Of a stretch of DNA of 47,520 nt, positions 1 to 47,520 are shown piece after piece. The position numbers were made by a program, and so were the translations under genes. The DNA is from Acidimicrobiia bacterium (GTDB lineage Bacteria > Actinomycetota > Acidimicrobiia > Acidimicrobiales > Aldehydirespiratoraceae): contig JAUIML010000005.1 in the NCBI GenBank assembly GCA_030432715.1, positions 1-47,520 on the forward strand, in the 5' to 3' direction. Position 1 is the first letter of the stretch; each line of letters starts with the position of its first letter. Below the pieces are notes generated by a model. The model searched no databases. It saw nothing but the letters and a program-made list of their open reading frames with translations, and was not told the origin of the DNA.

Positions 1-159
1 GAGCGCCTCCCACCAGGCCCCGGGGTCCTGTTCGCTGCGGGGCGGCTCGGTCGCCGGATGCGCCGCGCGTGCGGCGGCCACGACGGCCCCGGTCTCCACG
101 TCGCGGAGCTCGACCTTCGTCGACTGGGTCGACGAGTCGACCCCGGCGACCAACGGCAT
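1..159 (-). CDS. xylB: Xylulokinase, N-terminal part (cut by window edge)
   Basis: The 53 visible codons begin [20 protein letters not shown], the N-terminal phosphate-binding strand and loop of FGGY sugar kinases (D-S-S-T-Q-S-T-K). Xylulokinase phosphorylates D-xylulose to xylulose 5-phosphate in the cytoplasm. Its ATG shares one base with the TGA of the upstream xylose isomerase (TGATG), so the two are translationally coupled; that partner is the main reason to choose xylulokinase over other FGGY kinases. The rest of the protein lies outside the window. Confidence 0.88.
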
Positions 160-1487
160 CAGCGCACCCGTTCGATGTAACGGTTGACGACGGTCTCCAG
201 CGCCTCCTGTGCCCCCGACACGGGCGCCGGGTCGAGATTGTCGGCGGTGACCCGGGCACGGAGGTCGTCGAGCGACCGCTCTCCGGCGAGGATGGCCCGG
301 CCGTCGGGGTCGCTCCAGCCCGCGTACCGGGCATCGCGGAGGTCCTCGAGCGCCCGGTCTTCGTGCATGGCGTGGGCGACCAGGAAGGCCTTGGCCAGCG
401 TGTCGATGCCGCCGACGTGGCCGTGGAAGAGATCGCTGCGGTCGATCGACATCCGGCGCAGCTTGGTGTCGAACATGAAGCCGCCCGTGTCGAACCCCCC
501 ACCCCGGATGATCTCGTAGACGGCCGGCACCAACGAATCGACGGAGTTGGGGAACTGGTCGGTGTCCCAACCCAGCCGATCGTCGCCCCGGTTGGCGTCG
601 ACCGAGCCGAAGATGCCGAGCGACTGGGCGACGGCGACCTCGTGGGCGAAGTCGTGGCCCGACAGGGTGGCGTGGTTGACCTCGATGTTGACCTTGATCT
701 CGTTCTCGAGACCGTACTTCTGGAGGAACCCGAAGACGGTCGCCGTGTCGTAGTCGTACTGGTGCTTGGTCGGTTCCTGCGGCTTCGGCTCGATCAGGAG
801 CGTGCCCTCGAAACCGATCGCGTGCTTGTGCTCGACGACCATCGAGAGAAACCGGCCGAACTGGTCCATCTCGCGGGGAAGGTCGGTGTTGAGCAGGGTC
901 TCGTAGCCCTCGCGGCCACCCCAGAGCACATAGTTGGCGCCGCCCATCCGGTGGGTGACGTCGAGGCAGTTGGCCACCTGTGCTGCCGCCCGGGCGAACA
1001 CCTCGGGATCCGGGTTCGTAGCCGCGCCGGCCATGTAGCGCGGGTGGTGGAACAGCCGGGCGGTCCCCCAGAGGAGACGGATGCCGGTGCGCTCCATGTG
1101 AGCCATCGCCTCGTCGGTCAGGGTGTGGAGCGCTGCCGTCTCCTCGGCGAAGGTGCCGCCATAGGGACACATGTCGTGGTCGTGGAACGAGAAGAACGGC
1201 ACGCCGAGCTTCTCGACGAACTCGAAGGCCGCCGCCATCTTCATGCGGGCCGCGTCCATGGGATCGAGTGACGGATCGAGCCAGGGCCGATCGAACGTGC
1301 CGTCGCCGAACACGTCGTTGCCGGGCCAGTTGAACGAGTGCCAGTAACAGACAGCCAGACGGAGGTGTTCGGCCAGTGTCTTGTCGCCGACCACCCGGTC
1401 CTTGTCGTACCAGCGGTACTGGAGCGGATTGTCGCTCTCGGGTCCACCGAAGGTGATCTCGTCGACTCCATGGAAGAACTCGGCCAT
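159..1487 (-). CDS. xylA: Xylose isomerase
   Basis: A 442-residue protein of class II xylose isomerase length, converting D-xylose to D-xylulose with two divalent metals. The family signatures are present in order: NWPGNDVFG near the N-terminus, the catalytic-His segment [14 protein letters not shown], the metal Glu in [31 protein letters not shown], and [10 protein letters not shown]. The start [11 protein letters not shown] was chosen because it is where family homology begins; the frame stays open further upstream but that part is not family-like. The ATG has no Shine-Dalgarno sequence. TAGCGT ends 7 nt before it, as for a leaderless mRNA, and a 31-bp inverted repeat lies just upstream. 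xylB follows with a one-base overlap. Confidence 0.96.
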
Positions 1488-1515
1488 GGGACGGACGCTA
1501 GTCAGCTTTGCCGGG

Positions 1516-1546
1516 AAACTATTGACGGTTAGGGTGCCAATAGTTT
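1516..1546. promoter_or_regulatory. Inverted-repeat operator between xylA and the GST-like gene
   Basis: Perfect 9-bp arms AAACTATTG (1516-1524) and CAATAGTTT (1538-1546), with 13 bp between them, lie in the 76-bp divergent spacer. On the minus strand the xylA-proximal arm covers the -35 region expected for the TAGCGT hexamer at 1495-1500. On the plus strand the arms flank TAGGGT (1529-1534), a possible -10 for the rightward gene. A xylose-responsive repressor of LacI or ROK type is the likely binder (inference); no regulator gene is visible. Confidence 0.6.
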
Positions 1547-1563
1547 CGCAGACCGGAGTCCCC

Positions 1564-2592
1564 ATGCCCTCACCGCTCAAGCTGGTCGGCGCGCCGGCGT
1601 CGCCGTACTCACGCAAGATGCGCGCCGTGCTCCGCTACCGACACATCCCCTTCGACTGGGTGCTGCAGAACAGCGCCGAGTCCCGGCGACTCCCGAAGCC
1701 GAAGGTGCCGGTCATCCCGGTCATCGGATTCGTCGACGACGACGGCGAATGCCGCGAGGTGATGACCGACAGCAGTCCGCAGATCATGCGGCTCGAGGGC
1801 ATGTACGACGGACGCAGCCTCGTGCCCACCGACCCGGTCGTCGCCTTCGTCGACACGCTGCTCGAGGACTACGCCGACGAGTGGGTCACGAAGATGATGT
1901 ACCACTACCGCTGGTACCACGACGAGGCCATCGACAAGGCCGGCCGCATGCTCCCCCTCCAGGCCGATCTCACGGTCACCGACGACCAATGGCTCGCGGC
2001 GAAGGACTTCATCACCGAACGGCAGATCACGCGGCGAGCCCTCGTCGGCTCGACCGAGGAGAACCGGCCGATCATCGAGGACAGCTACGTCCGCCTCCTT
2101 CGGCTCCTCGACGCCCACCTGCACCACCACGACCATCTGTTCGGCCCTCGTCCGGGGCGAGCCGACTTCGGGCTCTTCGGCCAGCTCTCCCAGCTGACGT
2201 GGTGGGACCCGGAGGCAGCAGCGGTGGCCGTGCGCGAGAGCAGCCGTACCGTCGTGTGGGTCGAACGCATGGAAGACCTCTCCGGCCTGTCCGTCGACGG
2301 CGACGAGGGTTGGTGTGACCGCGACACCATCCCGGCCACCACGCTCGCGCTCCTGACCGAGGCCGGGCGGACTTACGCACCATTCATGCTGGGCAACCAC
2401 GCGGCCTTCGATGGCGACGACGAGACGATGACGTGCACGATCGACGGGGCGACCTACACCCAGGGCCGGTTCGGGTACCAGCGCAAGTGCCTCGACTGGC
2501 TGCGCGACGACTATCAGGCGCTCACCGACGTCGACCGCGCCGCGGCCGACGCCCTCCTCGCCGGCACAGGGTGCGACCGACTCTTCGCCTGA
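1564..2592 (+). CDS. Glutathione S-transferase-like protein
   Basis: A 342-residue protein with an N-terminal thioredoxin-like GST domain ([20 protein letters not shown], then the cis-Pro region KVPVIPVI near residue 50) and an all-helical C-terminal part. In place of the CPYC of redox-active relatives it has SPYS, so it should not act as a dithiol oxidoreductase; Ser could serve as the GST-type activating residue. Its length is well above a typical 210-230 aa GST. Most actinobacteria use mycothiol rather than glutathione, so the natural thiol and substrate are unknown. The ATG was chosen because homology starts a few residues later. It is divergent from xylA and convergent with the macroglobulin gene. 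Confidence 0.75.
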
Positions 2593-2640
2593 CCGGTCGG
2601 CTCTTCGGCCCGGCCGCGGCCGAGGCGATCGCCGTGACGA

Positions 2641-2657
2641 GTGTCTGACACCGGTGT
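2641..2657. terminator. Possible terminator between convergent genes
   Basis: GTGTC-T-GACAC overlaps the palindrome ACACCGGTGT in the 71-bp gap between the convergent GST-like and macroglobulin genes. Neither has a T tract, so the call rests on position and symmetry only. Confidence 0.25.
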
Positions 2658-2663
2658 GACGGG

Positions 2664-5600
2664 TTACTCGATGATGACGAGGTCGGAGGCGGAGCGGCCG
2701 AAGACCTCGGGGGCGTAGATCTCCTCGGCCCGCGCCGGCGGGACCACGAACGTGCCGGGCGTGGTGGCCCGAGCGACATAGGAGTACTCGTGGGTGCCGG
2801 CCCAGAGGGAGGCGGAGAAGGCTTCGGCCCGGTCGTCTCGCAGGTTCTGGTGGTCGTACCAGGTCCAGAACCACCAGCTGTCGCCCGGGCCGTCACGCTC
2901 CCCCTCGTCGCCGTCGACGATGCGGTCCAAGGCATCGGCGGTCACCGCCAACGTGGGGTTCGAGGGTTCGAGGCCGGCCGGCAGCGGATCGATCAGGGCC
3001 ATGTTCGTGCGCCGCGAGTCGTTCACCATCGTGAGGGTGACCCGCACCTCGGCGCCGGCGGCGATACGCCAGGTCCCGTCGTCGTCGAGGCGGACGTCGT
3101 CCTCCTCCCCCAACGACTCGTAGGAGCGTTGCACCACGAAGCCGCGGTCCAGCGGATCCAAGGCGAAGTCGTCGGGGGCGTACCGCAACCCGAGGCGGTA
3201 GTAGAGCCGGCCGTCGCCGTCCTTGCTCAGCACCAGGTCGGTGTTGTCGCCCTCCAGCAGGTCCTGCATCGGGACGACCGTCTCCTGACTGTCGACGCTG
3301 CGCCCCGCGAAGGTGTGCTCGGCCGCGTAGAGGTCACCCAACCAGACCCGGGCGACGAAGTCGGGGGTCGTCGCCTCGAAGGTGTCGAAGTAGTTGTTGA
3401 GGGCGAGGAGGATGAACGCGTTCTCCTGGCTGTTGTTCCAGCGGCCCTGGCGCTGATTGCCGATGAGGCCGGCGACGATCTTCGGGATCAGGTCCGATCC
3501 CGGGTCCATCAGCAGCATGGCGTCGAGGATGATCCCGTCCGTCCGTCGGTCCGAGCGGAGCAACAGGTGGCCCTCGTCCTCGTCGAAGCCGGTCGCGAAC
3601 GTCGCTGCGCTCGGTGTCTCGGTCACCCGGTTCTGGAAGTTGATCCGGATCTCGGTCGCCTTCGCCTCGTCGCCGATCACGGGCCACAGCCAGGCCAGCG
3701 CATCGAGACCGAAGTCGAGCCCGTGGCGGAGCCAGATCTCATCGGCCTTGTCGGCGTCGATGTCGCCGTCGAGACGGCGCACGAACAGCGAGTAGGCCAC
3801 GAGCGTGTCGCGGGAGTCGACGCTCCACTCCTGGGGGATGAAGTCCTCGATCCGGCGTAGGAACTGGCGCCCCTGTTCGAGCACGTTCGCGGGCACGGAG
3901 TAGCCGTTGGCCTCGGCCTCGAACAGCGCATGCATCACGTGGACGGACCGGTAGGGCGACGTCTCGAAGTTGCGCCGCCAGGTCGACCAGCCCCCGTCCC
4001 AGTTCTGGAGGGCGGCGAGGGCCGCGATGTCCTCGGCCACGATCCGGTCGAACTCGGCCGGGGTGGGGATTCCCTCGGCCTCGAAGGCCTCGAGCACGTC
4101 ACGCAGCGCCGAGATGGCGAGGATGCGCGACGCGTAGGCATCGGAGCTGGTGTACTCGAACTCGGCCAGGTACAGGACCGCGTCGGTGAGGGCCTGCACG
4201 GCGGTCGACGACGTCGTCACCTCGAGCCCGCCGAACTGGGGAATGACCCCCTCGGGAGCCAGCATCGGCTGGATCGTGGCTCCGGCATCGACCACGCCGT
4301 AGGTGGCGAAGGCCTCGGCCGTGGCCGGTGTGTAGACCGGCAGGGCGATGGTCGCGGCATCGGCGTGGTCGCCGCTCGCAACCGCAGCGCGGAACCTTGC
4401 GGTGCCCGCCGACTCGGTGGTGACCGGGAACCGCACCTCGACGCGGTCGTTGGCCGGCACGGAGACCCGCTGGCCGGCCGGGCCGGTCGCGTCGAGGTTG
4501 GCGGTCTGGAGCACGACGTCGACGTCCATCACCTCGTCGGTGAGGTTCTGCACGACGACAGGAAGCTCGAACTCGTCGCCGAAGTTGAGGAAGCGGGGTG
4601 CGGACGGTCGCACCTGCAACGGCAACCGCGCCGTGAGGTTGGCTTCAGCCGAACCGAAGCGGTCGGCCCCTTCCACCGCCACGACCATGACCCGGTAGCG
4701 GGTCAACGAGTCGGGCAGGTCGAACTCGACCGTTGCCCGACCGGCGGCGTCGGTGGCCACCTCGGGGTCCCACAGGGCGAGGGCGTCGAAGTCAGAGCGG
4801 ACCTCGATCGGCCCGTCGGCGCCGCCCGAGGTGACGGTGTCGCGGGCGAAGGCGACGTCCGCGGTTGCGAAGTCGGCACCGTCGCCGCTCTCGTCCATGT
4901 CGCCGTCATCGGGCGAGAGGACGCCGCCCGCTCCGTCGGTGTAGGCGTCGAGTGACCGTTCGACCTCGTCCTCGAGCTGCGCGGCCAGCTCGACCAGCGC
5001 CTGGGGGTCGGCGAGCAGTATCGAATCGCGGCCACGGAACACGCTGTTGCGCTCGGCCAGCGAGCCGTAGAACAGCTCGATCGGGTCGAGAAGCTCGTAG
5101 CCGGTGAGCGCGAGCACCGCCTCGTCGACCGCCACCACGAGCAGCTCGGCGCCGGACACGGCGGATCCCGCGGCGTCGGTGACCTCGACGGTCACCGAGG
5201 TCGACGCGCCGGGCTCCACCACGTCGTCGGCGGGCACGGCCTCGACGGAGAGCGTGCGGCTGACGGGCGGCACCCGCAGCGCCGTCTCCCCCGTCGCGTA
5301 GGCCGGTCGGGGCGGCACGTCGGGGAGGACGGTGCCGTCGTCGGCGGCGCGGTCGGTGACCCCCACCAGCTCGATCCCGACCGTCAGGCCGGGCACGTCG
5401 GCATCGGCGATGTCGATCTCGAGGATCGTGTCGCTGTCCTCGATCTCGAAGGGCACGATCTCCTGGAGCCCGTTGCGGCTGACCGTCATCAGGCCGTGGG
5501 CCGGCCCGAACGGCGACGAGACGTAGATCTCGGCCGTCTCCCCTGCCTCGTACTCGTCCTGGTCGGGGATCACGGTCGCCGACTGGAGCTCGAGGCGGCG

Positions 5601-8600
5601 ACTGGGCAGCGACTCCCCGCCGCTGACCCAGCGGGTCATCTCGCTGTTGCTCTCCCGCCCCGCGTCGTCGATCACCGATGCGGCGATCCGGTAGCGGCCG
5701 CCCTGCTCCATCGCGAAGACGCACTGCTCGGGGGACGTGCTCGACGTGACCTCGCAGGGCTCACTGTCGAGGACGACGTCGGTCCACTCGCCGTCGACGT
5801 ATTCGGTGCGCAGCCGCTCGGCCACGACGTTTGCGACCCGGCCGGGCACGGCCTCGCCGTCGATGTCGGTGACGATGACGTCGACGGCCAGCGGGTCGCC
5901 GGCCTTCACGAACGGACGGGTCGCCTGGATGCCCACGTAGAGCTCGCCGGCGTGGACGAGCAGGTCGGTCGTCGACGACCAGGTCTGGCGGTTCACGTCG
6001 GTCACCGAGGCCGTCGCCGAGACCGTGGTGGGTCGGCCCTCACCGTCGCCCTCGAAGTCCATGCGCAGGTAGTGGCTGCCGGTCGCGTCGGTCACGCCGG
6101 CGAAGCGCTCGGTCGTGCGCTCGGGACCGAAGCCCGGACCGAAGTCGCCATCGAAGGCACCGAAACCGCGGTCGAAGCCGTCGCGACCCCACCACGGGAC
6201 CCAGATTCCGAACGTGAAGTCGTCCCAGCCCGGTGGCGAATACGACGTGGGCGTGGTCTCGACCCACCACTCGACGGGCGCATCGGGCAGCGGCCCGCCC
6301 GAGAAGTAGGCGGCCTCGACGGCGACGGTCGCCGGCGCGTCGACCAGATACGGACCCGGCGTCTCGGCCCGGGCCGTGACCTCGAACTCGGGCCGGCGGA
6401 ACTCCTGGATCTGGAACCGGTGGGTGAAGCCGTTGCGCCCCGGTGTGGCGGGACGGAGGAGCTCGATCCGGCCGTCACCGAGGTTCGCGCCCAGCGGGAT
6501 CGCGGCGGTGAAGTCGAACCCACCGGCATCGGTGAGGGTCGCCTCGCCGGTGACGAGCTCGATGCCGAAGGCGTCGCGCACGACATAGGAGATCGTCTCC
6601 CCCGCCGGCAGCTCGTCGATCGAGGCGTCGTCGGACAGATCGAGCATCCGGACCCAGCCCTTGACGCGCATCGTCTCGCCGGGCCGGTAGAGGCCGCGAT
6701 CGTCGACCACGTACCAGAGGGCCCGGTCGGCCTCGACCCATGCCGTGGGCCCGGCCGCCGCGAGGGCGACGTCGTCGCCGACGGAGACCACCAGGGGCCC
6801 TGAGTCCTGGCCGGCGGTCGGGAGACCGAGTTCGGCGATGCCATCACCGTCGGTCTGGACATCGGTGGGCGAGCCGGTCAACCGCACCGACGCCCCTTCC
6901 ACCGGCGTTCCGTCGGTCAGGTCGGTGATCCACGCGATGCCGCGTTCGTTGTCGGCCACCAGGTGCACGCCGAGCGAGGTCGACTGCACCCACTGCACCA
7001 CCGGCTGGTTCTCCCAGTAGAAGCGGTCGGTGTCGCGGTCGAGATTCGCCAGCTCCCCCACCGGCTCGATCACGACGACCGCCATCCCGGGCTCTCCGCC
7101 GAACACCGGCTCCAGGTCGATCCGGGCCTCGAAGCGCTCGTTGGCCGGCGCACCGGTGGCCTGCACCGCGTCGTAGATCTCCGGCCAGGGCGGGTCGGGC
7201 AACTCGCCGAGTTCCCACCGGAGGTTCCAGTAGTCGTTGAAGGCCTCCCACTCCGTCGGGTCGACCGCGAACGCCCGTACCCGGACCTCGTCGTGGTTGC
7301 GGAGCTGCAGGGGCAGGGTCTGGGTGTCGACCAGCGGATCGAGGGTCACGAGCAGCCCGCGGTCGAAATCGAGGAAGGGGTACGCGTCGTCGATGTGGAA
7401 CTCGAGCGTTTCGTCGTCGCCGAGTGTCTGGCCGAAGACGTCGGTGAGACCGCCCGGCACCGTCATGCGGTAGACGGTGCCGCCGACGATCGGACCCTCG
7501 ACGCTGATGGAGTTGCTGCGGACACGGATGAACGCGCCCGGGAGTTCGGGTTCGAACACGAGATCGTCGGCGTCGATCGACTCGCCGTCGAGGCTGTTGT
7601 TGAAGGAGACCGAGAACCCCCACTCGGGCTGGCAGTCGTCCTCGGGGAGGCACGACTGTCGATCGACGCGGAGGGGCGCATAGGTCCGTGCCTGTTCGGT
7701 GAACACCTCGTCGGTGGTGTTCGGCCCCTCGGCCGACGGCACCTCGGGGCCGATCCGGATCGTCACCGGTGAGTCCGCGGGCATGGGCTCGACGGCCCGG
7801 AACGCGATCCAGGTGCCGTCGACGGCCTGCTCGATGCGGGCGGCGAGCTGTTCGTCGCCGGCGATCTCGTTGTCGGTCGCGAGCCGCACCGCGACCTCCT
7901 GGCCGTCCACCTCGAGCGTGGTGACCCCGAGCGCGGCCTCCGCGTCGATCCGTTGGTCGAACTCGGCGAAGAACACCGTCTCCAGGTCGAGCGAGTCGTG
8001 GGCCGGAGTCGGCCACTGCACGGTGGGGGCCGGCGTCTCGAACCCGAACACGTGGTCGTCGGCGAGCTCGTTGCCCGCAGCAGACGTCGTGCCGGCCGGC
8101 ACGGTCACCGAATAGGTCGTGGCCATCGGGAGCCGATCGACGACCGACGGGTCGTGTTCGAACCGCAGGGTGCGGGTGCCGATCCATTGCCAACGCCCGG
8201 GGAGCTCGGGCGTCATCGTGACCGGGATGTCGGCCGCGTCGGTCTGCTCGACCGTGCCGAGGGCGACCATCGGCTGGCTGAACGTGAGGCTCATGAACGG
8301 GGCGAGGCCCACGGCGCCGTCGGGCTGGTGACGCAGGACGGTGAGCGGGCCCTCGTCGACCGCGGGAGGCGGGTCGCCACCGTCGGCCGGGAAGGGAACG
8401 TCGATCGTGTCGCCGCTGACCGGAGGCGGCAGCGATTCGGCCGGACGGTTGAAGTCGACCTGCTCCCCCTCGGCGCCGGTCCACGCGGGGAGCCGATCGA
8501 GCACGCCGTCGACCGCCGCGGCCTCGAGCGGCGTGCCCTCGACCACGGCCACGACGTCAGCCGTGGGGTCGCCGGCCCGTTGGCCCTGACTCAGTCGTAC

Positions 8601-8765
8601 GCCCAGCGGCCCCGCCGTCCGTCCGACCTGTCCGGAGATCCCACCGTCGTCGACCGGAGGCACCGAGTCGTCGGGGCCGTCGTCGGACCCCGCGTCGTCG
8701 TCGCCGGAGCACGCCGATGCGATCAGGACCAGAACCAGCAACACCAGTGTGATCGTTCGTCGCAT
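2664..8765 (-). CDS. Alpha-2-macroglobulin family lipoprotein lacking the thioester
   Basis: A 2033-residue lipoprotein with signal MRRTITLVLLVLVLIASAC (lipid-anchored Cys19), an acidic linker, and an extracytoplasmic body of repeated beta-sandwich segments typical of bacterial alpha-2-macroglobulins. The C-terminal alpha-alpha toroid is recognisable by NWDGGWSTW. Bacterial relatives trap proteases with a CxEQ thioester at Y-G-C-x-E-Q. Here the aligned stretch is Y-T-S-S-D-A (Ser1540 replaces the Cys, Ala1543 the Gln), followed by the conserved ASRI, so no thioester can form, as in YfaS-like proteins. No pbpC-like partner is adjacent. The start gives the signal peptide and has GGGGAGG 8 nt upstream. 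The upstream extension of the frame is not signal-like and was rejected. Confidence 0.88.
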   Translation of the reverse strand: MRRTITLVLLVLVLIASACSGDDDAGSDDGPDDSVPPVDDGGISGQVGRTAGPLGVRLSQGQRAGDPTADVVAVVEGTPLEAAAVDGVLDRLPAWTGAEGEQVDFNRPAESLPPPVSGDTIDVPFPADGGDPPPAVDEGPLTVLRHQPDGAVGLAPFMSLTFSQPMVALGTVEQTDAADIPVTMTPELPGRWQWIGTRTLRFEHDPSVVDRLPMATTYSVTVPAGTTSAAGNELADDHVFGFETPAPTVQWPTPAHDSLDLETVFFAEFDQRIDAEAALGVTTLEVDGQEVAVRLATDNEIAGDEQLAARIEQAVDGTWIAFRAVEPMPADSPVTIRIGPEVPSAEGPNTTDEVFTEQARTYAPLRVDRQSCLPEDDCQPEWGFSVSFNNSLDGESIDADDLVFEPELPGAFIRVRSNSISVEGPIVGGTVYRMTVPGGLTDVFGQTLGDDETLEFHIDDAYPFLDFDRGLLVTLDPLVDTQTLPLQLRNHDEVRVRAFAVDPTEWEAFNDYWNLRWELGELPDPPWPEIYDAVQATGAPANERFEARIDLEPVFGGEPGMAVVVIEPVGELANLDRDTDRFYWENQPVVQWVQSTSLGVHLVADNERGIAWITDLTDGTPVEGASVRLTGSPTDVQTDGDGIAELGLPTAGQDSGPLVVSVGDDVALAAAGPTAWVEADRALWYVVDDRGLYRPGETMRVKGWVRMLDLSDDASIDELPAGETISYVVRDAFGIELVTGEATLTDAGGFDFTAAIPLGANLGDGRIELLRPATPGRNGFTHRFQIQEFRRPEFEVTARAETPGPYLVDAPATVAVEAAYFSGGPLPDAPVEWWVETTPTSYSPPGWDDFTFGIWVPWWGRDGFDRGFGAFDGDFGPGFGPERTTERFAGVTDATGSHYLRMDFEGDGEGRPTTVSATASVTDVNRQTWSSTTDLLVHAGELYVGIQATRPFVKAGDPLAVDVIVTDIDGEAVPGRVANVVAERLRTEYVDGEWTDVVLDSEPCEVTSSTSPEQCVFAMEQGGRYRIAASVIDDAGRESNSEMTRWVSGGESLPSRRLELQSATVIPDQDEYEAGETAEIYVSSPFGPAHGLMTVSRNGLQEIVPFEIEDSDTILEIDIADADVPGLTVGIELVGVTDRAADDGTVLPDVPPRPAYATGETALRVPPVSRTLSVEAVPADDVVEPGASTSVTVEVTDAAGSAVSGAELLVVAVDEAVLALTGYELLDPIELFYGSLAERNSVFRGRDSILLADPQALVELAAQLEDEVERSLDAYTDGAGGVLSPDDGDMDESGDGADFATADVAFARDTVTSGGADGPIEVRSDFDALALWDPEVATDAAGRATVEFDLPDSLTRYRVMVVAVEGADRFGSAEANLTARLPLQVRPSAPRFLNFGDEFELPVVVQNLTDEVMDVDVVLQTANLDATGPAGQRVSVPANDRVEVRFPVTTESAGTARFRAAVASGDHADAATIALPVYTPATAEAFATYGVVDAGATIQPMLAPEGVIPQFGGLEVTTSSTAVQALTDAVLYLAEFEYTSSDAYASRILAISALRDVLEAFEAEGIPTPAEFDRIVAEDIAALAALQNWDGGWSTWRRNFETSPYRSVHVMHALFEAEANGYSVPANVLEQGRQFLRRIEDFIPQEWSVDSRDTLVAYSLFVRRLDGDIDADKADEIWLRHGLDFGLDALAWLWPVIGDEAKATEIRINFQNRVTETPSAATFATGFDEDEGHLLLRSDRRTDGIILDAMLLMDPGSDLIPKIVAGLIGNQRQGRWNNSQENAFILLALNNYFDTFEATTPDFVARVWLGDLYAAEHTFAGRSVDSQETVVPMQDLLEGDNTDLVLSKDGDGRLYYRLGLRYAPDDFALDPLDRGFVVQRSYESLGEEDDVRLDDDGTWRIAAGAEVRVTLTMVNDSRRTNMALIDPLPAGLEPSNPTLAVTADALDRIVDGDEGERDGPGDSWWFWTWYDHQNLRDDRAEAFSASLWAGTHEYSYVARATTPGTFVVPPARAEEIYAPEVFGRSASDLVIIE

Positions 8766-8821
8766 ACGCGGCGCCTCCCCAGGTCTCATGACCCTACGAC
8801 GTCGCGCCCGGTCGGCTGGTT

Positions 8822-8840
8822 CCCGCCCGTCGCGGGCGGG
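8822..8840 (-). terminator. GC hairpin after the acyl-CoA dehydrogenase pair
   Basis: CCCGCCCG and CGGGCGGG form an 8-bp stem around a 3-nt loop, 16 bp past the stop of the upstream minus-strand gene and before the macroglobulin start. There is no T tract, so it could be an intrinsic terminator of the GC-rich type or an mRNA 3' end stabiliser. Confidence 0.45.
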
Positions 8841-8856
8841 CCCCGGCGGTCCGGCC

Positions 8857-9975
8857 CTACCCCGCGGCGATCGAACGGCCCAGGGCGGCGAGATGTTCCT
8901 CACCGTTGCCGAGGGTCAGCTCCATCTGGCGGGCCATGAGGAAGTAGCGGTGCAGGGGGTAGTCGCGGTCGACGCCCACGCCACCGTGAACGTGCACCGC
9001 AGCGTGCACGACCCGGAAGCCGCCGTCGGCCGCCCACCACTTGGCGATCGCCACCGCATCGTCGGCCGGGAGGCCCTGGTCGATGCGCCACGCGGCCTGC
9101 CAGGCGGTGAGGGTGATCGCCTCGGTGTCGATGTAGCTGTCGCCGGCCCGGTTGCTGACCGCCTGGAAGGTCGCGATGGGCCGATCGAACTGCTGGCGCT
9201 CCTTGGTGTAGGCGGCGGCGAGTTCGATGGAGGCGCGAGCGGCGCCGGCCATGATCATGCACATGCCGGCCTGGGCCCGCAGCTCGATCCACTGCACGAT
9301 GTCGGCCCCCGACGTCGTGCCGTCGCCGAGGAGGGCGTCCGCGCCCACCTGCACACCGGCGAGCTCGACCCGGGCGACCGGGCGGCGGGTGGTCACTTCC
9401 ACCCGCAGGGTCGACAGCCCGTCGGCGTCGGTCGGGACGAGGAAGACGCCACAGGAACCGTCGGGCAGACGGGCGGGAATCAGGAGGAGGCCGGCGTCGA
9501 GCCCCGCTTCCACCATCGGCTTGACGCCATCGAGTCGATAGCCGTCGCCGTCGGGCACCGCGACGGTCTCCGGCTCGGAGGGAACGGTCCCCTCCTCGTA
9601 GAGGCCGGCGGCCACGATGAGGGATCCGTCGGCGATGGACGGGAGATGGGCCGCCTTCTGGGCATCGGTGCCGAACTCGGCGATGGGCATCGCGCCCAGG
9701 ACCGCAGTGGAGAGCAGGGGCACCGGCGACGCGGTCGCGCCCACCTGCTGGAGCGCCACCGCGGTGGCGAGAAAGCCGAGTCCGAGCCCGCCGTACTCCT
9801 CGGGAATCGCTGCCCCGAGCACACCGGCCTCGGCCAGCGCCGCCCAGGCCTCGTCGTCGATGCGGTCGTCGGCGGCCGTGAGCTCCTTGAGGCGCTCGTG
9901 GCTCGACTTGTCGCCGAGGATCTGGGCGGCCAGATCGCTGATCGCCTGTTCTTCGTCGTTCAGGTTGAAATCCAT
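8857..9975 (-). CDS. Acyl-CoA dehydrogenase, short partner subunit
   Basis: A 372-residue acyl-CoA dehydrogenase: helical N-domain with IPEEYGGLGLGF, a middle beta domain, and a C-domain with YTKERQQFDRPIATFQAVSNR and HVHGGVGVDRDYPLHRYFLMAR. It oxidises an acyl-CoA at the alpha-beta bond using FAD. It lacks the C-terminal GGGTNE-type FAD motif that its upstream neighbour has. Such complementary pairs form the alpha2-beta2 FadE enzymes of steroid and side-chain catabolism in actinobacteria, so these two probably make one heteromeric enzyme (inference). The gap to the upstream gene is 8 bp, with AGGAG before the ATG, indicating one operon. Confidence 0.88.
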   Translation of the reverse strand: MDFNLNDEEQAISDLAAQILGDKSSHERLKELTAADDRIDDEAWAALAEAGVLGAAIPEEYGGLGLGFLATAVALQQVGATASPVPLLSTAVLGAMPIAEFGTDAQKAAHLPSIADGSLIVAAGLYEEGTVPSEPETVAVPDGDGYRLDGVKPMVEAGLDAGLLLIPARLPDGSCGVFLVPTDADGLSTLRVEVTTRRPVARVELAGVQVGADALLGDGTTSGADIVQWIELRAQAGMCMIMAGAARASIELAAAYTKERQQFDRPIATFQAVSNRAGDSYIDTEAITLTAWQAAWRIDQGLPADDAVAIAKWWAADGGFRVVHAAVHVHGGVGVDRDYPLHRYFLMARQMELTLGNGEEHLAALGRSIAAG

Positions 9976-9983
9976 GAGGTCTC

Positions 9984-11186
9984 CTACCGATCGGCCTTGG
10001 GATACCCGAGACCGAACTGCGAGATCAGGTCCCGCTGCATCTCGTTGGTGCCGCCGCCGAACGTGAGGATGACGCTCGACCGGTACTGCATCTCCAGGCG
10101 GGTGAGATGGCCGATCTGGCCCTTGCTGATCGCGGCCTGGGGTCCGTAGACCTCCATCAGCTTGCGATAGGCCCGCAGGTAGAACTCGGTGCCATAGACC
10201 TTCACCCCCGACGAATCGGCGATGAAGCCCGTGATGGTGTCCATGTCGGGTGTCTGGTCGTCGATCTTGGTGGCGACCGTCCACGCCACCTTCCAGTTGG
10301 CGAGGCGCAGGTACTCGAGCCCGGCCTTCACCTCGGCCAGGTTGCGCTGGACCCACGGCTGATCGATGACCCGGGTGCCGTCGGCCCGTTTGGTGTTCTT
10401 GGCGAAATCGATCGTCTCCTCGAGCGCCGTCGTGACCATGCCCGAGGAGCAGATGGTCACCCGCTCCCGGTTGAGCTGGCTGGTGATGAGGCCCCAGCCG
10501 CCGTTCTCCTCACCGATCATGGTCGAGGCCGGGACCCGCACGTCGTCGAAGAACGTGTGGTTGATGTTGTGGCTCGAGGTGAGGTCGAGCGGCTCGATCG
10601 ACAGCCCCGGGGTGTCCATCGGGATGCAGAACAGCGAGATGCCCTTGTGCTTCTTCACCTCGGTGTTCGTCCGGGCGGCGAGCCAGATGTAGTCGGCGTC
10701 GGCGGCCAGCGAGGTCCAGGTCTTCTGGCCGTTGATGATGTATTCGTCGCCGTCCTTGACGGCCCGGCACTGGAGGGCCGCGAGGTCGGTGCCTGCATCG
10801 GGTTCGGAGTAGCCGATGCAGAACGTGATCTCGCCCTTGGAGATCTTCGGCAGGAAGAACTGCTTCTGCTCCTCGGTGCCGTACTGCATGAGGGTGGGGC
10901 CCACGGTGTTGATGGTGAGCATCGGGATCGGCGCACCGATGGCGACCGATTCGTCGAACATCACGAACTGCTCCACCGCGCTGTAGCCACGGCCGCCGTA
11001 TTCCTCGGGCCATCCCACCGTCAGCCAGCCGTCGCGGCCCATTCGGCCCACGATCTCGCGATGGACGGGGCCACAACCATCTTCCCGACCGAGCGCCTCG
11101 CGGACGTCGTCGGTGAGAAGGTGGGCGTAATAGGCCCGGAGCTCGGCTCGCAGTGCCTCTTGTTCGTCGTCGTACCCGATGTACAT
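9984..11186 (-). CDS. Acyl-CoA dehydrogenase, long partner subunit
   Basis: A 400-residue acyl-CoA dehydrogenase of the FadE type. Visible are GWPEEYGGRGYSAVEQ, FCIGYSEPDAGTDLAALQ (flavin contact), INGQKTWTSLA and the C-terminal FGGGTNEMQRDLIS, which binds FAD at a subunit interface. It is first in a two-gene operon with the shorter dehydrogenase. The start MYIGYDDEQEALRAE fits family length; the frame stays open upstream but the residues there are not dehydrogenase-like. The ATG has no Shine-Dalgarno sequence, and TAGAAC lies 7 nt before it inside a KstR-like site, so transcription may begin at the ATG. The substrate is unknown; the site suggests steroid or branched acyl chains. Confidence 0.9.
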   Translation of the reverse strand: MYIGYDDEQEALRAELRAYYAHLLTDDVREALGREDGCGPVHREIVGRMGRDGWLTVGWPEEYGGRGYSAVEQFVMFDESVAIGAPIPMLTINTVGPTLMQYGTEEQKQFFLPKISKGEITFCIGYSEPDAGTDLAALQCRAVKDGDEYIINGQKTWTSLAADADYIWLAARTNTEVKKHKGISLFCIPMDTPGLSIEPLDLTSSHNINHTFFDDVRVPASTMIGEENGGWGLITSQLNRERVTICSSGMVTTALEETIDFAKNTKRADGTRVIDQPWVQRNLAEVKAGLEYLRLANWKVAWTVATKIDDQTPDMDTITGFIADSSGVKVYGTEFYLRAYRKLMEVYGPQAAISKGQIGHLTRLEMQYRSSVILTFGGGTNEMQRDLISQFGLGYPKADR

Positions 11187-11199
11187 GCAACACGTTCTA
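11186..11199. promoter_or_regulatory. KstR-like operator at the fadE start
   Basis: TGCAACACGTTCTA matches the recalled KstR consensus TNNAACNNGTTNNA at every fixed position. On the minus strand it contains TAGAAC, the likely -10 of the dehydrogenase operon, and ends at the start codon, so a bound TetR-type repressor would block initiation. The match is visible in the sequence; the identity of the binding protein is inference. Confidence 0.5.
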
Positions 11200-11273
11200 C
11201 TCGACGGGCCGGGCCGGGTCGAAGCGGCAGCGGCGAGCTGTGCCCGTCGGGCAGCCGGGGCATACGCTCCGAA

Positions 11274-11314
11274 ACACGGGGACCCCCACGGATCGACACG
11301 GGGACCCCCACGGA
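11274..11314 (+). repeat. Two 19-bp direct repeats, 22-bp period
   Basis: ACACGGGGACCCCCACGGA occurs at 11274-11292 and 11296-11314, separated by TCG, ending 6 bp before the acyl-CoA synthetase ATG. Each unit contains the near-palindrome GGGGACCCC. About two helical turns separate the copies, which suits a pair of binding sites or a leader structure; a chance duplication is also possible. Confidence 0.7.
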
Positions 11315-11320
11315 GCACCC

Positions 11321-12931
11321 ATGCCCAGTCCGATGACCACTCGACTCTCACCGGGAGCGCTGCTGCGCACCACGTGGAATCTCGGCCTGCTCGACCCCAC
11401 GACGCCGCTGGCCGCCGCCGGAGGACTGGCCACCACCGGACCCTCGCTCGCCCTTCCCTACGCCGTCGCCGGGTTGCGCTTCCCCCGCCGCACCGCCATC
11501 ACCGACGACCACGGCTCGCTGAGCTACTTCGAGCTGGCCCGCCGCATCGAGCGCCTCGCGGGCGCCCTGCGTCGCATCGGCATCGAGGCCGACGACCGGG
11601 TCGGGATCCTGTGCCGCAACCATCGCGGCTTCGTCGAACTCAACGCGGCGATCAGCCGCGCCCGGGGCGTGCCGGTGTATCTCAACACCGGATTCGGCAC
11701 CGACCAGCTGCGCGAGGTGGTCGCCCGGGAAGGCGTGGTCACCGTCTTCCACGACGAGGAGTTCGCCGACATCGTCGCCGAGGCCCGCGTCGACTCCTAC
11801 CTCGTCGCCCCCGAGGCGGATCCCGACTGGAGCGTGCCCGGCCTGCCGTCGTCACCCACCTGGAGTCTGCCGGTTCTGTCGCCCTCGGTGCAGAGCGTCC
11901 TGATGACCTCGGGCACCACCGGCACCCCCAAGGGAGCGCAGCGCACCGGTGGCAATGTCGACCTCTCGGCCCTCGGTCCCCTCTTCGCGCTCCCCCATCG
12001 ACGGGGCGCCCGGACGTCGATCCCGGCCCCGTTGTTCCATGCCTGGGGCCTCAGCCAACTCACCCTCGCCGCCGTCTACGCCCAGTCCGTGCGGCTCCGT
12101 CGGCACTTCGACGCCCGCCGCGCGGTGGCCGATCTCGGCCATCAGCGCACCGAGATCCTCATCGCGGTGCCGGTCATGCTCGAACGCATGCTCGAGGCCG
12201 CGCCCGACGGCGACGCCTTCGTGGCGGCCAACCTGCGGATGACGGCGACGAGCGGCTCGGCCCTGTCCGGCAGCCTCGCCGTGCGATGGATGGACGCGTT
12301 CGGCGACAACCTCTACAACTTCTACGGGTCGACCGAGGTCGGCCATGTCGCCATCGCGACACCGGCCGAACTGCGCCGCTCGCCGGGCACCGCCGGACGG
12401 CCGGTGCCCGGTGCGACCGTGCGCATCGTCGACGACGCCGGACGCGATGTCGACGGGGCCGCCACCGGCCGCATCATCGTCCGCAACGGCGCCCACTTCG
12501 ACGGGTACACCGGGGGCGGCTCCAAGCTGCTGATCGACGGCTTCATGGAGACCGGAGATCTCGGCTCGTTCGACGAACACGGACTGCTGCACATCACCGG
12601 CCGGGTCGACGACATGATCATCAGCGGCGGCGAGAACCTCTTCCCGGGCGAGGTCGAGGAGTATCTCCTGACCCTCGACGGGATCGTCGACGCGGCGGCC
12701 GTCGGGCTCGACGACGACGAGTTCGGCCAGGTCGTCGGTGCGGCGGTCGTGGCCGAGGGTGGGACGCCCCTCGATCTGGCCGCGATCCGGGCGAGCGTGC
12801 GCGACGGTCTGGCCAACTTCAAAGCCCCGAAACGGCTCGTCGTGGTGGACCAGATCCCTCGCAACGCGACGGGCAAGATCCTGCGCCGCGATGTCGTCCG
12901 CCTCCTCGAGGCCGCGCCTGCGACCCGATGA
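11321..12931 (+). CDS. Fatty acyl-CoA synthetase, FadD12-like
   Basis: A 536-residue ANL-superfamily ligase that activates a fatty acid through an acyl-adenylate to its CoA ester. Motifs: P-loop LMTSGTTGTPKGA, YGSTEVG, the hinge ETGDLGSFDEHGLLHITGR followed by DDMIISGGEN, and the catalytic Lys in NATGKILRR near the C-terminus. Its length and the downstream esterase and WS/DGAT match the recalled M. tuberculosis group fadD12-lipO-Rv1425. A second ATG four codons later is an alternative start. It is divergent from the fadE pair and overlaps the next gene by ATGA, heading a six-gene operon. Confidence 0.9.
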   Translation: MPSPMTTRLSPGALLRTTWNLGLLDPTTPLAAAGGLATTGPSLALPYAVAGLRFPRRTAITDDHGSLSYFELARRIERLAGALRRIGIEADDRVGILCRNHRGFVELNAAISRARGVPVYLNTGFGTDQLREVVAREGVVTVFHDEEFADIVAEARVDSYLVAPEADPDWSVPGLPSSPTWSLPVLSPSVQSVLMTSGTTGTPKGAQRTGGNVDLSALGPLFALPHRRGARTSIPAPLFHAWGLSQLTLAAVYAQSVRLRRHFDARRAVADLGHQRTEILIAVPVMLERMLEAAPDGDAFVAANLRMTATSGSALSGSLAVRWMDAFGDNLYNFYGSTEVGHVAIATPAELRRSPGTAGRPVPGATVRIVDDAGRDVDGAATGRIIVRNGAHFDGYTGGGSKLLIDGFMETGDLGSFDEHGLLHITGRVDDMIISGGENLFPGEVEEYLLTLDGIVDAAAVGLDDDEFGQVVGAAVVAEGGTPLDLAAIRASVRDGLANFKAPKRLVVVDQIPRNATGKILRRDVVRLLEAAPATR

Positions 12932-13938
12932 CCACAACTGGCCCGAACGGTCCATCGACCCGCCTCCGACCACCCACTACCGTGAGTGGTGAGGTGACGA
13001 GCATGCGTGAGGGCGACGACGGTCGGCTGCCGATTCCGGCCGGCCACAGAGTGCTGCTGCCGGAGCGCGGAACGACTTTCGTGCGCGAGCTCAACGAGCC
13101 CGACCACGGGCCCCATGTCGTGTTGGTCCATGGGTGGATCGCGTCAGGCGGCCTCAACTGGCTGACGGCCTTCGAGCCGCTCGGCGACCGGTTCCACGTG
13201 CTCGCCGCCGACAATCGCGGCCACGGGCGGGGCATTCGCTCACGGTCCCGCTTCCGCATCGCCGACGCCGCCGACGACCTCGCCGCCCTGCTCGACGTGC
13301 TCCACATCGATGATGCGATCGTGGTCGGCTACTCGCTCGGCGGACCGATCGCCCAGATGTTGTGGCGTCATCACCCGGATCGTGTCGCCGGCCTGGTGTT
13401 CTGCGCGACCGGTTTCGACCTCGTGCAACACGGCGGCGCCCGCATGGCGATGGCGGGGGCTGCGTCGATGGCGGCGGCCGGTCTGCGGGCCGGGGCGATA
13501 CCGGGGGCGTTTCCCAGTGCCCTCGCCCGCCAACTGACCCGCGACGCACGCGGGGCGAACCGCCCCCAGACCCTCGCCAAGTGGGCCCGCGCCGAGATGC
13601 AGCGGCATTCGTGGCGGGTCGTCGCCGAAGCCGGACTCGCCATCGGCACCTACACCTCGAGCGACTGGATCGGCGACATCGACGTGCCCACGTCGGTCGT
13701 CGTGACCCAACGCGACCGGGCCGTTCCGCCGGCCGCCCAATACGGGTTGGCCGCACAGATCCCCGACGCCCGCATCCACCGCTACGACGGCGGACACGTC
13801 AGCTGCGTCGAGACCGAGTTCGGGCTGATGTTGACCGACGCCGTCACCGACGTGGCCACGCGTGCGGGCCTGCTCGTGCCCGACACCGACGTGATCGACC
13901 TGCGTCCCGCCCCGGCACGGGCCGTCGGCGTCTCGTGA
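12928..13938 (+). CDS. Alpha/beta hydrolase
   Basis: A 336-residue alpha/beta-fold hydrolase with oxyanion segment VLVHGWIASGGLNW, nucleophile elbow VVGYSLGGPIAQ, an acid residue in TQRDRAVPP and the catalytic His in GGHVSCVE, so the triad is complete. Acyl esters are the likely substrates given the neighbours (inference). The chosen ATG overlaps the synthetase stop by 4 bp; the first 25 residues are low-complexity, and the ATG at 13003 is an alternative. The stop overlaps the next gene by GTGA. Confidence 0.85.
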   Translation: MTTTGPNGPSTRLRPPTTVSGEVTSMREGDDGRLPIPAGHRVLLPERGTTFVRELNEPDHGPHVVLVHGWIASGGLNWLTAFEPLGDRFHVLAADNRGHGRGIRSRSRFRIADAADDLAALLDVLHIDDAIVVGYSLGGPIAQMLWRHHPDRVAGLVFCATGFDLVQHGGARMAMAGAASMAAAGLRAGAIPGAFPSALARQLTRDARGANRPQTLAKWARAEMQRHSWRVVAEAGLAIGTYTSSDWIGDIDVPTSVVVTQRDRAVPPAAQYGLAAQIPDARIHRYDGGHVSCVETEFGLMLTDAVTDVATRAGLLVPDTDVIDLRPAPARAVGVS

Positions 13939-15116
13939 TCCCCGAACTGTTCACCGCGGCGGCGACGATCGGGCTCCTCGCCTCGATCGTCGCGAACGTC
14001 CGCCCCTGGCCCGTGATCATCGGCCTGCCCAGCACGATCACCGGCTTCTTCATGGCCGAACTGGCGCGCGTGCAGATGGTCGTGCAGACCGCCGCGGCAG
14101 CGATCTGGATCGCGTTCGGGGGCCTCGACGAACGGATCGGGTGGGTGGCCGCCGCGATGGTGGTCACGTCGGTGAGCCTGCTCGAGCTCGCCCATCGTCG
14201 CGGGGTCGCCGCCGCACGCGTGATGGCCGAGGCCCTGCCCGAACACCGCGGCGACCCGCCCGACACGCCACTGCTCGGGGTCGTCCGACCGACGTACCCG
14301 GGCGTCGACATCCGCCGCGACCTCGTCTACGGACCGCACCCCCGCAACCACGCCGACCTCTACCTCCCCTCCGATCCGGTCGGCGCCCCGATCGTGATCC
14401 AGGTCCACGGCGGTGGCTGGGTCAGCGGCAACAAGAGGCAACAGGGCCAGCCCCTGCTGTCGCACTTCACGCGGGCCGGGTGGATCGGTGTGGCCATCAA
14501 CTACCGCATGGGGCCGCGACACCGGCTCCCCGCCGCGGTGCACGACGTGAAACAGACCATCGCGTGGGTGCGGGCCAACGCCCCGGAGTGGGGCGGTGAC
14601 GCCGATCGGATCCTGCTCACCGGGGGGAGCGCAGGCGGCCACCTCACCGCCCTCTGTGCACTCACCGCCGACGACGTCGCGCTCCAGCCCGGCTTCGAGG
14701 ACGCCGACTGTTCCGTGGCCGCGGCCGCACCGATGTACGGCGTGTTCGACCTCACCGACCGCAACCGGCATCGTGGCCGCAAGGCCATGACGCCGTTTCT
14801 CCAGCGCATGGTCTTGAGCACCACGCTCGCCGACGACCGCGCGGGCTGGGAAGCGCTCTCCCCGGTGTGTCGCGTGCGGCCCGACGGTCCACCGATGCTC
14901 ATCGTGAGCTGCGCCTACGACACACTCGTACCCGTCGAGGAGGCCCGCGACTTCGGACAGTCCATGACCGACGCGTCGTCGTCGGCCCGCTATGTCGAGC
15001 TCCCCCACGCCCACCACGCGTTCGACGTCATCAACGGGCCCCGCGCCCAGGGCGTCATCCAAGCGATGGAGCGGTGGGCGAGCACCGTGACCGCCAAGGG
15101 TCCGGTCGATGCCTGA
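13935..15116 (+). CDS. Membrane-anchored esterase/lipase, LipO-like
   Basis: A 393-residue protein with a hydrophobic N-terminal region of about 90 residues (three or more membrane segments, beginning PELFTAAATIGLLASIVAN) joined to a hormone-sensitive-lipase-type alpha/beta hydrolase. The hydrolase has the oxyanion motif VHGGGW, nucleophile GGSAGGH, acid in CAYDTLVPVEEA and His in PHAHHAFD. It probably hydrolyses short acyl esters or lipids at the membrane. The GTG start overlaps the previous stop in GTGA. The arrangement after a FadD12-like gene resembles mycobacterial lipO. Confidence 0.85.
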   Translation: MIPELFTAAATIGLLASIVANVRPWPVIIGLPSTITGFFMAELARVQMVVQTAAAAIWIAFGGLDERIGWVAAAMVVTSVSLLELAHRRGVAAARVMAEALPEHRGDPPDTPLLGVVRPTYPGVDIRRDLVYGPHPRNHADLYLPSDPVGAPIVIQVHGGGWVSGNKRQQGQPLLSHFTRAGWIGVAINYRMGPRHRLPAAVHDVKQTIAWVRANAPEWGGDADRILLTGGSAGGHLTALCALTADDVALQPGFEDADCSVAAAAPMYGVFDLTDRNRHRGRKAMTPFLQRMVLSTTLADDRAGWEALSPVCRVRPDGPPMLIVSCAYDTLVPVEEARDFGQSMTDASSSARYVELPHAHHAFDVINGPRAQGVIQAMERWASTVTAKGPVDA

Positions 15117-15942
15117 GCTCGCGGCCGTCGACGGTGGCGGTCTGACCGAAGACCGGGTCGCGCTGGTGCACGGCTACGGCCTCCGCGTCGTGTCGCGGGG
15201 CTGGGGCGACCCCTTCGTGTGGGCCCACGACGCGTTCTTCAGCATCGACGACGACGACCTCCACTCCCTGGTCGACTTCCGCAAGCTGGCTGCGGCCCAT
15301 CGAGTGATCCGCTACGACGCCGTCGGCCACGGCCGGTCGGCCGGGGTGGCACATCCGGGCGACCACACGTGGGACTCCCGGGCCGACGATCTCCTCCAGT
15401 TGTGCGAACGCCTCCGACTCCCCCACGTCACCCTGGGCGGGTTCTCGACCGGTGCGGCGACGGCCCTCTGGGCCGCGCACATGGCCCCCGACCGCGTGGA
15501 TCGCCTCGTCCTGGCCGCCCTGCCCAACGGGTGGACCTGGCGGGCCCCGGCCGCCGGCATCCAGGGCCTGCTGGGGGCAAGCGCCCTCACGGGCATCACC
15601 GAGCCGATTCGCTTCCTGGCCCGGTACCTCCCCATCCCGTCGCCCCCCGCGCCGTCCGTCGGCGCCTACCAGGCCGCCCATTTCCGTCGCATCGTGACGA
15701 CGCCACGCCAGCGATACGTCGCGGCGCTGGTGGGCGCGGCGCGGAGCAATCTTCCCGCGCCGGAGGAGCTCGCCAACCTCGAGGTGCCCACGCTCGTCCT
15801 CGCCTACCCGGGCGACCCGCTGCGACCGGTCGGCACAGCCGTGCGCGTGGCCCGTGCCCTCCCCAACGCCGAGCTCGTGATCGCCGACGAGCAGTCCGAC
15901 GTCGCGGGGTGGACCGACCTCATCGGCGAGTTCACGAGCTGA
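15109..15942 (+). CDS. Alpha/beta hydrolase-fold protein without a visible catalytic His
   Basis: A 277-residue alpha/beta-fold protein with the elbow GGFSTGAATALW and a likely acid in YPGDPLRPVG. The C-terminal position that normally carries the His reads LVIADEQSDVAGW, with no His after it. Either a different residue serves as the base, or the protein is non-hydrolytic. It overlaps the esterase by 8 bp and precedes the wax-ester synthase. Confidence 0.75.
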   Translation: MPELAAVDGGGLTEDRVALVHGYGLRVVSRGWGDPFVWAHDAFFSIDDDDLHSLVDFRKLAAAHRVIRYDAVGHGRSAGVAHPGDHTWDSRADDLLQLCERLRLPHVTLGGFSTGAATALWAAHMAPDRVDRLVLAALPNGWTWRAPAAGIQGLLGASALTGITEPIRFLARYLPIPSPPAPSVGAYQAAHFRRIVTTPRQRYVAALVGAARSNLPAPEELANLEVPTLVLAYPGDPLRPVGTAVRVARALPNAELVIADEQSDVAGWTDLIGEFTS

Positions 15943-15979
15943 CCGCTACTCTCGGGATCTTCCTCCCGAAAGGGGCGCC

Positions 15980-17407
15980 ATGGCTCTCACCCAACTCTCC
16001 GGACTCGACGCCAGCTTCCTCTATCTCGAGACGGGCCGCAGCTTCGGCCATGTCAGCAGCATCCTCATCCTCGACCGGCCCGACGATCCGGATTTCGACC
16101 CGTACCACGAGTACCGGGCCCGTATGGCCCGCGCCGTGGTCGACTACGTGCCGTTGCGGCGCCGCCTCGTCGAGGTGCCCTTCGGTCTCGACCATCCGTA
16201 CTGGGCCGAGGACCCCGACTTCGATCTCGACTTCCACATACGTCACGTGGCGGTGCCCCCGCCGGGTGACCCAGCCGAGCTCGACTCGCTCGTCGCCCGC
16301 TTGATCGGCCGCCCGCTCGACCGCAACAAGCCCCTGTGGGAGGCCTACGTCATCGAGGGGCTCGAGCACGACCGTTTCGCGATCTTCTCGAAGATGCACC
16401 ACGCGACGATCGACGGGGCGGCCGGCGCCATGCTGACCCAGCAGTTGTTCTCCGACACCGCCGACGTCGACCTCCGTGAGGAGCCACCGCCACTGCCGAA
16501 GGCCTCGCCACTCCCCCAGCCCAACACCGTCTTCAACAAGGCGATGCTCGACCTCGCCCGTCGTCCACGCCGGGCGATCCGGTGGCAGCGCCAGCTGGCC
16601 AAGGAGCTGTTTCGAGTAGGACGATCGGCGGCGGATCGCCACGAGCTCGCCGGGACCCTGCCCGGCGTGCCCCGCACCCCGTTCAACGCCGCGATCACGC
16701 CGAATCGTCGCTTCACCTGGCGATCCATCCCGCTGGCCGAGGTCAAGGCCGTCAAGTCGGCGCTCGGCTGCACGGTCAACGACGTCGTGATGTCGATGTG
16801 CACCGGCGCGCTCCGCCGCTACCTGCTCGAGCACGATGCCCTGCCCGACGACCCGCTGGTCGCCATGGTTCCCGTCTCGATCCGCACCGGCGACGAGGTC
16901 GACCCGTGGACCAACCGGGTGTCGAGCATCTTCGTGACGATCCCCACCGACGTCGAGGATCCCGCGGAGCGCATCGCCGCCATCGGGGCCACGATGGCCG
17001 AGGGAAAGCACCGCCACGACCTCCTACCGGCCGACCTCATCGTCGAAGCGGCCTCGATCGCCCCGGGCCTCGTCGCCCACACCGCGGCCCGCATCGCCAT
17101 GAACCCTCGGGTCGCCAACACCGGCCGCACCGTGGCCAACGTGACCATCAGCAACGTGCCCGGCCCCCGCGACCTCCTGTCCCTCGGGGCGGCCCCGGTG
17201 CGCCACTATGTGCCGGTGTCGACGATCGTCGACGGCCAGGGCCTCAACATCACGGTCCAGAGCTATCGGGACACGCTCGACCTCGGACTGGTGTCGTGCC
17301 GCGAGCTCGTGCCCGATCTCGATCGCCTGGCCGAACTCCACATGGAGGAGTTCGAGGCCCTGAAGGACCTCGCCGCCCTCGCCGTGGCGGCCGCGTCCGG
17401 CGAGTGA
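15980..17407 (+). CDS. Wax ester synthase / diacylglycerol acyltransferase (WS/DGAT)
   Basis: A 475-residue WS/DGAT enzyme, which transfers acyl groups from acyl-CoA to fatty alcohols or diacylglycerol to make storage wax esters or triacylglycerol. The active-site motif HHxxxDG is MHHATIDG (His140, His141, Asp145). LSGLDASFLYLET at the N-terminus, PLDRNKPLWEAYVIEGL, and NDVVMSMCTGALRRYL with NVTISNVPGPRDLL in the second half are typical. GAAAGGGG precedes the ATG. It shares an operon with an acyl-CoA synthetase and esterases, which fits lipid storage and turnover. Confidence 0.94.
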   Translation: MALTQLSGLDASFLYLETGRSFGHVSSILILDRPDDPDFDPYHEYRARMARAVVDYVPLRRRLVEVPFGLDHPYWAEDPDFDLDFHIRHVAVPPPGDPAELDSLVARLIGRPLDRNKPLWEAYVIEGLEHDRFAIFSKMHHATIDGAAGAMLTQQLFSDTADVDLREEPPPLPKASPLPQPNTVFNKAMLDLARRPRRAIRWQRQLAKELFRVGRSAADRHELAGTLPGVPRTPFNAAITPNRRFTWRSIPLAEVKAVKSALGCTVNDVVMSMCTGALRRYLLEHDALPDDPLVAMVPVSIRTGDEVDPWTNRVSSIFVTIPTDVEDPAERIAAIGATMAEGKHRHDLLPADLIVEAASIAPGLVAHTAARIAMNPRVANTGRTVANVTISNVPGPRDLLSLGAAPVRHYVPVSTIVDGQGLNITVQSYRDTLDLGLVSCRELVPDLDRLAELHMEEFEALKDLAALAVAAASGE

Positions 17408-18102
17408 GCGCTCGCCGCGACGACCTGCTCACCCGGCTCGAGCAGGCGGCCGATCCGGGGCGCGCGCCCGGCCAGCAGGACTACATGAAGTCGGAGATGC
17501 CCTACCACGGCGTGGCGATGCCCGACGTGCGGCGCATCACCAAGGCGGTGGCCCGCGAGCACCCGTTCGAGACCCGCGACGACTGGGAGGCCGGCGTCCT
17601 CGAGATCTGGCGAGGCGCCACCCACCGCGAGCAGATGTACGCGGCGACCCAGCTGGCGTCGCACGCCCACTGCCGGCACTGGCTCGACGGCCGGGCCCTG
17701 CCGATGGTCGAGGAGATGATCGTCACCGGCGCCTGGTGGGACCATGTCGATGCGCTGGCCACCGATCACATGGGGGCGATGCTGCGCAACGATCCCGACG
17801 TGGTCGGACCGGTCATGTGGTCGTGGGCGACGGACCCGCTCGAGCGCGACGGTGCCCTGTGGCGGCGGCGCACGGCGATCCTGTGCCAGCTGAAGCACCG
17901 GGACGAGACCGACCTCGATCTGCTCTTCCACGCCATCGAGGCGTCGATGGACTCGACGGAGTTCTTCCTCCGCAAGGCGATCGGCTGGGCCCTGCGCGAG
18001 TACGCGAAGACGGACCCTGACGAGGTGCTCGCCTTCGTCGACCGCCACGACGACCGCTTGTCGGGCCTGTCGAAACGGGAGGCGCTCAAGCACCTCCGCT
18101 AG
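17404..18102 (+). CDS. DNA alkylation repair protein, AlkD family
   Basis: A 232-residue HEAT-repeat DNA glycosylase of the AlkD type, which removes N3- and N7-alkylpurines. Conserved active-site features are visible: WWDHVDALATDHMG (Trp and Asp of the AlkD site), LWRRRTAILCQL (Arg) and FFLRKAIGWALREYAK (Trp). It starts with GTG overlapping the WS/DGAT stop. Its link to a lipid operon is unexplained and may be only a shared transcript. Convergent oppF begins 9 bp beyond, with no room for a terminator. Confidence 0.88.
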   Translation: MSARRDDLLTRLEQAADPGRAPGQQDYMKSEMPYHGVAMPDVRRITKAVAREHPFETRDDWEAGVLEIWRGATHREQMYAATQLASHAHCRHWLDGRALPMVEEMIVTGAWWDHVDALATDHMGAMLRNDPDVVGPVMWSWATDPLERDGALWRRRTAILCQLKHRDETDLDLLFHAIEASMDSTEFFLRKAIGWALREYAKTDPDEVLAFVDRHDDRLSGLSKREALKHLR

Positions 18103-18111
18103 CGGCTTGCG

Positions 18112-19110
18112 TCAGTCGGGGAAGTGGCAGGCGACGGGGTGCCCGGCCCCGCGGTCGATCAGTGCCGGCACCTCGGACCCGCACTGGTCCTGCGCCTTCC
18201 AGCACCGTGTGCGGAACCGGCAGCCGGAGGGAGGGTCGACCGGCGACGGGACGTCACCCTCGAGCACGATGCGCTGGCGGACCCGCTCCCGAACCGGATC
18301 GGGCTCGGGCACCGCCGACAGGAGGGCGCGGGTGTAGGGGTGGGACGGGTGGTCGAAGACCTGATCACGGGTGCCCGTCTCGACGATGCGGCCGAGGTAC
18401 ATGACCGACACCATGTGGGAGATGTTGCGCACGACGGCCAGATCGTGGGCGATGAACAGATAGCCGACGCCCGACTCCTCCTGGATGTCGCGCAGCAGGT
18501 TGACGACCTGGGCCTGGATCGACACGTCGAGCGCCGAGACCGGCTCGTCGGCGACGATCAGTTTCGGCTCGAGGGCCAGGGCGCGAGCGATGCCGACCCG
18601 CTGGCGCTGGCCGCCCGAGAACTGGTGGGGGTACCGGTTCGCGTGCTCGGGGCTCAGACCGACGCGTTCGAGGAGTCGTCCGACCCGCTCGCGACGTTCG
18701 GCCTGCGAGAGTTCGCCGTGGATGACGAAGGGCTCCTCGATGATCGACTCGACCGTCATTCGGGGGTTGAGCGACGCGAACGGGTCCTGGAAGACGATCT
18801 GGATCTCACGCCGGGCCCGGCGCAGCTCGCGACGACCCAAGGAGAAGAGGTCGGCGCCGCCGAACTCGGCCACGCCGGCGGTCGGCTTCTCGAGCCGCAG
18901 GATCGTCCGGGCGACGGTCGATTTGCCGCAGCCGGACTCGCCGACGAGTCCGTGGGTCTGCCCGGGCATGACCGCGAAGTCGACATCCGTGACGGCCTGC
19001 ACCGGCGGCAACGGCCGACCGGGCAGCCCGCCGCGCTGGGGGAACTCCTTGACCAGACCACGGACGTCGAGGAGGGCACCGGCGGTGGCCGGTGCGGTCG
19101 GGACCGTCAC
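18112..19110 (-). CDS. oppF: Oligopeptide ABC transporter ATPase, OppF type
   Basis: A 332-residue ABC ATPase: Walker [11 protein letters not shown]-loop [11 protein letters not shown], signature FSGGQRQR, Walker [13 protein letters not shown], switch His in [10 protein letters not shown], then the C-terminal oligopeptide-type domain with [10 protein letters not shown] whose Cys residues may bind an Fe-S cluster. The GTG start overlaps the OppD stop in GTGA. It is the last gene of oppABCDF and energises peptide import with OppD. Confidence 0.94.
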
Positions 19111-20126
19111 GGCAGCTCCTCCGTGCGGTGGCAGGCGGACTGTCCGTCGCGATCGGGCAGATCGCGCAGGTGGGGTCGCTCGTCGCGGCACCGGTCGATC
19201 GTGTACGGACAACGCGGGCTGAACGCGCACCCGCCGGGCAGGTTGACCACGCTCGGCGGGGTGCCGGGGATCGACTCGAGCCGCTCGAGCGGTCCGGTCA
19301 GGCGGGGCACGGACTGCATGAGACCCTGCGAGTACGGGTGAGCGGGCGCTGCGTAGAACGCGTCGGCCGTGCCGGTCTCGACGGCGCGCCCGGCGTACAT
19401 CATCAGGACCCGGTCGGCCACCGATGCGACCACACCGAGATCGTGGGTGATGAGCACCAGCCCCATCTTCGTGTCGGCCTGGATCTCCTTCAGCAGGTCC
19501 ATGATCTGGGCCTGCACCGTCACGTCGAGGGCCGTGGTCGGCTCGTCGGCGATCAGCACCTTGGGGTCGAGGGCCAGGGCCATCGCGATCATCGCCCGCT
19601 GGCGCATCCCGCCGGAGAACTCGTGGGGGTACTGACGGGCCCGGACGGCCGGGTTGGGGATCCCCACCCGGTCCATCAGGGCGATCGCCTGGTCCTTCGC
19701 GTCCCGGCGAGAGGCGCCCCGGTGGACCCGGAACGACTCGGCGATCTGCCAGCCGACCTTGTAGACGGGGTTGAGCGCGCTCAGGGGATCCTGGAAGATC
19801 ATCGCGATCTCGACGCCGCGGATGGTGTTGAGCATGGCCGGACGGGCACCGACGAGCTCGGTGCCGCGATAGCGGATGCTGCCGCCGGCGATCACGCCGG
19901 GAGGCATCGGGATGAGCCCCATGACGGCCTGGACCGAGACCGACTTGCCCGATCCCGATTCGCCGAGGATGGCGAGGGTCTCGCCGGCCTGAAGGTCCCA
20001 CGACACGTCGCTCACCGCCCGGACGACGCCGTCCTCGGTGTGGAACTCCACCGTCAGGTTCTGCACCTCCAACAGCGTCTCGTCGAGGCCGGGAGCGGTG
20101 GCGAACTGAGGATCGGTCATGGTCAT
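19107..20126 (-). CDS. oppD: Oligopeptide ABC transporter ATPase, OppD type
   Basis: A 339-residue ABC ATPase with Walker [10 protein letters not shown]-loop [11 protein letters not shown], signature [10 protein letters not shown], Walker [13 protein letters not shown], switch His in LITHDLGVV, and a C-terminal Cys-bearing [10 protein letters not shown] segment. It pairs with OppF at the cytoplasmic face of the OppBC permease. The ATG shares one base with the OppC TGA. A second ATG two codons in is possible. Confidence 0.95.
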
Positions 20127-21052
20127 CAGCGGAACCTCGGATCGAAGGCTTCGCGGAGCTGCTCACCCATCAGTACGAATGCCAGGCTGGCGAGCACGAG
20201 GTACAGGCCCGGGAACATCAGCAGGTGGGGCGACTGCTGCACCTTGTTGCCCGCCTCGTTGATCATGATCCCCCACGAGATCGAGTCGATCGGCAGCCCG
20301 ATGCCCAGGAACGACAACGTCGCCTCGACCGAGATCACCGAACCCATGGAGATCGTGGCGTAGACGAGGGTGGGAGCGACGGCGTTGGGGAGGATGTGGC
20401 GGGTGAGGATACGGAAGTCGGACGCTCCGAGGGCGCGGGCGGCCTGCACGTACTCGAGACCCTTCACCTGGAGCACGGTCGATCGGTACAGGCGCACGAC
20501 GGCCGGCCACCCGAGCGAACCGATGGCGACGGCCACGTGCCAGGTCTGGCGGCCCGCCTGGGTGGTGAGCGCGCTCAGGACGATGATGGCGCCGACCAGG
20601 TAGGGCAGGGCGAAGAAGCCGTCGGCCGTGCGGGAGATGACGGCATCGATCCAGCCGCCGTAGTAGCCGGCCAGCCCCCCGAGGAGAATGCCGAGCCCGA
20701 CCGTGATCATCGTCGCGAACAGGGCCACGGTGAGACTCACCCGTGCCCCGTGCGTGACCTGGGCGAAATAGTCGCAGCCCTGCACGTCGGTGCCGTACCA
20801 GTGCTCCGCCGACGGTGGCATCCGGTTGTCGCTGAGGAAGCAGTAGAGCCCGCTCGGGTCGTCGGGCGAGGGGGAGGGCCACACGTAGACGGCGGGGAAG
20901 ATGGCCATCGTCACGAAGACGAAGATCAGGACGCCGCTGATCCAGAACAGCTTCTTCTTGCGAAGGATCTTCCAGGCGTCGTTCCAGAAGGTGCGCGGAT
21001 CGCCCACCGCCTCGGCCTCGTACCTGCCGTCGACCATGCCGGTGTCACTCAT
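20126..21052 (-). CDS. oppC: Oligopeptide ABC transporter permease, OppC type
   Basis: A 308-residue integral membrane permease with the N-terminal membrane segment typical of OppC, then the binding-protein-dependent permease domain whose EAA loop ([20 protein letters not shown]) contacts the ATPases. The ATG overlaps the OppB stop by 8 bp. In-frame codons upstream lie inside oppB and were not used. Confidence 0.94.
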
Positions 21053-21971
21053 AGCGGATCCTCGGGTCGAGCCATGCATAGAGCATGTCGACGATCAGGT
21101 TGATGACCAGATAGGCCATCACCAGGAAGATCGAGATGCCGGTGATGATGGTGTTGTCGCGTTGGATCACCGCCCGGGTGATCTGAAAGCCGATCCCCGG
21201 GATGTTGAACACCGACTCGGTGACGATCGTGCCCCCGAGCAGGGCTCCGAGGTCGATCGCGAGCACCGTGAGCACGGGGATCATCGCATTGCGCATGCCG
21301 TGCACGGCGAACACCCGACGTTCGCCCAGGCCCTTGGCCCGAGCCGTGCGCAGGAAGTCCTCACGACCCACATCGAGCAGGGTCGCTCTCATGAGTCTCG
21401 CCGTCACCGCCATGATCGAGGTCGCGATGACGAGCGAGGGCAGGACGTAGCTCCACAGGCCGTCGTTGATGCCCTGCACCGGGAAGATGTCCCACTTCAC
21501 CCCCAGATACACCTGAGCGAGGAGGCCGAGCACGAAGGGCGGGACCGACAGCATGATCAGGGTGACCACGAGGAAGCCGTTGTCGAACCAGGTGTCCTTC
21601 TTGCGGGCCATCATGACGCCGAGAGGGATGGCCAGGACGGCCTGGAACAGCACCGACAGGCCGGCGAGGCGCAGGGTGCGGGGCAGCGCCTCGCGGAAGA
21701 TGTCGTTGATGGGGCGCTGGGTGGCGATCGAGTCGCCGAGGTCGAAGCGCAGCACGTCGCCCATGTAGAGGAAGTACTGCTTGAAGATCGGCTCGTTGAG
21801 GTGGTAGCGCTCTTCGTAGTTGGCCCGCAACGTGTCGGGGATACGGCGCTCGCCGAACTGGGCCTGCACGGGATCGCCCGGGATCAGACGGATCACCAGG
21901 AAGATCAGCAGCGTCGTGATGAAGAAGACCGGGATGAGCTGGAGCACCCGTCGGATGAAGTAGCGAAACAT
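21045..21971 (-). CDS. oppB: Oligopeptide ABC transporter permease, OppB type
   Basis: A 308-residue permease beginning MFRYFIRRVLQLIPVFFITT, as in most OppB/DppB proteins, with PGDP after the first membrane segment and the EAA loop DFLRTARAKGLGERRVF. It is separated from oppA by 95 bp containing a strong hairpin, so permease expression may be set below that of the binding protein. Confidence 0.95.
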   Translation of the reverse strand: MFRYFIRRVLQLIPVFFITTLLIFLVIRLIPGDPVQAQFGERRIPDTLRANYEERYHLNEPIFKQYFLYMGDVLRFDLGDSIATQRPINDIFREALPRTLRLAGLSVLFQAVLAIPLGVMMARKKDTWFDNGFLVVTLIMLSVPPFVLGLLAQVYLGVKWDIFPVQGINDGLWSYVLPSLVIATSIMAVTARLMRATLLDVGREDFLRTARAKGLGERRVFAVHGMRNAMIPVLTVLAIDLGALLGGTIVTESVFNIPGIGFQITRAVIQRDNTIITGISIFLVMAYLVINLIVDMLYAWLDPRIRYE

Positions 21972-22010
21972 TGGGTGGACAACACCGGTTGAGGAGTCCG
22001 TGAAAAGTGG

Positions 22011-22048
22011 GGCGGCCGGGGCGAGGGGAAACCCTCGCCCCGGCCGCC
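22011..22048. terminator. Perfect 17-bp hairpin between oppA and oppB
   Basis: Arms GGCGGCCGGGGCGAGGG (22011-22027) and its exact complement (22032-22048) enclose a 4-nt loop, GAAA on plus and UUUC in the opp transcript. There is no T tract. It probably protects the 3' end of a processed oppA mRNA and/or terminates part of the transcripts, giving excess binding protein over permease. Confidence 0.75.
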
Positions 22049-22066
22049 ATCACATCACATCAGGCC

Positions 22067-23758
22067 TCAGGCCGTCGGCTGCACCTGCTCGAGGAGCGTG
22101 AAGCCGAACACCGAGTAGACGACGTTGTCAACGGAGTCGTTGTAGACCCGCTGACCACGACCGAAGTAGATCGGCGCGACCGGGACGTCCTCGCAGAGGA
22201 CCTCCTGGGCGGTGGCCAGGGCCGGGAAGCCCTCTTCTTCGGTCTGAGCCGAGTTGAACTCGACGATCGCGGCGTCGAATGCCTCGCTGGCGTAGCCGGT
22301 GTAGTTGTCGCTCGAATCGCTGCCGTAGAGCGGCGCCAGGAAGTTGGAGGCCGACGGCGCATCCCAACCCCAACCGAGGCGGAACGGACCATCGACGCCC
22401 TCATCGCTCTGGAGCACGTCGAGGTACGGCGAGAACTCCTGGGCGACGAAGTCAGCCTCGATGCCGAGGATCTGGAGCCAGCCATTGGCCACGGCCTGGG
22501 TCCAGTCCTCGTGACCGCCACCACTGTTGAAGTAGATGGTCACCTGGTTGCCCTCGATGCCACCGGCACCGTCGAACAGCTCCTTGGCGAGATCCGGATC
22601 GTAGGTCGCGTTGGCGCATTCGCCGATGGCGCCCGGGGCCAGCGGCGGCACGAAGCCGGTCGCCGGAGCACGGGTGCCCGCGAAGATCTCTTCCATGATC
22701 GTGGGACGATCGATGGCGAGCGACAGGGCACGACGGATGTCGACATTGTCGAACGGCGGCGTGTTGTTCGGGAAGCCGAGGTAGGTGAACGAGCCGACGG
22801 CGACGTCGATGTAGTTGCCGTTGAAGTCGTCCTCCGCGGTGGTGATGTTCTCCGGCGGGACGTCGGAGATGTCGAGCGCACCGTCCTGGGCGGTCAGGTA
22901 CATGGTCTCGACCGAGTCGAAGATCTGGAAGTTGATCTCGTCGGCGATGCCCGGGGTGCCGTAGTAGCCGTCGTAGCGCACCAGGTCGATGCCCACGTCG
23001 TGCTGCCAGGTCCCGTCCATCATGTAGGGACCGTTGCCCACGGGGGCGTCGGAGTAGCCGTCACCGCCGGCTTCGACGGCCGAGAGGTCGACCGGCGAGA
23101 ACACGGGGTGGGCCATGATCTTCGGGATGATCGGGTTGGGCGCCGCCAGGGTGATCACCAGGGTGGTGTCGTCGGGCGCGGCGAGACCGGTGATCTCCGG
23201 AGCTTCACCCGCGTCGACCTCGGTCCAGCCCTCGATCTGGGCCACGTAGTAGCCGTGGTACGAGACGTCGGACAGGTTGTCGGGGTTGGCCACACGGTTG
23301 AACGCGTCGATGAACGACTGGGCGGTCACCGGGTTTCCGTTGTGGAACGTGACGTCGTCGCGCAGGGTGAAGGTCCACTCCGTCTTGTCGTCGTTGGCCG
23401 ACCATTCGGTGGCCACGGCGGGAACGGGGCTGAGGTCCTCCGAGTAGTCGGTCAGACCGTCGAACAGCAGACGAGCGACTTCGAAGCCCTCGGAGTCCTG
23501 CGTGTTGAACGAGTCGATCCACGAGGGCTCGACGATGCCGTAGGAGACGGATCCGCCAGCGGTGGTCTCGCCACCGGTGCCTTCACCCTCGCCTTCGCCT
23601 TCGCCTTCACCCTCGCCGTCACCTTCGCCGTCACCATCGCCATCACCATCGGTCTGGCCGGTGTCGGTTGCGTCGTCGCTGTCGTCGTCGCCACAGGCGG
23701 CGGCGATCAGCGAGAACGCCATGAGAATCGCCAGCAGGCCGGCGAGCTTCTTGGACAT
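22067..23758 (-). CDS. oppA: Oligopeptide-binding lipoprotein, OppA/DppA type
   Basis: A 563-residue family-5 solute-binding lipoprotein: signal MSKKLAGLLAILMAFSLIAA with lipid-anchored Cys22, then an unusual acidic linker of alternating Gly and Asp/Glu at about residues 38-60, then the two-lobed SBP_bac_5 domain (LLFDGLTDYSEDLSPVPA, WTFTLRDDVTFHNGNPVTA). It captures peptides outside the cell for OppBCDF. A strong ribosome site, AAGGAG, stands before the ATG. The linker is encoded by degenerate 6-bp repeats. Confidence 0.93.
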   Translation of the reverse strand: MSKKLAGLLAILMAFSLIAAACGDDDSDDATDTGQTDGDGDGDGEGDGEGEGEGEGEGEGTGGETTAGGSVSYGIVEPSWIDSFNTQDSEGFEVARLLFDGLTDYSEDLSPVPAVATEWSANDDKTEWTFTLRDDVTFHNGNPVTAQSFIDAFNRVANPDNLSDVSYHGYYVAQIEGWTEVDAGEAPEITGLAAPDDTTLVITLAAPNPIIPKIMAHPVFSPVDLSAVEAGGDGYSDAPVGNGPYMMDGTWQHDVGIDLVRYDGYYGTPGIADEINFQIFDSVETMYLTAQDGALDISDVPPENITTAEDDFNGNYIDVAVGSFTYLGFPNNTPPFDNVDIRRALSLAIDRPTIMEEIFAGTRAPATGFVPPLAPGAIGECANATYDPDLAKELFDGAGGIEGNQVTIYFNSGGGHEDWTQAVANGWLQILGIEADFVAQEFSPYLDVLQSDEGVDGPFRLGWGWDAPSASNFLAPLYGSDSSDNYTGYASEAFDAAIVEFNSAQTEEEGFPALATAQEVLCEDVPVAPIYFGRGQRVYNDSVDNVVYSVFGFTLLEQVQPTA

Positions 23759-24112
23759 GTTTCTCCTTTGTCGCTTCCCGTCACCGAGCCCCTCCAGACA
23801 GTGTCCTCTCGGACAACTGACTCAGCACGGCACGCAGAAGTCACTTACGTCGTAGGCAGAGGAAGATAGTTGGCAAATTCGCCCGCGAGAACGATCGGCG
23901 GGAAACCGAAACGTCGGGTTCACAAAGCGAGCAGGCCACCCTCGCACCCACCGGGCCCGGGCGAGGGATCCGCTTTCCCCACCAGTACAGCCAAAACGCC
24001 GTTTCCGATCGAACGATCGCGTGGCGTTCGGACTCGTTGACGGCGCGAATCGCCACGAAAAAGAAAACCGGACCGAACCGCGTTCATTCGCCTTCGGGGG
24101 CCCGACGCCGGC
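23759..24112. other. 354-bp intergenic region upstream of oppA
   Basis: No gene is supported here. It must contain the oppA promoter and the end of the sulfatase transcript. Visible symmetry: CCCTCGC/GCGAGGG (23939-23945, 23961-23967) around the palindrome CCGGGCCCGG; and AACGCC/GGCGTT (23995-24000, 24023-24028) enclosing two CGATCG palindromes (24006-24011, 24014-24019). These may be terminator or operator elements. On the minus strand TTGCCA (23872-23877) followed 16 bp later by TACGAC is a weak promoter candidate. Local AT content is higher than in the genes around it. Confidence 0.5.
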
Positions 24113-26440
24113 TCACTCGTACCGGGTGCCGGTCTCGCGCATGAACTCGAGGAAACGGACCCCCGCGTCGGCCGCGAGCTCCCCCGGCCGGTAGGTCGCA
24201 CCGTGGAGCGTGCCCGAGTAGGGGAACACGCCATGGCGCTCGTAGACCTCCCAGCTGACGGGCGAGCGACGATCGATGCCGACGTCGATGCCCTCGAACG
24301 GCGCCATCGCCATGAGGACGGGCAGGTCCGCGGCCTCGCCCACTTGCACACCGCCGACGGAGATCACCGCGTTGCACCGGAAGTCGCCGGCCCACTCCAT
24401 CCGCAACGAGATCAGTTCGGTGCCGGCCGCGACCTCACCGCCGTCGACCACCGTCATGTCGCCATAGCCGTTGAACGCAAAGAAAAGTCGGCCGTCCTCG
24501 ATGTAGAGCGCGTAGCCGCCGCCCTGGTCGCCGTGGGCGACGAGCATGCCCTGATCGCCCACGGCGTAGTCGAGGTCGACGTCGACCACGAAGTCGCGCG
24601 CGTAGATGAGCTGGAGGGCGCGCCACCGCTCGAGGGTCGGCATGCCCGGTCGGATGCGAACGTCGGCGACGAAGTCGTCGTCGCTGGGCGGCTTCTGGAT
24701 CATCTTGACGAAGTTGCCCTCGTCGAGGGGGTACACCTGATTGGCCCACGCCGCCTCGTCGAAGGCCTCCTGGAGTTCGGCGAGCTTCTCCGGGTGCTCG
24801 GCGGCCAGGTCTCGCGATTCCGACGGATCCTCGGCCAGATGATGGAGCTCCCACTGCTCCTCGGAGAAGGGGGTGCGGGGTTGACGGAGGGTCACCGCCG
24901 ACCATCCCTCGCGGTAGAACCCGCGGTTGCCGATCATCTCGTAGTACTGCTCGGGGTGGGTCGACGCCGCCTCGGCGTCGCCCATCGTCGCCACGAAGCT
25001 GGCGCCGGCCGGCGCCGGGAGCGGCTGACCGTCCTTCACGGTCGGGATCTCCACGCCCGTCATCTCGGCGAGGGTGGGCAGAAGGTCGGTGATGTGCTGG
25101 TACTGCCGCCGGATCTCGCCGGCTGACGCCAGGCCATCGGGCCAGTGGACGATGAACGGCACCTGATGGCCACCCTGGAAGGTGTTGATCTTGTACATCC
25201 GCAGCGGCGTGTTCGACACCATCGCCCAGCCCATCGGGTAGTGGGGCAGGGTCTGCGGCCCGCCCATGATGTCCAGCCGCGAGTGGTCCTTGTCGATGTC
25301 TTCGAGGCCGCTTTCGCGGGTCTGGGCGAGGAGGGTCCGGAAGTACTGGCTGGTGCCGTCGTACTGGCCCTCTCGTGAGCCGCCGTTGTCGGAGGTGAAC
25401 ACGATGATGGTGTTGTCCCACTCCCCCATCGCCTCGAGGTGGGCGCGGAGGCGGCCGACGCTCTGGTCGATCGAGTCGACCATGCCCGCGAAGATCTCCA
25501 TGTAGCGGGCGAACGTCTCCCGCTGCACGTCGGTGAGTTCGTCCCACGCGGTGACCTCGTGGAGCACCTCGGAGTTGCGCGGCGGCAGCACCGTGTCGTC
25601 CGGCACGACGCCCAGCTTCTTTTGACGGGCGAACCGCTGCTCGCGGATCCGGTCCCAGCCGGCGTCGTACATGCCCCGGTACTTCTCCATGTCCTCCTGC
25701 TTGGCCTGGAGCGGGGCGTGGACGGCACCGTGCGCGTAGTAGAGGAAGAAGGGCTTGGTCGGGTGCGAGGAACGGACCTCGTCGATCATCGTGATCGCGT
25801 GCTCGGTCAGATCATCGGTGAAGTAGTAGTCGTCCGGGTACTGGTCGACCGGGACATGGTGGTTGTCCTCGTAGAGCCGGTGGGGCTGATGGAAGTTGGT
25901 GAAGCCGTCGAGGATCCCGTAGTAGCGGTCGAACCCCTTCTGCAGCGGCCAGCTGTGGCGCGGGCCGGCCTCGCTCAGGCTCGAGTCCTTGCACAGGTGC
26001 CACTTGCCGACCATCAACGACGCCCACCCGTTGTCGCGGTAGAGCTCGGCCATCGTGACCGCGTTGTCGCGGATCTCGTGGGCGTAGCCGGGAAAGCCCG
26101 GGTCGCTGTGGGCGACGTGGCCCATGCCGGCCAGATGGTGGTTGAGCCCCGTCAGCATCGACGCACGGGTCGGCGAACACATCGGGTTCACGTGGAAGTT
26201 CGTGTAGCGCACGCCTCCGGCCGCCAACGCATCGAGTTCGGGCGTGTCGATCTCGCTGCCGTAGCACCCGAGGTCGGCGAAGCCGAGGTCGTCGGCCAGC
26301 ATCACGATGATGTTGGGGGCACCGGGGGGTGCTGTCGGTTGGGCGGGCCAGTCGGGCTCCGAGGTCGAGAAGATCTTCCCGACGGTGCCGCCGAAGCCGG
26401 CGTAGGGGGCGGTCGGGTCGTCGGGGCGCTCGCTGCTCAC
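24113..26440 (-). CDS. Arylsulfatase, AtsA-like
   Basis: A 775-residue type I sulfatase of the long AtsA kind. The metal site begins at [11 protein letters not shown]; the catalytic motif is C88-S-P-T-R followed by ASMLTG, where Cys must be converted to formylglycine. VGKWHLC and FTSDNGG are further conserved sulfatase segments. An extra C-terminal part of about 200 residues follows, as in mycobacterial AtsA. There is no signal peptide, so it should be cytoplasmic. The GTG start is 18 bp past the methyltransferase stop; TAGAAA 7 nt upstream could give it its own leaderless start. No formylglycine-generating enzyme is in the window. Confidence 0.92.
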
Positions 26441-26458
26441 GCGCCCGTTTCTACTCGG

Positions 26459-27079
26459 TCAGGCCCGCACCGCCCAGACGGCGAAGAGGGGGTCGCCGCG
26501 ATGCGTCACCGGGGTTCGGCGCTCCACCGCGGGTTCGTGCCACACGTCCGCGAGGCGAAAGTACTCGGCAACGATCCTCGTGTGGGCCTCGTCGCTGTTG
26601 GCCAGCCAGCCCCGGATCGCCTTGGTCGGGAAACACCGGTTGGAGAACGTGCAAACGAACCGGCCGCCCGGGCGCAGCACGCGGGCCACGTCACGCACCA
26701 CGTCGATGGGCCGGACGAGATAGTCGATCGACACGCAGCAGACCGCGTCGTCGAACGAACCGTCGGCGAAGGGCAGCACCGGATCGGCGTTGAGGTCGTG
26801 GACGGTGCGTGCCGCCGCGACCGGGTTGGCGTCGAGCTCGGCCGGGTTCATCCCCAGCACGTGGAGCCGCTGCGGCGGCGTCTCGAAGTGCGACACCCAC
26901 GACGACATGAGGTCGAGGACCTCACCGTCGATGCCCAACTCGGTGTAGAGCGCACCCACCGCGGCGATGGCCGCATCGTCGATGTGGGTGACGAGGCGAG
27001 CCGGCTCGTAGAACGCGGGATCGTCGGGGTCCTGGCGGTCGAAGAAGCCGGCCGGGAAGCGATCGTGGGGGTCGCTCAC
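26459..27079 (-). CDS. Class I SAM-dependent methyltransferase-like protein
   Basis: A 206-residue protein resembling methyltransferase domain 11: the weak motif I region is EVLDLMSSWVSHF, then DLNADPVLPFADGSFDDAVCCVSIDYL and DVARVLRPGGRFVCTFSNR. The Gly-rich loop of motif I is degenerate, so SAM binding is likely but not certain. The substrate is unknown. The GTG start overlaps the SDR stop in GTGA, so it is translationally coupled to that gene. Confidence 0.75.
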   Translation of the reverse strand: MSDPHDRFPAGFFDRQDPDDPAFYEPARLVTHIDDAAIAAVGALYTELGIDGEVLDLMSSWVSHFETPPQRLHVLGMNPAELDANPVAAARTVHDLNADPVLPFADGSFDDAVCCVSIDYLVRPIDVVRDVARVLRPGGRFVCTFSNRCFPTKAIRGWLANSDEAHTRIVAEYFRLADVWHEPAVERRTPVTHRGDPLFAVWAVRA

Positions 27080-27999
27080 CGCGGCAGGATGGTCTCGCCG
27101 GTGAGGTCTTCGCTCACGGCCCACAGGGTCTCGATGGCCCGGTCCATCCCCAGTCGCCGCAGGATCGGGAGACGCACCGGGTTGCCCGTGTTCATCCAAC
27201 GCGGCCCGTAGAACTCGCCGCCGGCCGCGCTCGGATCGGTGGCCGCCCGCAGCTGGGGAAGCGCACCACGCGCCGCACTCATGCCGGTGCTGCTCGCCAT
27301 CGCGTGGAACACCCTGGCCAGGATCTTCCCGTCGGAGTTCTCGACACTGGTGGCCTGGAGGTCGGTGTCACTCAGACCGGGGTGAGCGATCAGACTCTCG
27401 ACCGGCCACCCCTCGGCGCGCAGCAGCCGGTCGAGTCCGATGCCGAAGTGCCAGTTCGCAAGCTTCGAGCGGCCGTAGGCCTTCCAGTCGCCGTAACCCC
27501 TCTCCATCTCGACATCGTCGGGGTCGACGGCGCGCCCGACATGGTGGGCGGTCGAGGTGACGGTGACGACCCGGGCGTCGCCGGCCGCGCGGAGTGCGGG
27601 CAGGAGTCGGGCGGTGAACGTCCAGTGACCGAGATGGTTCACGCCGAACTGCATCTCGTGGCCATCGGCCGTGAGGGTCCGGGGGATGCCCATCACCCCG
27701 GCGTTGTTGACGAGCACGTCGATCGCAGGGTGGGCCGAGACGATCGCGCCGGCCGCCTCCTTCGTCTGCTCCTGCGACCCCAGGTCGAGGGCGACGATCT
27801 CGAGCGCAGCCTCGGGGTGCGAGCCACGGATGTCATCGGCCGCGGCCGCCGCCTTGTCCTGGTTGCGGGCGGCCATGACCACCAGGGCCCCGGCGCCGGC
27901 CAAGGCCCGGGCGGTCTCGAGCCCGAGCCCACCGTTCGCACCGGTGACCACCGCAACACGTCCGGTCTGGTCGGGGATGTCGTTCGCGGTCCAGGGCAT
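27076..27999 (-). CDS. Short-chain dehydrogenase/reductase, retinol-dehydrogenase-like
   Basis: A 307-residue SDR: cofactor motif TGANGGLG, NNAG, Ser in TSTAHHVG and the catalytic YGRSK. Typical of the retinol-dehydrogenase-like group, which oxidises or reduces alcohols and ketones with NAD(P). The substrate is unknown. The start MPWTANDIPDQTGRVAVVTG fits family length. On the minus strand TAGGCT ends 5 nt before the ATG with no Shine-Dalgarno sequence. The methyltransferase is coupled downstream. Confidence 0.9.
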   Translation of the reverse strand: MPWTANDIPDQTGRVAVVTGANGGLGLETARALAGAGALVVMAARNQDKAAAAADDIRGSHPEAALEIVALDLGSQEQTKEAAGAIVSAHPAIDVLVNNAGVMGIPRTLTADGHEMQFGVNHLGHWTFTARLLPALRAAGDARVVTVTSTAHHVGRAVDPDDVEMERGYGDWKAYGRSKLANWHFGIGLDRLLRAEGWPVESLIAHPGLSDTDLQATSVENSDGKILARVFHAMASSTGMSAARGALPQLRAATDPSAAGGEFYGPRWMNTGNPVRLPILRRLGMDRAIETLWAVSEDLTGETILPR

Positions 28000-28037
28000 G
28001 CCACAGCCTAGGAGCGCGACCCGCGCCCGGACACGAC

Positions 28038-28152
28038 GATGGCGCCCCCCGTGGGAAGCGCCATCGACGTCCGATCCCCCAATCGGACATCTCACTTGCC
28101 GCCATGCGGCGGATCACTTGCCGCCATGCGGCGGACCCCGGAAACTCCCGGG
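28038..28152 (+). ncRNA. Candidate structured RNA resembling actinobacterial 6C RNA
   Basis: Two adjacent hairpins carry C-rich loops: GATGGCG/CGCCATC (28038-28044, 28059-28065) with a loop starting CCCCCC, and GTCCGAT/ATCGGAC (28069-28075, 28082-28088) with loop CCCCCA. Paired stem-loops with runs of about six C are the defining feature of the 6C RNA of actinobacteria, known as sRNA B11 in mycobacteria. Two tandem 22-bp hairpin repeats and CCCGG/CCGGG (28137-28141, 28148-28152) follow. The strand is assigned from the C-rich loops. The second loop has five C rather than six, and no clear promoter was found. Alternative: a multi-hairpin terminator for the amidohydrolase gene. Confidence 0.55.
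28092..28135. repeat. Two perfect tandem 22-bp repeats, each a hairpin
   Basis: The 22-bp unit starts TCACTTGCCGCC and ends ATGCGGCGGA and is repeated twice without a gap or mismatch. Each copy folds as GCCGC-CAT-GCGGC. The exact identity suggests a recent duplication or selection on a repeated structure downstream of the two C-loop hairpins. Confidence 0.85.
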
Positions 28153-28194
28153 CAGCTGAGCTATGTGGTCACACTACCGCACCCCGCGGTCGAT

Positions 28195-29397
28195 TCACTT
28201 CTTGAAGAACGCGGGGCTCGTCGCCTTCTTCGGGATCTCGGCCAGCGGCGTCGCGACGGTCTCGACCGTCGGACCGTGCTCGGCCGCGATCGGCGCCAGC
28301 GCCTCGAGGTCGAAGCGATACAGCTCGGCGGCGTTCTCGCTCAGCACCCGACGAAGGTCGGCGGGGTCCCACTCGTGGAACGCGCGCTGGAGCGACTCGA
28401 CCGAATACGGGTAGGTCCCCTCGTGGTGCGGATAGTCCGAGCCCCACATGACCTTGTGGACGCCGAGCGTCTTGATCGCCTCGGCCTCGGCCGGTGACGG
28501 AAACGACGCCCCGATCCAGACATTGCGATCGAAGTACTCGCTCGGCTTCATCGGGAGCACGACGTCGGCGGAGAACCCGAGCTCACCGACGCGGCCACCC
28601 GAGATCTGCATGTGGTACATGTCCATGCGCCGCAGCTCCTCGATGGCCCATGCGGTGCCCTGCTCGGTCATGACGTACTTCAAGTTCGGGAAGCGTTCGA
28701 ACACGCCGCTCATGATCAGGTGTGACAGGTTGCGGTGGGCGAAGAACGGCACCTCCATGAGGAAGATGAGGCCGGACGCGGGGTCGTCGCCGTAGTTGGG
28801 CGTGCCGTTGCCGCCGTGCTGGGTCATGACCAGGTCGAGATCCTGGATCGCGGCCCACAGCCGGTCCCAGTGGGGCGACCACAGGCCGGGAAGGTCCACG
28901 TCCGGCGCCACGTGAGGCAGCATGAACGAACGGAACCCCTCGGCGGCCGCCCACTCCAGGGTGGCGATGGCATCGTCGATGTCCTCCAGGAAGATCTGCG
29001 GCAATCCGCAGCGTTGGGCGGGGTACTCGTCGCACCAATCCTTCAACCAACGGTTGTGCGCGTCGATACCGGCCCGGCGCCGACGGTACTCCTCCCCGTC
29101 CTTGGGCGGATAGGCGATGAGCATTCCGGTCGGGTAGAAGGGCGGCACCGTGTTGGGGAAGGTGATCTCCGCCACGACACCGTCGTCGTACTGCTCCGTG
29201 ACCCGTCGCTCGTTGTCCCAGTTGCGGGTCCGCCCGTCGTCCTGGAGGTCTCGATACGGATTGGAGTAGGCGCCCCGCCATTCGGCGAACGCGTCCTTCC
29301 ATTCGTCGGCCAGGTACTCCTCGTACATCGCCATGTTGCCGCCGGCATGACTGTCGGCGGAGATGATCGTGTAGCGCTCGGTTGCTTGCTCAGCCAT
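28195..29397 (-). CDS. Amidohydrolase family 2 (ACMSD-like) metal hydrolase
   Basis: A 400-residue amidohydrolase-2 protein. Metal-ligand segments: IISADSHAGG at the N-terminus, MTQHGGNG in the middle, and WGSDYPHHEGTYPYS near the C-terminus. Members hydrolyse or decarboxylate aromatic-derived acids; many actinobacterial paralogues have no known substrate. The ATG at this position gives family length; an in-frame extension runs through the operator and was rejected. It is controlled, by inference, by the divergent TetR regulator: its promoter TTGAAG-17 bp-TAAGAT has the -10 inside a perfect palindrome. Confidence 0.88.
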   Translation of the reverse strand: MAEQATERYTIISADSHAGGNMAMYEEYLADEWKDAFAEWRGAYSNPYRDLQDDGRTRNWDNERRVTEQYDDGVVAEITFPNTVPPFYPTGMLIAYPPKDGEEYRRRRAGIDAHNRWLKDWCDEYPAQRCGLPQIFLEDIDDAIATLEWAAAEGFRSFMLPHVAPDVDLPGLWSPHWDRLWAAIQDLDLVMTQHGGNGTPNYGDDPASGLIFLMEVPFFAHRNLSHLIMSGVFERFPNLKYVMTEQGTAWAIEELRRMDMYHMQISGGRVGELGFSADVVLPMKPSEYFDRNVWIGASFPSPAEAEAIKTLGVHKVMWGSDYPHHEGTYPYSVESLQRAFHEWDPADLRRVLSENAAELYRFDLEALAPIAAEHGPTVETVATPLAEIPKKATSPAFFKK

Positions 29398-29421
29398 GGG
29401 TGGTGCCTTCACTGGTCGGAG

Positions 29422-29442
29422 GTGTCTAAGTATCTTAGACAC
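29422..29442. promoter_or_regulatory. Perfect palindromic operator between amidohydrolase and tetR
   Basis: GTGTCTAAG (29422-29430), spacer TAT, CTTAGACAC (29434-29442): 9-bp perfect arms in the 80-bp divergent spacer. Size and symmetry fit a TetR dimer site. It overlaps the -10 of the amidohydrolase promoter, so the neighbouring TetR protein should repress that gene. Confidence 0.85.
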
Positions 29443-29460
29443 AGACCTATGCCACTTCAA
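29432..29460 (-). promoter_or_regulatory. Promoter of the amidohydrolase gene
   Basis: On the minus strand TTGAAG (29455-29460), a 17-bp spacer and TAAGAT (29432-29437) make a good primary-sigma promoter 35-60 bp before the ATG. The -10 hexamer is within the palindromic operator. Confidence 0.65.
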
Positions 29461-29477
29461 CCACTACACTCGTGGAC

Positions 29478-30050
29478 ATGGCGCGACGACGAGGACTCGA
29501 AAAGCACGACGTGATCGATGCGGCTCTCGAGATCGTCGACCGTGACGGCCTCGATGCCCTCAGCCTCAAGGCGGTGGCCGACGCCCTGGCCGTACAGTCG
29601 CCGTCCCTCTACAGCCATGTCGACGGACTGACCGGGCTACTCGACGACCTCGCCATCGCCGTCACCGCCGAGTTCGGCGAGACCCTGCGCGACTCGGTGA
29701 TCGGAGTCTCCGGCGACGACGCCGTCGGGGCCTTCGCCCGGGCCTACCGACGCTGGGCGACCGATCATCCCGGCCGCTACGAACTGTCGCTGCGCAAGGT
29801 CGACAGCGCCGACAAGCGCGAGGTGGGGCGCGGCGCGATCGAGACCATGGACCGGGTCCTCGCCGGCTTCGGCTTGTCCTCGACCGAAGCCCGGTCGGCG
29901 GGGCGCACGCTTCGGGCCGCCCTCCACGGCTTCAGCACGCTCGAGGCGGCCGACGCCCTCGGACGAGGTCGCCACGACGCCAGCTTCGAGTACCTGATCG
30001 CGCTGTTCGTGCACGGAATCAGGGTCGGCACGTCTGAGCCGGCTGGCTAG
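29478..30050 (+). CDS. TetR-family transcriptional regulator
   Basis: A 190-residue TetR protein: N-terminal helix-turn-helix (IVDRDGLDALSLKAVADAL followed by QSPSLYSHVDG), then a C-terminal ligand and dimer domain of the WHG-like type (RWATDHPGRYELSL). It probably represses the divergent amidohydrolase through the palindrome upstream. The ATG is preceded by TACACT with 7 nt between and no Shine-Dalgarno sequence, suggesting a leaderless transcript; a GTG two codons upstream is an alternative. Confidence 0.92.
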   Translation: MARRRGLEKHDVIDAALEIVDRDGLDALSLKAVADALAVQSPSLYSHVDGLTGLLDDLAIAVTAEFGETLRDSVIGVSGDDAVGAFARAYRRWATDHPGRYELSLRKVDSADKREVGRGAIETMDRVLAGFGLSSTEARSAGRTLRAALHGFSTLEAADALGRGRHDASFEYLIALFVHGIRVGTSEPAG

Positions 30051-30080
30051 CCCGGTCGGCCGCCACCAAGATGGTCGGCG

Positions 30081-31427
30081 ATGCGCCGCCGACCCGCCCT
30101 CGCCGTCCTCACCGCTCTGTGCCTCCTCGCCGCCGCCTGCGGAGACGACGCGGACGAAACGGCGGCCCCCACGTCCACCGCCGCCGACACCACGACGACC
30201 GGTGCGGCCGAACCCGACGAAGCCGCCACGACCACCACCGAACCGGTCGAACTGACCGCCAGCTTCCGAGGCGTGACCCCCGAGACCATCAAGGTCGGCA
30301 TCCTCACCTACGACTTCGACGGACTGGCCGCACTCGGGGTCAACTTCGGCCTGTCGAATGCCGGCGACCTGTATCTCGCCGCCATCGAGAGCGTCAACGA
30401 CCGGGGCGGCGTCCACGGCCGCATGCTCGAACCGGTGCTCAAGGAGTTCCTGCCCGTGCAGGGCACCGCTCCCGTCGACGCCGTCTGTGTGGAGCTGACC
30501 GAGGACGAGATGGTGTTCGTCGTCATCGGCACCACGCTGCAGGAACAGATCCTGTGTTTCACCGAGCTCAACGAGACCGCCGCGATCGTCACCTCGGGCA
30601 TCACCGAGGAACGCCAGGCGAAGGCCAAGGCCCCCTATGCCACGGTCGTCGACACCGCCGAAGGGCGGGCGGCGCGGTTCGCCGAGATCATGGAGGCCAC
30701 CGGTGTCTTCGACGACGCCACGGTGGGCGTGACCGGCGCGGTCGACGTGAGCCTGACCGGCTACGAGTCGGTCCTCGAAGCCCTGCGCGGGATCGGGATC
30801 GACCCGATCGAGGGTCTGATCGGAGGAAACGCCGACGACCTCAGCGCATCGGCCCGGGAGCAGGCGCTCATCTACCAGCGCATGGACGACGCCGGCGTCG
30901 ACGTGACCGTGTCGACCAGCGGCGTGCCGTTGACGATCGCCAACGCCATCGACGCGGGGTACGAGTCGCCCCAGTGGGTGCTCTCGACCGCCATGTCGGG
31001 CCGGGGGTTGACCGACGCCGGAGTGCCCCACGAGTACCTCGACGGCGCGCTCGCCGTGATGAACACCCCGATCGGCACCCCCGACCAGCCGGACATGGCC
31101 GATGACCCGCTCGTCGCCGGATGCGTCGACGATCTCGTCGCCCGCAGCGGTCACGAGGTGTTCTACGACCTCGACGCGGAGGTCAACGACCTCGCGCAGG
31201 CCCTCGGCGCCTGCGCCAACGTCGCGATCCTCGAGCAGGCCCTCCTCAACGCCGGTCCGGTCCTGACCAACGATTCGCTCCAGGCCGGACTCGAGGCGAT
31301 CGGCCCGATCGACCTGCCGGGCTACACCGACGCCTCGCTCGGTCCGGGTGACATGGGCGCGGTCAAGGGCCTCACGCTCGTGGAGTTCGACGCCGCGACC
31401 GGCCTCTGGAATCTCGTCGACGGCTGA
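30081..31427 (+). CDS. Substrate-binding lipoprotein, periplasmic-binding-protein type 1 (copy 1)
   Basis: A 448-residue lipoprotein: signal with lipobox LAAAC (Cys20), a Thr/Ala-rich linker to about residue 58, then a domain of the branched-chain amino-acid-binding type (TIKVGILTYDFDGL, AAIESVNDRGGVHGRMLEPV, a hinge around VGVTGAVDVSL). It should bind a small ligand outside the membrane for import or sensing. No permease or ATPase gene is adjacent, so its transporter is elsewhere or it is a receptor. The next gene is a close paralogue of the same length. Confidence 0.85.
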   Translation: MRRRPALAVLTALCLLAAACGDDADETAAPTSTAADTTTTGAAEPDEAATTTTEPVELTASFRGVTPETIKVGILTYDFDGLAALGVNFGLSNAGDLYLAAIESVNDRGGVHGRMLEPVLKEFLPVQGTAPVDAVCVELTEDEMVFVVIGTTLQEQILCFTELNETAAIVTSGITEERQAKAKAPYATVVDTAEGRAARFAEIMEATGVFDDATVGVTGAVDVSLTGYESVLEALRGIGIDPIEGLIGGNADDLSASAREQALIYQRMDDAGVDVTVSTSGVPLTIANAIDAGYESPQWVLSTAMSGRGLTDAGVPHEYLDGALAVMNTPIGTPDQPDMADDPLVAGCVDDLVARSGHEVFYDLDAEVNDLAQALGACANVAILEQALLNAGPVLTNDSLQAGLEAIGPIDLPGYTDASLGPGDMGAVKGLTLVEFDAATGLWNLVDG

Positions 31428-31441
31428 ACCCTCACTGAGTC

Positions 31442-31466
31442 GGACGTCACCCTCACGTTGACGTCC
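31442..31466. promoter_or_regulatory. 8-bp inverted repeat between the two lipoprotein genes
   Basis: GGACGTCA (31442-31449) and TGACGTCC (31459-31466) with a 9-nt loop, in the 58-bp gap between the paralogues. It lacks a T tract; it may be a stabilising hairpin or an operator for the second gene. Confidence 0.45.
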
Positions 31467-31485
31467 TCGCCTCCGATTGGGAGAC

Positions 31486-32832
31486 ATGGCTCGACGACGC
31501 TCCCTGCCCTTCGCGGCGACCCTCCTTGCTCTCGCACTGGCCTGTGCCGCGTGCGCGTCTGCCGACCCCTCCCCCGCCCCCGGAGCGCAACGGGAGGTCG
31601 AGGACACCACCGCCACCACCACGAGCCCGACCACCGAGCCCACCGCCGAGCCGACCCCCGAGCTCACGGCCTCGTTCCGCGGGGTCACTCCGGACACGAT
31701 CAGGGTCGGGATCACCGCGATCGACTGGGACACCCTGTCCGAGCTCGGGGTCGACTTCGGACGAACCAACGCCCTCGACCTCTGGACCGCCGCCCTCGAG
31801 GACATCAACCGGCGCGGCGGGGTCAACGGCCGGATGATCGAGATCCACGGTCGGGAGTTCCTCCCGCTCGGCAGCACCAGCTTCGACGAGGCCTGTGTCG
31901 AACTGACCCAGGACGAAGAGGTCTTCGTCGTCATCGGCCAGGCGCTCGACGAGCAGGTCCTGTGCTTCACCGAGCTCAACGACACGGCCGCGGTCGTCGT
32001 CGCCGGAATGACCGACTCGCTCCTCGACCGCAGCACCGCGCCCTACGCCACCCTCTGGGCCAGCTACGAGACCCAGGCGGCCAACCTCGTTGCGCTGGCC
32101 GAGGACCAGGGTGTGCTCGCCGGCGCGACGATCGGCGTGGTCGGCTCCGTCGACGCCGGAGCCCTCGAGTACGCCGCGACCGTCGAAGCTTTCCGCGACG
32201 CCGGCTACGACGTGGTCGAGGGGCTTGTCGGCGGCAACGCGAACGACCTCGGCGAGACCGCCCGCGACCAGGCGCTGGTCTACGAACGACTCAAGGAGGC
32301 GGGGGTCGACCTCACCGTCTCGACCACCGGTGTGCCGCTGGAGATCTTCAACGCCCAGGCGGAGAACTATCGCACCGACCAATGGCTCCTCACGGTCGTC
32401 ATGAGCCCGGCCGGTCTCCGCGACGCCGGTGTCGACCTCCCCTACCTCGACGGCGCGCTCGCCGTGGTCAACACGCCGGTCGCGACCTCCGCCCAGGAGT
32501 CGATGGCCGACGACGCCGACGTCGCCGCCTGCATCGACATGCTGGAAGCGACGAGCGACCACGAACTCGCCTACGAGATCGATGCAGAGGTGAGCGACCT
32601 CGCGTCGGGTCTCTATGCCTGCGCGATCACGCGGATCCTCGAGGCGGCCCTGACCGCGGCCGGCCCCGAACTCACCAACGACTCGTTCGCCGCCGCACTG
32701 GGCGGGCTGGGCGAGCTCGACCTCGCGGGGTACTTCGAGGCCTCGCTCGATGCGGACGACCTCGGCGCCGCGAAGGGTCTCCGTCTGGCTCGTTTCGACG
32801 CCGCCGCCGGGGCGTGGGAGCTGCTCGACTAG
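31486..32832 (+). CDS. Substrate-binding lipoprotein, periplasmic-binding-protein type 1 (copy 2)
   Basis: A 448-residue paralogue of the preceding gene, with the same order of elements: signal peptide (Cys20 or Cys23 as anchor, since LALACAAC offers two), a Thr/Pro linker, and the shared core ELTASFRGVTPDTIRVGI. Shared blocks such as LTVSTTGVPLEI and YLDGALAVVNTP show a tandem duplication followed by divergence. GGGAGA precedes the ATG; a TTG three codons upstream is possible. Ligand unknown. Confidence 0.85.
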   Translation: MARRRSLPFAATLLALALACAACASADPSPAPGAQREVEDTTATTTSPTTEPTAEPTPELTASFRGVTPDTIRVGITAIDWDTLSELGVDFGRTNALDLWTAALEDINRRGGVNGRMIEIHGREFLPLGSTSFDEACVELTQDEEVFVVIGQALDEQVLCFTELNDTAAVVVAGMTDSLLDRSTAPYATLWASYETQAANLVALAEDQGVLAGATIGVVGSVDAGALEYAATVEAFRDAGYDVVEGLVGGNANDLGETARDQALVYERLKEAGVDLTVSTTGVPLEIFNAQAENYRTDQWLLTVVMSPAGLRDAGVDLPYLDGALAVVNTPVATSAQESMADDADVAACIDMLEATSDHELAYEIDAEVSDLASGLYACAITRILEAALTAAGPELTNDSFAAALGGLGELDLAGYFEASLDADDLGAAKGLRLARFDAAAGAWELLD

Positions 32833-32866
32833 GGCCGCGGCCCCTCGCTGAGGCAGGGCCGACCGA

Positions 32867-33730
32867 CTACCCCTGCAAGAGCGCGATCAGCGAGCTGGTG
32901 TCCCACCGCCCGTGGCCGTCGCGTTGGAGCCGGGCGTAGAACTGGTCGACGAGCGCGGTCACCGGCAACGAGGCACCGATCCGGTCGCCTTCGGTGAGGC
33001 AGATCCCGAGATCCTTGCGCATCCAGTCGAGGGCGAAACCGAAGTCGAACTCGCCCGCCGCCATCGTCGTCGCCCGGTTCTCCATCTGCCAGGAGCCGGC
33101 GGCACCCTTCGAGATCGTGTCGACCACCGTGGACACGTCGAGCCCGGCCCGCATCGCGAAGTCGATGCCCTCGGCGAGCCCCTGGAGCAAGCCGGCGATG
33201 GCGATCTGGTTGACCATCTTGCAGAGCTGGCCGGACCCCGCCGGGCCCAGCAGCGTGCAGGCGCGGCTGTAGGCGTCGATCACCGGCGCGGCCCGGTCGA
33301 AGTCGACCGACTCGCCGCCGCACATGACCGTGAGCACGCCGTTCTCGGCACCCGCCTGCCCGCCCGAGCTCGGCGCGTCGACGAATCCGACACCGCGGGC
33401 GTCGGCGGCCTCGTGGACCTCCCGTGCGACATCGGCCGACGCGGTCGTGTGGTCGACCAGCACCGCGCCCGCGACCATCGTCTCGAGTACCCCGTTCGGG
33501 CCGGTGGTCACCGCCCGCACGTCGGGGTCGTCACCGACACAGAGGAAGACGAAGTCCGCCCCCTCGGCCGCAGCCGCCGGCGTCGGCGCCGACGCCCCTC
33601 CGTGCGCTGCCACCCACGCCTCGGCTCGGGCCGGGGTGCGGTTGAAGACGGTGACCTCGTGACCGGCCGCCACGAGATGACCGGCCATGGGGTAGCCCAT
33701 GACGCCGAGACCGATGAATGCACATTTCAT
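32867..33730 (-). CDS. 3-hydroxyisobutyrate dehydrogenase family oxidoreductase
   Basis: A 287-residue beta-hydroxyacid dehydrogenase: N-terminal Rossmann motif FIGLGVMGYPMAGHL, substrate segment VDAPSSGGQAGAENG, catalytic Lys in GQLCKMVNQ, and an all-helical C-domain. It oxidises 3-hydroxyisobutyrate or a related 3-hydroxy acid with NAD(P). The start MKCAFIGLGVMG is standard for the family. It is divergent from the selenoprotein candidate, only 39 bp apart; CAGACT lies 6 nt before the ATG, a weak leaderless -10. Confidence 0.9.
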   Translation of the reverse strand: MKCAFIGLGVMGYPMAGHLVAAGHEVTVFNRTPARAEAWVAAHGGASAPTPAAAAEGADFVFLCVGDDPDVRAVTTGPNGVLETMVAGAVLVDHTTASADVAREVHEAADARGVGFVDAPSSGGQAGAENGVLTVMCGGESVDFDRAAPVIDAYSRACTLLGPAGSGQLCKMVNQIAIAGLLQGLAEGIDFAMRAGLDVSTVVDTISKGAAGSWQMENRATTMAAGEFDFGFALDWMRKDLGICLTEGDRIGASLPVTALVDQFYARLQRDGHGRWDTSSLIALLQG

Positions 33731-33757
33731 GCGCCGAGTCTGGCCTGAAAACGTCGC

Positions 33758-33763
33758 TAGGGT
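33758..33763 (+). promoter_or_regulatory. -10 element of a probable leaderless promoter
   Basis: TAGGGT is followed by 6 nt and then the GTG start of the selenoprotein candidate. The same hexamer and spacing occur before two other genes in this window. No good -35 is visible. Confidence 0.5.
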
Positions 33764-33769
33764 CGATGT

Positions 33770-34402
33770 GTGTCCGCTCCCGTCCGCATCGTCGCCTGGT
33801 CCGACTTCCTTTGACCCTGGTGCTATGTCGGGACGGTCCGTCTCGACGAGTTGCAGCGCCGTTTCGGCGACCGGATCGACGTGACGTGGAAGGCCTTCCT
33901 GCTGCGCACCGAGTCGAAGGCGACGGATCAGGAGAAGTTCGTCGCCTACACCCGGTCGTGGCTCCGTCCCGCGTCGGTCGAACCCGCCGCCGAGTTCACC
34001 GTGTGGTCGACCGACGAGCCCCAGCCGATCAGCAGCGTGCCGGCCCACGTCGCGGCCAAGTCGGTGGCGCTGCTCGACCCCGAGGCGGCCGACGCCTATC
34101 ACCACCGCCTACTGCGGGCCTACTTCACCGAGAACCGCACGATCTCCGATTGGGCGGTTCTGTGCGAGCTGGCCGCCGATGTCGGGCTCGACCGCGACGA
34201 GTTCCTCGCCTTCTCCGCCGAGCGGGAGCGGGTGCTGGCCGAGGAGGTGATCGCCGAGCACAACGAGGCGGTGCAGCAGGGCATCACCGCAGTGCCCACG
34301 ATGGTGATCGACGAGGTGCTCCCGGTCCAGGGGGCCCAGGAGGTCGACACCATCGCCCGGTGGATCGAGCGGCTCCTCGAGCGTCGCGCCGGCGGAACCT
34401 GA
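33770..34402 (+). CDS. Selenocysteine-containing DsbA/FrnE-family thiol oxidoreductase (candidate)
   Basis: Read through an in-frame TGA at 33812-33814, the 210-residue product starts MSAPVRIVAWSDFL-U-PWCYVG, the N-terminus of FrnE-like DsbA oxidoreductases, whose usual motif is C-P-W-C-Y-x-G. The TGA stands exactly at the first, nucleophilic Cys, giving U15-P-W-C18. The rest is intact: an inserted helical region, then the cis-Pro loop GITAVPTMVIDEVLPVQGAQ near the C-terminus. TGA is the only in-frame stop. A bacterial SECIS-like hairpin follows at the right distance. The only in-frame start before the TGA is GTG at 33770, with TAGGGT 6 nt upstream. A caller that treats TGA as stop would begin near 33851 and lose the active site. 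Alternatives are a nonsense mutation or a base-call error (TGC to TGA). Selenium genes are not in the window. Confidence 0.85.
33812..33847 (+). promoter_or_regulatory. Selenocysteine TGA codon and bacterial SECIS-like hairpin
   Basis: After TGA (33812-33814) and 12 nt, arm GTCGGGAC (33827-33834), loop GGTCC, arm GTCTCGAC (33840-33847) give eight pairs including one G-U. The apical loop begins 20 nt after the TGA and contains G and U, as the bacterial SECIS model requires (loop about 16-37 nt downstream; E. coli fdhF also has GGUC in its loop). It should recruit SelB during translation. Confidence 0.75.
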
Positions 34403-34430
34403 ACGCCGTCGGCCCACCGTCGGAGGCGTC

Positions 34431-34772
34431 ATGAGCAACTGGATCGGGTGGAGGACCGCCCTCGTCGCGCTGGCCGTGGTCGGATCGACGGTCATCGCCT
34501 TGCTGATCGCCCTCACCGTCGCCGACGAGCAGCCCGCCTCGGGTGAGCGCTTCATGGTCGCCGAGGTGACCGTGACCCTCGACCGGTCGACCGTCACGCT
34601 CTCGGGACCGGTCCCGTCGGCCGCCGTCGCCGATGCGCTGGTCGACGCGGTGGCCGACCGGCCGGGCGTCGTCGCGGTGATCGACGAACTGGTCATCGAG
34701 CCGTCGGCCCCGAATCCCGCGCTCGACGCGGTACGCACCGGACTCGACGCGCTCGCGGCCCGGCCCGACTAG
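34431..34772 (+). CDS. Small membrane-anchored protein with BON-like domain
   Basis: A 113-residue protein with one N-terminal membrane segment (ALVALAVVGSTVIALLIALTV) and an outside domain whose pattern EVTVTLDRSTVTLSGPVPS followed by VADRPGVVAVIDELVI resembles a BON domain, a fold often found in envelope proteins that bind lipid or peptidoglycan surfaces. GGAGG precedes the ATG. Its stop overlaps that of the convergent PRTase gene in the tetranucleotide CTAG. Function unknown. Confidence 0.7.
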   Translation: MSNWIGWRTALVALAVVGSTVIALLIALTVADEQPASGERFMVAEVTVTLDRSTVTLSGPVPSAAVADALVDAVADRPGVVAVIDELVIEPSAPNPALDAVRTGLDALAARPD

Positions 34773-35287
34773 CGCGCCGCTGCGAGGCGGGTGCGACAGG
34801 CGACGACCGCGTCGACGCGTTCGGCCCCGGCCGCCATCAGCAGCTCCGCCAGATAGTGGAGCGTCGTGCCGGTGAGTATCACGTCGTCGACGAGCAGGAC
34901 CCGGCGACCGTCGACGTCCCCGTCGACCGCGTAACCGACGGTCTCGACGACGGCACGTCGCCTGGCCACCGGCGTGCCCCTGAGCCGGGTGGGCGCCGGC
35001 CCGCGGCGCAGGATCTCGGCCACCGGCAGTGCGAGGGCTTCGGCCACGACCGCGGCCAGCGCGGGGACGGGATGGGCGTGACGGTCGGGTCCCGGCGGCA
35101 CCGCGGCCACGAGTGGCGACCCGGGGATGTCGAGCGTTCGCGTGAACTCGCGCAGCAGCACCTCGAGGCTGCGGAGGGCCTCGGGGTCCCGCCGGTCCTT
35201 GGCCCCCGACAGCAACTCACCGAGCGGCGTCGGACGGTCGTCGTGGTCGAACCAGTACGGACCCATCACATGGATGTCGCCGATCAT
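34769..35287 (-). CDS. Phosphoribosyltransferase-domain protein, ComF-like
   Basis: A 172-residue protein with a type I PRTase fold; the PRPP-binding loop is VLLVDDVILTGTTL. There is no N-terminal zinc ribbon as in full ComF proteins, so a competence role cannot be claimed. It may be a nucleobase salvage enzyme or a helicase-associated PRTase. It is divergent from the HbhA-like gene; the shared spacer holds paired GTTAGCA repeats. Confidence 0.75.
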   Translation of the reverse strand: MIGDIHVMGPYWFDHDDRPTPLGELLSGAKDRRDPEALRSLEVLLREFTRTLDIPGSPLVAAVPPGPDRHAHPVPALAAVVAEALALPVAEILRRGPAPTRLRGTPVARRRAVVETVGYAVDGDVDGRRVLLVDDVILTGTTLHYLAELLMAAGAERVDAVVACRTRLAAAR

Positions 35288-35301
35288 CCCGACTGCAAAC
35301 T

Positions 35302-35351
35302 TTTGTTAGCAAAGGTGGTTGACATCGATCGTCTGCTTGCTAGAGTTAGCA
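35302..35351. promoter_or_regulatory. Paired palindromic GTTAGCA sites flanking a promoter
   Basis: TTTG-TTAG-CAAA (35302-35313) and TGCTA-GAGT-TAGCA (35338-35351) are two short inverted repeats that share GTTAGCA, spaced exactly 40 bp apart, about four helical turns. One lies upstream of the -35 and the other covers the -10 of the HbhA-like gene, which fits cooperative repression, perhaps by the nearby XRE regulator (inference). Confidence 0.55.
35319..35346 (+). promoter_or_regulatory. Promoter of the HbhA-like gene
   Basis: TTGACA (35319-35324), a 16-bp spacer and TAGAGT (35341-35346): the best primary-sigma promoter in the window, suiting an abundant protein. The leader is about 70 nt and ends with an AGGAG ribosome site. 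Confidence 0.75.
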
Positions 35352-35422
35352 CATCCGATCGCTCGAGACAGCGCACGGATTCCATCCCCCAAGATCTTCC
35401 AACCATCTCAGGAGCCGAAACA

Positions 35423-35785
35423 ATGACTGCAGTACTCGATCAGGTCAAGGACGCCGCCTACGCCGCTGTCGGCGTGAACCTCCTCGTCACCGACGCCATC
35501 GTCGGTCGCGAGATCCCCGCCCCGGAGTTCGCCGAGGAGCACACCGCCCTCGCCCGCAAGCAGGCCACCGAGACGCTCACGGAGTTCCGGGCCCGCTTCG
35601 AGCCCCGCGCCGTCGAGTTCGAGGGCCGTCTGCCGGAGCAGGTCGCCGAGCGGCTCGCCACCAACCGCACCAAGGCCTGGGACTTCATCGGCATCGACGC
35701 TCCCGCAGCGGCCGAGAAGCCCGCCGCGAAGAAGCCGGCCGCCAAGAAGGCCGGCACCAAGAAGTCGGCCGCCAAGAAGGCCTGA
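35423..35785 (+). CDS. HbhA-like protein with Lys/Ala-rich C-terminal tail
   Basis: A 120-residue protein: about 95 residues predicted helical (TAVLDQVKDAAYAAVGVNLL, then a charged amphipathic stretch to AWDFIG) and a tail built of AAKKPAAKKA-type repeats, as in mycobacterial heparin-binding haemagglutinin HbhA and in histone-like proteins. It could bind polyanions: DNA, heparan sulfate or envelope polymers. It is shorter than HbhA (199 aa). The XRE regulator that follows matches the recalled Rv0474-hbhA pairing in M. tuberculosis. It has a strong promoter, an AGGAG site and an intrinsic terminator. Confidence 0.75.
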   Translation: MTAVLDQVKDAAYAAVGVNLLVTDAIVGREIPAPEFAEEHTALARKQATETLTEFRARFEPRAVEFEGRLPEQVAERLATNRTKAWDFIGIDAPAAAEKPAAKKPAAKKAGTKKSAAKKA

Positions 35786-35833
35786 ATTCCCCCCTCGGGG
35801 TCGATCTTCCTCCCCCCGGAATGATCCCCCGAG

Positions 35834-35866
35834 CGACCGGGTCACCATTGGGTGACCCGGTCGTTT
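35834..35866 (+). terminator. Intrinsic terminator after the HbhA-like gene
   Basis: CGACCGGGTCACC and GGTGACCCGGTCG make a perfect 13-bp stem around loop ATTG, followed by TTT. It ends the HbhA-like transcript before the XRE gene. Confidence 0.85.
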
Positions 35867-35900
35867 CGCGTCCACACTGGAGAGGTACCGGAGACCCGCC

Positions 35901-36257
35901 ATGCCTGACAAGGACCCACGAGAAGCCTGGAGCGACCTCGGCGACTACATCCGCGAGCAGCGTCGGCAGGCCGAGCTCAGCGTGCGCAAGCTCGCCGACC
36001 TCGCCAACGTCTCCAACCCCTACCTGTCACAGATCGAGCGCGGCCTCAAGCGCCCCTCCGCCGAGATCCTCCAGCAGATCGCCCGAGCGCTCGAGGTCTC
36101 CTCGGAGTCGCTCTACGTGCGGGCCGGCATCCTCGACGAGGAGCGCGAGAGCGACCTCGTCGCCACCATCAGAGCCCAGGCCGACCTTTCCACCGACCAG
36201 AAGCAGGTGCTCATCCGGGTCTACGAGTCGTTCCTGCTGGAGAACGACGATCGCTGA
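35901..36257 (+). CDS. XRE-family transcriptional regulator
   Basis: A 118-residue protein with an N-terminal HTH_3 domain (YIREQRRQAELSVRKLADLA, NVSNPYLSQIERGLKRPSAE, LQQIARALEVSSESLYVRAG) and a short C-terminal helical part. It probably controls the HbhA-like gene just upstream, as the two are also neighbours in mycobacteria. Its stop TGA abuts the stop of the convergent DUF2993 gene (TGATCA). Confidence 0.88.
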   Translation: MPDKDPREAWSDLGDYIREQRRQAELSVRKLADLANVSNPYLSQIERGLKRPSAEILQQIARALEVSSESLYVRAGILDEERESDLVATIRAQADLSTDQKQVLIRVYESFLLENDDR

Positions 36258-37073
36258 TCACCACTCGCCGGTGACGATGCGCAGCACCGACATCGTGCGC
36301 TCGGCTCCGAGATCGGCGAGTACTCGGGCCAGGTCGACCGGCACGACGCTGTTCGCCATCGTCCCCGTGACGACTACATCGTTTGCGCCGACGTCGACCC
36401 GTTCGACCCGCAGCGCCGACGGCAACCAGGGCGCCGGGCGTTCGATCGTTCGCCGCAACCACCCCGGGAGCGGGATGGCCCGGCCGAACGCCCGGAGCGA
36501 CATCGGCGACACGAACACCTTCTGGTCGTGTGCGGCCAGCCCGACCTCCACCCAGATCCAGCGTCGGAAGCGGCGATCGGTCACTTCGAGGCGACCCGCA
36601 TGCACGCGGACGCGATGGTCGCCCTCGATCTCGCGGGCCCATCGCACCACCTCCTCGAAACGGACCGTTGCGGAGAAACCGGTCGATGCAACCCGCATCG
36701 CCTGCCCGTTGACGCCGACGACACGGATGTCGTGGGCATCGAGCGACGCATGCTCGACATGCCGGTCCCCCACGCTGATCGAATGCAGCCGGACCCGGAC
36801 CCGTTCCCACATCGGGACCTCGACCGCGCCGGTGGGAACCGCGGCGAGCGGCGCCGGCGGCCGGGCTTCGTCGACCGCCTCGATCGTCGCGGTGATCTCC
36901 ACACCGGCATCGATACGCACCGTGCGGCCGACGATCCGCCGAGCGATCGCGGTCGAGACGAACTCCGCCGACTGGCCGGCCGGCCCCTGGCCCCTGAGCG
37001 CGTTGGTGAAGACGACGACCGGGTCGAGTCGACTGCCGCGGATGCCGAAAGGATCGAACCAGTCCCTACTCAC
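36258..37073 (-). CDS. DUF2993 / LmeA-like lipid-binding protein
   Basis: A 271-residue protein with the DUF2993 pattern: IDAGVEITATIEAVDE, VRVRLHSISVGDRHVEHASLDAHDIRV split around short turns, then a paired second half ending DVVVTGTMANSVVPVDL. Mycobacterial LmeA, of this family, binds phospholipids and supports mannan elongation; the role here is only inferred. No clear signal peptide is seen. It begins with GTG, with TAGGGT 6 nt upstream, a probable leaderless promoter. Confidence 0.75.
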   Translation of the reverse strand: MSRDWFDPFGIRGSRLDPVVVFTNALRGQGPAGQSAEFVSTAIARRIVGRTVRIDAGVEITATIEAVDEARPPAPLAAVPTGAVEVPMWERVRVRLHSISVGDRHVEHASLDAHDIRVVGVNGQAMRVASTGFSATVRFEEVVRWAREIEGDHRVRVHAGRLEVTDRRFRRWIWVEVGLAAHDQKVFVSPMSLRAFGRAIPLPGWLRRTIERPAPWLPSALRVERVDVGANDVVVTGTMANSVVPVDLARVLADLGAERTMSVLRIVTGEW

Positions 37074-37079
37074 AACGCG

Positions 37080-37085
37080 ACCCTA
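37080..37085 (-). promoter_or_regulatory. -10 element of a probable leaderless promoter
   Basis: TAGGGT on the minus strand, then CGCGTT, then the GTG start of the DUF2993 gene: the same hexamer and 6-nt spacing as at 33758 and 40976. Confidence 0.55.
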
Positions 37086-37112
37086 GTTCCCCGGGATCGG
37101 CGCGCTCCCGGC

Positions 37113-39221
37113 TCAGGCCCGGCCTGCTGCGGCCTCGTCGGCGCGAGTGCGCCCGGACAGGCGGATGAGCTCCTCGTGCAGCTCGAACCAGACCGTGTGG
37201 TAGCTGTCGCGAAGCGGATCGGCGACCATCTCCACATCGCCGTCGTCGATCGCACCGAGCGCGGCCGAGAGTCGGTCGCGGTACCGGGCGAACCGAGCCT
37301 CGTCGACGGCCACGGCCTCGATGATCGGTTCGATCTCGGCATGGATCTCGTCGCGCAGCCTCGCGACCAGGTCCGGTGAAGGACCGCTCGCCTGCCACTG
37401 CGTCACAAGGCGGGCGAACCGTCCGTTCACGCCACGGAAGTCGACAAGCAGGTGGGAGATCCTCGGCGCGAGGCGTACGGCAGCGAGGGCGTAGCGCCTG
37501 TCGACTTGCGCAGTCCCGGCGGGGCGCAGCCGGAGCCCTCCCCCGGCGAGTTCGTCGATCTCGCCCGCGGCGAGGAGGCCGGCGACCGTTTCCTCGACAT
37601 CGTCGATCGCGCAACCGAGGGCAGCGGCGATCGCTGCGGCCGTGGCGACGCCCTTCAGGGCCAGCACGCGTTCGCAGGCCTCGGGCGTCGCCGATTCGAC
37701 CACGAGCGGCGCAGACGAAGCCAGCTCGGACGCAGCCGGTGGCGTTGGTCCGCCGACGTCGGCGCGCCAGGCCCGCAGCACGCGGGCATCGGCGGCCTCC
37801 CGGACCGCCGCCGGATGCGCACCGCGGAGCACTCGGCCGCCGTCGCCGTCGACGGTGACGACCTCGCCGACGGCGAGACTTCGGCCATCCACACGGATCC
37901 CCGATGCGTCGATCTCCAACGAGGCAACGCCGACGACTGCGGGCACCCCCCACCCGCGGGCGACGACCGCAGCATGGCTCGCGATGCCGCCCCGAGTGGT
38001 GACGAGGCCCTCGGCGGCGGCGATCCCGGCGACATCGGCGGGCGCCGTGTCCCGTCGGAACAGCACCACGGCATCGCCTCGCCTCGCAGATGCCAATACG
38101 TCGTCGACCGACGTGCACACGGCGCCGACAGCCCGGCCCGGCGAGGCCGCCAACCCGAAGGCCAGGACCTCGACATCCGTAGGGTCGTCATCAGGGTCGC
38201 CGTCAGGGCCGCGGGGCGAGCCGTCGATGAGGTCGCGCACGCGACCGACCGCCTCGGCCCGCGTCAGCGGGAATGCGGGATCCTCGGCCATGTCGACGGC
38301 AATGCGCATGGCCGCGGCGGCGCTGCGGGTCGCTCGGCGCGCCTGAAGGAGCCAGAGACTGCCGGCCTCGATGGTGAACTCGATCTCCACGAGGTCGGCG
38401 AGGTCGCGCTCGAGCACCGTCGCCGCCGCTTCCAGCTCTTCGGCCATCGACGGCCACAGGTCTCGCATTTCCCGAACGGGTCGGGTCGCGTGCGTGCCTC
38501 CGGCGACGTCGTCCCCCTGCGCGCCGACGAGGAAGTCCCCCACCAGGCCGGGAGCACCGGTGGACGGGTCCCGGGAGAAGACCACCCCTGTCCCCGCCGC
38601 GGGGCCGAGATTGCCGAGGACCATGGCCTGGACGATCACCGCCGTGCAGGCTTCGTCGCCGAGGTCCTCGACGCGGCGGAACGTCTGCGCCCGGTCGGAC
38701 ATCCATGACGCGACGACGGCGCGTGCCGCCGACCGGAGCTGTGTTGCGGAATCCGCCGGCACGTCCACCTCGGGCACCGATGTGGCGGCGGTGTACGAAC
38801 GGATGAAGCGGTTGCGAACGTCGGGAGCGAACCGCTCGTCGCCGGCCCGCTCGCCCATGGCCGCCAGGACCGCGTCGGTGGCGCCGATGTCGAGCACCGT
38901 GTCCATCATCCCGGGCATCGAGACCGGCCCACTCGAACGCACGCTCACGAGCAGCGGCGATGCCGGATCGGCAAGCCGTCGCCCGACCGTGGCCTCCAGC
39001 TCCGACAGCCCCGCGAACAACTCTGCCTCGAAGCGGCTGCCGTCGCCGACGAGCGCCTCTCGACACGCAACGGTCGTGAGGACGAACCCGGGCGGCACGG
39101 GCAGCCCCAGCTCGACCATCCGAACCAGGGCGGCGCCCTTCCCCCCGAGCAGGGCGATGCGTCGTTCGGTCTCGATGTCGGACGCAGCGGCGAACGAGAC
39201 CCGCACCGGCTCTGTACTCAC
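37113..39221 (-). CDS. Pyruvate phosphate dikinase-like protein lacking the PEP/pyruvate domain
   Basis: A 702-residue protein with the PPDK N-terminal ATP-grasp region (LLGGKGAALVRMVELGLPVP, SVRSSGPVSMPGMMDTVLDI) and the swivelling phosphohistidine domain TTRGGIASHAAVVARGWGVP with His416. The PEP/pyruvate TIM barrel that should follow is missing. Instead there are about 200 residues holding a winged-helix-like stretch (ALKGVATAAAIAAALGCAID) and a helical end. It could phosphorylate its His from ATP but cannot make PEP by itself; it might work with a separate PEP-domain protein or phosphorylate another acceptor. GTG start, with a purine-rich AGGGGG site. Confidence 0.85.
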   Translation of the reverse strand: MSTEPVRVSFAAASDIETERRIALLGGKGAALVRMVELGLPVPPGFVLTTVACREALVGDGSRFEAELFAGLSELEATVGRRLADPASPLLVSVRSSGPVSMPGMMDTVLDIGATDAVLAAMGERAGDERFAPDVRNRFIRSYTAATSVPEVDVPADSATQLRSAARAVVASWMSDRAQTFRRVEDLGDEACTAVIVQAMVLGNLGPAAGTGVVFSRDPSTGAPGLVGDFLVGAQGDDVAGGTHATRPVREMRDLWPSMAEELEAAATVLERDLADLVEIEFTIEAGSLWLLQARRATRSAAAAMRIAVDMAEDPAFPLTRAEAVGRVRDLIDGSPRGPDGDPDDDPTDVEVLAFGLAASPGRAVGAVCTSVDDVLASARRGDAVVLFRRDTAPADVAGIAAAEGLVTTRGGIASHAAVVARGWGVPAVVGVASLEIDASGIRVDGRSLAVGEVVTVDGDGGRVLRGAHPAAVREAADARVLRAWRADVGGPTPPAASELASSAPLVVESATPEACERVLALKGVATAAAIAAALGCAIDDVEETVAGLLAAGEIDELAGGGLRLRPAGTAQVDRRYALAAVRLAPRISHLLVDFRGVNGRFARLVTQWQASGPSPDLVARLRDEIHAEIEPIIEAVAVDEARFARYRDRLSAALGAIDDGDVEMVADPLRDSYHTVWFELHEELIRLSGRTRADEAAAGRA

Positions 39222-39349
39222 GCAGGACCCCCTGTGCCCGACTGATCGCGATCGCCGCGGCATCTTGTTGGCCTCGATCTCGCCACGCAAGCGCATCGGA
39301 CCTCGTCGAAAAAGATTTCTCCGCGCCGAGGTTGCCACCAGCGGCGTTG

Positions 39350-39368
39350 TTAGGGTTGCCTATCATCA
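39350..39368. promoter_or_regulatory. IdeR/DtxR-like iron box before the FTR1 gene
   Basis: TTAGGGTTGCCTATCATCA matches 14 of 19 positions of the recalled DtxR consensus TTAGGTTAGCCTAACCTAA, and contains the inverted core TAGG-GTTG-CCTA. It lies 49 bp before the iron permease ATG, so iron-dependent repression is likely. Confidence 0.55.
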
Positions 39369-39417
39369 TCGCGATGGGCACCGAGCCCGTCGCCGACCCT
39401 TCCGCAATCGGGGCGTC

Positions 39418-40245
39418 ATGTTCCAGACATTCCTGACCGGGCTGAGAGAAGGCCTCGAGGCCTCACTGGTCGTCAGCATCCTCTACTCGTTCCTCGTGCG
39501 GGGCGGTCACCGCGACCGGATTCCGATGCTGTGGGGCGGGGTCGCCTTCGCAGTCGTCATCTCGTTCGCCTTCGGTGCGGTGCTCCATTTCACCTCGGCG
39601 AGCCTCACCTTCGAGGCCCAGGAGGCGTTCGGGGGCATCCTTTCGATCGTCGCCGTCGGCTTCGTCACCTGGATGGTCTTCTGGATGCGGCGGGCCGCCC
39701 ACACGCTCAAGGGCGAACTCCACAACCGGATGGAAGCCGCCGTCGCCCTCGGGGCCGGTGGCGTGTTCGTCGCGGCAATGCTCGCCGTCGGGCGGGAGGG
39801 TCTCGAAACCGCACTGTTCCTCTATCCCACCTTCCAGGCACAGGGCTCGGGTGCGGGTCCGGCGATCGGAGCCGTCCTGGGCATCGCCACATCGATCGCG
39901 GCCGGATTGCTGATCTATCGCGGTGTGGTCAACCTGAACCTCGCGACCTTCTTCCGCTTCACCGGCGCGGCCCTCATCGTGATCGCCGCCGGCGTGCTGG
40001 CCTATGGGATCCACGACCTGCAGGAGGCCGACATCCTGCCCGGCCTCGACAGCCTGGCCTGGAACATCGGCGGCTATCGCGTGACCAGCTGGTACGGCAC
40101 CCTGGTCAAGGGCATCTTCAACCTCGGCCCACAGATGACCACGCTCGAGGTCGGCACGTATCTCGTCTACCTGATCCCGACCATGGCCCTGTTCCTGCGG
40201 CCGGTCGTCCGCCCTGCGCCCGTCGCCGCGACCTCGGCCGCCTGA
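39418..40245 (+). CDS. FTR1-family iron permease, EfeU-like
   Basis: A 275-residue protein with about seven membrane segments and the two REGLE motifs of FTR1/EfeU iron permeases (Arg10-Glu14 and Arg126-Glu130), which carry iron across the membrane. The efeO and efeB partners are absent; instead a double-cupredoxin lipoprotein follows 18 bp later. An IdeR-like box is upstream. It is divergent from the PPDK-like gene. Confidence 0.92.
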   Translation: MFQTFLTGLREGLEASLVVSILYSFLVRGGHRDRIPMLWGGVAFAVVISFAFGAVLHFTSASLTFEAQEAFGGILSIVAVGFVTWMVFWMRRAAHTLKGELHNRMEAAVALGAGGVFVAAMLAVGREGLETALFLYPTFQAQGSGAGPAIGAVLGIATSIAAGLLIYRGVVNLNLATFFRFTGAALIVIAAGVLAYGIHDLQEADILPGLDSLAWNIGGYRVTSWYGTLVKGIFNLGPQMTTLEVGTYLVYLIPTMALFLRPVVRPAPVAATSAA

Positions 40246-40263
40246 CGCTCCCGGAGAACCCCC

Positions 40264-40965
40264 ATGCCCCGCCACAACCGCCTGCTCACAAGCGTCCTCG
40301 TCGCCCTGACCCTCTCCGCCGTCGCCTGCTCGACCGACAGCGCCGACACCGTGACCAGCGTCCGCGGCACCGACGACGGGTGCCTGATCGCCGACTCCGA
40401 GCTCCCGGCCGGCCGCATCGAGTTCGGGTTCGTCAACGAGGCGAGCGACGTGAACGAACTCTACGTCCTGCGCGAGAACGGCGACGTGGTGAACGAGGTC
40501 GAGAACGTCACGACCGGGACCCAGCGATCGCTCACGCTCGACCTGTCCGCCGGCGAGTATCGACTCGTGTGCAAGCCGGGTCAGGTCGGTGAGGGCTTCG
40601 CCTCGACCTTCACCGTCGTGGGCGCCGGCGGTGAGGAGGTGGCCGACGCCGACCGCACGATCGAGTTCGAAGCCGTCGACTTCACCTACAACGACCTCGA
40701 CCTCTCCGATGTCGTGGTCGGCGAGACCATCCGGTTCGAGATGACGAACCGCGGCGGCCAGGACCACGAGTTCGAGGTGCTCGACCCGCGGGGAGAGGGC
40801 ATCGGTGAGGTCGGGGCCACAAAACCCGGCGCGGTCGGGGGCGCGACGATCACGTTCACCGAACCCGGTACCTACACCTACGTGTGTGTGCTCATCGACC
40901 CGGCGACCGACAAGGAACACGTCGAACTCGGCATGACCGGATCGTTCCAGGTTCCTGCGGCCTGA
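40264..40965 (+). CDS. Lipoprotein with two cupredoxin-like domains, iron-uptake partner
   Basis: A 233-residue lipoprotein (lipobox AVAC, Cys22). Residues about 40-120 resemble the cupredoxin domain of EfeO (ELPAGRIEFGFVNEASDV, LSAGEYRLVCKPG). Residues about 130-232 form a second cupredoxin with a plausible type 1 copper set: His168 (QDHEFEVL), Cys208 (YTYVC), His219 and Met224. The M75 imelysin domain of EfeO is missing. It probably oxidises or presents iron to the FTR1 permease outside the membrane. GGAG precedes the ATG. Confidence 0.85.
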   Translation: MPRHNRLLTSVLVALTLSAVACSTDSADTVTSVRGTDDGCLIADSELPAGRIEFGFVNEASDVNELYVLRENGDVVNEVENVTTGTQRSLTLDLSAGEYRLVCKPGQVGEGFASTFTVVGAGGEEVADADRTIEFEAVDFTYNDLDLSDVVVGETIRFEMTNRGGQDHEFEVLDPRGEGIGEVGATKPGAVGGATITFTEPGTYTYVCVLIDPATDKEHVELGMTGSFQVPAA

Positions 40966-40975
40966 GGCCGCGCCC

Positions 40976-40981
40976 TAGGGT
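40976..40981 (+). promoter_or_regulatory. -10 element of a probable leaderless promoter
   Basis: TAGGGT, then GACGCC, then the ATG of the enoyl-CoA hydratase. TTCCTG 18 bp upstream is a weak -35. Confidence 0.5.
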
Positions 40982-40987
40982 GACGCC

Positions 40988-41758
40988 ATGATCGACGTCA
41001 CCAACGACGGCCGGGTCCGCATCATCACGCTGCGCCGGCCCGAGGCGAAGAACGCCATGAACATCGCGATGTGGGACGGCGCGGCCGAGGCCCTGCTCGA
41101 GGCGCAGGACGATCCGTCGGTCGCCGTCGTGGTGTTCACCGGCAGCGGCGACTCGTTCTCCGCCGGCCAGGACGTGATCGAGATGGGCCGCCTGGCCATG
41201 GGCGAGACGATCGAGTCCACCCACGGCTTCGCCGGTCTCACCCGGATCCTGATCGACTTCCCGAAGCCGCTGGTGCTCGCCGTCAACGGCATGGGCCTCG
41301 GCTTCGGCGCCACCATCCTCGGTGTGGCCGACCTGGTGTTCATGTCGTCCGAGGCCCGCCTCAAGTGCCCGTTCACGACCCTCGGTGTGGCGCCCGAGCT
41401 GGCCAGCAGCGCCACGTTCCCCGCCCTGATCGGCCGCCAGAACGCCACCTGGGCGCTGATGAGCGCCGAGTGGCTCTCGGCCGAGGAGTGCAAGGAGATG
41501 GGCCTCGCCTACAAGGTCTGCGACCCGGGCGACCTCATGGACGTCACGATGGACCACGCCCGCACCCTCGCCTCCCGCCCGATCAGCTCGCTGATGGCCT
41601 GCAAGCGCACGATCGTCGACCCGATCCGGCCGCTCCTCCACGACGCCCACGAGCGGGAGAACGGCGAGTTCGCCGTGCTCATGGGCGCCCCCGCCAACAT
41701 CGAGGCGATGACCGCCTTCGCCGAAAAACGCCCCCCCGACTTCACCAACATCGACTGA
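40988..41758 (+). CDS. Enoyl-CoA hydratase/isomerase family protein
   Basis: A 256-residue crotonase-fold protein: oxyanion regions FSAGQDVIEMG and NGMGLGFGATILGVADL, then CPFTTLGVAPELASSATFP. The second catalytic Glu (in PEL) is present but the first, usually in a GxxCE-type segment, is replaced (GFGATIL), so an isomerase-like or altered hydratase activity is more likely than a standard hydratase. The ATG directly follows TAGGGT-N6. The thiolase downstream suggests beta-oxidation. Confidence 0.88.
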   Translation: MIDVTNDGRVRIITLRRPEAKNAMNIAMWDGAAEALLEAQDDPSVAVVVFTGSGDSFSAGQDVIEMGRLAMGETIESTHGFAGLTRILIDFPKPLVLAVNGMGLGFGATILGVADLVFMSSEARLKCPFTTLGVAPELASSATFPALIGRQNATWALMSAEWLSAEECKEMGLAYKVCDPGDLMDVTMDHARTLASRPISSLMACKRTIVDPIRPLLHDAHERENGEFAVLMGAPANIEAMTAFAEKRPPDFTNID

Positions 41759-41759
41759 C

Positions 41760-41805
41760 AGAAGATGCGGGTGCCTGACCCCGGGGTCAGGCACCCGCAT
41801 CTTCT
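41760..41805. terminator. 46-bp perfect palindrome between enoyl-CoA hydratase and thiolase
   Basis: Two exactly complementary 23-nt arms with no spacer (41760-41782, 41783-41805); the arm reads AGAAGATGCGGG then TGCCTGACCCC. As RNA it forms a very stable hairpin. The distal arm ends in TCTTCT rather than a clear T run. It starts immediately after the hydratase stop codon and 27 bp before the thiolase ATG. It could be a terminator, a processing site, or a dispersed repeat element. Confidence 0.8.
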
Positions 41806-41832
41806 CCGAAATCAGTACAGGAGCTACCAACC

Positions 41833-43056
41833 ATGGCCGACGCCTACATCATCGATGCGTGCCGCACCCCGCGAGGGATCGGCAAGCAGGGCAAGGGCGC
41901 CCTGTCACATCTGCATCCGCAACACCTGGGCCGCACCGTGCTCGAGGCCCTCCGTGACCGCAACGGCTTCGACACCGCCGACGTGGACGACGTCGTCTGG
42001 GGCACCAGCAGCCAGGTGGTGGAACAGTCCGGCGACCTCGGCCGCATGGCCGCACTCGACGCGGGCTACGACGTGACCGCCAGCGGCGTGACCCTCGACC
42101 GCTTCTGCGGCTCGGGCATCACCGCCACCAACTTCGCGGCCAACGCGGTGATGGCCGGCATGGAGGACCTCGTGGTCTCGGGCGGCACCGAGATGATGTC
42201 GCTGCCCAAGAAAGGGCTCCTCCCCATGGGCGCCAACAACGCCCACCTCCAGGAACTCCACCCGCAGAGCCACCAGGGCGTCTGCGCCGATGCCATCGCC
42301 ACGATCGAGGGAATCCCCCGCGAGGCCCTCGATGCCCACGCAGCCGAGTCGCAGCGCCGCGCCGACGTCGCGATCAAGGAAGGGCGCTTCGACAAGAGCC
42401 TGATCCCCGTGCTCAACCTCGACGGCACGGTCGCGCTCGACCACGAGGAGTTCCCCCGGCCCCAGACAACCGTCGAGTCCCTGGCGGCACTCCCCCCGAG
42501 CTTTCCGGCCGTGGCCGACTATCGCCACTCGGAGGACTCCCCCACCTTCCGCGAGCTCATCAACCGCAAGTACCCCGACGTCGACATCCAGCACGTCCAC
42601 CACGCCGGCAACTCCTCGGGCGTGGTCGACGGCGCCGCGGCGATCCTGATGGCCAGCGACCGCTACGCCAAGGCGCACGGCCTCACGCCGCGGGCCCGGG
42701 TGGTCGCCACCGCCAACATGGGCGATGACCCGACGCTGATGCTCAACGCCCCGGTGCCCGCCGCGCACAAGGTGCTCGAACGGGCCGGCATGACCCTCGA
42801 CGACATCGACCTGTTCGAGGTCAACGAGGCCTTCGCCGTGGTGTCGGAGAAGTTCCAGCGCGACCTCGACCTCGATCGCGACAAGGTCAACGTCAACGGC
42901 GGCGCGATGGCGCTCGGCCACCCCATCGGGGCCACGGGCGCCATCCTCATCGGCACCGTGCTCGACGAACTCGAACGCCGCGACCTCCAGATCGGCCTCA
43001 TCACCATGTGCGCCGGCGGCGGGATGGCCCCCGCCATCATCATCGAACGCGTCTGA
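41833..43056 (+). CDS. Acetyl-CoA acetyltransferase (thiolase)
   Basis: A 407-residue thiolase, which joins or cleaves beta-ketoacyl-CoA. Nucleophile Cys92 is in LDRFCGSGITATNFA; VNEAFAV, NVNGGAMALGHPIGATG (His) and CAGGGMAPA (second Cys) complete the active site. AGGAG precedes the ATG. It follows an enoyl-CoA hydratase, but the strong palindrome between them makes separate expression possible. Confidence 0.94.
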   Translation: MADAYIIDACRTPRGIGKQGKGALSHLHPQHLGRTVLEALRDRNGFDTADVDDVVWGTSSQVVEQSGDLGRMAALDAGYDVTASGVTLDRFCGSGITATNFAANAVMAGMEDLVVSGGTEMMSLPKKGLLPMGANNAHLQELHPQSHQGVCADAIATIEGIPREALDAHAAESQRRADVAIKEGRFDKSLIPVLNLDGTVALDHEEFPRPQTTVESLAALPPSFPAVADYRHSEDSPTFRELINRKYPDVDIQHVHHAGNSSGVVDGAAAILMASDRYAKAHGLTPRARVVATANMGDDPTLMLNAPVPAAHKVLERAGMTLDDIDLFEVNEAFAVVSEKFQRDLDLDRDKVNVNGGAMALGHPIGATGAILIGTVLDELERRDLQIGLITMCAGGGMAPAIIIERV

Positions 43057-43103
43057 GGCTTGCGGGACGTAGGACCCGGCGCGGCTTCGGGCGACCTGTC
43101 ACG

Positions 43104-43523
43104 ATGGTCGCGATGACGCAGTCGAGCCGCGCCGAAGTCGACGATCTGACCGAGAACGAGCAGGTGTTCGGCTTCCTGCTCGCGCTCCACGGCGCGGTGC
43201 ATCTTCTCGGCGTCGCCATCGCGTGGCGCATGTTCGAGATCCACAACTTCGAGTACGAGGACGTGTGGCCGGCGGCGGGGTCGTGGCCCGGTCGCGGCGC
43301 CGGGGTGCTGTGGCTGGTGACCGCGGTCGCGCTCATGCTGGTCGGCGCGCGGCTGGCGTCTCGGCGTCCGGTCACCCGTATCCAGATCACCGTGCCGCTG
43401 GTGCTGTCGGTGATCATGACGCTGACCGCGCTGCCGTCGGCGCTGCCCGGCACCGCGGTCAGCGGTGCGATCCTGCTGGCGATGGCGGTGCTGGCGCTGC
43501 GCCGAGCCGGGATCGGTCGCTAG
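43104..43523 (+). CDS. Small membrane protein of unknown function
   Basis: A 139-residue protein with about four hydrophobic segments (VFGFLLALHGAVHLLGVAIA, GVLWLVTAVALMLVGARLA, ITVPLVLSVIMTLTALPSAL, GAILLAMAVLALRR). No family recognised. A start at the ATG at 43113 is also possible: neither has a Shine-Dalgarno sequence and CACGAT lies 7 nt before the second. Its stop is 5 bp from the end of the convergent stress-protein gene. Confidence 0.65.
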   Translation: MVAMTQSSRAEVDDLTENEQVFGFLLALHGAVHLLGVAIAWRMFEIHNFEYEDVWPAAGSWPGRGAGVLWLVTAVALMLVGARLASRRPVTRIQITVPLVLSVIMTLTALPSALPGTAVSGAILLAMAVLALRRAGIGR

Positions 43524-43528
43524 CGGGA

Positions 43529-43957
43529 TCAGTCGCTCGTCGGAGGGACCACGACCACCGGGCACGGGGCGTGGTTGACCACACCGTTGGTGACCGAACC
43601 GAGGACCATGCCCACGAACCCTCCGTGGCCACGTGACCCCATGACGAGCATGTCGGCGTCCCTGCCCTGGTCGACGAGCACGCCCGAGGCATGGCCACTC
43701 ACGACCCGAACCGTGACCCGCCCGGCAGCGGCCTCCTCGTCGGTGAGCACGTCGTCGACCACGTCCTGGGCCACCTGACGGGCACCCTCCTCGAACACTG
43801 CGGGGTCGAGGAACGTGGCATCGAACCCGCCGGCCGGGGGCATGTGCCACACGTGAAGCGCCACCACCTCGTCGCCCTCCACCGCATGGTCGAGGGCCCA
43901 GCGGAGCGCCCGCCGAGCGTTGGCAGAGTCGTCGATACCGACAATGATCGTTTCCAT
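43529..43957 (-). CDS. Universal stress protein, single domain
   Basis: A 142-residue UspA-fold protein: IIVGIDDSANARRALRWAL at the start and the ATP-binding loop GSRGHGGFVGMVLGSVTNGV at the end, so it is of the nucleotide-binding kind. Upstream in-frame codons were rejected because the family starts at METIIVGID. Divergent from a tandem-domain paralogue; DosR-like half-sites lie between. Confidence 0.9.
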   Translation of the reverse strand: METIIVGIDDSANARRALRWALDHAVEGDEVVALHVWHMPPAGGFDATFLDPAVFEEGARQVAQDVVDDVLTDEEAAAGRVTVRVVSGHASGVLVDQGRDADMLVMGSRGHGGFVGMVLGSVTNGVVNHAPCPVVVVPPTSD

Positions 43958-43991
43958 GGCGCCATGGTGACACCGATCGCCTCCCGCACGC

Positions 43992-44026
43992 AGGGCCGAA
44001 GGTCCGCCATCCGGGACTTTCGACAC
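43992..44026. promoter_or_regulatory. Two possible DosR/DevR-like boxes between stress-protein genes
   Basis: AGGGCCGAAGGTCC (43992-44005; reverse strand GGACCTTCGGCCCT) and GGGACTTTCGACAC (44013-44026) lie 21 bp apart. The first half of the second matches the recalled DosR consensus GGGACTWWAGTCCC exactly; its other half matches poorly (3 of 6). Placement in a USP/USP/Rv2004c-like group, members of the mycobacterial DosR regulon, supports the idea. No DosR or DosS gene is visible. Confidence 0.4.
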
Positions 44027-44061
44027 TGCATGGATGTCGCAGCAGGCGGGATTCTGTCCGC

Positions 44062-44823
44062 ATGGCATCCGCCGTTCCTGCACCATCGCCCGATCGTGTC
44101 GTCGTGCCCGTGGACGGCACGCGGTCGTCGGCCCGGTCGCTGTCGCTGGCCGGTCGACTCGCCGAATGGCTCGAGAGCGAGCTCGTGGTCGTGAGCGTGA
44201 TCGAGGACTTCCGTTCGGAGGCGCCGGCTCGTATGGCCTGGCTCGACGACGTTCTCAGCGGGCTTCCGGCGAGCGTTGAGCGCCGCATCGTGCAGGCCCG
44301 CTCCGTGGCGGCGACGATCGCCGAGGAGTCAACCGACGGCCTGGTCTGCATCGCCACCACGGCCGAGCCGTTCGATGCCGAGGGCATCCGTCACACGGTG
44401 ACCGATGGCCTCGTCGCCGCTGCGACCGCACCGGTCATCGTGGTCGGTCCGGAGTGCCCTGCGGAGGCGGGGATCGACCGCGTCGTCGTCGCGATCGATC
44501 CCGACCACGAGCAGGACGGGCTCGTGACCTGGGCGACCTGGATCGGCTATCACCTCCGGGTACCGGTCGAGTTCGTACACGTCGCCCACGCCGCGCCGCC
44601 CGATCTCGGCCCCAAGGTCCGGTCGCTGGGCCTCGCCGACGGCGAAACCGTCGCCGACCGCCTCGTGGCGGAGGCCCACGGCGGTCTGCTCGCCATGGGC
44701 AGCCACGGCCGAACCGGCTTCCACCGGCTGATCGCGGGCAGCGTGGGCGCGGCGGTGATCCCCCATGCCACCACACCGGTGCTCATCCTCGGCCCCAACG
44801 CCGCTCCCCCGAGGGTCCAGTGA
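44062..44823 (+). CDS. Universal stress protein, tandem domains
   Basis: A 253-residue protein of two UspA folds. The first (residues about 10-135, RVVVPVDGTRSSARSLSLAG) lacks a proper GxxGxxxxxxxxxG loop. The second (about 140-245) has GSHGRTGFHRLIAGSVGAAV and should bind ATP. The stop overlaps the next gene by GTGA, so the two are coupled. Confidence 0.88.
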   Translation: MASAVPAPSPDRVVVPVDGTRSSARSLSLAGRLAEWLESELVVVSVIEDFRSEAPARMAWLDDVLSGLPASVERRIVQARSVAATIAEESTDGLVCIATTAEPFDAEGIRHTVTDGLVAAATAPVIVVGPECPAEAGIDRVVVAIDPDHEQDGLVTWATWIGYHLRVPVEFVHVAHAAPPDLGPKVRSLGLADGETVADRLVAEAHGGLLAMGSHGRTGFHRLIAGSVGAAVIPHATTPVLILGPNAAPPRVQ

Positions 44824-46274
44824 GCGAACTCTCTCCTCCCACAGCGACCGAGACGCACCTGTCGTGGGTGTTCTTCACCCCTGATCGCGCCTACAAGCTC
44901 CTGAAGCCGGTCGCGATGCCGTTCATCGACCACACCGATGTCGGGAATCGTCTCGAATCGATCAGCCGCGAATACGAGCTCAACCACGAGATCTCCCCCG
45001 ACGTCTACCTCGGTACCGCCGATGTGGTCGAGAACGGCGAAGTGGTCGACCGCATGCTGGTGATGCAGCGCCTGCCCGACGATCGCCGCCTGTCGGGGCT
45101 GGTCGGCCGGCCCGGGTTCGACCGGCACCTGCGGTCGGTGGCCAAGGCGGTGGCGAGCCTCCACGCCCGTCGCGAGCCGGTCACCGACGCGCCCATGGCC
45201 GGGCACGCGGCGCTTCTCGGGAACTGGCGCGAGAACTTCGAGGGACTGCGGCCCTATGTGGGCACCGTGATCGACGAACACGATTTCCACCGGGTCGAGC
45301 GGTTGGCCGAGCGCTACCTGACCGGCCGCGAGTCGCTGTTGCAGGACCGCATCGACGACGGATTCGTGCGCGACGCCCACGGCGACCTCACCGCCGACGA
45401 CATCTTCTGCCTCGACGACGGTGCTCGCATCATCGACTGTCTGGCCTTCAACGACCGTTGGCGGATCGTCGACGTGCTGTCCGACATCGGCTTCCTGATC
45501 ATGGACATCCATCGGTTGGCGGGATGGAAGGCCGCCGAGCAACTGATGCGCTGGTATCAGGAGTTCAGCAACGAACACCATCCGTCGTCATTGGCCCATC
45601 ACTATGTGGCCTACCGGGCCCACGTCCGGGCCAAGGTCGCCTGCTTCCGCTTCACCCAGGGCGACGAACGCAGCGCCCTGTTGGCCCGCCGCTACCACGA
45701 CCTGACCCTCAACCATCTCGAACGGGCCCGGCTGCGGGTCATCGTCGTCGGCGGCGGCCCCGGTGTGGGCAAGTCGACGCTCGCGCAGAACCTCGGCGCC
45801 CACTACGGCTATCCCGTCCTGGCCTCCGACGAGGTACGCAAGGACGTGACGATGACAGCCCACGACGAACACCACTTCGCCGATCCCGACGCGGGCATCT
45901 ACGACCCCGCGTCGAAGGCAGCCACCTACGACGAACTCCGCCGCGAGGCCGAGCTTCTGCTGCGGGGCGGGACCGGCGTCGTGCTCGACGCGACCTGGTC
46001 GCGCGACCGTGACCGCCGCCTCATCCGCGAGCTCGCCCGCGAGACGGGCGCCGAGCTCGTCGAGGTCGAATGCGTGCTCGATCGGGCCATCGCCAAGGAG
46101 CGGATCGCCCGTCGTCTGGCCAACCCCGACTATCCGTCCGATGCGACCCCCGATCTCGTCGACCACATGGCTGCGTCCCGCGAACACTGGCCCGAGGCGA
46201 TCGCCATCGACACCGGGGCCCCGGTCGACAAGATCCGCTCATCGGCCCTGGCCGCGATCGAGGACGACAGCTGA
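44820..46274 (+). CDS. Kinase-like protein: APH-like domain plus P-loop domain (Rv2004c-like)
   Basis: A 484-residue two-domain protein. The N-terminal half resembles aminoglycoside phosphotransferases (catalytic-loop segment DAHGDLTADDIFCLDD, then IIDCLAFND). The C-terminal half, from about residue 305, is a P-loop kinase of the AAA_33 type (VVGGGPGVGKSTLAQNL, LLLRGGTGVVLDATWSRDRD). The same combination and length occur in M. tuberculosis Rv2004c, a DosR-regulon gene beside a USP gene. Substrate unknown. The GTG start overlaps the USP stop. Confidence 0.85.
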   Translation: MSELSPPTATETHLSWVFFTPDRAYKLLKPVAMPFIDHTDVGNRLESISREYELNHEISPDVYLGTADVVENGEVVDRMLVMQRLPDDRRLSGLVGRPGFDRHLRSVAKAVASLHARREPVTDAPMAGHAALLGNWRENFEGLRPYVGTVIDEHDFHRVERLAERYLTGRESLLQDRIDDGFVRDAHGDLTADDIFCLDDGARIIDCLAFNDRWRIVDVLSDIGFLIMDIHRLAGWKAAEQLMRWYQEFSNEHHPSSLAHHYVAYRAHVRAKVACFRFTQGDERSALLARRYHDLTLNHLERARLRVIVVGGGPGVGKSTLAQNLGAHYGYPVLASDEVRKDVTMTAHDEHHFADPDAGIYDPASKAATYDELRREAELLLRGGTGVVLDATWSRDRDRRLIRELARETGAELVEVECVLDRAIAKERIARRLANPDYPSDATPDLVDHMAASREHWPEAIAIDTGAPVDKIRSSALAAIEDDS

Positions 46275-46324
46275 ACGCCGCCCCTCTCCCGTCGGAGTCT
46301 CAGGAGGCAGACCTCCGCCGCGAA

Positions 46325-47512
46325 GTGTCGCTCCCCATGCTCGTGCTCTACGGGCTGGGCACGACGGTCGGCGCCGGGATCTACGCGCTCATGGGCGAGG
46401 TCGCCGACTCCGCCGGGATGAAGGCCCCGCTGGCCTTCGTGGTCTCGGCCCTCTTGGCCGGCTCCACCGCCATCGGTTTCGCCGAACTCGCCGGACGGCT
46501 CCCGAAGGCGGCGGGCGAGGCCGTGTTCGTCTCGCGAGCCTTCGGACGACGCCCGCTCACCGCGGCGGTCGGCAGCGGGGTGTTGCTGGCCGGCGTCGTG
46601 GCGTGTGCGGCGGTCACCGACGCGTTCGCGGGCTACGTGGCCGACATCACCGACGGCCCCAAGTGGCTGCTCAGCGTCGGCCTGATCGTCGCCCTGACCG
46701 GCCTGGCCATCAGCGGAGCCAAGGAATCGGTCACCGCGGCGGCGACCTTCACCATCATCGAGGTCGGTGGCCTCGCCCTCGTGCTGTGGGCGGGGCGCGA
46801 CAGTGTCGGGGAGCTGATCACCCGGGCCGACGATCTACTCGGACCGCCGACGAGCTTCTCGGGCTGGTCGGGGGTGCTCGGCGGGGCCTTCCTCGCCTAC
46901 TTCGCGTTCCTCGGATTCGAGGACCTCGATTCGGTGGCGGAGGAGACCGAGAACGCCCGGGTCAATCTCCCTCGGGCCATCCTCATCACCCTCGGCGTCA
47001 CCACGGTCGTCTACCTCACGGTCGCGGCCGTCGCCGTGCTCGAGGTCGCCCCCGAGCGTCTGGCCCTGTCGGATGCGCCCCTGGCCCTGATCTACGAGGA
47101 GGCCGGCGGCAACCGCGACGTGATGGCATCCATCGCCGCCCTCGCGATGGTCAACGGTGCGCTCGTGCAACTCGTGATGGTCCCCCGGGTGGTCTACGGC
47201 CTCAGCCGCCTCGGTCTCGCCCCCGCCGCGATCGGCGCGGTGTCGCCGCGAACCAACACGCCGGTGCGGGCCACGCTCATCGCCGCCGCAGTGATCATCG
47301 GGCTCACGCTGAGTCTCGACATCGAGTGGCTGGCCCGGATCACGTCGGCCGTGACCATGTCCATCTTCATCAGCGTCAACGCGTCGCTCATCGCCATCAA
47401 ACGCAAGGACGGACCGACGACGAGTTTCATGGTCCCGGGTTGGGTGCCGTGGTTCGGGATCGTGGCCTCGGTCGGGATGTTCGTCACCGAGGTCTGGCGC
47501 CTCGTCGACTGA
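46325..47512 (+). CDS. APC-superfamily amino acid permease
   Basis: A roughly 400-residue permease with about 12 membrane segments; TM1 carries GLGTTVGAGIYALMGEVA and TM6 FAFLGFEDLDSVAEETENAR, both typical of cationic and other amino-acid permeases. The start is uncertain. GTG at 46325 is the first standard start, but the family-conserved LRREVSLP begins upstream of it; a CTG at 46271 overlapping the previous stop (CTGA), with GAGGA before it, would include that part. An ATG at 46337 would be shorter. It ends 8 bp before the window edge. Confidence 0.88.
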   Translation: MSLPMLVLYGLGTTVGAGIYALMGEVADSAGMKAPLAFVVSALLAGSTAIGFAELAGRLPKAAGEAVFVSRAFGRRPLTAAVGSGVLLAGVVACAAVTDAFAGYVADITDGPKWLLSVGLIVALTGLAISGAKESVTAAATFTIIEVGGLALVLWAGRDSVGELITRADDLLGPPTSFSGWSGVLGGAFLAYFAFLGFEDLDSVAEETENARVNLPRAILITLGVTTVVYLTVAAVAVLEVAPERLALSDAPLALIYEEAGGNRDVMASIAALAMVNGALVQLVMVPRVVYGLSRLGLAPAAIGAVSPRTNTPVRATLIAAAVIIGLTLSLDIEWLARITSAVTMSIFISVNASLIAIKRKDGPTTSFMVPGWVPWFGIVASVGMFVTEVWRLVD

Positions 47513-47520
47513 TCGCCCCG

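Follow-up and report, generated by a model that had tools for sequence, protein, structure and literature searches.

An apparent stop codon in the active site of a FrnE/DsbA-like thiol oxidoreductase gene from an Acidimicrobiia bacterium almost certainly encodes selenocysteine (Sec). The gene lies at positions 33,770 to 34,402 (forward strand) of the 47,520-nucleotide stretch of DNA that we analyzed, referred to here as the window, and specifies 210 residues with Sec at residue 15. With very high confidence, we identify its product as a FrnE-type member of the DsbA family that takes up Sec at the UGA of codon 15, probably acting as a cytoplasmic Sec-Pro-Trp-Cys disulfide reductase or isomerase. 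An earlier note, made from the letters of the window, had put the gene forward as a candidate U-x-x-C selenoprotein. That proposal is now supported by conservation of the TGA among homologues, a tRNA-Sec together with selA and selB in the same genome, a SECIS hairpin, and purifying selection, from which we infer Sec insertion itself at codon 15. Because the apparent stop almost certainly encodes Sec, ordinary annotation would break a working enzyme.

An in-frame TGA replaces the first active-site cysteine

The frame from 33,770 to 34,402 translates as VSAPVRIVAWSDFL*PWCYVG..., with a single internal TGA at codon 15 (33,812 to 33,814, forward strand) and a terminal TGA at 34,400 to 34,402. We assigned the start to the GTG at 33,770 because an in-frame TAG ends at 33,760 and no other ATG, GTG, or TTG lies in frame between that TAG and the internal TGA. 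The read-through product matches the DSBA domain in Pfam (PF01323, E = 7.7e-25), and translation places the internal TGA precisely where the CPWC active site has its first Cys, in agreement with the coordinates and description given in the earlier note. The TGA is followed by 195 sense codons, and therefore 189 codons follow PWCYVG, not the 192 counted previously. The frame has no other internal stop, and the frames of close relatives with the TGA are otherwise open. It was also correctly anticipated that ordinary annotation would miss or truncate the gene: translation table 11 splits it at the TGA, such that the annotated gene would either end after 14 residues or start late, and in both cases the active site would be lost.

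The TGA is conserved in the family and alternates with cysteine codons in more distant homologues

We searched 51 genomes of the family, including the window's own genome, for homologues at a threshold of E = 1e-10. A homologue was detected in 27 genomes, and all 27 contain an internal TGA, always at the same codon and always in the context W[ST]DFL-TGA-PWC, at identities ranging down to 50%. Since the same codon is TGA in 27 of 27 family homologues, the TGA is neither a chance event nor a sequencing error.

We then considered a wider set of 129 loci (27 from the family, 22 from the class, and 80 named records). Removal of 2 loci truncated before the site and 26 duplicates left 101 distinct loci, in which the site codon is TGA in 57, TGC in 26, TGT in 15, and Ser in 3. 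Thus, the alternation between TGA and TGC or TGT that the earlier note had proposed to look for is present, with conserved flanks. All 42 distinct rows with at least 50% identity have TGA, and close relatives combining the TGA with further inactivating changes are absent, their frames being otherwise open. The nearest named records are labelled as Acidimicrobiales, Acidimicrobiaceae, or Actinomycetes. Cys versions, at 38–48% identity, come mainly from Myxococcota and Deltaproteobacteria, with three rows from the same class (L100, L101, and L105). The Gammaproteobacteria contribute a small TGA group. TGA versions found outside Actinomycetota are L172, L175, and L180 (Gammaproteobacteria) and L188 (Myxococcota), and these possibly represent separate gains of Sec or transfers.

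On a quick tree of 95 rows, from which 6 of the 101 loci were dropped as too distant and for which SH-aLRT is the sole measure of support, the Sec/Cys state changes at least six times by parsimony, and at least four changes are forced by starred branches. Both states occur within a single genus (code g102), with TGA in one genome (G065, locus L102) and TGC in another (G106, locus L100).

The search at the class level returned matches in 77 of 395 genomes, 15 with TGA at the site and 62 without; the codon was read directly for fetched loci, and elsewhere in the class "not TGA" denotes a match with no internal stops. Most of the 62 non-TGA genomes match at just 29–39% identity. Twelve such rows were placed on the tree, where they group apart from the rest as a Cys clade with a long branch; accordingly, these matches probably belong to another FrnE sub-family. 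In one genome (G358), a TGA copy is accompanied by a second match without a stop, and in two others (G231 and G113) the site is Cys and the sole stop is terminal.

A SECIS hairpin follows the TGA

A bacterial SECIS hairpin is located at 33,828 to 33,846 (forward strand), 14 to 32 bases after the TGA. Its stem of 7 bp pairs 33,828–33,834 with 33,840–33,846 and encloses a 5-nt loop (GGTCC, 33,835–33,839) with a GU at 33,836–33,837. The published model of the bacterial SECIS describes a loop of 3–9 nt, a stem of 4–16 bp, a G within the first two loop positions, 16–37 nt between the UGA and the loop, and a minimum free energy of at most −7.5 kcal/mol (PMC13188914). The window hairpin falls within these limits, with G at loop positions 1 and 2, 20 nt between the UGA and the loop, and −18.8 kcal/mol over 48 nt.

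The hairpin is shared by relatives of the gene. In each of the 27 family rows, the 19-nt hairpin has 5 bp or more and the 48-nt segment attains −7.5 kcal/mol, with an A-C mismatch breaking one pair in 4 of the 27. Among all TGA rows, 56 of 57 form at least 5 bp in the 19-nt hairpin and 54 of 57 reach −7.5 kcal/mol (the remaining three are L172, L175, and L145). The four TGA versions from outside Actinomycetota keep just 3 to 5 of the 7 pairs of the window's stem, and the hairpin after their TGA is weaker or of another form.

In the alignment, 97.9% of stem cells are paired, compared with 27–42% for control structures slid along the sequence, and both sides of a pair have changed in 17 cells, compared with 7.1 in shuffles. 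The number of paired cells, the number of both-side-changed cells, and the covariation score each exceed 500 of 500 shuffles. Compensatory changes are found at two stem pairs (C-G/G-C, in 14 and 9 rows; A-U/G-C, in 18 and 8 rows). Neither the count of compensatory pairs (two) nor that of pair types is above the shuffles, being reached by 487 of 500. Four stem pairs never vary and are uninformative on covariation. Unconstrained folding with RNAalifold recovered the same stem with three additional lower pairs.

As a null for the effect of the coding sequence, synonymous codons were drawn at each gene's own usage; the 3 Ser rows were excluded. TGA rows (n = 57) have 6.54 stem pairs, compared with 4.38 expected from codon choice, whereas Cys rows (n = 41) have 3.22, compared with 3.16 expected. 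Row by row, pairing reached P ≤ 0.05 in 35 of 57 TGA rows and 0 of 41 Cys rows, and folding energy did so in 34 of 57 and 3 of 41, respectively. Because pairing goes beyond codon choice in the TGA rows and not in the Cys rows, the stem tracks the TGA codon and not the protein sequence. One of the compensatory pairs links the wobble position of a Gly codon to position 1 of a Leu/Val codon, so the choice of amino acid there may be influenced by RNA pairing.

Synonymous substitutions were not consistently scarcer among the SECIS codons than elsewhere in the gene. We also discounted the invariant GU of the loop as SECIS evidence: the corresponding GT is present in 57 of 57 TGA rows, but these two bases open a conserved Val codon, and 18 of 41 Cys rows have them too. 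The Rfam model RF00031 (SECIS_1) had no match in the window's own genome, a result that is uninformative because the model likewise matched none of 14 controls.

Selenocysteine machinery in the genome and its relatives

The assembly that contains the window (3.68 Mb, 310 contigs, 82.86% complete) encodes a tRNA-Sec with anticodon UCA (64 bits, cut-off 47) and adjacent selA (5e-97) and selB (2.1e-84) genes on contig C287. Of the four components for which the earlier note had proposed a search, the tRNA-Sec, selA, and selB are thus in place; selD was not found above cut-off in this 82.86%-complete genome (best match, 37 of 125 bits), an absence that counts in part against the proposal.

Of the 51 family genomes, 50 have SelA, among them all 27 with the TGA gene; since nearly all family genomes have it, its presence does not discriminate at this level. 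Above-cut-off SelD matches occur in 44 of the 51, and 22 of these 44 genomes are among the 27 with the FrnE-like TGA gene. All 44 matches contain a TGA of their own. In the SelD of family relatives (L076–L095; 20 loci fetched), the sequence reads SHGAG-TGA-[GA][CS]K in 13 of 13 cases read, and SelD of this family is itself a selenoprotein. Seventeen family genomes (G001–G017, genus codes g2 and g3) present another pattern, with SelA in 17 of 17, SelD with a TGA in 16 of 17, and a FrnE match at 1e-10 in none.

Across the class, SelA exceeds its cut-off in 263 of 395 genomes. It was detected in 14 of 15 class genomes with a TGA copy, compared with 31 of 62 without (Fisher P = 0.0026, not corrected for relatedness). 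The lone TGA-copy genome with no SelA match (G237) is 79% complete.

We also examined formate dehydrogenase alpha (TIGR01591) in the window's own genome. Eight matches were obtained, all of which fell below the cut-off and lacked an internal stop; accordingly, no Sec-containing formate dehydrogenase was seen in this incomplete genome. A 767-residue frame with sub-cut-off matches resembling formate dehydrogenase alpha and without an internal stop (L199, L202, and L203) lies at about 30.6–32.7 kb of contig C287, the contig that also carries selA and selB.

The read-through product is under purifying selection and is predicted to fold as FrnE

The coding sequence downstream of the TGA is under purifying selection, with dN/dS of 0.095–0.28 relative to five relatives of the same genus. 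The family alignment has 47 invariant columns, with residues 10–24 belonging to its best-conserved part. Positions 15 and 18 are the only ones that are Cys or Sec in all 27 family proteins, and they form the U-P-W-C redox motif (Sec15 and Cys18; 33,812 to 33,823, forward strand). It follows that a C-terminal CXXXXC motif is absent. A T-A-V-P loop at residues 173–176 (34,286 to 34,297, forward strand), in which T, V, and P are invariant in the 27-row alignment, is presumably the cis-Pro loop that faces the active site in thioredoxin-fold biochemistry.

The AlphaFold model, built from the 27-row alignment, has a mean pLDDT of 93.5 and places Sec15 immediately before a helix spanning residues 16–35. 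Foldseek ranked FrnE of Deinococcus radiodurans (5co3; E = 1e-11, TM 0.79) first and SCO1869 (TM 0.74) fifth. A sequence profile also finds these two proteins over their full length (D. radiodurans FrnE 5cnw, 1.5e-22; SCO1869 3gl5, 6.5e-20). These models predict that the read-through protein folds as FrnE. No NCBIfam model exceeded its cut-off; the best was NF041057, a (seleno)lipoprotein family, which covers residues 89–201 with 43 of 190 bits.

In the mechanism that we propose, SelB carrying Sec-tRNA-Sec would bind the hairpin 14–32 nt downstream of the UGA, and Sec would be inserted; recognition of a SECIS can be species-specific. The resulting Sec-Pro-Trp-Cys active site would sit at the N-terminus of helix 1, where the selenolate would attack target disulfides. 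The mixed selenosulfide would in turn be resolved by Cys18, and the enzyme would act as a disulfide reductase or isomerase. The direction of catalysis, the substrate, and the electron donor are likewise inferred. The protein lacks the C-terminal CXXXXC of D. radiodurans FrnE (drFrnE), and so an external reductant, for example a thioredoxin or a low-molecular-weight thiol, is most likely. The N-terminus does not look signal-like by eye, and a cytoplasmic location therefore seems probable; FrnE proteins in general are predicted to be cytoplasmic (PMC8945050).

Alternative explanations for the internal TGA

The gene could be an ordinary CPWC FrnE gene hit by a nonsense mutation, as TGA is one base from TGC and TGT and table 11 splits the gene. 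However, at identities as low as 50%, 27 of 27 family homologues retain both the TGA and an otherwise open frame, dN/dS is 0.095–0.28, and 47 columns are invariant; we regard a pseudogene as extremely unlikely. An error of sequencing or assembly at 33,812–33,814 might be suspected in a draft of 310 contigs, but the identical TGA occurs in 26 other family genomes and in named records that stem from several projects (and partly represent the same genomes), and the probability of such an error is negligible. Conservation of the TGA in independent genomes excludes both explanations.

Two further readings accept the TGA as genuine. The UGA could specify Cys or Trp through an opal suppressor tRNA or an altered genetic code, for which the homologous residue being Cys offers some encouragement; suppressor tRNA-Cys(UCA) has been reported in other systems. 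Yet among 37 tRNA matches in this incomplete genome, there is no UCA anticodon besides that of tRNA-Sec (the tRNA-Cys is GCA and the tRNA-Trp CCA), the FrnE-like gene itself terminates with TGA, and the SECIS hairpin, SelA, and SelB fit Sec. We consider this decoding very improbable. The last reading divides the gene into two products, a 14-residue leader and a shorter protein from the TTG at 33,851 or another start. An open reading frame does exist at 33,851–34,402, but a protein starting at residue 28 would lose strand 1, the active site, and over half of helix 1, whereas residues 10–24 are in the best-conserved part of the alignment; there is scarcely any chance that it is correct. Reading of the UGA as Sec in a single full-length FrnE-type protein is therefore our preferred explanation.

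Genomic neighborhood

In the window, the gene is flanked by a divergent 3-hydroxyisobutyrate dehydrogenase-like gene (32,867 to 33,733, reverse strand) and, downstream, a gene with a phosphoribosyltransferase domain (34,769 to 35,287, reverse strand), both assigned by Pfam. These are found near the FrnE-like gene in 41 and 42, respectively, of 73 loci, a set that overlaps between collections. A small BON-domain gene between the FrnE-like and phosphoribosyltransferase genes occurs in the window only, among the 73 loci examined. Further upstream, two adjacent open reading frames (30,081–31,427, 448 residues; 31,477–32,832, 451 residues) look similar to each other and lipoprotein-like by eye, and they may be a tandem duplication. 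The former has no Pfam match at 0.001.

Implications for FrnE in the Acidimicrobiia

Sec has been retained in no fewer than 13 genus-level groups, of which 7 belong to the family and 6 more to the class. On balance, we favor a history in which Sec became fixed early in the FrnE of this clade, whereas sister lineages (family code f40 and Myxococcota) moved repeatedly between Sec and Cys, and the SECIS stem came or went together with the codon. If this is true, FrnE would be a natural test set for selenium selection in a cytoplasmic disulfide reductase, and frnE annotations would be split or missing in many Acidimicrobiales genomes. Because Sec and Cys versions occur in one genus (TGA in G065, TGC in G106), matched pairs are available to measure the contribution of Sec to a disulfide reductase.

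Comparison with known systems

Selenoproteins of this type have precedents. The FrnE proteins correspond, we presume, to COG2761. UxxC DsbA-like selenoproteins of COG2761 have been in print since 2005, when nine sequences were described from the Sargasso Sea (PMC1088965). The Global Ocean Sampling data include "DsbA 1," with 63 as the first count in the table (PMC2398784), and 45 UxxC DsbA-like selenoproteins in 41 organisms were counted in bacterial genomes (PMC5029168). DsbA-like selenoproteins are also listed in a review (PMC9312934), and a 2026 review describes a DsbA-like "form 1" (NIP15863.1) and names Asgard archaea as well (PMC13188914). Passages of these accounts on DsbA-like selenoproteins name no Acidimicrobiia, which the supplementary tables may already list. 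Judged by titles and the opening of abstracts, the literature on selenoproteins in acidimicrobial taxa contained nothing on this lineage, and that combining selenoprotein with FrnE contained no bacterial FrnE selenoprotein. The window protein shares PF01323 and a UxxC motif with Sec first with DsbA-like selenoprotein form 1, or "DsbA 1" (PMC1088965, PMC2398784, PMC13188914). A bacterial SECIS was shown for the Sargasso DsbA-like family, to which the likeness of the window gene is one of domain and motif only.

Among characterized proteins, drFrnE (5cnw, 5co3) and SCO1869 of Streptomyces coelicolor (3gl5) have the same fold and a full-length sequence relation to the window protein, at 25–26% identity. 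In the window protein, Sec replaces the first Cys of the active site, which is of the CP(W/F)C type in Deinococcus FrnE (PMC8945050). The C-terminal CXXXXC of drFrnE, absent from the window protein, is found in many but not all FrnE proteins and is also lacking in FrnE of S. roseofulvus (PMC8945050). drFrnE is a proposed cytoplasmic disulfide reductase, and its mutant is sensitive to cadmium and diamide (PMC8945050). Closer in sequence are Cys-containing FrnE proteins from Myxococcota and from the window's own class (L100, L101, and L105), which are 38–48% identical over nearly the full length and have CPWC; they differ from the window gene in having TGC or TGT at the site and in that, taken together, their SECIS stem does not exceed the expectation from codon choice. 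The type of selenium enzyme is thus already known, and the window gene adds a member, placing this selenoprotein type in a family of mostly uncultured Acidimicrobiales in which all 27 copies found have the TGA.
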